Made by a program: the position numbers and the translations under genes. The notes beneath the pieces are model-generated. The model was not told the DNA's origin and did not search any database. It saw only the letters and a list, made by a program, of their open reading frames with translations. 64,000 nucleotides of DNA, from positions 5,704,001 through 5,768,000 of the forward strand of contig NC_064675.1 of assembly GCF_023278565.1 (NCBI RefSeq). The letters are read 5' to 3'. Of this stretch, positions 1-64,000 are shown one piece after another. Within the stretch, counting starts at the first letter, position 1; the number at the start of each line of letters is the position of its first letter. The DNA is from Colletotrichum lupini. Lineage: Eukaryota > Ascomycota > Sordariomycetes > Glomerellales > Glomerellaceae.

Positions 1-774
1 CGACCTTTTCCGAGATACCGTCCTGGATCAGGTTGGTGTCGGCGGTGATTCGGGTCGTCACCTCGCCGGCGCCCAATTTGTCGAAGAAACCAATGTTCTG
101 GCGCATGCAGCTCTGGAGGTAGTGCTCGCGAATCTTTGCGCTAATGTGCTCTCCCGTGTCTAATTTTGGTCTTGCGTCAGATTTGGACTCACATCCTCCC
201 GCCGGGGCGCAAACTTACAGATGAATCCGACCGTGGTGATGTACTGGCACACAAAAACACCAATGGCGAGGTAGACAAAGTACAAGACAAGGCTCGCCAT
301 CTCGCTGTTAAAATCGTCCTTGGACGTCGTGCCGGCAAAGTAGTTCTGGAAAGTGCCCTGCAGGTTACCAAAGATGACCGTCATGAGCGGCAGTGCGGCG
401 CCGACCACGATGGAGGTGAAGGCGGAGAGGGAGAGGATGAGCAGGTCGTTGGTCGAAGAATACCGGTACAGGGTCATGATGCCGGCCTTGACTTCGGGAG
501 TGAAGACCTGACGCTTGAGGATCGCGGCCTCATTGGCGGGCAGGTGCTCGTAGGGGTCATCGCTGGGGTCTTTTGGTGCGATAGCCTTGGAGTCGGCCTT
601 TTCGAGATTGCTGGTGATGTTGGCCGTCTGGTTCTTAGGCTGGATTGATGCATCCACTTCGGTCGAGTCGCCATGGGACGATGCCCTGTCAGAGTGGCCG
701 TTGCTGGCTGTCTTCTCAGCCACCTCTGTTGACTTTTCGCTTGCCCCGACGGGCTTCTCGTTTTCGAGAGACAT
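1..774 (-). CDS. ABC multidrug exporter (MDR/Pmd1 type), N-terminal part, cut by window edge
   Basis: This is the start of a full-size ABC exporter of the MDR/leptomycin-resistance type, a plasma-membrane ATP-driven efflux pump. Exon 1 is 219-774 and exon 2 is 1-159, joined over a 59-nt intron (160-218, GTAAGT donor, TTAG acceptor). Splicing gives the family-typical stretch FIYTGEHIS. The N-terminus is a Ser/Asp/Lys-rich cytosolic tail of about 85 residues. The first transmembrane segments follow (around LLILSLSAFTSIVVGAALPL and a second near residue 165). Exon 2 encodes the start of the ABC transmembrane domain, with the motif RQNIGFFDKLGAGEVTTRI that is diagnostic of the ABCB exporter fold. 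Start is the ATG at 774. Both nucleotide-binding domains lie outside the window, so substrate and integrity cannot be judged. The family call is secure; the drug specificity is unknown. Confidence 0.9.
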
Positions 775-2104
775 GCTGGCGCCGTGGCTCCTGACAGAGC
801 TGTGCGCAGTGTGTGGAGAAAGCTTGTTGCGCCGGTATGCGCTGTGCGCAAGCTGTTTGGGATGCGATTGTCGGGTTCCTATACGTGAAGTGTCGTCGCT
901 CGTGTGGCTTGTATATTACGGCTTGGGTGGGTTGGTCCGACGACGAGATCCGAATCGTTCTCCCCTCGAATTACAATCAATCCTATGATATATAGACAGA
1001 CCAGTGAATGGAAGGGCGGAGAAAATCGACCACGGCGAAAGCCAAGAAAGAATTCGCGGCGATCGGAGTCGGGATCGTCGTTGTCGCGCGCAGACAGGCG
1101 AAAGAGCGGGAAAACAACACCTGCAGTCGATTTGACGTGCCTCCCTCGACAATTAATAAAACAAGACGAGGACGGATGGAGAAAAGAGGCGTGTTCCCAC
1201 TCGGGTTGCAGGCCAGGATAGGGATTAGTGGAATTGTCGCAAAGGCGTGGACTGGAGAATAAAAAAAAAAAGTACCCAGGACCTTGGCGAGGGACGGACT
1301 GGGGTGTGCACATTTGATATAGATGGACGGCGGGCCTAGTGGTAGGACGTGACCGGGGTGGCACGCCGCAGGAGAGGAGAAGGAGACGACTACTAGCACA
1401 AGGAAAAAATGGGGGCAACCGGCTTGGACGAGATTCGACGGAATGCAGCCGACCCGTTCTGACCTCGCTCTTGTCAACTTCCCGACCTGTGACTAGCTCG
1501 GTTCCTTGCGTACCTCTACCATGCCCGAACCGCGCCGCCTACATGCGTGTTTATCGTCCATCTCATGTTGACTCACTGGCCCGCCGCTCATCATCAGACG
1601 AGAGACAGGAACGGGGAGGGACTTTGGTACGGATGGCTACGAGGAGGAGCACTTGTTTCGTGCGATCCCTTCCCTCTTGGGCACGCCGATATCAATGCCG
1701 GTGACAGTCATCCGGGAACGATGATGCCCGACTATCTTACTGTGGTAGATTCTATAGGGCTTTCTCACCACCTACGTTAGTTGGTGTGTACAAGGTACTC
1801 GTACTAGTATACGCAGTACTCACATTGGCCTATTCGGTCTTGCTAGCCATGTTCGCAGGGCATCGAGTGCGAAGTGCGAGCTGTGGGACCGATGAGCAGC
1901 AGTCGCAGCACGTCGCAACGCACTGATGATTGCAGCCAAGGTTGTGATACCGCAGCTTGCGCAGTAAACCAACGCTGCTTGTCGGGCGTGCCCCGGGGTT
2001 CAAGAGCCAAGAGGGACCGGAGTTCAATGGTTGGGGCACACAGCTCTACCTCAGGTACGGATACTCAGTACTTCATTGTTCAGCAAACTCCACAATGCTA
2101 AGAG
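775..2104. other. Intergenic, promoter side of the ABC exporter; no gene supported
   Basis: Open frames here are short and Arg/Ser/Pro-rich on both strands, without recognisable domains or convincing splice structure. The proximal few hundred bases presumably hold the exporter promoter and 5' UTR. An 11-nt A run lies near 1260. No clear RNA gene was seen. Confidence 0.5.
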
Positions 2105-2113
2105 TTGGACACG
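2105..2113. repeat. Target-site duplication, left copy (TTGGACACG)
   Basis: Nine bases identical to 2672-2680. They immediately flank the inverted-repeat element at 2114-2671, as expected for a duplicated insertion target. Confidence 0.8.
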
Positions 2114-2671
2114 GAGTATGTGTATTCCGCACCCACACGTTGGGTATCCCGCACCCATACTAGGCTCGTTCAGGCAAGTGGTGGGCAGCACGTGATTGCA
2201 CCGCCGCAGCAGCCACTTCTGGCCCGGAGCTACTATTATTCCGGAAATTTCTGGAGAATGGAAGGTGCGTCCCGCCTTGGTCTCCTATACCTTCCTCTGC
2301 TGCACCTTCCTCTGCTGCACCTTCCTCTGCTGCACCTTCCTCTGCTATACCCTCTTTCCGATACTGGCTGTACGCGTTTCTCAAAACGACGACTTTGAAA
2401 GTAATGATTTGCTCAGAGGAAATACGTCTCTAGAGCCCATATTTTGGTATTAGAAAAAGTACCTTTCTTGTGTTGAAAATAGTTCAAAAATGAGGTGTTT
2501 AGGCGAGGGAAATACGCGTCTAAATAGAAGTAAAAACAAAAGGAAGGCGCGCCGAGAGCGCAGCACGTGACTGCCGTTCGGCAATGTAATCACGTGCTGC
2601 CCACTACTTGCCTGAACGAGCCTAGTATGGGTGCGGGATACCCAACGTGTGGGTGCGGAACACACATACTC
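2114..2671. mobile_element. Non-autonomous Mutator-like (MULE/MITE) DNA transposon, 558 bp
   Basis: The two ends form long terminal inverted repeats, 2114-2197 and 2588-2671, 84 bp each with about two mismatches, both beginning GAGTATGTGT. A perfect 9-bp direct repeat (TTGGACACG) flanks the element. Long inverted repeats with a 9-bp duplication are characteristic of the Mutator superfamily; the superfamily call rests on this structure only. The interior, about 390 bp, encodes no transposase and contains a 15-bp tandem repeat (2289-2347). The element must therefore have been moved in trans. The ends are barely diverged and not RIP-mutated, which suggests a fairly recent or single-copy insertion. 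Confidence 0.8.
2289..2347 (+). repeat. 15-bp tandem repeat inside the MULE-like element, about 4 copies
   Basis: The unit ACCTTCCTCTGCTGC is repeated three times perfectly, followed by a partial fourth copy ending CTGCTA. It lies in the non-coding interior of the 2114-2671 element. Confidence 0.85.
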
Positions 2672-2680
2672 TTGGACACG
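2672..2680. repeat. Target-site duplication, right copy (TTGGACACG)
   Basis: Identical to 2105-2113. The pair brackets the 558-bp inverted-repeat element. Confidence 0.8.
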
Positions 2681-4758
2681 TTGCTGGCAGGCTTCAGCTC
2701 TCTCCTTCCCCTTCTCCGCTCCTTCTTTCCTGTCTTGGTATACTTTTGCCCAGGCGGCCTTCCGCGAGATATTCTGGGGAAAGAGGCTTGGAGACGGGAG
2801 GCAAGTACAAAAGTACAAAGTACATGCATGCGCCTTAGTCATTCGCAGAAACAGGCAAGCACTGCGTCCTCTTGTGAATCGACGCTACCGTTTTGTGGAC
2901 CTCCTCCTCACCTTCCAAAGTTCCTTTCTTCAGACTCGAATGATTACGATTAATCCTTCGTATCTCGCTTCATCCACGTCCCCGATACGCCTCAAGATAT
3001 ACGTGTAATGGACAAAAGTCAAAACTCAGCTTTCACCGGCCCCAACGCTTCCAATCAGCAACCGATCATGTTTCGTCCGTATACTCGACCGTGTCGACAA
3101 ACAATCCCAGCACGCCGGTCCAGCAATCGAGAAAGAACACAGTCTCGGAGAAGCCGTGCATTGGGCTTCCGACCTGCACGTCATGTTCGGATCATCCACC
3201 GGCCAAAAACAATACCTAGGGAGCCAGGCAGCTGCTGTCGAGGTAAGCACTGGCAAGCAGGTACATGCGACAGTGTACTTCGTACTCGTCCTAACCCGTT
3301 CTGTCTCACCGTAGTCCAAGTCAGGCCCGTGTCTCGCTGCCGCCCCCGGTCGAGTCAGCCGGCGTGGTAATACCCAGCCCAGCGCCTCGCTTAGCGACCT
3401 ACGCCGCTACGCTTCCCCCCGCCAGCAATACTATTCTGCGGCTTTGCCCCTCCCTCGGGTTTCTTCAGCAGTCCGAATTCCGATCCATTTCATTTCCTAT
3501 CCACGGTTCCTTGACCAGCTTCCAGAAAATTACGACGTACCCATCCCTTGCGGCTGCTCTTTCAGCTTGGAGGGGTGTCGCTACGTGTTACAGCGAGTAT
3601 ACCCCGCCATAAGCACACACGCACCCAACGAATAATCTACCGATACACTACGGAGTATCCATCCTTTGATGACAATGGCAATCCCTCTCATCTTTCGCCC
3701 GTCTAACGGTGACGAGGGCATGGCGGGCCGGGTCCCTATCCCACCTATGTCCGGACCAGTCCTGAGGCGCCGGCGATAACGTTCCCTCGGGCCCCGATCC
3801 TGTGGGTCTGCGGAGGGGAGTGCGAGCGATTCAATAGGGGGCCCAGCGGATAAACCGTAAACGGTCCTTGGCCCTGGGTCGGCTATCCGCGCCGAGCTCT
3901 CTCGTTCCGGCGGCTGGACGATTACGACGCTTCGTTACTCTGTCATGGGTGCCGATGTCGTTGAAAACGACATACGAAATGCAAGTGCTTACAATCTAAA
4001 AGGCACAGAGTTTGAACTGCGATTCGTGATGGCTGCCAGGATTGTGCTTCGGCCAATGGGTCGTCTTCCAGTGTTGTGGACGGGACGATCTGGACTCGGC
4101 CCAAAGTTCCCTGATTCTCAGGAGCGGTGTACTGCCGCGGTCACCTATTGAACAGGCCGTCTCAAACACCTGTTGGTTTAGACGAGCTGCTGGATTTCAG
4201 ACTTTGAAGGGTCCCCGCAGCCCTCTCACGCGCACCCCAACAGGGGTGAGCCTTGGACAGAACGCAGATACTGTCATTGGTCGAGGTCTCATGCCAGCAC
4301 AAAGGCACGCGTAACGTTTGGATACGCGGGCTCGGATATGATCGATTAGAGATGGCAATGGATTACTAGGCAAACTACCTGGACGTCTAACAATGCCAGT
4401 CGGATCGCGGAGTGCATTGTCGCCGCCGTAGCTAATGTACTAGTGATGAGGGCCTCACGCTAAACTGAATCGCGGGCGTAACACAGCTACTCTTGTCCCG
4501 TACGGCGGGTATTTTGGCGCCGTTCCCCGATCGACCAGCCAGGCCGTATTTGCTCGCATTCTCTTAGCAGATGCGAGCCGTCGCTTGTTTCAACAACCCA
4601 CTATCCCACGGCGGTCAGCAATCGTCGGTCTCCCGGGACGCCACAAGACACCGCCAAATTCTCCGGGCCCTACCCTGACCGGATGACTGCCAAAGACGTA
4701 CCGCAACCCCGGGACGGGTCAAACATGGAGTGACAGTGACACCTGACACGTGTGCCAT
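2681..4758. other. Intergenic; no gene supported
   Basis: The stretch has only short, low-complexity open frames. A copy of the dispersed word TACGGAGTA occurs at 3649-3657. No RNA gene or domain-bearing exon was recognised. Confidence 0.5.
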
Positions 4759-5830
4759 CTACATCTTGAGGCGTGTGGAAGCCTGGTGCAACACGGCCAC
4801 TTGAGCCTCAAGCACCGCTATGACGAATTCCTCCGGTTTGCCTTGGCCGGCGCCGTAGATCATCCGCAGGTAGTCTTCCCGCTTCAAGTCCCGGGTGATG
4901 ACGGGACTGTAGCCCTGACGCGCCAGGTAATCCTGCTTAACCATGCGACTGGTACGCCCATTGCCATCGGGAAAGGGCTGAACGAGAACAAAGTAAGCCG
5001 TCATCTGACAAGCCAAAATCAGCGGGTGCAGCGCCTTCTCTCGATGCTGCAGGTCCCGATATTGGAAGAACCTCTCCATGCAAGCCGGGACCTCTTGCAG
5101 GTACGGAAAGGTTCGAAGACGATTGCTGCGTACGCTGATGGGTAGATTACGGTACTCTCTCAGCGGGACTTTCGATCCCCATACCAAGTTGCCGCCAGCC
5201 TTTTTCGAGTCTGTTCTCCAGGTGTCATAGGCCGACTCGGAGTCTGTATTGACGACGGACACCACGGCGAGGACTCGTACTTCAACTTCGCACAGTCCTG
5301 CTATACCAGCCTTGGCCGCCGCGTTCTTTGCGACCCATTGCGATGCGATGATGTGGTTCTGCAGCTCATGCGTGGCTGACTCGATGACGCCTGCGCCTCT
5401 TGGAGCAGTCCACGCCGTCACAAGTCTGGCAAGCTCGCTGCTGGGCGTGGAGGCAAGGCAAACTTGTTCAAGACCACCACGCAGGCTTTCGAAATTGCGG
5501 ATCGAGTCTTTCACTGAAAGAGGGTTGTTTTCAATCATTACGGACTGCTGGGCGCACTCGGCAACCAGGGTTTTCCCTAGGGCCCGTCACTGGCAGTCTG
5601 CCTCTGAGGTGATCGATTTCACTCAGCAGGCCCGTCAGTTTCCGCTGCACATCGACGTACCCCATCTTGAGGCTGTTGCCGGGCATAAAGTAATCTTCCC
5701 ATACCCGTTCGGAGCGCGCCAGCCTTTCGTACTCGATAGAGCCTTTCTGCAAGTGGGCGGCTGGTTTGAAAATCTTCTTGAGCAGGGCAAGACGCGCCTG
5801 CTGCGTGCTGGACAGAATCCGATTAGACAT
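4759..5830 (-). CDS. Fic-domain protein with catalytic His replaced by Gln
   Basis: Fic proteins usually transfer AMP or another phosphate-containing group to target hydroxyls, using an HPFx(D/E)GNGRxxR motif. Here the motif reads QPFPDGNGRTSR (spliced residues about 269-280). The first codon is CAG (4978-4980), so the catalytic base is missing while the phosphate-binding GNGR and final Arg remain. Two frames must be joined. The proposed exons are 5623-5830 and 4759-5576 with a 46-nt intron (5577-5622, GTGAAA donor, CTAG acceptor), giving 341 aa. The joined frame contains SVMIEN (residues 81-86), matching the (S/T)xxxE(G/N) inhibitory helix of class II Fic proteins, and this supports the join. 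The alternative is a frameshift between two fragments, or a start at the internal ATG at 5538. Activity is doubtful, so a pseudoenzyme or altered enzyme are both possible. The gene stands alone between long intergenic tracts. Confidence 0.75.
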
Positions 5831-7957
5831 TATGAGGTACTCGGTATGTTCAGCAGCTTTGCAATGCGTGGATTTTTGTAATATGTAAGTTGGCGGTGCT
5901 GATCAAGGGTGGTCCTGGTAGGTCGCATGGTGATTCATCCGGTGTGCATGTGTCTTCACAGGTCAACCTTTTCCCAAGCAACGGACGCAGAGGTGAACCT
6001 GCCTGAACATACGAACCTTGTGGTATCCGAAGCGCGCAAGGTGTTGGCATTTGACACGGGAAACCATGGGTCAGCGCTCGCAGCTCCAGAGTCTCTTGCC
6101 GATGGATCGCCGTCGTCGGTGCCGAGTTGGCGAGATCCAGGCGCCGCTCGAAGTCTATCGCACACGACTGAAGACTTTTGTTTCTGCTATAGTCGGAGCT
6201 GTCTCTTGTCGGCCCCCTTGATCATCCTTTGCCTAGAAAACCGTTGAAATGCGGGTGTGAGAATCGGTTCATGCTAGCAGAGCTGGACCAAAGTCGAATG
6301 CCCGTTTGACGAACCCCACCACCAGCCTCGGACCACGTCCAAACAGGCGGGAGGTTCACAAGCCAAAGAAAGGCTCTGCGGAGGCCCAACGAGGCAGGAG
6401 GGGGAAAGGGACCAGAGCACGGTCCCCGTCCCTTTTTGACGTGCATGCCTATGTAGGAGAGGAAGAGAAAGGAAGTAACGGCCAGTGGAAATAGTCCGAC
6501 CTGCATTACCTGATCTGATTTCGATCAAGGATTTCTTGCCTCGATGGACCAAGTTCAAATGCCGAAATGATTTCCATGTTCCTTAGGTCCGGCTGACGCG
6601 TTCCCACCGCCGGTCGTCGTTTGACGGTACCGCCCGAGAAGACAGCCGCGATGCTTGGTAGGAATCGCATGGATCTGGGACACGACGGAAAAGACGAGCT
6701 GAACTGCGCTTGGCGCCCGAAACCGAGCCGAACGCGAGACGGTATCCATGTCGGGATCTTGGTCTGGTTCTGGTCGTTTCACTGACGGACTGACTGTATG
6801 GAGTACGGAGTATATGTGGGGAGCTCTGGGGCAGAGCGGCATTGACTCAGGTGAATCCGTAGGTTCCCCTTTTTTCTTCTTACTTTGGAACGATGCGTCT
6901 TCTACGATGATGATTATGTCTCGTAGGAAAGAGTGTACGTCCTTGATGCTGTGACTTCTGCCTTTTGGGTGGCCATTGGAGTCTCTCTGTCCGTGGCGCG
7001 AGCTTCGTGCTGGTCTGCCCATATGGAAGTAGGTGTTACTCCGTAAGGTAGTGTAGAAATCAGAAGCATGTGGGGCCGTACCTTGCAGCTTAATATTCAC
7101 AAGCGTGCCAGCCTATCACGGTGGGTAGTGGTACTGTAAAATGAGATTAACTTCCCTTGGTCGGAGATTCGCTAGTCGCCATAATGCAAAATGAGCCTCC
7201 AAGCTCTGGTTCACAGTCTGCAAAGGTATGTAGAACCATGGACAAGCACCGACCCTGGAGGGGGGATGTGGATGGTTGTACGTAGTAATTAACTTTGAAA
7301 GTTTGTCTCTGACTGAGTGCTATGCTCTTGCGGCGTACCTCTAAAAGTAGGTCGTGCTAATCAATTTACCCGAAGGAGAAAAAAAAAAAAAGACTGTGTC
7401 ACCCGTCTTGGCGATGCACAACGATGCCTGCCAAGCTTTTTCTTCTTTTTCCTTCTGCGAGATGGGGAAGCCCCGAAAAAAGAGCTCGGACGCATCAACT
7501 TGACCCGACAGCTCAGGACAGAAAAGGTGGAGAATAGCTAGACTAACGTAGATTGGACACGTGATTGAGAGGCAAAAAGGTCTGTGAGAGCGCCACAATA
7601 CACACTCGCCACTGCTGCGCCACCCTGTTCACCGAAAAGCACCCAATCCCACATCACCGCTGCCAGGCTCCTCACTTGGCGGTCCAGTGAGGTTCAATTG
7701 AGCCTCACTTCATACCTGTCCTTTTCGGAGATAAACCTTGCTGCCTCATTTTATTAAAAAATCCCAGACATCAGTCTTCGCTCGCTTATAGCCAGACCAT
7801 CTCATCACCAGGACCGCCGCGAAGCACTTTGCCCGACTCTCATCGCGGCGAACCACGGAACCCGCCACCACGCGGGACAAACTCGAAAGCGACGTCACAT
7901 TACAAAAAGCAACACCACCATCACCAACACTCCAAATCTCACATCACGCACAAGAAA
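5831..7957. other. Intergenic between the Fic and SARAF genes; no gene supported
   Basis: Only short frames without domains are present. The word TACGGAGTA appears at 6804-6812 and its complement at 7037-7045. The last 300 bases before 7958 are likely promoter and 5' leader of the SARAF gene; the frame there is open upstream but has no earlier ATG, only a TTG at 7829. Confidence 0.5.
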
Positions 7958-8932
7958 ATGCATCTCTCACACCCCTTCATCATAAGCATGGCAGGCATCG
8001 CCGCCGCCGCCGCCGCCGCCGCCAAACCCCCCTCCAAAGACGCAATCCTCCTCTCCAAAGTCCAATCCCTCACCCTCCGCGGCGGCGGCGCAACAACAAC
8101 CCACCGCCGCGTCCCCGCCGCGCCCCAGCTCAAGTGCCTCTCCCACCCGTCCCTCTGCAACCTCCACGCCATCGACGTCATGCGCTGCACCAACAACGGC
8201 GCCGGCTACGGCCCCGAAGACATCCAGTGGTCCTGCGTCGCCTCCCTGCCCGAGGAGCTCAAGCTCGGGTCCACGGACGTCGTGTGCGAAGGCTACGCCG
8301 ACGCCGACGACCCCTACGTCCTCCGCGGCAGCTGCGGCGTCGCGTACCGTCTCGCTCTCACGGACAAGGGCGAGAGGCGGTATCCGAACCTGGGCAAAGG
8401 CCGTGGCGGCGGTGGCGGCGGTGGCCGTGGTGACGATGACGACGGGACGGATTGGGGAGCCTACGTCTTTGGCGTCATCTTCTTCTCCGTCTTGGCTTGG
8501 ATTCTCTACTCGGCGTGCGTGGCCGGCACTCAGAATCGAAGGGCTGGTGGAACCGGTCGGCGCCGTGGAGGCGGCGGCGGCGGTGGTGGGCCCGGAGGAG
8601 GTGGCGGAGGCGGATGGAACCCCGGCTTCGGTCAAGACGACGATCCTCCCCCGCCGTACCCAGGCACCAAACCATCCAGCTCAAGCAACCAGCAGGGATG
8701 GCGCCCTGGCTTCTGGACTGGCGCGGGGGCTGGCGGAGCCGCGGGCTACGGCGCGGGTTACTTCCAAGGCAGGAACAGCGCGCGGAACCAGCAAAACTAC
8801 GGCTCGGGATGGGGCGGTGACACGACCAGCGGTTCCGGTTCGTATGGGGCTGGCCCGTCGAGGTCAACCAGCTCCTCCTCAAGCTCGACCCGTCACGAAA
8901 GCACCGGATTTGGGTCGACCAGCAGGAGATAG
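7958..8932 (+). CDS. SARAF-like protein (store-operated calcium entry-associated regulatory factor, TMEM66 family)
   Basis: In animals SARAF is a single-pass ER membrane protein that limits store-operated calcium entry; its fungal role is little known. The 324-aa product starts at the first ATG in the frame (7958, context AAGAAAATGC). It has a short signal peptide rich in Ala. A Cys-containing lumenal domain of about 110 residues follows, with the family stretch LLSKVQSLTLRGG and the segment DVMRCTNNGAGYGPEDIQW. One transmembrane helix lies at about residues 166-189. The C-terminal half is a long Gly/Ser-rich cytosolic tail with poly-Gly runs and a PPPPYP motif. No intron is needed. The family call rests on the lumenal domain plus TM order. 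The fungal tail differs from the animal one and its partners are unknown. Confidence 0.85.
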   Translation: MHLSHPFIISMAGIAAAAAAAAKPPSKDAILLSKVQSLTLRGGGATTTHRRVPAAPQLKCLSHPSLCNLHAIDVMRCTNNGAGYGPEDIQWSCVASLPEELKLGSTDVVCEGYADADDPYVLRGSCGVAYRLALTDKGERRYPNLGKGRGGGGGGGRGDDDDGTDWGAYVFGVIFFSVLAWILYSACVAGTQNRRAGGTGRRRGGGGGGGGPGGGGGGGWNPGFGQDDDPPPPYPGTKPSSSSNQQGWRPGFWTGAGAGGAAGYGAGYFQGRNSARNQQNYGSGWGGDTTSGSGSYGAGPSRSTSSSSSSTRHESTGFGSTSRR

Positions 8933-9301
8933 TAAACTTGAAAGTAGGCATAGAGTAATTCGAACGTCATGTGAGCCAGCTCGACTCTAGGTCTATCCTG
9001 TCCTCCACGTGGTCTCGTACATGCTCCTCTCGCCCGCCTCCTACAACTAACTAGTTTGTGATCAGCCCCAAAGGGGAGGTGGGGGACACGACATTATGTA
9101 CATTTTCCGAGGTCCAGGCCGTCTTCCATACACGTAAAAGTACAACGATCCATCATTTCCAATCGCGAGCGTCTTAAAGGTATCATACCATGAAATCCCC
9201 TGCCACGGAAGCAAACTCCAAGCTGCGCAAACGTCTTTGAAGCATATCAAAATAGCAGCCGACACGTGAGCCGAGTCGGGTAGTAAGCCGCACAGGAGCG
9301 G

Positions 9302-11927
9302 CTAGTGGTGAACAGACATGACATCCAGCCGGTCAAAGGCCCTCGAGCAGTTGGGGCACTTGCGCATTCGGTTGCTGATCCGGTCGTCTACGCACTGGTG
9401 ACAGAAAAGATGCCCGCACGTCTTCAAGGCCGTATCTTTGAAGTTGTTGCGACACACTGTGCAGAGTGCAAAGGTCTGCATACAGTTAGCTTTCGTTCTA
9501 CCTCCGGCATGAGGGTGACTCACTCTGAGCATCTCTTCTTCTTCCGACGAGTTGCTCAACGCCTTGCGTTTCCATTCGTCCTTTTCCTTTTGCATCATGT
9601 CGGCGCGGACTTTGAGGCGCTCAACGTCCGCCTCTTGGGTTGTGGTGCGCTCCCTGGCCGCAGCCATGGCGGCGTCACGCGACTTAACCAAGGTGGTCAA
9701 CTCGCCAATCTGGTTCTTGTAGGAATCGACTCGGCGCGCCGCGTCAGAACTGCTCGACTCCATCTTCTTGTGCTCTGCAGCCATTGCGGCGTTGGCCTGC
9801 TTCAGGTCCGAGAGCTGCTTCTCCAGGTTGCTAATCAGTATCCGGTTTTGCGCCTCCACCTCCTTGAGCTGCGCAACAATCTCAGAACTCTTGCGGTTCT
9901 GGCTTCGGAGCACACCGAGTTCGCGGTCTCTCATGTCCGCATCCTTCTTCACTGCAAAGTACTTTTGGTCGACCTTTTGCTTCTCGGCGAGTGCGGCCGC
10001 TGCCCGATCCTCGAGAACCGTGTACTCCATCACCTTCTTTTGTGCGAGACCCATCGATCGCTTGTACGCCTGTTGGAGAGCGGGCAACTCCTTGTTGATC
10101 GACTCGAAATCTTGCTGCAGCTTCTTGTACTTTGAAATAAGTTCATCCGCAGGCATGCTCTCCAGTTCGGGGTCGGGATCCGCCATCGGCTGGTCTTCGG
10201 GCTTCAGACGCTGCAGCTCCAATTCCAAGGATGCAATTCGGTCCTCCTGGGCACCCGTGAGCTCCTTGAGGTGCTGCAGCGCCTGCTTCTCCTCCTTTTC
10301 TCGGGTTTCCAGCATGTTGGCCTTGGCGTACCACTCGTCCCGGGCGGCGCGGATTCGTGTGAGGTCTGCGTCGCGCTCCTCAACTTGGCGCTCCAGGTCC
10401 GATGTTATCGTCTGCGCCTCGTCGTGGAGCTTGGTCCGGAAGGCCGTCCGCTCTGAGTGCAACTTTTCGGCCTCTTCTCGCAACTGCTTGTTTGTGGCCT
10501 CTAGGTGGTTGACGCGCTTGATCAAGTCTTCGTTCTGGTTCTTGAACTGCTTGAACACGTCGGTCCGGATGAAATCTTCGTCGGTGAGGCCTTCGCGTCG
10601 TGCCTTTAGCGCCGAGTTCTCCTCCTGTAGGGTCTTGATATCGGCTTGCGCAGATTCCAGCTGCTCCTTTTGCTTGTTGACGACCGCCGACGCCTCCTCA
10701 AACTTGAGCAGTGCCTCGGCAGCGTTACCGTTTGCCTCGGCGGCATCCTGTCCGTTCTCCCCTGTTGCGATTGTCGGCTTGGCGCTGGCTATGAATTGCT
10801 GCTCGAGCTTCTGAACCTGCGCGCTCTTTAATCTGTCCATGCGCTTTTCGGCCTTGAAAAAGCGAAGGCTGGCCTTGTTGAGGTCTTCCGATAGCTGCTC
10901 ATTCTCTTGCTGTGCACGGTCCAACTTGACCAGATATTCCTTTTGCTGCGCAAGCAGGCTGTTGACCCGAGTCTCCAGGTCAGCAATGTTTGGCGTGATT
11001 TCTCCCCTGGCGTTTGCGATGCGATTGAGCACAGCTTCGGCTCGCTTCTTAATATCAGAGGCTGTCTCGTCAAGATGCCTTTGGAACTCGTCGTTATCTT
11101 TAAAGTGCGTGCTGGTAATGTACGGAGGGTCTGGATTGTCAGTCTCATATCCAGGTGGATGCGACAAGGGGACTCACTTGTTGGGCCGGAGGGTGGTGTT
11201 GCAGGGTCCACGAGCTGCTCCATCTCCTCTAGAACCTAGTGAGGGGGTCAGCCATGCGACTGGGTCAAGGGATCAATCAAACTGACCTGCTTCCACCATA
11301 CTTCAATGATGCGGATATGATCCTCGCGATACACAATATTCTTTTGCAACTGCTCGACGCGTGACTCAAACTCTTGCTTTTCCCTTTTTGTTTCTAAAAG
11401 TTGCCGGTAAATGGCGCCCTTTTGGTAATTCTGAACTCATCATCAGCTCGCGCCCTCTCCATGTATTCTTTTCGCACCAGACGATGAAAAGCGTGTGGGA
11501 TGGTCGGATGCGTGGACAGGGAGACGGAGAACCGTCAGGCAGCCTCGTCGCCCTCGACGGCGGATCGAAAGGCCATTCCAGGCCAGTCGATCGTAGTCCG
11601 CCAGTGTTGAGCGTGGCTGGGGGCAGTCGATGATCGAGATGTCGCGTCGCCATTGATGGCACAAGGGAATCGCGTAGGGGCCCATTGATTGTTGAGAAAA
11701 CTTGATGTGTTGGGGAATACGTGTCTCGTGACACTTACCTCGATCCAGTGTTCCTCGGCGTGGTCGCCACTATCGCCCTTGGACTTGCTTCCATTGACGG
11801 ATTGATGTCGCTTGCTCGGAGGAGCGAGGTCCTCGGCGGTGCTGATGGGGGGTCTCTTCCTGTCCTCCATCTTGGCCAAGGTGGACGGACGCGGAGAGGC
11901 AGTCGGGGCTGAGGTCGCTACAGGCAT
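9302..11927 (-). CDS. bre1: Bre1-type E3 ubiquitin ligase for histone H2B
   Basis: Bre1 with Rad6 monoubiquitinates histone H2B in the nucleus, which promotes H3K4 and H3K79 methylation. Five exons close into 723 aa: 11739-11927, 11287-11430, 11178-11235, 9524-11130 and 9302-9475. Introns are 308, 51, 47 and 48 nt. The N-terminus carries a basic patch ([14 protein letters not shown]). The middle, about residues 80-640, is almost continuous coiled coil. The C-terminal exon holds a C3HC4 RING (CTVC ... CGHLFCHQC ... CPNC) that ends nine residues before the stop, as is typical of Bre1. Start is taken at 11927; an in-frame ATG at 11870 is an alternative. The last intron (9476-9523) is 48 nt with no in-frame stop, so its retention would insert 16 residues just before the RING. 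The gene is divergent from bdp1. Confidence 0.93.
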
Positions 11928-12464
11928 GAGAAAGGTAGGAGGATGCAGAGACGGTGTATGCGTCCGAGGGTCGGGCAAGGGCGATAAAATGCGCTGCGTG
12001 GGACAGCTGAACGTGCTTAGGGATTGATCCGAGCCATGCGAAGGTTGACAGAGTCGTGCTGTGCTGATTCGGCGCGGATGATGGGTGAGGAATACTTGGG
12101 GCAAGGAGGTTGAATTTTCGAGGTTGAACGCCGACGCTTCACGTTCAAATCAAGCCAGCCGGTCCACTCCCCAAACGGGACTAGCGCTGCGCTGGCCATT
12201 CATGGTCTTATCAACCAGTAAGGCGCCCCGCGCGCTGTACTGCACAGCGCACGTACCGGCTAATTGTCGGGTCACGCATCTACTTATCAGAAGCACTTTT
12301 TCTCTGCATCCCACCCACTTCAGTCACTGTCCCGCCGCGATTGGCAAAAAGTCTGGCTCGCAAAGTGACAATCCACCAGATCCAACTTTCAACCTCAGCC
12401 CCGATCATGAGGATATTACCGCGCCGATAAAAAAAGAAAGAAAAGACTAGACACAATCGCCATC
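11928..12464. promoter_or_regulatory. Shared divergent promoter region of bre1 and bdp1
   Basis: The 537 bases separate the start codons of two divergent nuclear genes and must contain both promoters and 5' leaders. No clear TATA box or characterised factor site was identified by eye. Confidence 0.6.
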
Positions 12465-14342
12465 ATGAGTTCCATGTTCAAGAAAAAGGCCGGCATGGCT
12501 TTCAAGCCAAAAATGCCCATGGCCCGTCCTCGAGCGCCTGGAGCAGGAGCAGCAGCACCGCAGCCATCAAGGACCCCGTCGACGACTGCCGCCGCAATTG
12601 CGCCCACAGCAGAGAGTAGCTCGAGCGAATCTACCGAAAAGACCGCGCCGTCGACCGCCGAGAAACGAGCCAATTCGAGAGATACGCCCAGAGACGTGCC
12701 TACGAGTACCCCGCCATCGACCGAGCCGAGAACGACGAAGGCTGCCACGCCCCAGACACAACCCACGACGAGCGAGTCCTCTACAAAACCTACTTCCACA
12801 GTGGAATCAGCTGGAACAGATCAGTCCACAGAGCCGCCAACACAAACTCGTCCACGGCCACCGTCCGCGACGCCCGCTCCTGCTGCAGAGGCTACTGTCA
12901 GCGAGGCATCGACACCAGCCCAACTCCAGACCCCGCCCGCTACTGCTCCCTCGGCCGACGTGGTGCCTTCAACAGAGGACGCGGCGCAGACGGCGGCAAC
13001 AGACGACACATCAAAGACTACCGTCAAGAAGGCACCTGCCAAGCGACCTCGAAAACGAGCAACACAGACGAGCGAGACTGCCGAAGAGGGCGAAGAGAGT
13101 GCTGCGGCGCCTAAACCCAAAAGACAACGAAAACAGCCGGCAGACGGGGAAGCCGCGCCGAAACGACCGCCTCGGCCGAGAAAGAAGATGACCACGGAAG
13201 AAGGAGAAACGGATGCCGCTACTACTGTCAACAAGCCATCACGACCTCGGCAAGCCCGCTCCGTGACGCCAGAAGATGCGGAGGACCAGGAGGCCGACCT
13301 CACCACGCTTACCATGGGCGATTTGACACGAGACTTGCGCATCGGCAAGAAGTTCAGCAGACACGACGAGCTTCTCCAGCGCCACCGCGAGAAGCAGGCA
13401 AAGTCCAGAGAGAAACTCAAGGCGAAGAGGAACGGCTCGGAGGATGTGGCTTCAGAGAGCGGGACACCGGCACCGACGAGCGACAAGGCCACGCCGGCAG
13501 CCCCTCCGCCGCCGAACCCGACCAGCATGGCCTCCACCGGGCCCCAGTTCCAAATCATTGACGGACAGATTGTGGTGGACCAAAACTCCCTCAGCCTCGA
13601 TCGACACGCCATCGCCGCTGCGGCCGCCGAGGGCGAGGACATGCTCGAGATTGAAGAAAACGACTTCACGACGCTGACGACCCAGAACAGCTACCGCACG
13701 GGCTCCAAGCTCAAGGGCCCCAACGTGTGGAACGAGGAGGAGACGGAGCTCTTCTACCGCGGGCTGCGCATGTTCGGCACCGACTTCCAGATGATCAGCG
13801 GCATGTTCCCCGGCAAGAACCGGCGGCACGTCAAGATGAAGTTCAACCGCGAGGAGCGCCACCGGCCCGCGCGCATCGACGCCATCCTCGTCGGCAAGAA
13901 GGAGCTGCAGATCGACCTGGAGGAGTACAAGACGTGGACAAAGGCCGAGTACGAGCCCGTCGAGGCCATCATGGCGGCGCAGCGCGCGCAGCAGGCCGAG
14001 TTCGATGCCGAGCAGGCCAAGATCAAGGCGGCCAAGGACGCCATCAATGCCAGGAACCTCGCTTCGCTGCAGGACAAGCGCGAGGGCGGAGGGGACGCCG
14101 AAGGCGAGGGTTCCGCGGCGGGTGCTGCTGGCGGCGTCGGCGGTGGTGGTGGAAGCGGCGGCGGCGCCAAACCCAAGAGGCAGCAGGCCAACGTCGGTCC
14201 TCAGATCACGGTTGACGCGGACGGCATGATTACCATTGACGAGACGAACATGGACCCCGACGCGGGACGCAAGAAGAGGGGCGCGGGCAAGACGAAGAAG
14301 AAGGCCGTAGAGTACAACATGCGTGGCGAGATTATCCACTGA
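12465..14342 (+). CDS. bdp1: TFIIIB subunit B'' (Bdp1), RNA polymerase III initiation factor
   Basis: Bdp1 joins TBP and Brf1 to form TFIIIB, which recruits RNA polymerase III to tRNA and 5S genes and helps open the promoter. The single exon encodes 625 aa from ATG 12465 (MSSMFKKKAGMAFKPK, a conserved basic start). The first 270 residues are Ser/Thr/Pro/Ala-rich and probably disordered, with basic NLS-like patches (KKAPAKRPRKR, KPKRQRK). A segment at about 285-325 with LTMGDLTRDLRIGKKFSRHDE precedes the SANT/Myb domain (about 420-475, VWNEEETELFYRGLRMFG then FPGKNRRHVKMKFNREE). This is the Bdp1 signature. A charged helix and a Gly-rich linker follow, and the C-terminal tail is basic. The length is typical for filamentous fungi. 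Confidence 0.93.
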   Translation: MSSMFKKKAGMAFKPKMPMARPRAPGAGAAAPQPSRTPSTTAAAIAPTAESSSSESTEKTAPSTAEKRANSRDTPRDVPTSTPPSTEPRTTKAATPQTQPTTSESSTKPTSTVESAGTDQSTEPPTQTRPRPPSATPAPAAEATVSEASTPAQLQTPPATAPSADVVPSTEDAAQTAATDDTSKTTVKKAPAKRPRKRATQTSETAEEGEESAAAPKPKRQRKQPADGEAAPKRPPRPRKKMTTEEGETDAATTVNKPSRPRQARSVTPEDAEDQEADLTTLTMGDLTRDLRIGKKFSRHDELLQRHREKQAKSREKLKAKRNGSEDVASESGTPAPTSDKATPAAPPPPNPTSMASTGPQFQIIDGQIVVDQNSLSLDRHAIAAAAAEGEDMLEIEENDFTTLTTQNSYRTGSKLKGPNVWNEEETELFYRGLRMFGTDFQMISGMFPGKNRRHVKMKFNREERHRPARIDAILVGKKELQIDLEEYKTWTKAEYEPVEAIMAAQRAQQAEFDAEQAKIKAAKDAINARNLASLQDKREGGGDAEGEGSAAGAAGGVGGGGGSGGGAKPKRQQANVGPQITVDADGMITIDETNMDPDAGRKKRGAGKTKKKAVEYNMRGEIIH

Positions 14343-15627
14343 GCACACGGAGGTGTACAGATCACGCACCGGGGGCCAAGGTCCATGGCATTGCGGACAG
14401 AGACGCGGACTGCTGGCTTTCCCCCGGTCCTACCAGACAGATACCCCTTTTTTTTTGCAATTACACCAGGGGCCCTATGGGCAATGAAGCGGCGTTTGGT
14501 ATTTCAGTGATTCGTTTATTATTGCAGCGAAGGGAACTCGGGAATTAGCGCGAAAGGAACGGCTAGGGAATCGAGACATCCTCGTCTCAGAAGTACATTC
14601 CAAAAAATTCAAATCACTTTATACAATCTGACATAAGTACCGTGCTTGTGCGATCATTCAAGACCACCCAGACTGCATCCGTAACCACCTATTCACGGCA
14701 AACTCAACCCCATCATCGTAAACCACCACCACCTCCCTCACCTATCAAAATCAAAAACACCAAACCACATAAACACCCCTCTTCCTCATACCACCGCCCA
14801 AGGCGAGGGTTACTATGACAAGCACAAGGATACAGAAACAGTGCGTGCAGACGTGAAGAAACGTCAAAAGATGAAATCAAAAATTATACCTGGTACGGTT
14901 CCCGCAAAGGAGCCCCACACGGCGAGGGGCACGGCCGCGGTACTCACTCGACTGCGCGGGACAGCAGAAGTGTGTGTGTGTGCAATGCAGGCCCCCCTCC
15001 TCCACGACCCGGTACTCTTGATCTCCGCAAGTCGTCAGGCAGGTAAGTATACAGAAGAAACAGCAACTCACACATGGACAGGCGAGGTGTAGGCGTTCTT
15101 TTCTAGTCCCCATTTGATATGAGGCCAAATGCCAAATGTGTAGAGGCCAATCAGTCCCTTGGACTGACCCCTGGGACCAACTCACTTTGGCCTCACTCAC
15201 ATGAACAAATGCGCCACAGGCCGGAACATGGCACTGAAGAGTTGAATTACCCGGTACTACCCGGCCTGGCTACCTAGGACTGACGCCACGCTCTCTCCCA
15301 AGCCAGAACAGGAACAATCCTGGTCAAACACAAGCATGAACAGTTGTAACCGCGAGTAGCTTGCGACCTCCGTATGCGTTCAGACCATTTCACGCATGTT
15401 TTCCTCAGATTGCTTGCCTCCACGCCAGCTCTACCGAAAAAGAATTGCATCATCTACTTCCACGCGGCCACATGCCCGCCTTGCTGATGGGGATACCGCC
15501 CTTCCGGACCAGGTATCCTGTGGTCTTTTCCTCACGTCAACGTCGTCGAGCCAACCCCGTCCGGTAATTCCTGAGCCCTGCGTTTCTGTCATAGATTGTG
15601 TCGTCATGCGGTCGTTGCGAGTCGGAC
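14343..15627. other. Intergenic between the convergent 3' ends of bdp1 and rad23; no gene supported
   Basis: The tract contains the 3' UTRs of both flanking genes, an A/C-rich stretch at about 14690-14800, and no convincing coding region. Confidence 0.5.
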
Positions 15628-17220
15628 TTAGTTCTGGGGCGCATCGTCGTCGTCGGGCTGATCGAAGAGGAAGTTTGCGGCGAGCTCCTCGTTCTTGTCG
15701 CAGGCAAAGTAGGCCTGGATGGCAGCGTCGCGGTCGAAGCCGAGGCGGCATAACTAAAGTAGTCAGCATCGTGATTCTCATACGATGTCAAGAGAAACCC
15801 ACCCGCTCAATGGCATCGCGTTCCTCCTCGGTGACCTGAATGGCCTGCGCACCGGGGGGTAGAGGCACATCGTCGTCAACCTCCTCGCCGAGAAGCTGTA
15901 GAAACTGGTCGGGGTTGTTGGCGATGAGCTGCGCAAGCTGGGGGTTGCCGGCACCAAGCTGCTGAAGAATAGGCTCCAGCATCTGCGGCTGTTGCTGGAC
16001 AACCTGGCGGAGCTGTTGGAACTGAGCGTTGTTTCTGAGAAAGTCCAAATTGCCGAAGCCACCCTGTGCGGCGGCAGCGGCAGCAGCAGCGGCGGCGGCC
16101 TGGGTGTTGCCGGCGGAGGCGCCACGTCCACCACCGCCACCACCACCACCACGCGACTGGGCAGCGAGATCAAAGAGGTTGACGTTGCCGTCATCACCGC
16201 CGGCCGGCGCACCACCAGAAGGCTGGGCGGGGGCCGCGGCAGCGGCTTGTCGCTGTGCTTGCTCCTCCTGGACGTCTTCGGGAATGCCCTAGTCATTGTC
16301 AGCGTCCAGCGAACCAAGTCCTCGAGGTATCGGGTCTCACGCTGAGCAGGTACTCGACGGCTCTGTCGGGATTGTAAAAGGCGGCACGCATGGCGGCGTC
16401 GATCTGAGCGCGCTCGAAACCCATGGCCTCCATGTTGGCAATCACCTCCTGGCGCTGAGCGCCCATGGCCATTGAAGGGTCGTTGTTGCCGGCATCGCCA
16501 CCGGTAGATCTAGCGGCCGGAGTCGGCGTAGCGGGAGCCGCGGCCGGGGCAGCAGCCTGAGCAGCGGGAGCGGGAGGAGCAGCGGGCGTGGAGGCGACAC
16601 GCTGAGCAGGCGTGGCGGGGACGGCGGGCGCAGACGAGGACTCGGCGGCGGGAGCGGGCTTGGGTGCCTTGGGCTGTTGGATCGTCAGTAGGGTAGACTC
16701 GAGCAGGCGCGGGTATTGTCGTCGAAGCTACGGACCTTGTTGACCATGCAGACGACGAAGCCCTTCTCCTCAATCTTGTAGGACTCGACCGTGTCGTCGT
16801 CCTTGAGGATCTTGCCTAGTATAGCTGTCAGCCGGAGCCATCGCCTTCCTCCAGGTGGCGGGGTTGCCTACCAGAGTAGATAAGCTTCTGGTCCTTGGGG
16901 TCCCATCCCTTCTCTCCAGCAATCTTCTGCTTGACAATCGAGATCTGTTTATCTCGTCAGTTTTCGAGGTCGGACATCGCAAGGCAGCTGTGGAGGGTCA
17001 TCTCGGAGGCGGAAGTGGGGGTGAGGACGCACAAGGTCGGTGGGCTCCACGTCAAGCGTGAACTTTTGTTGCTTCAAGTCCTGGAAAACAGCCAAAATGA
17101 TCAGTATGAGCTTGAGGTTGGAGCTGTGGTGAGGCACGTAGTGCCATCATGCCTCCAGTGGTGGTGGTGGTGGTGGGGGAGGAGGCTCGGAGCTGAGCAT
17201 ACCTTGAATGTGACCTTCAT
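15628..17220 (-). CDS. rad23: Rad23 ubiquitin receptor / nucleotide excision repair protein
   Basis: Rad23 shuttles ubiquitinated proteins to the proteasome and stabilises Rad4/XPC in nucleotide excision repair. Seven exons close into 387 aa: 17203-17220, 17033-17080, 16872-16944, 16736-16815, 16341-16673, 15803-16288 and 15628-15753. Introns run from 49 to 122 nt. Domains in order are a ubiquitin-like domain (1-73, [20 protein letters not shown] to the segment GFVVCMVNK), an Ala/Pro linker, UBA1 (about 145-184, containing [19 protein letters not shown]), a Gly/Ala-rich linker with a poly-Gly run, the XPC-binding/STI1 domain (about 245-305, containing [20 protein letters not shown]), and UBA2 (about 335-375, [19 protein letters not shown]). 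The protein ends with acidic DDDAPQN. The first exon codes only six residues. All four family domains are present in the canonical order. Confidence 0.95.
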
Positions 17221-18776
17221 CTTGGCTAGCTCCGGGGCAGCAAAAAGGCTGCAATCACAAGGGACAAGCTGAGGGTGCTGATTTGATGGGGAGGAAATAG
17301 AGGGATAGATTGAGAGTGGTGATGGAGGATGAGTGCGCTGGGGATCGATGCGCAGTAGCAAGTGGGTGAAAGATAGAGAAACCCGTCACCTTGGTGTTTT
17401 GTTGTGTGCGCGGGAAAGACTGGTCAAGGTACAGAATTAATGGAGATGACGAAGGTAAGTGGTGACCTGAAGTCAGTTGTTTGGTTGCTGCGCAGTGGGG
17501 GAAGGCGGCGGGCAGGCGGTTCTAGTTGGTTGGCTGAGGTACCTTCCACAACTCCCACGTCCTTTCTCTGCTGTCCCCGTCCATAATGGTCGGTGGTTAG
17601 TGGTCAGTGGTGGTGAATAAGCAATGGGCCCAAGTCTCGCCCGCCTCTCCACTCCAGGTCACCACCACTACCAGCCAGGCAAGAGCACCAGCGACGGCCT
17701 AGCGCATCGGTCTCTGTCTGGATCGGGTGGCTTCTCTCCTAGCCAAACTCTGTTTTTCCCCCCTACACAAGTGGCGGTGCAACTTAATCTCAAGGTGCTG
17801 CTGTGGCACTGCGTAGGTAGCCAACTGTGCTTGTGGTTTGCTTAGGCATCCAAGATGAGGTAAGAAAGACATGAGGGGAGCAACCTTTCAAAAGACCTAC
17901 CTGCCCTAAGATACCTAGGTAGTCTAGAACACCCCCAAAAAGCCATTGGGTGACAGGAACTGGGAAACATGGCACTCGAGCTTCCTGTTCGCTTTGCCTC
18001 GCGCTTCCATTCATTCGCCCATGTACGGATACCTACCCAGCAGCCAAGCCATCGGCATAGTCTGCAGAAATTTTTGGTGACAGCTACCTTACCTCACGGA
18101 AAGCGGGGTGTTGCACCAACTCCTGGGGTTCTTCGCTTCCTAGCCACGTCGACAATGGATACCGACCGTTGAAGAGCAACACACAAAGACTTGATCAAAG
18201 GTGGCCACATCCGTATGCCTAAAGCCCGTACTCCGTACTCTGTACGTACTCGCCTCGCATGATATCACAGGCCACTCCCTGAGCTGCACTGTCTGCCGGC
18301 TCAGATAAAGTGTCTCTCTCCCGCCTGGATACTTGCAGGAACGCCTGGGGCCATCACGGAGGTCCGTGCACAGCACGGCCGGGTCCGCAACGGGAAGGCT
18401 ATGCGTAGCGGCGCGGGATCATCCATATTCCGATACGAGACGGTATCATTTCAGCAAACGTTGACCACTTATCAAAAAGACACCAAGTTTCGTTACTCGT
18501 TAAGTTGTTTTCAGCTACTGTAGCCATCTATCCTAGCTTGTCGGCGGCTTCTCTGGCCACTCGATGTTGGATCTTTTTTTTCCTACTCTGCCTCCCAGGA
18601 CAACGCCGCGCTGGACAAAGAAAATAAAATCCCTCAAATATGGTATCACCGCCCGAGTTCGTACTCCCTTATTGTTGTCGAGGACAAAATAGCAATTAGA
18701 CATTCATGAAGACCACGCCGGGTCAGGTTTTCCCCTTGGACACACCTCTTGTTGCCGTTGGTGCATCCCTCCTTCA
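17221..18776. other. Intergenic upstream of rad23; no gene supported
   Basis: It contains the rad23 promoter and the 3' flank of the next gene. Dispersed motifs seen are TACCTAGGTA near 17918 and TACTCCGTA at 18229-18237. No coding exon was recognised. Confidence 0.5.
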
Positions 18777-20261
18777 TCATGATTGCTCTTGCTCGGCGTC
18801 CCCGTCGATGCGGAGCTTCCGACTTTGGTACCCGTTTAGGCTCGTCCTGGCTCCGGCGGTTAGGATCCACTCCGGGATCGGGGGCGTCATCTGTCTCTCA
18901 CCGAGTGTTTCGTCCTCCTCTTGGGGTGATGGGAGCTCATCCTTCTCTTCTTTCACGGGCGGCTGGCCGTTGGGGAAAAAGTTGTCATAACTGCTGGTGC
19001 GGCTGAGGGGGCTAGGACCTCCGGGCAGACTGCCACTGCGCATGCGGCGGACGCTGTGTCGATCCGAGATGACGCGGCCGGCGTCTGGCGCCGCGGTGAC
19101 AACCGTGCCGGGTGTCACCATCGGCGGTGGGTCTGGGGAGTCAGACCGGAATAGGGGGTGAATGTGAGATTCGCTGGCCGAGCCTTGCATGGTAAAGGCG
19201 GGCTCGGGACGACGCAGAGAGCACTCGCTGGCAGAAGTCTGCAGCGTAAAGGTAGGCTCAGGGTTGCGGAGGGTGCCCATGGGGCTGGGGCTGTAGCTGC
19301 GGCTCCGACGACGAGTGCGCGGAGCTTCCAGGTCCAGGTCCAACGGCGTTCCAGGGCTGGGACTGCGGCTGGTTGTAGGGCTGGCAGGGATCGTTTCCAA
19401 AAACCTGCCGGGGGGAGAGGATGTGCCCAGGACGGTCATGCGGCTCTGCATGTCGACCGAAGACGTGTCCCACGAGTCAAAGGACGAATCCTCGTTGACA
19501 CTGCTCGATCGCGAGCGGGAGTGGTTCGAGTCAATCGACTCTGCCCTGCGCTTCTCCCGCAGAGGGAGCAGGCGGGTTCGGGAGGAAATGGGTCGGACGA
19601 CGTTGGACAACGAGGAGCGGAACGAGCTCAGTGTGTCGGTGGCGGAATGGCCGCTGCTCGACTGAGGTGGACTTTGCGAGCCCATGGAGGTGGACCGGCT
19701 CCTGCCGTCAAAGGTGGGCGAAGTACGGTGGTAGGGAACCGACTTGATGTGGACGTTGGGAGATCTCTGGGACTCCTCGTCCGAGTGCATGGAACCAGAC
19801 TCGTCGCGGGCAACGAGGCGGGCCAAGACGAAGTGAATGACAATGAAGATGAGCTGACAAGCAAAGCAGAGACCGAGAGCGACGGACGAAGCGATGAGGA
19901 AGCTCGTTTGGGTCGCACCGAGAACGGTACCCGCCAGGTCCCTCGTAGCGTTGCTAAGGCAGATCATGGTGGCTACCGACGCAGCAGTGGCCATGGTGTA
20001 GACGAGGACACTCGCACCAAACATGGCGCTGATGAAGCGCTTTGAGGAATTCCTAAACTTGGCAACCAAGTTGGTTGACAACATCCATCCCAAGAATACC
20101 AAAAGAATGCTTTCCAGAATCGAAGACAGAATCGAGGAGGTGCGCACAGGCGCCGCATCGGCGATATGAGCGGCGAGGACGACGTGGATGATGACAATCG
20201 TAATGGTGGCAATCAGAGCCAGCGCGCCGGCCGCAACGGGAAGAGCTCGCGGAAGGCCCAT
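18777..20261 (-). CDS. Four-transmembrane protein with long Ser/Pro-rich tail, unknown function
   Basis: The 494-aa product is not recognised as a named family. The chosen start, ATG 20261, places the first helix directly at the N-terminus (from MGLPRALPVAAGALALIATI). The frame is open further upstream to 20435 with a basic, unhydrophobic extension, so a longer protein is possible. Four hydrophobic segments lie at about residues 5-30, 38-60, 72-98 and 115-145. They are followed by about 350 residues of low-complexity Ser/Pro/Arg sequence, with many SP and RS dipeptides and two related segments (RNPEPTFTLQTSASE and RRPEPAFTMQGSASE). The tail looks cytosolic and rich in potential phosphorylation sites. 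The arrangement resembles small fungal plasma-membrane proteins with regulatory tails, but no function is assigned. Confidence 0.7.
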   Translation of the reverse strand: MGLPRALPVAAGALALIATITIVIIHVVLAAHIADAAPVRTSSILSSILESILLVFLGWMLSTNLVAKFRNSSKRFISAMFGASVLVYTMATAASVATMICLSNATRDLAGTVLGATQTSFLIASSVALGLCFACQLIFIVIHFVLARLVARDESGSMHSDEESQRSPNVHIKSVPYHRTSPTFDGRSRSTSMGSQSPPQSSSGHSATDTLSSFRSSLSNVVRPISSRTRLLPLREKRRAESIDSNHSRSRSSSVNEDSSFDSWDTSSVDMQSRMTVLGTSSPPGRFLETIPASPTTSRSPSPGTPLDLDLEAPRTRRRSRSYSPSPMGTLRNPEPTFTLQTSASECSLRRPEPAFTMQGSASESHIHPLFRSDSPDPPPMVTPGTVVTAAPDAGRVISDRHSVRRMRSGSLPGGPSPLSRTSSYDNFFPNGQPPVKEEKDELPSPQEEDETLGERQMTPPIPEWILTAGARTSLNGYQSRKLRIDGDAEQEQS

Positions 20262-23200
20262 GATGAAGTTGGGGCTTTCAAAGCCGGGTGGGAATCGAAT
20301 ACGAGCGGAAAATGAAGCTGGGGTTTTCCTCCGCCGCTGACACGGAGAACTGTTCGGCTGAGGCGTTGCAGATGGGTCTGCCAGAGACCGGTGGATCGGT
20401 TGTTTGTTCTCGACGGCGAACAAACGGCTTGTCAAGACTAAAGACTGATGAATCGATGAGGACTGGGCCCCGATGAGGCTGGGTTACTGGTGTGAGACGA
20501 CGGCGGGTGTAAGTGACGTGTCGACGACTTGATTCCACAGAGTTTATGACTAGACGACGTGAGATTGGGACGCGGTTGACCAGCCGTGTACATGAGCACT
20601 GTTGATGGTTCGATCTGTAGGAGAGCTCCGTATAGAAACTCTCTGTCCAGGGCGAGTACAGAATGGGGTGTTGTCGTTTGCGTTGACGAATAGGATGCCG
20701 AGCACTGGGCAGCGAGGCTTCACTATGGAACCGGGTTGCTTGAGATGGTCCAGATGGCCGGTGTAATGGGCCCGATGTTGTCGATGGGGATTGGGTGAAG
20801 CGAATGTTCAAGTCGTGGGTTTAACGAGAGAATAGTAGTTGGTGAGAAAGAACGGGAGGGGGTTGAGGGAAGAGGTGTAGGTGTAAGTAGAGGAGACGAA
20901 GGACGAAACCTGGGAACCAAACGAATAAAGTATGGTAGGCGGTCGTGGTCGCGTTTTTGTGTGCGGTGCGTTGCGGTGCCTGGGTTGGGGGTTAGATGGC
21001 ATTCCCTGTCGGGGGGAGGGGTGTGGGTGAGGGTAGAGTCCAGCGTCGCGTGGGCAAACGGCAGACCGAGCGAGTTTATTCGTACTTTACGCACACACCT
21101 CGGCCGGTGGATTCTTCTTCTTTTTTTTTTTTCGTCCCTTTCCTTTGGTCTCTGGGTCTCTGCTCCGTACCCAGACTCAAGTATCGAGTGAAGGAAGGAT
21201 GGCAGTGACAAGGATGTGGGAGGGATGCCGTGGTGGAGCGCTCGGAACGAAACACTGGCAGCTACCCTTGTCCGTGCCGGGGGCGTGCGCTCCTGGGACG
21301 CTGGACAGAGTCCGGGTCTGGTGTGGTCTGGGATCCTGACTGGAGACCTGGGAGTCTGGGACCAGGACTGGGAGCCCGCGGCGGCAGGGGAGTGAGGCCC
21401 GCGGTGACGAGATAATTCGGGATCTGTGATGTGCTGATGCTGCTGCTGCCGTGCCGTGTCAATGTGTGTTCAGCGCGTGCGTTCCCATGTGCTGGACCGT
21501 AGAATTGCACTGGTGGTAGACAAAGTACCAATGCTGCACGACACGAGCAGGTGAGATGCAGGGCTCTGTCGTCCCATTCATCAGTTGCCGCTGCCGCTGT
21601 ATGTACGTGTCTGTTCTGCCAGTGCACAGAGCCAGTCAGAGAATTAGATCTTGACCGGACGATGCGACGGCTATGTATGTGCTCTCTGACCTCGTCGTTT
21701 GTTGTGTTGCTTGTACTTGTAGCACCTCGGCAGAAGTCGTACTGCCTGTGGCAATCAAACTCGACTTTCCAATCGACCACTTTGATTCGATTGTGTCTCC
21801 ATGTTGTGCCAGCTAGACTCGATAATTCCTCCCCGTAGACTCTCGTAGGTAGCCGTAGGCGAAAGAATCTTGGGCCGAGAGGCTCTGGCTACCTTAGTTT
21901 CCGATGGTAGCATGAGATGGCGAGGGCTGACACTGGAGCTGCGGGGGATTATTGGCCGCGCCGTCCCCGATTAGATGAAAAAAGACAAGCCACAAGCGCG
22001 ATATAAAACATGGGAAAAACGAAGGTCCAGAGACAATGGCGTGAGGAAAGGGAGGGGGAACCATCCGTCATCCCACCCGGCGGCTTCTGGAAGAAGAAAC
22101 AAGAGGGGAAGCATCGTCAGCCACAGTAGGATTGCCCCAAAAAAAGAAAACTCTCGGCGCGCAATGGCTGACTGGCAGAAGGCATATGTCGAGGCAGTAT
22201 CCGTAGCAAGCAGTCTACCTAGCAGACCAGTCTCGAAATGCGTGGTTTTTGGCATCTCGTCTTCTTTGCCAAGCGCCGTCACTCATCTCCTTTCTGATAT
22301 AGGTCGCTGTCCCCGATAAGCCCAGAGTTGGAGCGTGAGCCGTCGTTTCCCTGGTCATCCCTGGTCCGTGTTGTTCTTAACCAGCACGGCTAATGTCGCT
22401 TTTGCTCCAGCTCCGGCGCAATCGACGATGCTCGTCTTGCCATTCCCATCATTGATTGACACGATCTGGGTCTATCCAGGCTGCCAGGAACAATCGCAAG
22501 TGAGGTTCCCACTCGGCGAGTGCCTCGCACCATGGTTTGCGAAATGACGGCGCTGAAAAAGACCCCGTGGTTGATCAAGTGAGGCTCTGGGCCGTGCTAG
22601 TTTTGTTTACATCGTGTCGCTTTCGGCATGGTCGCAGCGACGTGTCGAGATGGGCACTAGGTGCTCACTAGATGGCGACGACGGCGCAGGGTAAGGCTGG
22701 ACTCGAGAGCTGCGGTCGCATCGTATGTGAGGGGGTTGTGCAGGTACAATCTCCGGTCCTCTTTGCTATCGCCCGAAGCTGCCAATTGAAGGTGCTCCCT
22801 TGCATCCGTGAATCAACACAACGAGCCATCAATCGTTCCGTCAAATCCGTTCTGGCCAGTAGGTGTCCTGGCGCAAGCTACGGCACTTCTGCCCCTCAAT
22901 GGGCCATGGCGCTGTGCCTCTTCTTCTATCCCAAAGCAGAAGGCCATGATCGACGAGGCTAGCGATGAGATGCGTGGCGTCTCCATGGACTGGTTGTTTG
23001 TTTTTGGGTGAGACACGCGAATCCCTGTCGGTTGGTTGCGAGCAGAGGGAGACAGAATCGCTCTTCCGACCCAAGACAAGCTGACACTTTTCCCTCGTGG
23101 ACAAGTGGCCGTCATGCGCAGTCGGCGATAGCTTCAAGACACTTGCGACGTCGGACGGGGTTCAAACTTTGGTTGCTCGACTGCTGAGTCGCCGAGTGTC

Positions 23201-26200
23201 AACAAAGTGAGGGCAACTCTTAGCTAGAGGTAGTGAGCCCACCCACCCGTTGGCATGGTAATTGACTGGTGCCAGGAGAAAGCGGAGGCAAAAAGCCAGT
23301 GCTCTCATGTTTCGACAGAGGGGTGTTCCCTCTTGAGTGTCTCTCTGCCTCCGCACCTTACGTAGACTAAGGTAGGTACAGAATAGCGGCTTCCGGCTGC
23401 CTTCAGTGGAGAGCTGGCGGCGTACCTGAAGGGGCGAAGAGGGGCGAGAAGGGGTCGAGAGAGAGACCTGAGGGGTCTTGCTTTGACCAACAGGCGACGG
23501 AGAGAACTCGGTCGCATGGGTGGTCCATGTTCTGCAGAGGGGAAGTTTGCATAACAAAAGGGCGGTTGTGCCGTTTCCCCGGTGCGCTACCTATGGCTTT
23601 GACCTTGTGCAGACGGTCAGATAAACATTGGTAGCTGGAGCTGGAGCTGGAGCTGTCTCCGCCAAATGGTCTTCTCTGGTTGAAGAGTCCTACGGAGTAT
23701 CAGGCTCCCAGCCCAGTTGCCAGTGACGCAGAGCGCATCTAGATTCCGAACCTGGCCGAACTGACTCGGCCCCCAAAGAGGGCCAGCCCGGCTGCCCGAG
23801 TTGGTAAAAGAGATTTTCGAGATTTTCTGGGGAGACGCTATTTAGTTTGGTCGTTGGAATGTAACCGTCTAACCTCCATCGGGACACCAACGGCTTGACA
23901 ACGACTCGCCAAAAAACGAGAAGAAGAACCAGGTTTAGCAATGGCAGAGACAGGGAAGGCGATCTATCGACGAAGAGTTTTCCATGGGTGCAAAAAGCGT
24001 AAAATGATACAATATCAGAGGTACCTTGGGTACATGAAGATGTGCAGCAAGGCACCAGGGATGGAAGTACCTCGAGATTTTCCTGCCGCCTTAATTCCCG
24101 ACGGACCCAAATGACTGGGCAGGAGCCCGGGGGTGTCTGGCTGTCTGCTCCTGCTGCTTCTCGCGAGTGGCCAGGGACCTGTCTCAAATTTTCTATTCTC
24201 GGCTCCTGCTGGAGTTGGGAAATCTCGGAGGACGAAAATGACGCACGCCTGCCATTAATGGGATGCCTCCCTGCTCAGCGCTGTCACCTGTGGGAGTCTG
24301 TCTACACAGTACCTTAGCTTGGGAGAGTGTCTCGAGTGCGGATAAGGAGAACGTTGCCAGGTCAGATGCTGATACCGAAAAGGACGAGGCCAATGCGAGG
24401 CAAGCCAAGTGTATAGTGCACCCCGTGTATATCAATGCTCAACATCTTCTCGGCGCAATGGAATCCATTCTCCATCCAAAGGTCCAAAAGGAGCAAGGAG
24501 GGCTCTAATGAAGGGACGAAAAAGACCTTGAAACAATGGCAGATGCTACAGTGCCATACTTCGTACCTACCTTACCTTACCTGGCCTCAAGGTATCTCTT
24601 TAGCCATGCCGCGAGGGGTACGTAGCGCATGTCTCTGCCTGAGGGCCACACGACTACCTTACCTTGCCTACTCCTGCCAACCACAGTCAACCTCCCAGAT
24701 AACGGAGTACCGACCTGCAGATGTACGGACTACAGACTGCCTGAGGTATGAATGTACCTCACACAAGATGTTCACAAGGAAAGACCTTCCAGGCTCCTTC
24801 CAACGTCTTTTCTGACTCCAAGGCGTCCCTGCCTTCCCGGCCAAGTTCCCGCACACACCTCATGCCAGCCGTGGGCCCCAGCTCCCTTCCCGCTGTTACC
24901 AACACGCTGCCTTGATTCGACGACTTTCCATCTCCTCCTCTCCACCAAATTTCGCCCCATGTTGTCCTTAGTCCTGAATGACTCCTGGGTCTTGACTTGT
25001 GAAGCCTTGGGCCATGGTCCACCACGGCTTCCACTCCTTGACTCCGTGTCTCTCCACATGGCCACACTTTTCCACGGCACTGCCCTGGCCGAGAATGGGC
25101 CTCGCTGTCCCAGCCAGGCACAGGCTGCAGCAGGCTTGCAAATTGCGTTTTCCCCGGCAAGCGAGAGGACGGCACGACAGGGCAGGGCACGACATTGACA
25201 AGGCTCAACGAGGCCTGACACGAGCGACGAGGCCGGAGGACCGCCAGGATCCAATGTGCTCGACGGGGCCTGCGGGAATTATATCCACGGCCAGAAGCCT
25301 GGAACTCCTTGGGCCTTGGAACAAGTGGAAAAAGCGGCGCCGATGACGAAAGAACGCATCTGAGATTCATCTCGGAGAATGAATCTACGGAGTCACTGAG
25401 TATACTACAGTAAGGAGTACATACCTACAGGCTACTCATGTGAGGACGGCGCACGGCATGGAGCACCGCGTACGGAGTACTGTCTGCAGACTTGTTGCAG
25501 TGCTGATCAATCCCCGGCCGCCAGCGGCAGCCAGCCTGTTGGGCGCACGCCGGCGCTCTTTTGGGGGCTGACGGCGCATTTCCACATCTTCTATTCCTGC
25601 TTCCTTTTTCTCCGACGCTTTCCAATCAGAGACGCCCAGCCCATGCCTCCCCCGCTGCTCGTCATCTCTCACGTCGATGGGAGATGGATTAGAGATGAGA
25701 CAGGCCCTGTGGTTGGCATGTTGGTGCCTCGCCATTGGGCCGCCGGCCGGCATTGGTGAGTCTCTGTCTCTCGTCTAATTCTGCTCCAGCCCCGTACGAA
25801 TACCTAGGTACAAATAAAGGGTGCTCTTGCGATGGAGGGTCGGAAGATGGCCATTGACTGACACACAATGTGCCCAATGTCTCTTGAGCTCAACGTCTCC
25901 GTCCTACGCCCGCACAGAGTTTGTGCCCTGCGTCGGCTTTGCTGCGAATGCAGAGTTCTCGTCAACGATACGTACCGGATGTACCTGACCCTAGTCCCGA
26001 TGTGCTGCGATGCGATGCTGAGGCGACCGCTCGCCGTTCCGCGGCCCCATGGGATCGCAGCAAATCCGTCGCATCTCATTCGTCGCATCTCGTTCAGACG
26101 AAGAATGCCGGGCCCAGATGTGTCTTGTACCTGCGTTTAGGGCTCACGCTGCCGCACCTCTGGTGGAGTGGCGGTCCAGTCTGTTTTTTTTTTTTTTTTA

Positions 26201-29200
26201 CCCACTTACATACAGCATCGCACCAATTATGTATCCTTCCAAAGTACCTTTAGCCGGTTGCTTTGTCATTCTGAGTCCTTTTCTGCCCCGATCAACTTTT
26301 GTCCCGCTCCTGCTGTTCCCACCACGCGAGCGGCGACGTCAAGAGGGGAAGCGGACGCCAAAGAGTCATTAATACCACTTGTTGCGGAGTACGGCCCAGA
26401 TTTCAAACTTCTTCGCAGCAATCAGCACCGAGAAGAAGCAACCTCGTCGAGAACCGGCCGTTACGCCTTGCCGAGTCTTCCCATTCGCAGTTGACTCTAG
26501 GATCTTGCTTGGAAATGCCGCTGTCAGAAGAGGGGCTCATCTGCACAAACCACAAGCAGTCACAGCTCGGGCAACCAAGTGAACAAAATGTCGGCTTTTG
26601 CTGGCAATGACTCGGTGTTATTCTGGGGGTTCTAGGGGATATCCCCGCCATGACCGCACCTTGGACAAAACGTTAAACCCTCGGTGGAGATGGCATCACT
26701 GCGCGCCCACGTCCGTCTGCCGTCCGTCCGCCCGCTCTTCTGCGAACCGCTCCCAGGTCCACCCACAACGTGTCAGCCCGCACACATGTTTGACGGGGTT
26801 GAAACGAAAAGAAAGGAGGCCAGAAAAAAATCTGCTTCTCCATGCTCTTTCGACAGCACTTGTCAACGGCTCCGATCCTTCTGTTGCCAATTTTGGAAAA
26901 AAAGAAAAAGGTTCGCACGGCGCTCCAGCACCAGAGTTTCGTCTTAGTCGGCGCCCCAAAAAGGGCCAAAGTCTGGCTAGGCCATTGGCCGTTTGCGGCT
27001 TGCATGCGCGCACAACGGGCGAGCGTTGCAACTCACCATAGGTAGCTTGATGCTACTGTCGTCTTCTTTGTCCAGGAACAACTGAAACGGCACGATGGCA
27101 AGGAGCGCGCGCCCGCCACGTGGGGATCTACCAGACTTGCTGAGCTTCCGGTTAACGGTTCCTGTTTCGTGTCTCCCATTCCGGAAGCATCTTCTACTTC
27201 GATAGCTGCTGTCTGGCCGAATTGATGCAACTACACGTGGTCGACAGTCTTTAGGTGGCGCCATATGTGTTGGACTTCACTTCTCCGATTGTGGGATTCA
27301 GGCGAGGTCACGCTGTGGCCGCGAGAGAGGATGCGCTGGCAACATCTCATTACGTATTGATAGGTGTCTATTTCGATGCCAGCCGTGCAGCCGTCGTCAA
27401 GTGATGCTCGGAAGCATATGTCGACTACCGCGCAGGCAGATCAAGAACACTTCATCCCGCCATCGCTCGCGGTTACCTGCAGACCCGTCGGATAGATCCC
27501 ACGATGGTTCAGGTCCAGCCAGTGCAGTTGTATCGGGGCGCCGGGACGTTGTCCAAGTCTGTGCCTCCTGCTCCGCCATAGCACGGTTGTGGCCACCACC
27601 GCCGGCTCGTCATCGGTCACAACCATCGTGGACGGCCAGCACTTGTTTGCCCGCGGCTGGTGCATGCAACCGAGCACATGCGCTCTGTCTCTCGAGGCTG
27701 GCGACTCACCGGTGGCCCCCACAGTCGGTCAAGTTCGTCATAGGGATTCGAATTTCTCTAGAATCGAGGTCGAGGTCGAGGCCGAAGTTGCACGACGGAC
27801 GTCGCCCGACATCTTCCGCCTTTACTCTTGCGGCGCTGCACAATTCCCGTACGGATATGCGTGTGTATGGGATATTCTCCGGCTCCCGCGCGGCATCCCA
27901 GGGTGCTGCGTGGCAGGGTTGGGAATCTGGGGCGAGACAAATTGACCAAATACAGCAAAATGGCAACGGCTTCGGGGAGTTGATATTAAGATTTGATGAA
28001 GGGGATTGGCCTACCAGGTTCCATCATCGCTTGGAAAGGGGGCTAAAGTGCATCCCTTTGCCGTTACATTTCGCTTCCCTTTGTATTTCGCCTACCCCGG
28101 TCCGTCGCCGGCGGCACGACCAGCCCCTGCTCCCCCGAGGGAAAGAAAACGTACGGGGCATCTCTCATCAAGTTTCTGCTTTATTACCCGCGAGAGCTGT
28201 TAAGGAGGCTGGTGCAAGTTGTACTCCTTCCCCCAGGGGTTCGCCGAAGCTTTGGCACTATCGATTCACCAGTGAAGTCAACCAGGGAGGAGGAGATGCA
28301 GGGCTGTGGTTGACAGGTTCTAGCTTGCCGTTGCAACTTGCAGCCTTGCAGTCCAAGTGTGGTTTTGCAACGGCCAAGATATGCCTTGAGTCATTTGCAC
28401 GCCGCCCTGCTTGGAGGTAGGAGTACGGCGTCGCCCGGCTGCTGTGCGAATGGGGAGATGAGAGTTCATCGTGAATCCGGAACGGGATCACGAGGCCCAG
28501 AAGGGGTATACCGTGGCTGGATATAGCCTGGGAGAGGCGGCAGCCCGAATTCAGCACGTCATGATATACAGAGAGTCGGGCCTCTGGTGCTTTTTGCGAC
28601 GCGTCCTTGATTGGTACCGGAGTCAGAAATGCGATCTTGTCCTGCTGATTCAGCTGATACTGCGGCCATGGTTCCGTGAAGCTTGCGAATTTTGATAGCG
28701 AAGTGCCTAGACGGGCTCGGTCAGACTTGGTCGTTCGCATTTGCAATAGATGGGATGCTGGAGGAATGGGATGTTGCGTGTACTCATCGAGACTGCCTCA
28801 AGGACTAGGCATGATGCAGCGCTGAGTGAACCACCCAGAGAAATCCTGCAATACTGACCATGTGCGAGATCACCGCCCTACAATCTACGATGCCGTCGGC
28901 CATTTTGCGAGTGTCCATAGAGGATTCCTTTGCTAGCAGAGACATGGCTGGTAGAGAGATTGTCTCCTTGCGACCCTCCAACCATCATTGACAGGACCTG
29001 GCGGAACACGCTTCTCGACATGCGTTTTGGAAACCTCGCGGTTATGTTCGTAGACTGCTCTTCTGCATTCTGGCTTGGAATGGGACTTCAGTTGAAGACA
29101 TGAGCTCGACCGGCGCATCGACTATTCACTGCAGACCGTCAGTCTCTCCTTTAGGCACTCGTTCGGCCAATCGGCTGGAGATGAAACTGGGCACAATTAT

Positions 29201-30489
29201 GCGCACTACACCGTGGAAGTCGTGGATCATGTTCTTCTCGCTTCAGCTGGACCAGAGCTTGAATGCTGTGTCGTCTCCTGCACGGCCACTGCGCGTTCAA
29301 ACACGAATTGTTGTCGACTTCTGCTTTCACGAGGATCGCAGCTTCAACAAAGGAGCGATTTGTTCGAGTCGAGAAGCTCCCGCCATCGACGGACTGTGTT
29401 CAGAGGGCTTGTTGAGGCCTGAGAATATGTCTTATTTGTAGAGTCGCGACTAGGCGATGCGAGGCGCAGGCATCGCAGTATGGTTCCAGAGGCGCTGTAC
29501 AATATGTGCAATTCGTAAGATGGACTCGGGAGGTTGAGTTCAAAGCCAGATGCAGAGATTGCCAGCGCCTTTTGCCTGGATCTCATCATCGTCCAATGAA
29601 GATGGTTCCCCGAGGTGAGCCTAGGAGGAAGTTTTGGGGCAGCTCCACGTGCCATGATCAAACGCAATTCTCAAGCAAATCTCATGATGCCCGACAATGG
29701 GTGGTGAGAAGTCTCACTGGCCCAGGTCCAGATTTATGCGACGCACACGTACAGAGATGGACGGTGAGAACTTGGTGCTTGGGTTGCCCGGAAGGACCGG
29801 CCGAGAGACATCGGGGTGATGCCCCAAAAAGCTTGTCTGCGTGCTTTCCCACATTCTGACAGGCACGCTTCCATTGGCATCTGGGGGAAAGCTCGGGTCG
29901 CCCCTCTGATCTCCAGCTGATCAATGGGCGACCCCGCAATCGACCAAATATTTCGGCCAAAGCAACGCCGAGCTCTCATCTTTTTTTCTTTCTCTTTGTG
30001 AGCCATGGTCCAAACAGGCAGCTCAACATGGCATCTTCCCTTGCGCCGGACGCGTGCGGCTTGCAGTTTGATTACACTTGCAAGGACCAGCGGAAGAATT
30101 GCGCGATAATACGGGCGAGGCCACTACGGTTCCTGCGTTACTCTCACGCGAGGCACGCAGTCTATACAGGAACGGTGACCGGGATACCCCGCAATGAAGT
30201 AATGACGGCCAGACCTCGAGCATCTGATTGCTGGAAACTAGAATGAAGAGCTGGTGGTCTGCGCCTGTTGGGGTGAGAGCCATGCAGCTCTTCGTGATGT
30301 CGCACTCGGTCCTCATTTCCGCGACTGGGATTGATGGCCGGCGACCTGTGATTGACAGTGGTGGGCTCACGATCGTTTATCAGTCGGTTCGTTCCCGCGT
30401 GGTTCGCAGCAGAGCAGATCTAGAATGCAACGCCATTCTCGCTCGATCCGCACATTTACGAATCTGGAACCCGCCAAGGTTGTGCTGTC
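20262..30489. other. About 10-kb tract without a supportable gene
   Basis: Both strands were read for domains, splice-compatible exons and T-loop-like tRNA signatures, and nothing convincing was found. The proximal part (20262 to about 21300) is probably the long 5' leader and promoter of the four-TM gene. Open frames of up to 339 codons exist (27401-28420 on +) but are Arg/Ser/Pro-biased without domains. TACGGAGTA words occur at 23691-23699 and 25471-25479. ACCTACCTTACCTTACCT lies near 24565-24582. Base composition is ordinary, so this is not a RIP-degraded repeat. Confidence 0.45.
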
Positions 30490-33400
30490 ATGCGTTTTCA
30501 CCGGGCTTTGACGGCCTTGATCTGGCTGTTTGCATCCGGGGCTTGGGCGACTGACAACGGCCTCACTGACGTGGTGTCGTGGGACAAGTACAGTCTCGTC
30601 ATCAACGATACCCGGACGTACATCCTGTTCGTGTCGTCCCTTTAATCGCGTCTGGGGCTAGGTGTTGACTGGTGACAGCTCTGCCGAATTCCACTACCAG
30701 AGAACGCGTAAGAAGCTCCAACCTCAGGTCTCGATTCGTAACTAACTCTTTTCTCCCACACAGCCGTTCCCGGATTGTGGCCCGTGAGTTCAGCCTGTCG
30801 AGTACCTCCCTTTACATACTAAACCTTCGACAAAAAGGATATTCTGCAGAAATTCAAGGCCAATGGCTTCAACACCGTGAGGTGAGTACCGGCCGCACGT
30901 CAGCAACATCTCAGAACGCTCACCGTGCCTCTCAGCATCTACTTCTTCTGGTCGTACCACTCGGCTGCCGAGGGCGTCTACGACTTTGAAACGGCGGGCA
31001 AGAACATTCAGCGACTATTCGACTACTGCAAAGAGGCTGGGCTCTATGTCATTGCCAGAGCCGGCCCCTACTGCAATGTGAGAACCTAGTATATTCGACC
31101 ATGTCAAGAGGCTGACACGTCCAGGCCGAAACCAATGGCGGCGGCCTCGCTCTCTGGGGCTCTGACGGTCGCTTCGGAAAGATCAGAACCTCTGACGAGC
31201 GGTACCAGGCCGGGTGGCTCCCCTTCATCACGCAAGTGGGCAAGATTATCGCCGCGAACCAAATCACCAATGGCGGCGTAGGTGCCTTCGTCCCCGTTCA
31301 TCTGCAGTCCGCTGACAAGCCCAGCCCGTTATCCTGAACCAAGTCGAGAACGAGTACCAGGAGAGCGTCTACTCCCCCGACCACACCTCGGTCATCTACA
31401 TGGAACAGCTGAAGAAGGCATTCCACGACGCCGGCATCGTAGTCCCGCTGACGCACAACGAAAAGGGTATGCGTTCCCGGTCGTGGTCCACAGACTACAA
31501 CAACGTCGGCGGCGCCGTCAACGTCTACGGCCTCGACAGCTACCCAGGCGCCCTTTCCTGCACCGACCCGACGGTTGGCTTCAACGTCGTCCGGACCTAC
31601 TTTCAGTGGTTCTCCAACTACTCCTTCACGCAGCCGAGCTACCTTGCCGAGTTTGAGGGCGGTTGGTTTTCCAATTGGGGAAGCGCGACTTTCTATGATC
31701 AGGTGCGTGTGCTCTGAAATATTGAAAGACTGCGTGCTGACATGCAGAATAGTGTGCCTCGGAGCACGACCCAGCCTTTGCGGATGTTTACTACAAGAAC
31801 AACATCGGCCAGCGCGTGACCCTGCTGAGCATCTACATGAGCTACGGCGGAACGAACTGGGGACACTGTGAGTCCTACACGAATCAGGACCAGCACTGCA
31901 GACACTGACAAGAGCAGCCGCGGCACCTCAGGTCTACACGAGTTACGACTACAGCGCCCCTCTCCGCGAGACTCGTGAGCAGTGGACCAAGCTCTTCCAG
32001 ACAAAGCTCATCGGACTCTTCACCCGAGTCTCGTCGGATCTGCTCAAGGTTGAGATGATTGGGAACGGAACTGGCTACGGTGTAAGTCGCGCGGACTCTC
32101 CATAATACCCCTGCTAACGCCCATAGCTCTCTTCACCTTCGGCCTTTAGCTGGGTTCTCCGTAATCCCGATACCCAGGCTGGCTTTACCGTCGTGCAGCA
32201 AGCCAGCACCAAGTCCATGACCCCCATCCAGTTCGATGTCACCCTCAACACGACAGCCGGACCCGTTACCGTCCCGAACGTCGTGCTCAACGGTCGCCAG
32301 AGCAAGATCCTTGTCACGGATTACGTCTTTGGCAAGCACACTCTGCTGTACGCCTCGGCGGACATTGCCACCTATGGCCTCTTCGACACTGAGGTACTCG
32401 TTTTCTACCTCCAAGAGGGTCAGACGGGAGAGTTCGCCTTCAAGGACGCAGGCGACCTTACATTTGAGGTGTTTGGCGATACGGACTTGCAGGAGACGAC
32501 AAACGGTAACCATTCAGCTTTTACGTGGAAGCAGGTCGCCGGTTCCACGGTGGTCAAATTCTCCAACGGCGCTCTCGTCTACCTGCTTGAGCAAAAGTCG
32601 GCGTGGCGTTTCTGGGCGCCCCCGACAACGTCAAATCCTACTGTGAAGCCTGACGAGCAGCTCTTTATTCAGGGCCCTTACCTCGTCAGAAGCGCCCGCA
32701 TCTCTCACGGCGTCCTCCACGTCTCTGGTGACAGCGACAAGGCTACAACGATTGAGGCCTACGTCGGCGACAAGCCCATCGAAACCATTGACTGGAATGG
32801 CCTGCGCCTGGCCGCCACAAAAACTGCTTACGGTTCCTTCACTGCTCAGATTCCCGGCGCCGAGGACCGTGCTGTGACCCTCCCCGAGCTGTCGAACTGG
32901 CGCGCGGCCGAAGCCCTTCCCGAAGCGGCGTCCGACTACGACGATTCCCGATGGACCGTCTGCAACAAGACGACGACGCCTAGCCCGTATGCTCCAGTCA
33001 CTCTACCGGTGCTCTATAGCTCCGATTATGGCTTCTACTCGGGTGCCAAGATCTACCGCGGTTACTTTGACGGCGCCAACGCCAGCTCGGTCAATATCAC
33101 GGCCTCCGGCGGTTTGGCGTTCGGATGGTCGGCTTGGGTGAATGGACAGTTCCTCGGCGGCGACGTTGGGTCCGCTTCGGCAACGACAACCAACAAGACT
33201 CTCACGTTCCCTCGGTCCGCGTTGGTTGAGAAAAACAACGTGGTCACGGTTGTGGTCGACTACCATGGCCACGACCAGGCCTCGACGGCCCAGGGTATCA
33301 ATAACCCACGCGGCATCCTCGGCGCCCAGTTGCAACCCGGCAGCACACGCACCAATACGGGCTTTAAACTGTGGAAGCTGGCGGGCGCGGCCGGCGGCGA

Positions 33401-33905
33401 GGCCAACATCGATCCCGTCCGCGGACCCATGAACGAGGGTGGCCTCTACCCGGAGCGCCTGGGCTGGCACCTGCCCGGCTTTGTGCCCACCGGCTCCTCT
33501 TGGAAGCCCGAGTCCCCGCTCGTCGGTCTCTCCGGCGCGGGCATCCGCTTCTACGTCACGGATTTCACGCTCAACATCGACTCGGACCTGGATGCGCCGC
33601 TGGGCATCGAGTTCTCCGCGCCCGCGGGAACGACGGCACGCGTCATGTTCTGGATCAACGGGTACCAGTATGGCAAGTACGTCCCGCACATTGGTCCGCA
33701 GACACGGTTCCCTGTGCCACCGGGCGTGCTCAACAACCGCGGCCGCAACACCCTGGCCGTCAGCCTGTGGGCGCAGACCGACGCGGGTGCCAAGTTGGAC
33801 GGGCTGAAGCTGGTGCGGTACGGGCAGTACCAGACGGATTTCAAGTTCAACCGTGACTGGAGCTACCTCCAGCCCGGGTGGAAGGACAGGCAGGAGTATG
33901 CTTAG
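30490..33905 (+). CDS. Secreted GH35 beta-galactosidase
   Basis: GH35 enzymes release terminal beta-galactose from plant cell-wall polysaccharides and oligosaccharides. Ten exons close into 986 aa: 30490-30626, 30679-30707, 30764-30783, 30838-30881, 30936-31077, 31125-31277, 31325-31702, 31753-31867, 31918-32081 and 32127-33905. A signal peptide ([20 protein letters not shown]) precedes the catalytic barrel, which has SAEFHYQR, the acid/base motif QVENEY (Glu about 185) and the nucleophile segment LAEFEGG (Glu about 284), then GGTNWG and YTSYDY. The long last exon holds the C-terminal beta-sandwich domains typical of fungal LacA-like enzymes. The first intron uses a GTTCGT donor, chosen because it preserves the frame into SAEFHYQR; a GTGTCG donor four bases downstream would break it. 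The gene is convergent with the next one, 83 bp away. Confidence 0.93.
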
Positions 33906-33988
33906 TTTAATGCATCACGGGCAACGTCGGCCGGCGTGACTAGATTCTTAGTTGTACATATTTTGATACACGTCATCCCGTGAACTAC

Positions 33989-35188
33989 CTATTTGGATTT
34001 ATTCAACTTCTTTTTGGCGATAGAAGCCTTTAGAATCCGCGTCCACTCCGAAGCGTGTCGCTCCCAGTAGGCTGCCCACTTCTCGTCCGGGGCGCAAAAC
34101 TTGCGCCATTTCTCGCAATGGTCCACCAGTTTCTGGTACGAACCGGGGATGCCCGCCCCGGCCGCCTTGAACAGCCATCCCCCTGCCCCCTTGTCGTCCG
34201 GGTACAAGTCAGCCAGGCGCGACCACCCCCGCGCGTAGCCCAGCCTTCCCAGGTGGAAAAAGGTGTCCTTGGCTTTGTCCTTCTCGCCGAGCCGCAGGTA
34301 CGCGTCGCCCTGGCCCTCGAGCGCGGAGCACATCCAGTCAAAGTAGGCGGCGTCCTTGCCGAGCGCGAGGGCCTGCGTGAAGGCCTCGAGGGCGAGGTAG
34401 TCGTCGCGCTCCGTCTCGCGGTGGAGGTGGCGGAGGCCGGCGACGACCATGGCGTTAGCGTCGCGGCCCTCCGCGATGAGGGCCAGGCACCGCGTGCGGG
34501 TGTGGTGCCAGCGCGGGTTGTCCCAGTCGTAGTAGTTTTTCTTGCCCTCGGCCCTGTAGAGGTGGCGGCCGAGGGTCAGGGCGGCCGGGTCGTAGCCGAG
34601 GCCGGCGGCCGTCTCCATCATGTTGAACTGCAGGATGAGTTCGGACTCGGAGCTGGTGTTTGTGAAGTAGAGGAGGCCGGCGGTCTCGTGGAGTTCGCCC
34701 GCCGTGATGTTGTTTTCTGCGGAATTCGTTAGCATTGGTGCGTGAAGTGGTCAGCAAGGAAAGGGGGAAAGGGGGGGGGGGGGGGTGTGCTAACCTTTGA
34801 CGAAAGCCTTTTGCCAGTCTTGTGGTTTATCAGGCCGGGCGAGGGCTTTCATGTACTTCATGTAGACGTCGTGAGCCCGTTCTGCCGTGACGCTCATGTA
34901 GGCGAGCTCGCGGAGCAGAATCTTGAACTCGGTGAGGGACCGAGGCTCAAAGACGACGTCTCGAGGCTTTGGCTTCTCCTCTCTGGCGCTCGATTTTTTA
35001 AGGCCCGGAAGAGGCCGGAGTTTGCTCTTTGTCTTTAGCGTCCTCGTTGTCGTTGTCGGCATCGTTGTCGGTGGTGGTGGTGACGGTGCTGCAGGGGCCC
35101 ATGGTAATGACGGCGGCGTGGAGACGCAGGCTAGGAGATGCCTTCTGACGCCGCTGGTGCGGGTAGGAGCAGTCGCGAGGCGGAACAT
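33989..35188 (-). CDS. Predicted mitochondrial TPR/Sel1-like repeat protein
   Basis: Two exons (34795-35188 and 33989-34716) join over a 78-nt intron into 373 aa. The N-terminus (MFRLATAPTRTSGVRRHLLA) is Arg/Ser/Thr-rich and free of acidic residues, as in mitochondrial presequences. A Pro/Thr linker follows, then a helical body with Sel1/TPR-like units, for example LALEAFTQALALGKDAAYF and GDAYLRLGEKDKAKDTFFHLG, and a further pair near WSRLADLYPDDKGAGGWLF. The C-terminus is basic (KKKLNKSK). Mitochondrial TPR proteins of this size act in respiratory-complex biogenesis, so a role of that sort is plausible but not shown. The intron contains a run of 14-15 consecutive C on the coding strand (34771-34785 as G on +). 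Family level is confident; the individual gene is not recognised. Confidence 0.75.
34771..34785 (+). repeat. Poly-G tract inside an intron
   Basis: A homopolymer of about 15 G on the + strand lies just downstream of the donor site of the intron in the 33989-35188 gene. It may vary in length between isolates and is error-prone in sequencing. Confidence 0.85.
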
Positions 35189-35786
35189 GGTTGGCGATGG
35201 TTGGCGATGGTGTTGGGGTGGTGAGTATGAGATGAGATGAGATGTGGCGCGATTGCCGGTGATTTATCGGTTGTCGAGGTGCGACCCAATGCGCGTTTTG
35301 AAGTCTATCAGTACAACTTTAATGTATTTTACGAGCTGAACAGTCGCCGCCAGTCTCTTTTTGAAGACACTTTGCGACGTCGTGAATTAAAGCTGGCGAT
35401 GATGAGTGAGAAGGTGGGAGTGAAGCTCCGGGGAAGCTCGAGTGAGGTCCGCGCCAGTGAAGTGGGTCTAAGGCGACCAACCAATCGAATCCCATCTGCT
35501 TGACGGCAGTCTCCACCTCGAAAAAAAAAAGTTGCGACTACACCTTTTCGCGACGACATTTCATCGACATTTCTGTTTTCACTCACCACCTCACTGACAA
35601 CAGTTCTCATCCCGACTTACCTACAACTATTTGCATTCTTAAAGGAGGTCTTGAACCACATTGGCTGCGAACGAAATCGTCTGTGTAACAAGCGACTCAT
35701 CAAGTGCTATATTCAACAGCGGATTCACGGCCGGCCGCTCACAACGAGCAACCCACCCTCGACAGATTCAAGGGTTCAGATTCACA
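35189..35786. promoter_or_regulatory. Shared divergent promoter region (TPR-like gene and utp16)
   Basis: The 598 bases separate two divergent start codons. The frame of the + gene extends open to 35661, but the first suitable ATG is at 35787. No defined factor site was identified. Confidence 0.5.
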
Positions 35787-36829
35787 ATGGTCACCACACG
35801 AAACGGGAAGCGCACAGCCGCCGAGGCGCCCGCCGCAGCTGCGACCACCAAGAAGCAGAAGCTCCCGGTGCGGGCAAAGGAGGGCAAGACGGCCGCCAGC
35901 AAGAAGGATGAGACCAGCCGATCGTCATCATCAAAAAAGAGGGCCTCCTTTGTCGTGGAGCTGAAATCGGAAGCCGGCGCGGCTGCGGGCGCGCAGGACG
36001 TCAAGGAGAAGCAGATCATCACAGGCGCCGAGCAGCCGGCTCCCAGGACGGACGCTGATGAGATTGGGGATTCTGATGCCTCGCCCGAGTCGATTGGCGA
36101 TGAAGCGCACGAGGCTGCGGAACAGCTTGCGGCGGAGTCCAAGACGGCGCTCGTTGCCGAGGGAGGCGACGACGACGATTCCGACTCGGATGCGGCGCCT
36201 GAGGCAGTTTCTACGTCCAAGGCTGCCGTGCAGGCCAAGAAGTCTGCGCAGGCTGCCAACAAGGCCATTGCAGAGTGCGTTTTGCCATCTTGCGTGATTT
36301 GCCTTTCAGTGATTCTAACCCAAAGTGCAGACAACAAGCCAACCAGAAGCGCAAGCGCCAAGAGCGCAACGCCAGGCTCCAGGAACAGGCCGCGGCGCGC
36401 AAGGCTCAAGAGGACGTGGCACCGGCGAAGCAGTCGAGTAACGAGGAGGAGGAGGAGGAGAGCGAGGAAAAGACGGAGACTCCGGCGCGGGACTCCACCA
36501 CCACAGGACGCCGGAAGAGGCTGGATCTCCCTTCGGAGCTCCCGGCCGAGTTCCTCGAGTCCGACTCGGAGGACGACGGCGAGACTGAGGACGGGGCGGG
36601 GGATCGCAAGCCCCGCAAGGCACGGAAGATCGAGACGGCGGAGGCCCAACTCCTGCGCGAGGCCCGCGCGCCCAGGGACGAGGTCGTCGGCACGACCGTG
36701 TTCCGGACCGTCAAGAAGGAGGACGAGAGGCTGGCGCCCAAGGCGCAGAAGTATTCTGTCAATGCCAAGAAGGCGTTGCTGGCCCGCGGTAGGGCGCCGG
36801 CGAAGGCGCGCAGGGGGTTTTTGGTATAG
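35787..36829 (+). CDS. utp16: U3 snoRNP-associated protein Utp16/Bud21
   Basis: Utp16 belongs to the small-subunit processome that processes 18S pre-rRNA in the nucleolus. Exons 35787-36274 and 36331-36829 join over a 56-nt intron into 328 aa. The N-terminal half is Lys/Ala-rich and acidic in blocks (KKQK, GGDDDDSDSDAAPE), followed by an Ala/Lys helix. The second exon starts with QQANQKRKRQERNARLQEQ, an acidic EEEEEESEE run, and then the family motif LPSELPAEFLESDSEDD (about residues 229-245). Near the C-terminus FRTVKKEDERLAPKAQKY and a basic end (RGRAPAKARRGFLV) match the U3 snoRNA-associated domain. The rest is low complexity, so the call rests on this C-terminal signature. Confidence 0.85.
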
Positions 36830-37453
36830 GATGCTGTAGCGAGGGGGGGTGTGGAAAGGTGCTGCTTAATTGATGGATGTCTAGGGATATGCCCCGGGGG
36901 CAACGGATGATATACAAAAGTTTTTGGGTTTGCGGTTCATCAAGCGGAGTCTATTGCTGCATGTCTGTCCAAGTGAAGTTGATCAATCGGCTCTAGGTCT
37001 CGGGATCCGGCTCCGAATAACGGCGCTCACAGCACCGGTGTCTCCACTTTGGCCATCGGTCCACACGCCATAAAAGCTTAGCCTAGTCACATCGATTATC
37101 AGGGTTCTTTGTAAAGGATCTTATCATAACTCCACCATACTTTCCGGAGCATGGCCATTAGGAAAGCTGCAGAGACGGTAGCATTGCAGAGGAGGAGGAT
37201 ACCTGGGATTGGACCATGTGCCATAGTGGGCTACCATTGCGCCATTGTCGCAACCCAACCAACGGCGCGGATGTTGGCCGAAACGGGCAGACAAGTCGTT
37301 TATTGCCGGGATTGATGCGACCGGCCATACTGCGAGTGCCGACGACTCTGCGACCTCGCAGCAGGCTCAGGCCGTCGGCCATAAGAAGCGATTTTCTTTT
37401 TTGTGATGGGCTCGGATCTGATGAACTGCCCTCCCTAGTCTGTGCTCAAAACA
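36830..37453. other. Intergenic between utp16 and the MFS transporter gene
   Basis: The 624 bases include the utp16 3' UTR and the promoter of the transporter. No additional gene is supported. Confidence 0.5.
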
Positions 37454-39015
37454 ATGGCGATGGCTTCACTCGAGGAAAAGTCACCTCCCGTGGCCGCCAC
37501 GGACCCAGCCGACACTCACGATGAAAGCCAGGATACATCCCGCGACAGCCCGTGGATTCGCTTCATGACGGCGATCCGTTGGTACTCCAAAGACACGCCC
37601 AGCGAAGAGAAAAGACTCGTCCTCCGTCTGGACCTGCTGATCCTCGTCTTTGGCTGTCTCTGCTTCTTCACAAAGTACCTCGACCAGTCCTCCCTGACTA
37701 ATGCCTACGTCAGGTAAGCTCTTCACTCCGCATCGCGCCCCCTCTCGATCCCCCAGACTAACAAGTTCACAGCGGCATGAAGGAGGACCTCAACCTCCAA
37801 GGAAACGAACTCAACTACATGACCATCGTCTTCTGGTCCTCGTACTGCACCTCCATGATCCCCGCCTGCTACTACCTGACCCGCCACCCCATCAACATCG
37901 TCCTCCCCGTCCTCGAGATCGGCTGGGGCCTCTCCACCCTCGGCCTCGCCTGGGCGCGCAACGTGCAGACAGTCTACGCCATGCGCTTCTTCACCGGCCT
38001 CTTCGAGTCCTCCTCCTTCACAGGCATCATCTACGTCATCGGGTCCTGGTACAAGCCAGCCGAGATCGGCCGCCGCGTCGCCCTCTTCTACGTCGCCGCG
38101 CCCCTCGGCACAATGTTCGCAGGCTACCTCCAGGCCGCCGCCTACACCAACCTCCACGGCGCCCGCGGCCTCGCCGGCTGGCGCTGGCTCTTCGTCGTCG
38201 ACGCCGTCATCACCGTCCCCATCGCCCTCGTCGGCTTCTTCGTCTTCCCGGACGTCCCCGCGCGGTCGAGGCCGAGGCTGCTCCCGCCGCGCCTCTACGC
38301 CCTCGCGTGCGACCGCCTCCGGGGCCTGACGGCGCCGCCGCGGCTCAAGGTCTCGCGGGACATTTTCGCGCGCGTGTTCCGCCGCTGGCATTGGTACCTC
38401 TTCGTCGCGCAGTGGACCATCATGAACGAGAACCTGCAGCCCAGCGGGTCCCCGTTTTCCCTCTACCTCAAGGCCTTCCCCGCGACATACTCCGTGACGC
38501 GGATCAACACCCTGCCCACCGTCGCGACCGCCATCTCCGTCGTCTCGGCCTTTGCCGCGGGCGCCGTGGCCGATCGCACGGGCTGGTTCGCTGGGTTATC
38601 TGTCGCTGCCACCGTACCATCGCTGGTTGGCGTCATCCTACTCGTGGCGTGGGACGTCGGCGAGCGCGGTCGTCTGGCGGCGTTCATGCTCAACGGGTTC
38701 GAGGGCGCGATCCCCTCGCTGACGATGGCGTGGGCTACAATTACCATGGCCGGGGATGCCGAGGAGCGCGCTATCGTGACGGCGTCGATGAATGCCATTG
38801 GGCAGGCCATTGTTGCCTGGGCGCAGCTGCTGCAGTTTCCTGCTGTTGAGGCGCCGCACTTTCGGCGTGGGTTTAGGAGTGTTGTGGCGACGATGGTGGT
38901 GCAGTTCTTCATTACTGGTGCGATTTGGTTTTTGGTCAGGAGGGATCGGAGGAAGCAGAAGGATGCGGTGGAAGACATCGGGGATCCGATTCAGGAGGCC
39001 AAGCAAGGGGTCTAG
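37454..39015 (+). CDS. MFS transporter of the anion:cation symporter family (Fen2/Liz1/Dal5-like)
   Basis: This is a 12-helix proton-coupled importer of small organic anions; the closest group by motif is the pantothenate/allantoate carriers. Exons 37454-37713 and 37773-39015 join over a 59-nt intron into 500 aa. The start is the first ATG (37454); the frame reads upstream only through a GTG. After an acidic cytosolic tail, helix 1 carries the group signature FFTKYLDQSSLTNAYVSGMK, which in Liz1/Fen2-type pantothenate transporters reads very similarly. The loop MRFFTGLFESSSFTGIIYVI and the segment GWRWLFVVDAVITVPIALV are typical of the family. The C-terminus is a short charged cytosolic tail. 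Pantothenate is the favoured substrate; related vitamins or allantoate cannot be excluded. Confidence 0.9.
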
Positions 39016-39111
39016 GAGAGTGTACACTGATATGACTTATGGGACAAGGGATCTGGTGAACGGTACTTGGTATTGATCTGTAACTACGCACCATGATATT
39101 GTGCATATACA

Positions 39112-41028
39112 TCAACGCGACCGAGCCTTCTTCTTGGGAGGGGACTCAATAATCTCCAGGTCAGAATCGGGCTCCTCGATGGCTCGCTTCTTCTCCTTCT
39201 TCCATTCCTTCATCTTGGCCTCTATGGCCTGTAGACAAGCATCCTTCAGTTCCTCTCGATTCAGCCCGCCCACATCATCATGTTCATCTTCCCACCACTT
39301 GCGAAGAGTATCGCTCCAAGCCTCTCGGGACGTATACTGAGTCTTGTGTCCGCTCCTCTCCATCCAGTCCTTGATGCGCTCCACCACCATGTCAAATTGC
39401 GAACGCCGGGGCGCCAGTCTCTCAATCTGCTTCTCCAGCTCAGCCATCTCCTCGATGCGCATTTTGTCCCCCGCAAAACCCTCCGTCACCGCGTTGCAGC
39501 CGTCAAAAGCGCTTCGAAGAGAGAAGCTAACGCCGTCTCTATCGACCTTGGACGCCCAGCAGACGGCCATGTCGTAGGCCTGGAGCAGTCCAAGCCGGGA
39601 GAAGCGCAGCATGGACGTCGCCTTAGTCAGGCCAAGTACCAGCGTATGAACAGGCTCGCCGTCGGGTCGCTCTCGCTGGGCGAGGCTGATGGTGACATGT
39701 GGGTGGATGTAGTTTGCCAGAGGAAGTCGCTTGTCCGGATCTTCATTCGAGTTGTTGTCCTCCCCCAGATCGTCTATCACGTGAGCCTTGAGTTGAGCAA
39801 TCGGAGGTATGGGAACTTCAAAGGGGTATCCACCGACGCACTGCCTGTCTGGGCACAGCGTCGCCCAAATTCGCTGGCGAACTCTGAGAGGTGTTGATGA
39901 AGATGTCGGAAATCTTTCATTGGTTCGAGGCTCTGGGGTGGCTGCCGGACGCTTGTGTTTTGGTGACGCTCGCTTCGTCTGTGATCCCTGAGTAGGCTGC
40001 AGTGCAGGAATTGTCACCATCTCCTCAGCGCGAGACTCCGTAGAAGTAAGAAGACGTATATCGCCGTCTGATGGTGAATCTCGCTTGGGTTTTGGCTGTC
40101 GCTTCGGTGTCGTAGGCGTACTGGGCGGTGACTCTCTCTTCTGCGGTGCATCCTTGAGTGCCTGTTCTTGCGGCGGCGGAGACTGGGAGTGACCTGCTGT
40201 CCGACTCGCTGCCTGATCTCTGAGTTCCCTGAGAAAAGTAACATCATCCACACCGCCAGGTTTGTCGTGGAGAAGGAAGTTGCTGAATACTCTAGCCCAT
40301 GCGCTACTTTCCTTCGCAAAGGCCGCTGGATATGTAGCTCTGACCCTGAGCACTCTCAGCCTCCTTATCGTCTGACCATAGTTGTAGTTTCCTTCGTCCC
40401 TCTGCCTCATAATCGTTTCGAATGCCAAGGTGTACTCGGCATTGTGCTTCTGATCGTTCTCACGTATGTCGGACGCAGGTGTATATGCCCGGCCCACCAG
40501 GTTTGTTGCGTCATATCCTTCATTAGGCCATTTAGGAACAGTAAAATTGATGCGGCGCGTAATTTCGGCAAGGGATTCCGTTGCCTTGTCATAATATCTA
40601 CCAATTTCGGCGAGTTCACGGAAATCGCGTGAGCCTGGCAACAAATGTTGTTTCTTGTTCAGACTTATGGTGAATGAATGGGACCACGGATATCCGTATC
40701 CATCATCTGGAAACCCCAAAACAAGTATCCAGATGTCTATTGTCGTGTGTATTAGAGGCATATTGCGGCGCCGCCGAACGAGCCATTCCATATGGTGTTG
40801 TAGCAGCTCGTCACCACCCGCAGGCAGTAGCTTGCAGTCATCGTAGCAATGTTTGACAGTGTTGCACATTGGGCAACCTTTGACAGAACCATGTATGAGC
40901 ACTCTGTTGCTCAAGCAAAAACAATCTGCCAACTTGTGGCCCGGTTTCTTGCATGCGGCACAAGAGACGCTCGACTTCGTCTCGTCACCATAGCCAGCAT
41001 CGTCGGGGTGCTCGCTGTCGGAGGACAT
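39112..41028 (-). CDS. Double CCHC zinc-knuckle protein, unknown function
   Basis: The single-exon 638-aa protein has two tandem zinc knuckles near the N-terminus. Both fit C-x2-C-x4-H-x4-C exactly (residues 23-36, CAACKKPGHKLADC, and 52-65, CPMCNTVKHCYDDC). A globular region of about 200 residues follows, with many Trp, Tyr and Arg. A Pro/Ser/Lys-rich disordered linker spans about 270-385. A second globular part with IWATLCPDRQCVGGYPFEV continues to a Lys/Glu-rich coiled helix. The C-terminus ends in an NLS-like PPKKKARSR. The architecture suggests a nuclear RNA- or DNA-binding protein. CCHC knuckles also occur in retrotransposon Gag, but no protease, RT or repeat ends are present, so it is treated as a cellular gene. 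No named family was recognised. Confidence 0.75.
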   Translation of the reverse strand: MSSDSEHPDDAGYGDETKSSVSCAACKKPGHKLADCFCLSNRVLIHGSVKGCPMCNTVKHCYDDCKLLPAGGDELLQHHMEWLVRRRRNMPLIHTTIDIWILVLGFPDDGYGYPWSHSFTISLNKKQHLLPGSRDFRELAEIGRYYDKATESLAEITRRINFTVPKWPNEGYDATNLVGRAYTPASDIRENDQKHNAEYTLAFETIMRQRDEGNYNYGQTIRRLRVLRVRATYPAAFAKESSAWARVFSNFLLHDKPGGVDDVTFLRELRDQAASRTAGHSQSPPPQEQALKDAPQKRESPPSTPTTPKRQPKPKRDSPSDGDIRLLTSTESRAEEMVTIPALQPTQGSQTKRASPKHKRPAATPEPRTNERFPTSSSTPLRVRQRIWATLCPDRQCVGGYPFEVPIPPIAQLKAHVIDDLGEDNNSNEDPDKRLPLANYIHPHVTISLAQRERPDGEPVHTLVLGLTKATSMLRFSRLGLLQAYDMAVCWASKVDRDGVSFSLRSAFDGCNAVTEGFAGDKMRIEEMAELEKQIERLAPRRSQFDMVVERIKDWMERSGHKTQYTSREAWSDTLRKWWEDEHDDVGGLNREELKDACLQAIEAKMKEWKKEKKRAIEEPDSDLEIIESPPKKKARSR

Positions 41029-42238
41029 CGTTGCGATCTGAAAAAAAGACTTAGCGATCCTCTCAGAAATAGAAAGCCGCCATAGGTATGTAGAGAAGGA
41101 CCGACTTACCTGGCCTAGAAGTAGCAGCCTTCCAAGTGGTGTCCGCAGTTACAGTCGCCAAGGAGACGGAGGCAATTGCATTGGGGGCGTCGATGTGATC
41201 AAATCAGGGCAGAGGAGTGGGATTGACGATTGGAGTGAGAGGAAGAAGTTGTTGCTTTGTGTAAATGTCTTCCTGGGAGGTGAAAATTTGGAAAAAAGGT
41301 GAAAGGTGAAAGGTGAAAGGTGCAAAAGTAGGAGGGCAGGTCTATGGTGGCTCACAAAAAGGAAGGAGCGACTCTCAGCTTCCTTCCTTCCAAGAAAGTC
41401 GACTACATTTTTCATGGCAAACAATTCATCACACACATGTCCCCTAGAAATTGAAAGCTGGAAACTGTGCCATCGGCTTTGGAATCTCGCCCTCCCTCAC
41501 CTAAGCCTCTCTCATCTAGACCAAGTCGACCACCAAGGGCGGGAAAGCAGGTAAGTATTCTTCACCGAATCTGAGAGAAGGTCCATAAGAAGACCTTGAA
41601 GATGCCAGGGGCTTCCATCTTGAGAGTAGATTACTCCTATACGGTACCTGTCTTTGTCCTTGACCATTGTTGAGGCTCGCCAATCTTAATGCAGATACTG
41701 CGACGTCCTGCTTAAGGGAAGGTCATGGCGTGTGAAGGACATATGGCCGCCAACAGGTACCCTATAATGGAATATACCATAGAGGCTCATACAGAAGTAT
41801 CAAACTGTTCATTTACGTCTAGCAAGAGTTCTTGCTTGAGGTCAGGCACTCTGCCCGTTTCGTGTTGGTGACACGATTCTGGAGTCCATTGAGGACAGCT
41901 GATATCTATGCAGGAAGAAGACGAGAAAAAAGCGAGTTGGGTCTGGGCGTCATGTCCACGGCAGCTTAGTCCTTGACAAACCTCTTCAAGTAAATATCAT
42001 TCTAATTAGATCCCATCACATGCTCATGAATGATATAGGCAGACAAGTAGTCTCTTTCTCATTCACGGCAAAGGTGGGGGTCTGCGTGGAAAAGAAGGAA
42101 CAAGATTACACTTTCCCCTGCACCTTCCTCATCTCTCTTTATCACACCCCGTATCTCTCAAACACCGTGAGATTCATCTACAACTCACTGCATTGCAATT
42201 TAAAAGGAACAAACATCACTAAAAATGACAAGAATCAC
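41029..42238. other. Intergenic upstream of the zinc-knuckle gene; no gene supported
   Basis: Presumed promoter and 5' leader of the zinc-knuckle gene. A short tandem repeat GAAAGGTGAAAGGTG lies at about 41299-41325. No further coding region was seen. Confidence 0.5.
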
Positions 42239-42243
42239 AAAAA
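42239..42243 (-). terminator. RNA polymerase III T-run terminator of tRNA-Trp
   Basis: On the minus strand, five consecutive T follow the tRNA 3' end by about 16 bases, as expected for polymerase III termination. Confidence 0.75.
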
Positions 42244-42258
42244 GAATGCGTGAGGCAT

Positions 42259-42351
42259 TGAACCACACCTGATTTGAACAGATAACCTTTCGATAGCATC
42301 TCGATGAGTCTCGATCTGGAGTCGAACGCGCTACCGTTGCGCCAGCGGTCC
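42259..42351 (-). tRNA. tRNA-Trp(CCA) with a 21-nt intron
   Basis: The minus strand folds into a cloverleaf. The acceptor stem is GGACCGC with GTGGTTC and discriminator A. The D stem is GCGC/GCGC, and the T stem is ATCTG/CAGGT around loop TTCAAAT. The anticodon loop is CTCCAGA with anticodon CCA (Trp), on the stem TTCGA/TCGAA. A 21-nt intron interrupts after position 37, the canonical site; without it the variable region would be too long. Mature length is 72 nt before CCA addition. The stems contain G.U pairs but no mismatches. Confidence 0.9.
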
Positions 42352-45300
42352 TATTAGATGAAAGCCACAATTGCGTAAGGGCTCAAGTCCTGTTGCACGC
42401 GCGGCCTTCTGTCCGACCGCCTGCATGATTGGCTGCACAGGAATAACTGGCCCACACCGCCTTACTTTAAGCATTGCGGAATGGGCCGACGCATGTTCTC
42501 ACTTCGGCGCTCACACAAATCCGGGCCCTCCCACACAGTCCAGTCTGAGAAGGAGAGTCATGATGCTGCAGGAACCGCACCACCGCCAACATGACTTCCA
42601 GAGCGGAGCAAGGTGGGCTCGTGACGACCCTCCCTCGCCCCGTGAGAACCAAGAAATCAAGGACACCGCATGCTGAACGTGTGTCTCGTCATGCGAGACA
42701 AGCGCGCTTGCCATCCCCAGACGCCCAGAGGGGCTCTATAGGAAACGTCTGGAGTCCTGGACTTTGGCCCTCTTGCCCATCCTGCGATAGTAGAACGTAC
42801 CGAGAACCGTAGATCAGCGTTTTCTGGTGATCTAAAGCCGGGGAGCCGCGAGTCTACGATGGCAACCCCAATGCGACAGACCTTGCGGACCCTGACCACG
42901 CACCAGAGTGTTAGAGAGAAAGAGACCTCTACGCCGAAGCCGGGTCACGGCGTTCAGTGAGTGGAGACACTCTCTGCGGCAGGCGGGGGAGGTTGTTGCA
43001 ACAGGACTGGGTCTTAATGGTCCTCTGATAACACCCATCCAAACGCTTCCGAGGGTCGACGCCGCTTGCTGCCCCTCGTTTTCTCTTCTCTTTTTGCATG
43101 CATCCGGTACGTACGGTGACATCGGTCTGTTGCCTTGTACTGTGAACGGGAGTGAGTGAGAGAGCACAGACTTTTGAAACAAAAATTCCTTCTTCACCTT
43201 CTGTATCCGTCCCATGTGGGAATGAATTGGCCGCCGCGATAAGAGGATTCGCTGCTTGTGGCGCCCTGCTCGTGTCTGTGAGCTTTGAGTTTGACAACTT
43301 TGACAGAACCCGTATAGCGGGCTGCGCTGCCGTCCAGAAGCAGCCCGCTCGTCTGTGCGACAAGGTTACCTGATCAGCATGTCGTCTGATCCAAGAGGCG
43401 CCATCATTGAGCTGCCTGACACAGCGGATCTCCCAAACGCGCGCAACAATATGGGATGCCTTAACCATCGAGCATACTTGCGTACATACTTGCGTACCCC
43501 GCCCTTGAATGAGACGGCCCTGGGCCAACGGAAGCGTATTAAGGCAGAACCTCGGCGCGGATGATGGATCTGCGCTGGGGGATTGGTCTGAGGAGTGGTT
43601 TCCCCGACACCAGGATGGGCCGTCTTGGACATGTTTGAAAATAAGTGTGAAACACTCCAATCGTGTGGGACGCGATCAAGATCCAACGCTGGACTGCATG
43701 AGCCCTGGCCGAGTCGTCGATTTGGAATGGACAACTTGTTTCGCCGCCCACTCGCCATCATCCGACCAAGGCAGGTCGCAGAAGATGAAGCCGTCTCTGC
43801 AGACCCGAGGCCGCTTCTCACCACCCCCAAGTCGGAGTGTGATGATCCTCCAGGTTGGACGGAGATCGGCTTGAGGTCGATCCCACACAATGCCGCCGAA
43901 TCGCTCCCGGAATCCCGCTGTGTGCCGTCTTCTCATCCGAAGCTGTCCGTCTCGAGAAGCCACCGCGTCACCCCGTTTGCCAACTTACTTTGTTGGCAAT
44001 ATACTGCATCTGCCTTCCTCAAACGGACGAGCAGGATACGTCTTGTGGTCGCTCGGCTTTTCCGATAAGCTTGGCCATTGTGGTGTGGATGGCCGAGTCA
44101 GCCAACAAGACTTGTTCCACGGACAATTGCACGCTGTGGTTGCATGGGACCCGCTTCATCCCATTTCTGCACTGGTCTCTGATAGATTCTGCGGGTTGAG
44201 CCTTTTCGGATCCGACTTGTGAATGAACAGAACACAGCATGAAGAGCGCTCAAGTACCCGTTTGATCGACACCCGCAGCGGAAGACGCAAGACTGACTCA
44301 ACGGTAGTGGAAGCACGAGAAACCACGTGTAGACTAGGCAAAATGTTAATTGAGGTCGCGAGCCGTTGATGAGGACAAGTGGCTGCGGACAAGACAACGC
44401 TAGAGCAGTAGTCGGCGTTCTTCTAGAACTATATCGGCAGATGCTCCGGACCTGTCCGTAGTAGGCTGGCGATCGACATCACCAACGCACGCCCCGTCAA
44501 CGACGGACCGGTGACGAGGCGGCAGTAGTTGGATAGCTTGTCGCTTGACAGTCTGCCAACGACCATACAGACCACGTTGCGCCGTTCAGGTCAGTGAGCT
44601 ATTCGACTAGCCACATGAGCTTCTCGTGTTTGAGGCAACGTTGTGAACGCCATCGGCCGACGTCGTCACACGTCGTGAAGCCAGCAACTGGCAATACGAG
44701 CCAACCCCGGCCTGTCCACCTTGGGCATGAGTGTTTGAGGATGGCACTGACGCTGAGCAGAATTTCCAAGACCGCGGTTGAGGATGCCTGGTCCGCCTGG
44801 CCAGCTATTGAAACCTCCTTCATAGAATCTGTCCTTGTGAGAACGACCCGATGATGTGTAGCAAGCATGTTGGTAATTCACATCTCAGGATCGGGCTGGC
44901 TTTTTTCGAGCCCGACGCTAGCGCGTTCTGGACCGTCTGATGTCTCCGATGAGATGTCTTTATTCCCTTTCCATGTCGACCCGAATGTCTGATAAGCTCT
45001 AGAAGTTGACTGGCGTTCGCGAAGCATGTTCGGGGGGCTTGCAGCGCGGAGACGAGCCGCAGGAATGGTGAGACGTGAATCAGTCTTGGCTCCGTCCCAA
45101 AACATGGCAATCCAAGCTCCAGTTTTTCCATCATCTCTCCTGCACGCCACATATCCCGGGGTACCTCTCACCGCAGAGGCGTCTGTTTGCATTGCCGATG
45201 TCTTGCTAGACTGTTGGCGGGTAAATAGATGCGCAAGTCAGTTCTGCAAGAGTCTGGGAAAGGTAGCCTAGGCACTTTGCTACAGCCGGCAGTCCAACCA

Positions 45301-48300
45301 AAGCTGTCATGACTTGAGCCGGCAGATTCGAGACTGAAGTTGAATGTAGTCGACAATCTGCATTGGGACCGCATGGTCGCAGCCACACGCACCTACCGAG
45401 AGGGCCCGTGCGAGGCCGGTCTTCAACGAAAGGGTCGGAACTGCAGCTCGGTTGAGTTGGGTTGTGATCTGCAGGTTTGACACGGTGCAAAGTCAGTCAC
45501 CGCACACTTCAATAACTGCAACATTCAACGACGATTACAATACCCGGCTGTCACCGCCCTTTTGGCGAAACCTGGGCCAGGCCTGGGGCGGCTATCGCCT
45601 ATTCTCCGTAGGCCTCCTAGCGATGCCTTCACCAAACGCCTAGAGACGGCATTTTAAACCAGGCCACACGTGGCGCAGGGGGGTAAAAATTGGACCTGGC
45701 TGAGCACTCGCCGCGTAGCTCACGTCAATCGTTACTGGACTGAGCAATCACGTCGCCAGACCTGGGGATATCTTCAATCCTTTGCGTGAGTGAGACACAC
45801 CAGGGGTTGCACCCTGGCCCGAATGCACCGTCCCGCCAGCGAAACGCACCGTGGCTGGAGTCTTGGACGGGACGCTTGAACAAACCAGCCGAGCCGTTTG
45901 TGCGCCCTGAAAGTGGACGTCGGGCATCCGGGCGAATGGGTCTCGCGGCACGCCCGGTCGCTTCACGGCAAGACAGGGGCCTGATCTGGTTCTCGATGGT
46001 GATGTGCTGAGCTGGCAGGGCATCGAAACTTGTCCAGGAGATGGATGAGCACACCACCGATGCAGTTGACAAGTCGGTGGCAGAGAAGAAGAAAGCGCAT
46101 TTGTCGAGAGATCATTGTGAGCGCAGTTTCCTTCTTCCTGATCGGTCCTGTGGGCTAAATCGGGATGCATGTCCGTATCGCTGCAAGACCGGCGGCGAAC
46201 CATAATAAAACTTTGATATCGTTACGTATCCATTTTCTTTCTCAGGGTGCTGGTCGACTTGACGCCGGCCAACGATCACGGCGTCCGCCACCGCGCATCT
46301 TGTTGAGCTTTGGCCAAGCGGGAGCGAGGCCGTCAACGCCGTCAATCTTTGGACATCATTTGCCTCTGTAATGCAAAAGCTCGTGATGCAATATAGAGCG
46401 TGGCTGCGCCTGACCAAGCTAAGTTGTCGCTAGCTGGATCCGTATCTTCTCGCGATTCATCAATTGCAAAGGCAGGGCCGTGCCAGCGAGACGGGACTCT
46501 GGAATGGTGGTCGCGAGCTGTTAGCTTGGAGATTCGGCGGCGGTCGCTACTCCTCTCTGGTCTTTGGACAATTTCCGATTTGGCCCCCGTTTTGTGCAAT
46601 GAGCCGGACCAGGATCATCCTCCTATCGATGCAAGGAAGACTCTGCCAGCAAAAGGCTTCGGTTGGAAAGTCAGCGATGGACAATCGCCCCCCCCCCCTG
46701 CTTTGCCAATGATGTAACTTCAAAGAGGGACTCCCCGGTAATTCGATATGAAGAGTGCTTCCACCATGATCTGTGTGCCGCTATATGGAGCAGGCTGTAG
46801 CAGAACCTACATACCTCCTGAGCGCGCTGGTATCTGCCAGAGACCTGAGCTGCTGAGCAAAGCTGCCATTGCACAACAGCAGGTATTGTCTTTCGTGCGT
46901 AATCAAATAGACGGCCGAGGAGTATTTCGTGCGATTCGGGTCGGCTCAGCGAGGCCCCACATTGGCCCACAGGCTGGTTACAACAGCAAGAATCTGGGCA
47001 AGGCAGGGCGGTGACCCCTCGTCGACGGGGAATTTGATGCACATATCCGTCCCCACGAGCTAATTAAGCGTCCCCTTTATTGTGCGTCGGTCATGTTACG
47101 GCAGACCGTCTTGTCCGACGGTTACGCAGCATTTTCGGTCCGTATTGACAGATGCCGACGGGACGCTCGCGGATGAGTATGAGGACGCAGTAGCCGAAGC
47201 AGAAAACGCTGCAATGACCCGAATGTCTTCAGATGAGCACATTACCGAATGAATGCATCTGCTGGTCGGCTGTTGGTTTCAGCAGAGTGGTTGGTTAGAG
47301 TCCGTCTGGCCTAACGGCTGCCCGTTTCACCAACGCTTCCGCCAACCGTATGTGTAGCCAGTCGATTGGAACGATCTTGCTCCCTGATACTAACTGCATC
47401 GTGGATCCCTAGGATAACAAGATAGGGACTTGGGCTGCACGCAGTAGAGGCGCTGCAGACCTAGCGCCACTCGTGCAGCAACGGCGCCTTAGCTTCAATT
47501 GCTCTAGGCACGCCAGCCTGGCTTCTGGAAACAGCCTGGTCCTCGTTGGAAAGCCGCTGCGTCTCGCCCATTGGTGTGACTATCAACCAACCGGCATCCT
47601 GTGTATGGATGAGTGATCTCGCCCGCGTCGGCTGGGAAGCTATTTGCCTTGGAGTACGTGTCGCTGTGCCCCTCGATTATTGGCAACGATGTAGCAACTC
47701 GCTTGAGACGTCGTGAGAAACGGGTGATGGATCAATATTGCGGCAGAGTAGAATTGCGTTCCGATTACTGAGTCGTCCGTGAGCTACTTCGATAAGCATC
47801 GCGGGTACCAAGATGGGGACGTTTTGGTAGGGGGCGATCCTTTGATGCCACCTCAGGCCACATACCTAGTCTCACTCTCAATGGCAGGGTTTGCTCCGTC
47901 AAGCAGTGACCACTTCAAGCAACAACAATCTACTATTGAAATGCTCACTTCAGAGTTCAACTCAGGTACTCCATATACGCACGAATACCTGGACCTAGGG
48001 TGAGCGGGCAGAAGAAGGTTTGAACCAGACTGGGTAGGTCGTAGGGGTCCTATTGGGGTTGTCTTTGGATACTTCGGCTCCTAGGCCCTTCCATGCCACG
48101 TGCCGTGTGGCTGATAGCACAGAGCGGGCGGTCGACCCTGGTGTTCCCCCTGCCAATCGTGCCATTTTGACGGTATTTCCAAAGTACGAAGAACAAATGT
48201 CCCAACGACACGGGAAACGAGATGAGCGTCTGTCGCTATCTCATGGCGGAGAATGCTTGCCTCGGGGTTGCCTGTTGGATTCTACGGCGTGTATCCGTAC

Positions 48301-51300
48301 CCGTGCGGATACAGGAGGAAGCCGAAGCAGGCACATGCGGCGTGCATCGAATTCTGCGTATCAACGAGCTCGACACCCTCTTCTGCGGTCTGCGGCCTAG
48401 TGCTTCACTGAAAGAAATGGTTGTTTAGCATAGCCATCGCAAGCCCATCATCACTAGAGAAGGGAGGCGCGGGAGAAGGGCCTCCAATAAGCGGAGTGTG
48501 TGCTTGGGCGGACAGGAACCATCAGGGATGGCATCCAGAGGAGGGACGGGAAGACCCAATCGAAATGGAGGGACTGGGTAACCCGATGACGACGGCGGTT
48601 TGCATAGCGCTTCCGCTGACGACGATGCTTCGTGAGCCGAGGCGGTTGTGCGTTTTCGTTTCGAAGCGAATGGTGGCAGAAGGTGAGCCGCGAACCAAGT
48701 TGGCAGCGGTCAGCCCAAGCAGTTCAGCGCAGTGTATCCATAGTCTCGTGGACGATGGGTGATTGGATTTTCTGATGACCAGTGTTTGTCATCGGCGTAA
48801 TGAGGTAAACTCGTCGACATTTGGCTGCTGGTCATGGCCGTCGTTGACAAGAATAAAGTCGCAGTGTAGTGGGATCCCTTGTCTTGTGCAACAGAAGGAG
48901 AGGGGGTGGGATCCCTACGAGGAGGGAGGAGCTTTGGCGTGTCCGAACTTTATGAAGCGGCGTCCCAGATTTCCAAGTATCGACGGCTTCATTTTGATCA
49001 ACCCCAATCCAGGACACCACGACGAATGGTGGATGGATTGGGATGGTGATGGGTGAGTGGAATTTGTTGCATGCCGGGGTATAGAAAGGAAGAGCGAAAA
49101 AAAGGCAACTGAGAGACTGAGAGGAAGGAAGTTGGGAACCCAGACGGCCGTTTCCTTCCATCTGCAGGGACCCACTTGCTGGGTTCAAGGAAGAAGGAAG
49201 GAACTTTGGACCGGGGGAAGAAGAATACCCATTTCTCTCGAACGGGGGGTCCATCGGCGGGGCATGTCGGCAGGGAAGAGGTTATGGGAAGAGGCCGGTT
49301 CGGGGGTTCCCTGGTCCTGCCAGAGCAGTGCGACTGGCTGAGAATGGCAGACGTGGAAATTCGAACCTGCCATCCGGTGGCCCAAAGCTCTGGCCGGTGG
49401 AGGCGATTGAGTCGCAGGTACATGATCACACGCAGAGTAAGGCTTGCAGAGGAAGGTACCTTACCTGGCGGGGCAGGATCATCTCAACTTGTCGAGTACT
49501 TTCCAAGGTACGGATACAAACCTACCTAGCATGGAAGAACAGGAGGCAGGAGCAGCAATACCCGTAGGAGCAGGAACAAGTGTCGAGAGTCAAGACGGCC
49601 CGGTCTAAGGTGTGTGGGATATTGGCAAGAGGTTTCGAGCAGACGATGGCAGCAGAGAGGGAAATTCTGCGAGGCGATGGACGCTGTGCCAATAAGAAGA
49701 CCAATTCGGGGTTGTCGAACCTGACCACCGCGGGAAACAAGAGGTATCCGCCATGAATTGCTCACAGTGATGAATTATGGGTGCCGATATTGCTGCCAAC
49801 TTCACCCACAAACATGACCCGGCACCCAGCGCGACCCCTCGCAAAAAGTAAGTAGGCTTAGCACTGGAGGGGCAAATCGTTGACAAGCAAGGCAATAAAC
49901 AAGTCCTTGCGGTTTTCACCCACGCACGCCACGCCGTCAAGTAACCCTTGGGTTGAACCAAGGTAACTCGAGTTATGGTCACTGGTGACGGGCAACCACT
50001 GGAGATGCAATGCACAGCACAGGCACCTCTGTACTGCGTGGTGGTGCGTACATATGCTGCGGTGCTGGCTGCTGGCTGCTGCATAAGGTACCTTAGCTTG
50101 ACGGACAACCCGCGCAGGGTCATGTACTGCTGGAAAATGACGAAAGTACCAGGCCAATACCGCGCGTGATGTGGACGGCCCATGGTAAGACGGGGTATAT
50201 TTCCGTATCCGACCCGGGATCTGGTAGTATAACGCACGGATCTCTCGCCAAACTCTGTCTCCTTCTGTCCCTGCACAGGGTTGACACGGTCGACAACCAG
50301 AAATGAACTTGACAGGCTGCATCCGAAAAGGAAAAAAACAGAAAGAGGCTGACGTGCAAGATGGCGAGAGGAAAGAAAAAAAGGAACCAAGGAGGCGAAA
50401 AGTGCATCACCGTCATGCCCATGCAAAGTGGACTATTGCTCGTATGGGAAAGTCGATCTGCCCAGTTTGGTTCGGCTGTCAATCAACTATGCAATGCGCA
50501 ACGCAGCACTGAGTCTTGACAGGGCGGGCACGGGGAGCGGCCAACAACGACGAAAATGATGATGGTGCAAGAGTATCGTGGGAGGCGAGGTTAGCCAGAT
50601 GAAAATCTAATAAAAATACAAGTCTTTGAGCGGGGGCCCAGATTTTCTCATCTGTTGTCTCCGTCTTCATCAAGGCGATCAATGTTTACCATCCGTATTG
50701 ATCCAAAGTCGGCATATCCCCAATTGATCCATTTTGGCGCGTTTGATTGCCACCAAATTGAAGAGATATGACCATTTTAGTGCTAAGAAATAAGACTTGC
50801 CGTCTGCCGCTTAATCCAGCTCTGAGCCTGGTGGCATCACTAGTTCTTGACCAGACACCACGATTGACCAGCGCCTCCTATTTTTTCTCTTAATTCTCCG
50901 TGACGGACACCATTTGTCTGCCTTGTGCAGATTGGATTGGATCGGTCATCTCCCCCTGGAACCACCACGACCGTCTCGACGGATCTGGGCCGTCTGTACT
51001 CCATAGTGTATCCGTATTCTTACGAAATCAACGAGACGGGGTCCATTGGCAGTTACCAACAGCAAGTGGACATCCATCCGAACCTGAGCTTCAGGCTTCA
51101 GCTGCTCCGTAGCTACTTTCGTACCTCAGGTACGTTATGGCGTCGACCCCGCGACTTCAGTCTTGAGAGTCTGTTCGCAATGCGCAAGGCCATCATCTGG
51201 GCGTATGGCGTACCTCGCTCCAAAAGCCCGCGCGTCCATGCTGCACGGCACATGCAAAAGCCGCAAAACCACCATCGTCTTCACACGGTCTGAGCTGGCC

Positions 51301-53231
51301 ATCTGATCTCTACCTTGCCTTACTTTGTCGTACGTACCTGTATGTTTTGCGCAGCGCCTGCATGACTCCCCCACCACATCTCCCGCTTCTGTTCCGCCGA
51401 GCAAACAAAGACAACATGAACTCTGCCATTCCAGAAGAGCGGGTTGGGGCAATTGGGTCATGTGCCAACACCTTTCGAATCACTTTCTCCCCAATATCCG
51501 TTTCCCAGGGCCTACGGAGGACCTGCGGCTACGCATTGCGAACCTGAGATAGGAGTCAGAAAAGAGAGTAAATAGCGAGGAGGGGGGGGGGGACCAGCCG
51601 AAGCTACCTACCTTACCTAGGCCGTTGTTAGCCCCAGGAACCCTGCCCCTCAATGTACCATCGCGGCCTCCTTAAGTAGTTTACCCTGATCTTATTACAG
51701 AGTACGTAGGTACATCGCGGACCTTGTACCTGAGAAAGGCCGTCGACCTCACACCAAGAACGTACACAGTAGAAGCTCAGGACGAGCAATCCCCATCCAT
51801 CCATCCATCCATCTGCAGTTCACCCACGCTAGGTTACCGTACCTACATGACATGGTGGCTACAGTGCACAGCATGCTCTCTCAGTCTCTATGTACTGCGT
51901 GGACTCTAGCTGCAAGCCCGGGGCCTCCATCCGTCTTGCGCTGTTCTCTGGGATTGGGATTGCCAGACCCAGAGGTACAGGTGCAGGTACAGGTACAGAG
52001 GTACAGGGACCAGGCCCAGGTTTAGACGAACAAAGAAAAGGGAAAACGTGCAGAGGTCCCCACCAGCAAGACGCCTCTCTTGCTGCTTTCTCTCTTCCCC
52101 TTCCACGTCCCTTTTCCTCCCCGTCAGTCACGTCTTGCACACACTCTCTTCCTCTCGACTGTGACTGCAAAGGTATATACTTGGTCCCTTCCCCATTTTC
52201 CGCCCTCCTTGCCAGACGCAGTATACCGTGCTGGCGGGCGCTCCCGACAAGACAAACCCAAACCTCTCCCGTCTACCGTCTTTCTTTGTCGACTTGCTCC
52301 TCGGATAGGTAGGAAGCGGAAGCCACTGGACGTCTTTTCCAATTGCGGCCCTGAATCAAACGGCGCAGACCAACAACCGCTACCAAAAGGGGGGAAAGCC
52401 AACGCTTTTTTTGCTCTCTCATCTTACCTAAGGGTAGGCTAGTAGCTTCTCCGACACCAATCTACTAATTCTTGTTACGACCGAGACAAGACGACGCATC
52501 ATCCCATCCCACACACTCACACACATACACACCGACGCCTGCGAAAGGAGAAAAAAACCGAGGATAGGAGAGCCACGCCATCGTCCTGCCATCTCCAAAA
52601 CATACCTGGGATCTGTCGAACCTTGAACTTGCGACGACACGCGAACCTGCCGCAAACGTGCATTTGCACCTACCTGTACACCCATCTGCCCAGCAACCCA
52701 TTTCCTGCTGAACTCCGACGGCATCGAACTTTTTTTTTCCTCTCCCCTTCTTCGGCCGTTCTCTGGATTGCAGTTTATCCGTCCTCTCGTCGCCAACTCT
52801 CACACCATCCTTTTTCGACACCCTGCAATCATGCATGTTCAGCCTGCTTTCCATCCGACCCAGCATTGTTGATACAACCATTTGAAACACCCTGCCAGGC
52901 TTCCCAGGTTCTTGTGTGACAACCCGCCACAGCCACATACCCGGGACCGACCTCTGCCTTCTTGTTCGCTTTCCTGTTGGCATTACCAGTCACACGGGTG
53001 GATCCCAGATCCTCATCGCCTATACCGTCCCTATTCTGATATCACCTTTCCGATTCTTAAAATATACTTCACGCCCAGCTCTCTCCTACATTACGAGGTG
53101 CTCCACGATTTGACGATTCGCGCCCTCCGATTCGAACAAGCCGCCGACTACTTCACCCTTTCACGGCACGTTTGCCTCCCCCCGCTGCCGACTTCACTTG
53201 ATCGCGCAGTCTTGGACGCGGCGCTTTCCTA
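42352..53231. other. About 11-kb tract without a supportable gene
   Basis: Both strands were read. Open frames up to 273 codons (49605-50426, minus) lack domains and have Ser/Arg/Cys-rich, non-coding-like composition. Composition is near genome average, so RIP is not the reason. Local features include a doubled CATACTTGCGTA word near 43470-43498, an ATCC microsatellite near 51793-51811, AGGTAC-rich sequence at about 51974-52004, homopolymers near 46687 (C) and 51582 (G), and repeated ACCTACCTTACC words near 49450, 50090 and 51605. The final 1.1 kb is C/T-rich and is probably the leader and promoter of the downstream scaffold gene. Confidence 0.45.
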
Positions 53232-56200
53232 ATGTTCAGTCGGTCTCGGAAGGGTTCGAAAGGGTTCGGCTTTGGATCTTCAAGCACCAAAGACAGTCAG
53301 GTTAACCACCTTCTCGATCTTGGTCTTGTGAGCCCCAAGGCCATTCAAGACCCCTACCGTCCTGGTACCGCTACAACGACAAGGACAAACAATACGTGGA
53401 CGGATGCGCCGTCCTTTCCAGAGAAGAGTACGTAGGCCCCCATTTGACTCCGATGCATGACTGCTCAAGCGTCGCGAATTGACTTTCCGTCCGAACGACC
53501 GACGCTCAATCTGTTGCTTGACGTCCAAACTTGGGGAAAAGTTACTCTTGCTAATCACTCTGCACACAGACGTCTCAATAGCTCGCGGCACAGGACAGCG
53601 CTCCAACGCATCAGTTCGATCCGGAGACAGCGCACATCGAAGAGGCGATAGCTACTCATCCAACAACATGGCATCAGGCGCCGGCCGCAACAGGAGGGAG
53701 CGCACCTTTGTAGGGAGCGAATGCGCAGTATGCGAGGAGCCATTGGAGCACACCCTGCGCGGAGAGCGCATTCTACAGTTCTCGTGCTCGCACGTATCTC
53801 ACGAAGCTTGCTTCTACGAGTTTATTCGCGAATTCGAATCGCAATATTGCCCCTCATGCGATGCGCCTCTCCATCTCGACACTAGTCGGGGCGGCAATGT
53901 CTTGGATATTGGTAAGCGCACTCTCATGTCTTGCTCGCCTGAGACATGGCTAATTCTTTTGCAGAAAAAATCAGCAACCTCGTTCGATCTGTCTCATCCA
54001 CCGACACTAGGTCAAATCACACCCCTACGCCCACGGCTACGCCATGGGACAACCCAACGCCCACTCCACGCCCCACCAGCATCGAGTCAAACCAGCGAAA
54101 TATGGCCAGCACCCACACCCGCGAAAGCGCGCCCCGAAGCACTGGACGCGACAGGGAGAGCAGCCAGCCACCGGCTTCCGAGAGGTACGGCCCTTCAAGG
54201 CACGCTCGCAGCGATAGCGAGGCCACCGGCGTTGCGTCGTCTGGTGGTTATCCCGAAACAACCCAAAGCGGCCCGCCGCGCAGACACGATTATGACGTCC
54301 AGGCAATGGAGACCACACCGGGTAGCCCCCGCGCGATTACGAGGAATCCGATCCCGGCACCGACAGTGACGGTTCGATCCGAGTTTCCTACCATCAACAG
54401 GTCTCGGCAGCAGCAGACTTTGACCTGCCTTATCACCGTAGAAGTACCCGACAACAAGTGGCGGCCCGATCCCGAAGATCTTGGGTCAGCCCCGCCAGGC
54501 CCGCCTGCAGTGAATGCCCGAATCGACGAGGCGTTTGCGCGACCGCCCTCCCCGGCCCGAAGTGCGCCTCGATTCTATCCCTACGAGTCTCGGGAAGTAC
54601 TGGAGGAACAAACCGAGAATTTGAGAAACCGTGTGGACAACTGGCATGGGCTCGATTTCAGCAGGTGAGATTTTGGCACACATTCCGTGCATGCCTGCGG
54701 CCAATGACATGACTGACACACCCCAGATTCGGCAAACTGCGGCTCTATGGCACACTACGTGTCGGCAAGGATAAAGCATCCTGGCAGGAGCTGGAATGCT
54801 TCCTGTTCGCTGAAATGTTGATTTGCGTAAAGGAGAAGAAGGTAGCCCTCGCAGGGCAGTGGGATGAAAACGGCATGCCCAAGAAGACCACCCGTTGCAC
54901 ACTCAAAGGATCCATTCTCATCAAGAAACATCTCAACGAGGTCTCGGAAACGGGCAACAGTGAGACACCTTCCTTTTTACCATGCAGGCCTGGACGTTAA
55001 CCATTCGGCAGTTGATGAGAACATTCTTACACTCAATCTTTCTGTCGCGGAGCTGCCGCAGTTCCACCTTAGATTCGAGAACCGCAATCAGCTCAAGCTG
55101 TGGCACCAAGCGCTACTCGACTTGAACGCTGTCGAGACGTCGCCAGTCCGCAGTCCGGAGTACGACCGAGGAGAATTCTCCGAGACGGACGAGGATGACT
55201 GGCAGCGTGGATCGCGACAGCAAAGGGTGTCGTCAATTGCCTCGTCATGGGGCGGCCCTAAATCCACCACAACGGCGCCCACCGAGTACACCAACTTCCA
55301 GAGAAGCCCGACAATGCCGGCTTCCATCCACGTTCCCATCGACGTGGTCGTGGTCGTTCCCATCTCATCGTCGATGCAAGGCGTCAAGATCAACCTGGTT
55401 CGCGATGCTCTCAAATTCATGGTCAACACCCTCGGCGAGAGAGATAGGATGGGACTGGTCACCTTTGGATCGGGCGGCGGCGGCGTACCCATCGTGGGCA
55501 TGACCACAAAGGCGTGGCCCGGTTGGGGCAACGTATTGGGCTCCATCAAGCCGGTTGGGCAAAAGAGCCACCGCGCCGACGTGGTTGAGGGTGCCAATGT
55601 CGCCATGGACTTGCTCATGCAGCGCAAGTACAACAACCCGATCGCTACCATTATGCTCATCAGCGACGCCTCTACTTCCGACGCCGACAGCGTCGACTTT
55701 GTCGTGTCGAGAGCCGAAGCAGCCAAGATCACCATTCACTCCTTTGGCCTCGGCATGACGCACAAGCCCGATACCATGATTGAGCTCTCTACCCGCACCA
55801 AGGCATCTTACACCTACGTCAAGGACTGGATGATGCTTCGCGAGTGCCTTGCCGGCTGCCTCGGCGCCATGCAGACACTCTCTCACCAAAACGTGAAGCT
55901 CAAGCTGAAGCTGCCCGAAGGATCTCCGGCCAAGTTCCACAAGATCAGCGGCGCCTTGCAGATTACCAAGCGCGCCACAGGTCGTGACGCTGAGGCCTCC
56001 CTGGGCGATCTTAGGTTCGGTGACAAGCGCGACGTCTTGGTGCAGCTTGTCATTGTGCCGGATAACACGTCTCAGGAACAACTACCGCAGGATCCTTGGG
56101 ACAACATCGTCTCGGGTCTGGAGGCGCTCGGCGGAGCTGGCGATGGCGACGACCAGCGGGTGACATCTGTCGAGGAGGTGCCTCTCATCCAGGCCGACCT

Positions 56201-56957
56201 TACATGGGGTGACATTCTCCGAGATGGCACGCTCTCCCATCTTCCCCGCCCGTCTCTGCTAGCTATCACTATGCTCCCGGCCCAAGCGAAAAACAAGAAT
56301 TCGTGGGCAGGATCGCCCCCGATCCCCCCTCACCCGCACATCGTCCAGCGGCGCATGGAGCTGCTGACGTCGGATATGCTAACCCGCGCCTTGACCCTCG
56401 TGTCACGCGGTCAGCACGACCGAGCGCACACTCTACTTAACGAGACCCGATCTATTCTGAAGGGTCTCGGAAAAGGCGGTCTGCCTCCGATCCCTCCACC
56501 GACGGCACCGCCGACGAGATCCCTCCCATCCACCCCGCACCCCGGCAACGATGCCTCACCCTCCATCACTCTCGACAGAAAACAAACTCCATCGCCCACT
56601 CAATCGGCCAACTCATCCGCCGTCAATGGCTACCAGGCCACTGGCATTGGACGCAGTCGGTCCAACGATGGCCTCGGCCTCGGTGCCGGTATCGATGCCA
56701 ACACCGTTGCCGCTCTGGACCACGAGCTCGAGAGCAGTCTCGAATGGATCAGCCACCCTGCAGTTTTTGGCCGCGACAGTCGCAAAGCTGTTCTCCAAGC
56801 GATTGGAGTGATCAGCTCCCAGCGAGCCTTCACCTTCCGCACGCCGATCGAATCCCTCTGGTCTGGTCGCGTGGCGGGTGTGAAGAAGCTCACCAGCAAG
56901 AGCCGTGAGTGGCGCGAGGAGGGTGGCGGCGAGGGCGGCATCATGGAGGAGGCCTAA
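53232..56957 (+). CDS. RING-PH-VWA protein, Far1/Ste5-like pheromone-pathway scaffold
   Basis: Five exons close into 1138 aa: 53232-53427, 53570-53911, 53965-54664, 54727-54959 and 55012-56957. Introns are 142, 53, 62 and 52 nt. A RING-type zinc finger lies at about 117-170 (CAVC ... CSHVSHEAC ... CPSC). A Pro/Ser/Thr-rich disordered linker follows. A PH-like domain occupies about 413-525, from FGKLRLYGTLRVGKDKASW to FENRNQLKLWHQALLDL. A von Willebrand A domain spans about 590-790. In the VWA the metal site reads PISSS instead of DxSxS, so the MIDAS aspartate is missing. RING, PH and VWA in this order are the shared architecture of yeast Far1 and Ste5, which link G-beta-gamma, Cdc42 GEF and the MAPK cascade. 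A role in mating or cell-fusion signalling is inferred. Far1 is the likelier ancestor-type assignment. Confidence 0.8.
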
Positions 56958-58043
56958 GTGACCTCCTCGATATGCCATACTTTTCTCTGACTAAATGAGA
57001 ACACTTGGACTGCCTGAACGACCAGGCGGCGGCGTATTGGTTCCTTGGGAAAACACTTTCTTACGGTCGTTACTTGGCACGGGCTCGTCTTTGCCAACCA
57101 TCATACCCCCTGATCTACAGCTGATTTGTTTTTTGTTACCGATATAGCTGCTTTGCTCACGTCTTTACCGCACCGCAGCATGCTTTGCCGGAAAGATACC
57201 ACAAATGTTTTTGCTATTTTTATTCCTTTATTACCTACTATGTCTTCGACCACGCTTTTTTTGTCCTGCGAGACAACTCGTCGTGCCGTCGCATCTCATG
57301 AAAGCTTTCTCGCGCTGCCACGTCACCGAGAGCCTTACAAATCATGTAATTTCGCTTCTTATTGTCATGTCACTGATGTCTGGAGAATGGGAGAAGGGAA
57401 ACTGGATGACGGGAGTGGGTAGTGGGCTCGGCTGCGAAAAAGCATGCTTCTTGTACATGTTTGGGAATGAAGGACACGGACGTGTGGAAGAGTAGAGCAA
57501 TACTACTTGCTGTTGACATGCCACATCAGATCATTGCCTTTTGTGACTTGAGTGAATGTGGCCGTTGCTGAGCGGATGAGTCTTTTGAATTTCAGCAACC
57601 ACGCTGAGTATCTGTTGGTACGGCTGTCGAATATACATCGAGTCTTGGCTTGATAACTTCTTTTCATTTAACTGAGCTGGACTGGTGGAACTTCACAGCC
57701 CCTATCCCAACTGCGATGATACTACAGTGACAACAATCAGAATCCGAGTCACTCTGGCATGGGCATCACGGGAAAGGACTTGTTTGAAAGACACAACACG
57801 AGTTCCAGTCTATAGCTGCGAGCTAGGCACATGTAACTTCAAGACATACTCCCCCATCCAAAACCTGTTTTTTCTGCCCCTTTTTTTGTTTTTCTTCTTC
57901 TTGTTGTCGCCGCGAGACTCCATGTAGCTTCCGACTCTAACTCGTGAAGGCGACAAGAAGCTGCAAAGTTTGGTTCATTGCGTTAGACGGAAAGGTCGTT
58001 GTGCAGGTAGAGGGAGGCATGTCAGGGCGGTAAGAGACTTACT
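56958..58043. other. Intergenic between two convergent genes; no gene supported
   Basis: Contains the 3' UTRs of the scaffold gene and of the repeat-peptide precursor. Short T-rich open frames only. Confidence 0.5.
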
Positions 58044-58955
58044 CTATTCCTTCTTGTCGGTGGCCTCGTACTTGTCCTCGGGATAGGGTCCGAATTCGGT
58101 GGTCTGGCGCTTCTCCTTCTTGCCGTTACCCTCATACTTATCCTCCGGGTAGGGTCCGAACTCGGTGGTCTGGCGCTTGGAGTTCTTGCTCTCGTACTTA
58201 TCCTCCGGGTAGGGTCCGAACTCGGTGGTCTGGCGTCTAGAGTTTTTGGCTTCGTACTTGTCTTCAGGATAAGGTCCGAACTCGGTCGTTTGACGCTTGG
58301 AGTTGCTGCTCTCGTACTTATCCTCTGGATAAGGACCAAACTCGGTTGTCTGGCGCTTCTCCTTCATGTTGTTGCGCTCATACTTGTCCTCGGGATAGGG
58401 TCCGAATTCCGTAGTCTGACGCTTCTCCTTCATGCTGTTGCTGTCGTACTTGTCTTCGGGGTAGGGGCCAAACTCTGTGGTTTGACGCTTCTCCTTGATG
58501 CTGTTTCCCTCATACTTGTCCTCGGGATAGGGCCCAAACTCGGTGGTCTGTCGCTTCGAGCTCTTGCCCTGGTAACTGTCTTCAGGGTACGGGCCAAACT
58601 CTGTCGTCTGGCGTCTTTGGTTGTCCTTGCCCTGGTAGTTATCTTCAGGGTAAGGACCAAATTCTGTAGTCTGACGCTTTCCATTCTCCTGTCCCTGGTA
58701 GCTATCCTCGGGGTAGGGACCAAATTCGGTCGTCTGGCGCCTCTGGCTCGCCCTACCCTGGTAGCTGTCTTCAGGGTAAGGGCCGAACTCGGTAGTCTGG
58801 CGCTTGCTGTTCGCCTTGCCCTGATAACTGTCCTCGGGATAGGGACCGAACTCGGTGGTTTGGCGCTTCTCCGGAACGGCAAGCTTGGCACCCGGGGCGG
58901 CGGCGGCAAGGCTTGCAGCGAAGGCAAGGATGGCGGTGACCTTTGTCATATGCAT
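58044..58955 (-). CDS. Kex2-processed repeat protein (KEP): secreted precursor with 13 peptide units
   Basis: The 303-aa intronless product begins with a signal peptide (MHMTKVTAILAFAASLAAAA; Met3 is an alternative start). A short spacer ends in KR at residue 31. The rest consists of 13 tandem units, each opening with the invariant QTTEFGPYPED, then S, N or K, then invariant Tyr. A variable hydrophilic tail follows, ended by KR or RR. Kex2 in the Golgi would cut after each pair and release peptides of roughly 18-22 residues whose N-terminal Gln can cyclise to pyroglutamate. Units 1-5 continue with Y-Q-G; units 6-13 with K-Y-(E/D), and four of these (6, 7, 8 and 12) end KEKR. Such precursors give rise to fungal pheromones, hyphal surface peptides and ribosomal cyclic peptides (dikaritins). 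The core resembles none of those known to me. The gene is divergent from a prolyl-4-hydroxylase-like gene. Confidence 0.88.
   Translation of the reverse strand: MHMTKVTAILAFAASLAAAAPGAKLAVPEKRQTTEFGPYPEDSYQGKANSKRQTTEFGPYPEDSYQGRASQRRQTTEFGPYPEDSYQGQENGKRQTTEFGPYPEDNYQGKDNQRRQTTEFGPYPEDSYQGKSSKRQTTEFGPYPEDKYEGNSIKEKRQTTEFGPYPEDKYDSNSMKEKRQTTEFGPYPEDKYERNNMKEKRQTTEFGPYPEDKYESSNSKRQTTEFGPYPEDKYEAKNSRRQTTEFGPYPEDKYESKNSKRQTTEFGPYPEDKYEGNGKKEKRQTTEFGPYPEDKYEATDKKE
58047..58862 (-). repeat. 13-unit coding tandem repeat of the KEP precursor
   Basis: Each unit is 57-69 bases. The encoded 11-residue core is identical in all 13 units, while its codons differ at many synonymous positions; for example the segment for D-E-P-Y-P-G has at least five different spellings. 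Linkers between cores vary in both length and sequence. Confidence 0.95.
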
Positions 58956-59728
58956 GATGGCGTTTGGAGTTATGAGAGGAAGGATGAATTTTGCTTGAAG
59001 AAGGTTGCTAGAGGCAAGGTGAAGACTGAAGATTTTGAAGAAGCTTGGAAGACTGTGAAGGTGTTTGACTTGATGAGTGAGTGAAGAAACCTTTTGCTGT
59101 TTCCGGGATAGATTGCACCCTTAAATATCCATTTTTCTGTTCAGCTTCGCTGTCGACTCGGCTAACAACTCATCAGTGAAGTTGCCGCTTCGTTCAAGAT
59201 TCAGAGGCCACGCCATCGGTCCGACGGACACGGGTGCTTTCGTCACTCGATGCCCTGTCGTGAACTTCCTGTTCGTGATAGCGTCAACGCGTCCTCACTC
59301 TTGCTGTTCGTGATACTCCATACTTCCGAGTCCACAGAAGAACTACAGCTCGATCGTATGACTCGTTGATCCGTTCAACCTTTTCCAAAGATCGAAAGTC
59401 AACGCATCGCCGCCCGTCGACGAGAATAAGTCGAGATGATTGCGTCTCCCATCGGGAATTCCAAGTTGACAAAGTTTGAACTTCGGGGATCGAGATCATC
59501 ATGAATCCAACCTTTGAAAATCTCAGAGTTTTTCGTGGCTCAAGGAACAACTCTAGGCATGAAGCGTCAGTTTCTCTCAAGTCCCGTGGGAAGCCTCTCG
59601 ATCGGGCATATAAGGCGGATATCCGTCGGGCCCACGATGCTGGTCTTAGCGTTTGCGATTCCTGACCATAAACTTCTTCTCTAACCTCTTTCAGTCAATC
59701 CCGTTCTAACATTCCCCCTCTTTACACA
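58956..59728. promoter_or_regulatory. Shared divergent promoter of the KEP precursor and the prolyl hydroxylase
   Basis: The 773 bases separate the two start codons. A TATA-like box for the hydroxylase lies at 59609-59613 (CATATAAGG), about 115 bases before its ATG. A TATA-like TTAAATAT at 59121-59128 (read on the minus strand) lies about 170 bases before the KEP ATG. Two CCG-N-CGG words occur, CCGACGG at 59221-59227 and CCGTCGG at 59623-59629. They are compatible with a Zn2Cys6 regulator, but this is only suggestive. Confidence 0.55.
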
Positions 59729-60557
59729 ATGGCTCTCAAGCAATTCTTGTCCATGTCCTTCGCCGCGGCTATCCTAGCGGCACTCTTCTCCGCAAAGTCT
59801 CGGTCCCAGGAGGAGCCCCAGATCCCACTCGGCAACTCTTGCCCGCGCCCGCGCTATACAGTACGGACGTTGTCATATGATCCACTCATTCAGCACATTG
59901 AGAACTTTATCACCCCAGATGAGTCCCAATACCTGCTGCAGATTGCGTACGTCAGAGCTCCTCCATATTGCTGAAGATTCGGGGTTTACTTGCTGACTGA
60001 CTCGATACAGGCAGCCTAGGTTCCAGCGGTCTCGCGCCATCGGCACTGACGGGCGATCCATTGCTGCGCAGGAACGAACCAGTTCCACAGCGTACCTGTC
60101 TTCGGATGATTTTGTCGTCCAATGCATCAGATCCCGCGCTTCGGAGTTTCAGGGCTACGTAGACCTTGACATGATGGAGGATCTGCAAGTGACGCGGTAC
60201 TTGGAGGGGCAGCAGTACACGAATCACTATGACTGGGCAGCGAACCCCGCGGCGAGAAACCAGACGACAAACAGGGAAACAACCTTCTTCGCCGTTCTCG
60301 ATGTGGAGTGTGCCAGCTGCGGGACACGGTTCTCCAAGATCTCCGTGGACTGGGGTGTCGAGGATGAGCGGTGGTGCAACCTGGTCGACTGTGCGGCCCA
60401 GACAGAGCTGACAGTGCGAGCGGTCGCCGGTAGTGCCGTCTTCTGGCGGAATCTCCATTCCGATGGCACCGGAGATTCTCGAACGCTACATGCCGGCCTT
60501 CCGGCGGTAGGCGGCAAAAAGATCGGGTTGAATATCTGGACACGCCGGGAGGTTTAG
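59729..60557 (+). CDS. Secreted prolyl 4-hydroxylase-like 2OG-Fe(II) dioxygenase
   Basis: Enzymes of the P4Hc family hydroxylate proline in peptides in the ER lumen using 2-oxoglutarate, O2 and Fe(II). Exons 59729-59946 and 60011-60557 join over a 64-nt intron into 254 aa. An N-terminal signal or anchor segment (SMSFAAAILAALFSA) directs it to the secretory pathway. The catalytic triad is complete: HYD at about residues 145-147, the distal His at about 233 (TLHAGLP), and the 2OG-binding Lys at about 243 (GGKKIGLNIW). The family segment DERWCNLVDC, followed by AVAGSAVFW, lies between. The gene is intact and compact. It shares its promoter region with the KEP gene, whose repeated core contains G-P-Y-P, so the precursor is a natural candidate substrate. 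That link is inference. Confidence 0.88.
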
Positions 60558-61021
60558 TGTGCATGTGAGGGGGGGGACTATCTCCCCGGGATATTGGACG
60601 TTTCGAAACAGCGCACCAATCATCTTTCACCCTTTTGACTCCGCTTTGTCACACGTTCTGTTAGCCTTTAGACCTTGTTTGTCCTGGTTAATCGAGATCT
60701 ATTTACAAGGGCCACAAAGTCTACATGCTCAAATTCGTACTCCTCTCACATGGCACCTGCTAGTCAATGACACAAATGGAGCTCTCTCTAAAGGCTCCGG
60801 TAAAGGTTTACACTAGTGCTTTCTATATCACGGCCATCTACACGCGGAAGACGGCAGCTCCTTTTTAGACTTTTGGGCAGAAAGCCGGTGGCATGAACCA
60901 TGATGATATTCAGCGTATAGTTTGTAAAGGGCGGTATCCCATTGGGTACATCGGTAATAGCGGCTATTTTGGCTCGAATCATTGGACGTGGCCGCTAGAG
61001 CCAACTCTTACGGAGCCTAAA
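60558..61021. other. 3' flank of the hydroxylase gene; no gene supported
   Basis: Normal base composition with presumed 3' UTR. It ends at the candidate boundary of the degraded repeat. Confidence 0.5.
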
Positions 61022-61229
61022 TGTTGGTATACACGTAGGCAGGTCAGACCTTTTGGGTCGCGACTAGGTCAATAGGTTAGTATAGGTCTATTGCGTGTGT
61101 GTATATAGGAGGGGAAGATCGTGGGCAGAGCCCGCGGTCCCTTAGTAGGTATAGGTAGGTAGAAAGGTCCGTTTGCACGGGCCTAGACTACTTACCTACT
61201 ACCCCTACCTAACTACTTAATAGGGCCCC
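61022..61229. repeat. Candidate edge of the degraded repeat, with an inverted repeat
   Basis: The segment begins TGTTGG, a common start of retroelement LTRs, and contains a TATATAGG box near 61101. It also carries an imperfect inverted repeat: TAGTAGGTATAGGTAGGTAG at 61124-61143 and a rough complement near 61188-61215. CpA and TpG are still present here, unlike in the adjacent block. Whether this is a true LTR cannot be decided because the other end is outside the window. Confidence 0.35.
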
Positions 61230-64000
61230 TTTTTTACCTCGTAATTTAATATTAGTAGTTTTTTATTTTTATAATAAAAAAGGCTAGAATAGGGGCTAGG
61301 TCCCCTGCTAGTGAGAATTAGTAATAGAATTTATAATTAATCCCCTATTTAGAAGTGCCTAAAGCCGTATACTAAAATTTTAATATAGCTTCTATTATGA
61401 TTATTTATATAGAAATTTTAGTATCCCCTCTTTCTAATTACTTCCTAATCCTCTAATATATATAATTTATATACCTAAACTCTTTAAAAATCGTCGAATT
61501 TAATATAATTAAAAAAGAGCTTTTTATTAGTTTAACTACGCCCTAAATACGTACGTTTCTCTCTAAGCTAAAGCCCGAGAGGTATATACGTTTACTAAAC
61601 GACTTATTACCTATAGTATATTACTATTTTAATTACGTATTACCTATCCTTTTATTTTAATTATAATAATTCTTTTATTAACGAATCGTTTAAGGGACTT
61701 ATTTAGTATGCTCTTTATAAACCCGTTAGCTAGGTTATTATTATTACTAATTTAATAAATTTCGTAGAGCTCGCGGCGTTTATATAATTACCTAAGTACT
61801 ATAATATCTATTATAAGGCGCTTTTCTTTTATAATACTTAGTTTAATAAGGTATTTATATAATAAGTATAAATTTATATAGATTATAGTAGGGATTTTTA
61901 AAACGTCAAGTTATTTAATAATAAGGTCTAGGGTAATTAAAATAGTATAAGTAACGTTAATACCTATAACTATTTTATAAACCTTTAATACTAGCACGCT
62001 CTAAGTAATCCTTTTATTTTTTATAAAGTTATAATAAATAATATTATTATTAATTATAAAGCTCTTGTTAGTCTATTCTTTATTTATAAGGATAATAATA
62101 TAACCTAGTTATGAGGTATAATTAGCGTTATTTATAAATAACTTATTTATAAAAACGAAGAATTTAGTTATAATTAGATTTAATAATACGAATATAAGCC
62201 CTCGGTTTAAGTAATTTATTTACTATTTAATACGACGGTTTAGCGCAACGTAATTAATAAATAATAGATCTACTTAGTATTAAGTAATAAATAACGTATT
62301 AAAAGCTACTTTTAATTAGTAAATTAATATAATATAAGTACCTCGAGCTCGCTACTTAACAAATTATTATTTAATATCTAATACCGAGGGGTTAACTTAC
62401 TTAAGCTTCTTTTTTTAATTCTTCTATCTAAGTACTATATTAATACTTTTTAATAAAATAATCCCGCTATTAAAAATAAGCGGCTCGTTAGCTAATAGTT
62501 ATTACTTTAGTTTAGTTAGTAGCTTAGCGCGCTTAAGCTTAGTTTCTTTTTTCTAACTAAAAGTCTTATTTAATAATCTAATAGTATTATCGGTTTATAT
62601 ATTAATAATACTAAATAATCCGCTTTCTTTTATTAAGACTAGTAAATATAAATTAAACGTAAATATTATTATTTAAAGTATTTTTAAATAATACTTATTA
62701 TATATTACCTATTAATAGGTACTAGATTTTATAAAACTGTATAGTAATTATATAACGTATAAAATAATACCCTTAGGGTATAAATAACGGATCCGAGCTA
62801 GTAATTAAATAAAAACCTTATAATAAAGAGGTTAGCTCGATTATATATATACTTAAGTAATATCTCGTAACTAAATAACGTAGCCTTTTTAAATTAAGGT
62901 CGGGGCTAGGGCGAGGATTAGACGTTAACTAGTTTTTTAAATTATTAATAATTATATAAAGATCTCTTTTTTCCCCTCGTTATTATACCCTTATATAACT
63001 AAATAAGATTTTTTAATAAGGTTAAGTTTTAAGTTCTTAATCTCGTTAATAAACTAAAACTTAAATATTCTTATATCCCTATATTTAGGGCTAAGTTAAA
63101 TAAATTTAATTACCCCTCTTTTTATTAATTTTAAAAGCTCTTTATTAGTAAATTCTATAAAAAGTACTCTTAGGGTAATAATAATACCCTTATTATAGAG
63201 CTTAGTAACTAGCTTAAGATTTACTTTTTTTTTAAATATAAAATAAGTCGTAGTTATAAAAGTATTACTATAGCCGCGCCGTATTAATATTTTTCTAATC
63301 CTCTTATTTTATAATAAAAAGTCGTTATTAATTACGATAATAATTTTATTAAAGACTTTATTTATAGCGGCGCTATTATTAGTTAGCTAGTTAATTATGG
63401 GGATTAATAAGCGGTTAACGTGCTCTATTATCGTAGTTAGTAGCTCGGGGTCGACCTTTTCTAAGTACTAGGGTTTAACTATAGTAGCCCAGAAGCTTAT
63501 TAAGCTATAAAGTAATTCTATTACGTAAGTAGTACTATTTATTAAAACGAGCTTAAATAGGCCTTTCTATCCCTTACCTTCTTACTAAACTTTAATATCT
63601 AATTATAATAATAGATTAATAGTATAAGAGATATTTAATCCGTTTTAAATAGCTAGTACTTCGCTTACTTACTTATTAATATAAAGTCTACGAACTTCCT
63701 TTATTACTTTCTTAACTACCTCTATATATTAAGTAATATTTAATAATAGTAGAGATTTATTAGAAGTGCGTAAAAAAGCTTTAAAAACGAGGAATATAAG
63801 AACGAGGCCGTTTAGGCTAATTATATTATTAACTACTTTAATTACGGCCTAAAGTATAGCCTCCGCGCTTATTAATAAGTATTTATTTTAAATAATATTA
63901 TATACCCTTTTAAGTACTATATAATATCTCTTAGCCTTACTAATACTATTATAAGCTTCGATAGGTACTTCCTTAACTTTAATAAATATAAATCTAATAA
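61230..64000. mobile_element. AT-rich, RIP-degraded repeat relic, continues past the window
   Basis: From about 61230 to the end the sequence is dominated by A and T with very frequent TpA. CpA and TpG are nearly absent while CpG and CpC persist; for instance 62521-62580 and 62881-62940 contain none of the two. No open frame of meaningful length survives. This is the signature of repeat-induced point mutation acting at CpA in a multicopy transposon. The type of element was not established. The block ends the gene-bearing region next to the KEP/hydroxylase pair. Confidence 0.85.

What the first reader, a model, noticed from the sequence alone, without database searches (positions are those of the whole stretch)
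58044..60557. Divergent pair: 13-unit Kex2 peptide precursor plus secreted prolyl 4-hydroxylase, a candidate modified-peptide system
Seen: a precursor with 13 invariant QTTEFGPYPED-x-Y cores between dibasic sites, and an intact P4H-like dioxygenase with signal segment and complete HxD...H...K triad, divergent across 773 bp. Established: Kex2-processed repeat proteins yield secreted fungal peptides, and P4Hc enzymes hydroxylate peptidyl proline in the ER, before Golgi Kex2 cleavage. Inference: the two prolines of each core (26 per precursor) are hydroxylated and the peptides are secreted. No DUF3328/UstYa oxidase is nearby, so this differs from the known dikaritin logic.
Basis: partly seen in the sequence, partly recalled or inferred. 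Interest (0 to 1): 0.9.

Follow-up and report, generated by a model that had tools for sequence, protein, structure and literature searches.

The report
Broken fungal peptide-modification cluster with prolyl hydroxylase
A fungus of a plant-pathogen genus carries a gene for a protein that is probably cut into thirteen near-identical peptides, next to an enzyme that probably hydroxylates them, and a third gene that would probably have cyclised them lies just beyond, apparently torn apart by transposons.

Summary
In detail: a 303-aa precursor with 13 of 13 identical QTTEFGPYPED-x-Y cores behind KR or RR, whose core codons differ only synonymously, divergent from an intact one-intron prolyl 4-hydroxylase-like gene.
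The claim 'no UstYa nearby, so not dikaritin logic' fails. A UstYa (DUF3328) gene starts 7.7 kb right of the hydroxylase; it is cut in two by about 16.3 kb of AT-rich, RIP-like DNA and has premature stops. A UstYb-like fragment follows. In Colletotrichum chlorophyti one gene model fuses the same hydroxylase and UstYa; in C. limetticola, C. tabaci and Rutstroemia both appear on one contig.
The hydroxylase thus most likely belongs to a Kex2-repeat/UstYa peptide (RiPP) cluster, shared across genera and broken here. Proline hydroxylation is inferred. No precursor homologue was found elsewhere, so conserved precursor-hydroxylase pairing is untested.
New variant of a known kind: a prolyl hydroxylase in a UstYa cluster did not appear in what I saw of my paper searches.

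The parts
58044..58955 (-). Kex2-processed repeat protein (KEP) precursor, 303 aa, one exon: hydrophobic N-terminus plus 13 units K/R-R-QTTEFGPYPED-x-Y-spacer
   Evidence: one match in the own genome
58068..58862 (-). Span of the 13 invariant QTTEFGPYPED-x-Y cores (first core 58824-58862, last 58068-58106)
   Evidence: one search lists each core; codon analysis
58956..59728 (.). 773-bp intergenic region between the two start codons; holds two exact copies of CTGTTCGTGATA (59269-59280, 59304-59315)
   Evidence: 2 matches in the window, 0.19 expected
59729..60557 (+). Prolyl 4-hydroxylase-like 2OG-Fe(II) dioxygenase, 254 aa; exons 59729-59946 and 60011-60557, intron 59947-60010; H145/D147/H233 and K243
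60990..64000 (.). Left end of an AT-rich, RIP-like block that runs to about window-frame 108 kb. It opens with an LTR-like direct repeat (61024-61245; partner at window-frame 67718-67939, 88% identical, 26 transitions, 0 transversions). Outside the window: UstYa 5' part at C2:5772270-5772701(+), 3' part at C2:5788966-5789413(+), UstYb-like fragment at C2:5789801-5790148(-)

Best explanation
This is the surviving left half of a RiPP (ribosomal, modified peptide) cluster of the KEP/UstYa (dikaritin-like) kind whose order was precursor(-) / prolyl 4-hydroxylase(+) / UstYa oxidase(+) / UstYb-like(-). In the working form the precursor enters the ER. The hydroxylase would hydroxylate one or both prolines of each FGPYPED core. 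UstYa, with or without the UstYb-like protein, would cross-link the core through a tyrosine. Kex2 would cut after KR/RR and carboxypeptidase trimming would release the peptides, with the N-terminal Gln able to close to pyroglutamate. In this genome LTR-like, RIP-mutated insertions separate the hydroxylase from UstYa and cut UstYa in two. Precursor and hydroxylase are intact, so at most a linear, possibly hydroxyproline-bearing peptide is expected. Shown: gene anatomy, selection on the core, the split oxidase, hydroxylase-UstYa linkage in other fungi. Inferred: that the three act on one substrate, the sites modified, the subcellular order and secretion.
For: 13 of 13 cores identical with near-saturated synonymous change. 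Hydroxylase intact; nearest solved relatives by profile are prolyl 4-hydroxylase chains (2jij, E 1.2e-27; that they are from Chlamydomonas is recalled); AF2 mean pLDDT 86.9. With the intact C. limetticola UstYa P0124 as query, the own genome gives residues 1-87 (95% identity) and 86-128 (88%) at C2:5772270-5772701, and 128-175 (73%) and 149-258 (89%) at C2:5788966-5789413, in order and on the hydroxylase strand; the other 5 of 9 matches are 43% identical or less. C. chlorophyti P0012 is one gene model holding this hydroxylase and this UstYa. Hydroxylase and UstYa clusters name the same species and contig length for C. limetticola (112,508 bp), C. tabaci (855,242) and Rutstroemia (2,405,129). 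Of 7878 KEP genes in a published survey 1758 have DUF3328 genes near, at a mean distance of 3.09 genes (PMC7329392 passages).
Against: No precursor homologue scored among 7301 word-sharing candidates (length limits of the tool: about 167-530 aa), although a local test shows the scoring would detect one; so precursor-hydroxylase pairing rests on one genome. No tyrosinase match lies within 700 kb and no S41 peptidase match near. In this genome alone a UstYa this close to some P4H is not very unlikely: 0.10 pairs expected for the six PF13640 places, 0.017 for this P4H; one search adds two more P4H-like places, so the first figure is slightly low. Same contig is not the same as adjacent for the two large contigs, and the C. 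tabaci UstYa model is itself fused to a transposase. The identity of the UstYb-like fragment is only moderately supported. No expression or mass data.
Confidence: 0.6

Rival explanations
1. One reading: a UstY-independent two-gene system, in which the hydroxylase alone decorates linear peptides and the UstYa next door was never part of it.
For: Only precursor and hydroxylase are intact here. They share one 773-bp intergenic region.
Against: The same UstYa orthologue is fused to, or on the same contig as, the same hydroxylase in four other species. Named members of both groups come from Colletotrichum, Botrytis/Botryotinia and Rutstroemia; Diaporthe was seen for the hydroxylase only.
Confidence: 0.17
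2. The precursor is a linear signalling or mating-type peptide and the P4H/UstYa pair beside it serves another substrate.
For: No precursor homologue was found to show linkage. KEPs include alpha-pheromones (PMC7329392 passages; PMC6339444 abstract).
Against: The recalled alpha-pheromone core WCxxxGQPCW is absent from the cores. In the published survey 98.6% of 216 putative pheromone KEPs had no DUF3328 gene near (PMC7329392 passages). However, no exact pheromone motif was found elsewhere in this genome; with 2 mismatches there were 9 matches against 4 for the reversed control, and only the best was examined and was not a repeat precursor. So this test is weak.
Confidence: 0.1
3. The whole locus is decaying: with UstYa lost, precursor and hydroxylase are no longer under selection or expressed.
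For: UstYa is split, carries stops and an altered HxxHC motif; the UstYb-like gene is truncated. RIP-like DNA starts within about 0.5 kb behind the hydroxylase.
Against: Both reading frames are intact. The hydroxylase is 99% identical to C. limetticola and has the catalytic residues. All 13 cores are intact.
Confidence: 0.13

Closest known systems
Dikaritins (ustiloxin, phomopsin, asperipin-2a; KEP + DUF3328/UstYa)
   Same: Multi-copy precursor with dibasic-flanked, Tyr-containing cores; linked UstYa with two HxxHC motifs in the orthologues; in C. chlorophyti in one gene model with the hydroxylase
   Different: Core is not Y-x-I-x; no tyrosinase or S41 peptidase near; a prolyl 4-hydroxylase-like enzyme is a linked member; UstYa is broken in this genome
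Kex2-processed repeat proteins (KEPs) without UstYa
   Same: Precursor layout, Kex2 sites, N-terminal Gln (pyroGlu reported for mushroom KEP peptides in PMC9769878, passages)
   Different: UstYa is present but interrupted; hydroxylase neighbour
Peptidyl prolyl 4-hydroxylases (algal P4H, collagen P4H)
   Same: Profile match, HxD...H and K, hydrophobic N-terminus
   Different: Fungal family with conserved cysteines (C173, C176, C200 invariant in 28 of 28, C195 in at least 90%); substrate untested

Membership tests
KEP (Kex2-processed repeat protein) | N-terminal secretion signal | tested here: inconclusive
   Hydrophobic, Ala-rich N-terminus (Kyte-Doolittle only; no signal-peptide predictor)
KEP (Kex2-processed repeat protein) | Repeats separated by dibasic Kex2 sites | tested here: met
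   13 of 13 cores preceded by KR or RR
Dikaritin | DUF3328/UstYa enzyme with two HxxHC motifs in the cluster (class-defining per PMC12048977, passages) | tested here: inconclusive
   Orthologues have both motifs (HQIHC or HQMHC, and HKAHC); in this genome the gene is present but interrupted and its first motif altered
Dikaritin | Repeat precursor with Tyr-containing cores near the UstYa gene | tested here: met
   Two Tyr per unit; precursor, hydroxylase and UstYa remnants in one row
Dikaritin | Tyr-linked macrocycle in the product | not testable with these tools
   Needs mass spectrometry
Ustiloxin/phomopsin-type dikaritin | Tyrosinase in the cluster | tested here: not met
   0 of 40 PF00264 matches within 700 kb of the locus
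Ustiloxin/phomopsin-type dikaritin | S41 peptidase in the cluster | tested here: not met
   0 of 3 PF03572 matches near the locus
Ustiloxin/phomopsin-type dikaritin | Y-x-I-x core | tested here: not met
   Core is QTTEFGPYPED-x-Y
Peptidyl prolyl 4-hydroxylase | 2OG-Fe(II) oxygenase family with HxD...H and 2OG-binding Lys | tested here: met
   PF13640 above cut-off, residues conserved, profile match to 2jij/2v4a/3gze
Peptidyl prolyl 4-hydroxylase | Hydroxylates peptidyl proline | not testable with these tools
   Needs an enzyme assay
Ascomycete alpha-pheromone precursor | WCxxxGQPCW-like core (recalled) | tested here: not met
   Core lacks Trp and Cys

The most novel reading that the evidence does not exclude
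A hydroxyproline branch of fungal RiPPs: a dedicated secretory prolyl 4-hydroxylase works with UstYa on a 13-copy precursor, giving cyclic hydroxylated peptides in relatives. In this lineage transposon loss of the oxidase has turned the output into linear hydroxyproline peptides, with a G-Hyp-x-P layout that (recalled, untested) recalls plant CLE hormones.
Probability: 0.33. Interest if true: 0.8.

Novelty: new variant of a known kind. Interest (0 to 1): 0.56.

Why it matters
If true, it adds peptidyl proline hydroxylation to the tailoring chemistry of fungal UstYa peptides and gives a family of clusters in Colletotrichum, Botrytis and Rutstroemia to test. The broken copy and a close relative with an intact UstYa frame (C. 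limetticola) form a natural with/without comparison for what UstYa does and for what remains when it is lost. It also shows that a window edge and an AT-rich block can hide the class-defining gene.

Tried and rejected
Whole-precursor protein search: 7301 candidates, 0 hits. A local phmmer test (the precursor itself and three made-up core-bearing decoys, all found) showed the scoring would accept a repeat homologue, so homologues within the tool's length limits are absent or unannotated; shorter ones were not searched because the last protein search went to UstYa. Rejected: 'the UstYa is a chance neighbour' as the main reading, because of the C. chlorophyti fusion and shared contigs. Rejected: reading the hydroxylase's P-to-S difference from C. 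limetticola as damage, since other family members have Ser there. The promoter motif CTGTTCGTGATA was not found in L038, the 10-kb stretch holding the UstYa 5' part. A profile comparison of the UstYb-like fragment with UstYa was not convincing (probability 3%), and Pfam gives no UstYa hit for it. Its identity rests on 37% identity to a UstY-like protein on C4 and 33% to one beside another KEP on C5, and on two HxxHC-like motifs; Pfam scores neither of these two relatives above its UstYa cut-off. Alpha-pheromone pattern: no exact match, best near match not a repeat protein. Pfam gave the precursor one sub-threshold, repeat-driven hit (PF08883), taken as spurious.

Papers: at least 3 of prolyl 4-hydroxylase / ribosomally synthesized / fungal / Kex2 gave 17 papers, of which two hold 'prolyl 4-hydroxylase', neither on fungal clusters by title. 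UstYa with 'prolyl 4-hydroxylase' gave 0. DUF3328 with 2OG-Fe and cluster gave 0. UstYa with oxoglutarate gave 7: one opened at its passages and unrelated, six judged by title only. The core letters gave 0. Dikaritin with hydroxyproline gave 3, 2 listed; passages of both were seen and neither reports a hydroxyproline dikaritin there. Word counts for 'hydroxylase' or 'hydroxyl' in KEP and RiPP papers I opened are 0 in PMC7329392, PMC6339444, PMC6941272, PMC9233826 and PMC12048977; PMC9769878 has one 'hydroxyl' passage, on mass-search settings. B. cinerea locus tags around the hydroxylase gave 0 papers. Supplementary tables were not readable, so a listing of this precursor in earlier KEP surveys cannot be excluded.

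Full report
What is there. The window is C2:5704001-5768000 of a 63.4-Mb, 12-contig genome. The hydroxylase is 99% identical to a Colletotrichum limetticola protein, so this is very probably a Colletotrichum of the acutatum complex. The size agrees with the upper end reported for C. lupini (54.5-63.4 Mb, PMC11645255, passages); naming it C. lupini is inference.

The precursor (58044-58955, minus, 303 aa) has 13 units of K/R-R-QTTEFGPYPED-x-Y plus a variable spacer. The 11 core codons carry 485 synonymous and 0 non-synonymous differences summed over 78 pairs of copies, while the two variable positions beside Y differ about equally at both kinds of site. Recent copying would leave the codons alike; here the codons have drifted to near saturation while the residues have not. 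So selection holds each copy, which is what a precursor of many identical peptides predicts. A search of the own genome finds this one place only.

The hydroxylase (59729-60557, plus, one 64-bp intron, 254 aa) passes the PF13640 cut-off. It has the metal triad and the 2OG lysine, and conserved cysteines that would suit the secretory path (28 sequences aligned, 27 of the 120 listed plus the query). A profile of the alignment finds prolyl 4-hydroxylase chains first among solved structures (2jij, 2v4a, 2jig, 3gze). Its AF2 model is mostly confident; the N-terminal 40 residues and residues 81-90 are the weak parts. Two distant relatives on C2 and C1 are 39% and 45% identical over the matched part, and two more P4H-like places score weaker.

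A genome-wide scan for UstYa (PF11807) gives 32 matches (31 over the cut-off) in about 21 places; one lies 25 kb right of the hydroxylase. Reading that side shows an AT-rich block from window-frame 61 kb to 108 kb with RIP-like dinucleotide ratios and two GC-rich islands. The first island holds the 5' part of a UstYa gene, the second its 3' part. With the intact C. limetticola protein P0124 as query, the pieces match residues 1-128 at C2:5772270-5772701 and 128-258 at C2:5788966-5789413: the same gene, cut at one point by about 16.3 kb of foreign DNA, with stops in the flanking exons and one altered HxxHC motif. No other match in the genome exceeds 43% identity. The insert is bounded by direct repeats of 189 bp (86% identical; 26 transitions, 0 transversions). 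A further block between hydroxylase and UstYa is bounded by another pair of 222 bp (88%; 26 transitions, 0 transversions). Both look like LTR elements altered by RIP. Behind UstYa, on the minus strand, is a 116-aa fragment with two HxxHC-like motifs. Its relatives in this genome are a 299-aa protein on C4 (37% identical) and a protein on C5 (33%) that stands in a row of four UstY-like frames beside another repeat precursor. Pfam does not score the fragment. Of the four C5 frames, two reach only sub-threshold UstYa scores and two none. A profile comparison of the fragment with UstYa was not convincing. I therefore call it UstYb-like with moderate confidence.

Linkage elsewhere. The hydroxylase search listed 120 of 141 proteins. 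A tight group stands at the top (13 clusters, P0001-P0013; 76-99% identical, except the chimera P0012 at 64%), after which identity drops to 57% or less. Its named members are Colletotrichum, Botrytis/Botryotinia, Rutstroemia and Diaporthe; two are unnamed. The UstYa search returned 11 clusters in all, from Colletotrichum, Botrytis/Botryotinia and Rutstroemia. P0012 of C. chlorophyti is a single gene model whose first part is this hydroxylase and whose last part is this UstYa; both pieces of our broken gene match it. The other clusters list only their longest contig and say nothing either way. In this genome alone the closeness would be weak evidence (0.10 pairs expected within 26 kb over the six PF13640 places); the other species carry the argument.

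How it most likely works. KEP precursors enter the secretory path and Kex2 cuts at dibasic sites; DUF3328 proteins cyclise cores through Tyr (PMC7329392, PMC9233826, PMC9769878 and PMC12048977, passages). Placing the hydroxylase in the ER, acting before Kex2, follows from its hydrophobic N-terminus and from the known biology of P4H enzymes (recalled). That it acts on GPYP prolines is inference from adjacency, a shared intergenic region and the enzyme family. In this genome the oxidase step should be missing, so a linear peptide, hydroxylated or not, is the expected product, if the locus is still expressed.

Against my reading. No precursor homologue was found. The survey of agaric KEP peptides tested hydroxylation as a variable modification (passage), but I did not read whether any was found, and it concerns other fungi. 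Tyrosinase and S41 peptidase, typical of ustiloxin and phomopsin clusters (PMC6941272, passages), are not near; the asperipin-2a cluster has a single UstY gene and no peptidase according to PMC12048977 (passages).

Known or new. KEPs, UstYa clusters and fungal P4H proteins are each known. I found no paper joining a prolyl 4-hydroxylase to a UstYa/KEP cluster (searches; passages), within an open-access library and without supplements. In plants, hydroxyproline of linear peptides is predicted to come from a prolyl 4-hydroxylase, though no responsible enzyme had been shown (PMC11253845, passage), so the chemistry itself has a parallel. I file it as a new variant of a known kind.

Noticed in passing
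L053:1034-6649 (C5:1945034-1950649): A second repeat precursor (L053:6302-6649, P0131, repeat KAGIVPVKEEDIISLGDR) stands beside four UstY-like frames with two HxxHC-like motifs each, none above the Pfam UstYa cut-off, with PF11807 matches on either side: an apparently intact dikaritin-like cluster.
   Followed up: partly
L050:2661-4028 and L051:8490-9248 (C2:5813661-5815028 and C2:5829490-5830248): An AMP-binding enzyme seems to be split in a similar way: profile positions 18-309 on one side and 338-384 (below the cut-off) on the other, with about 14 kb of AT-rich DNA between.
   Followed up: no
P0126 (C. tabaci): The orthologous UstYa is annotated as one gene with a DDE transposase and lacks its first exon, so a transposon seems to sit beside it in another species too.
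   Followed up: no
P0127, P0128, P0129, P0130: Four UstYa gene models (C. godetiae twice, C. sublineola, B. cinerea) skip the same stretch of about 41 residues, corresponding to the second exon here: alternative splicing or a shared annotation error.
   Followed up: no
window 59269-59280 and 59304-59315: Two exact copies of CTGTTCGTGATA between the two start codons, the only matches in the window at up to 1 mismatch (0.19 expected); possible regulator site.
   Followed up: partly
window-frame 75.6-100 kb (C2:5779.6-5804.1 kb): Long repeats in direct and inverted order within the AT-rich block (up to 5.2 kb, 87% identical): probably nested RIP-altered transposons.
   Followed up: no
window 4762-5538 (-): Fic/DOC family protein (PF02661, E 1.5e-9) in the left part of the window.
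   Followed up: no
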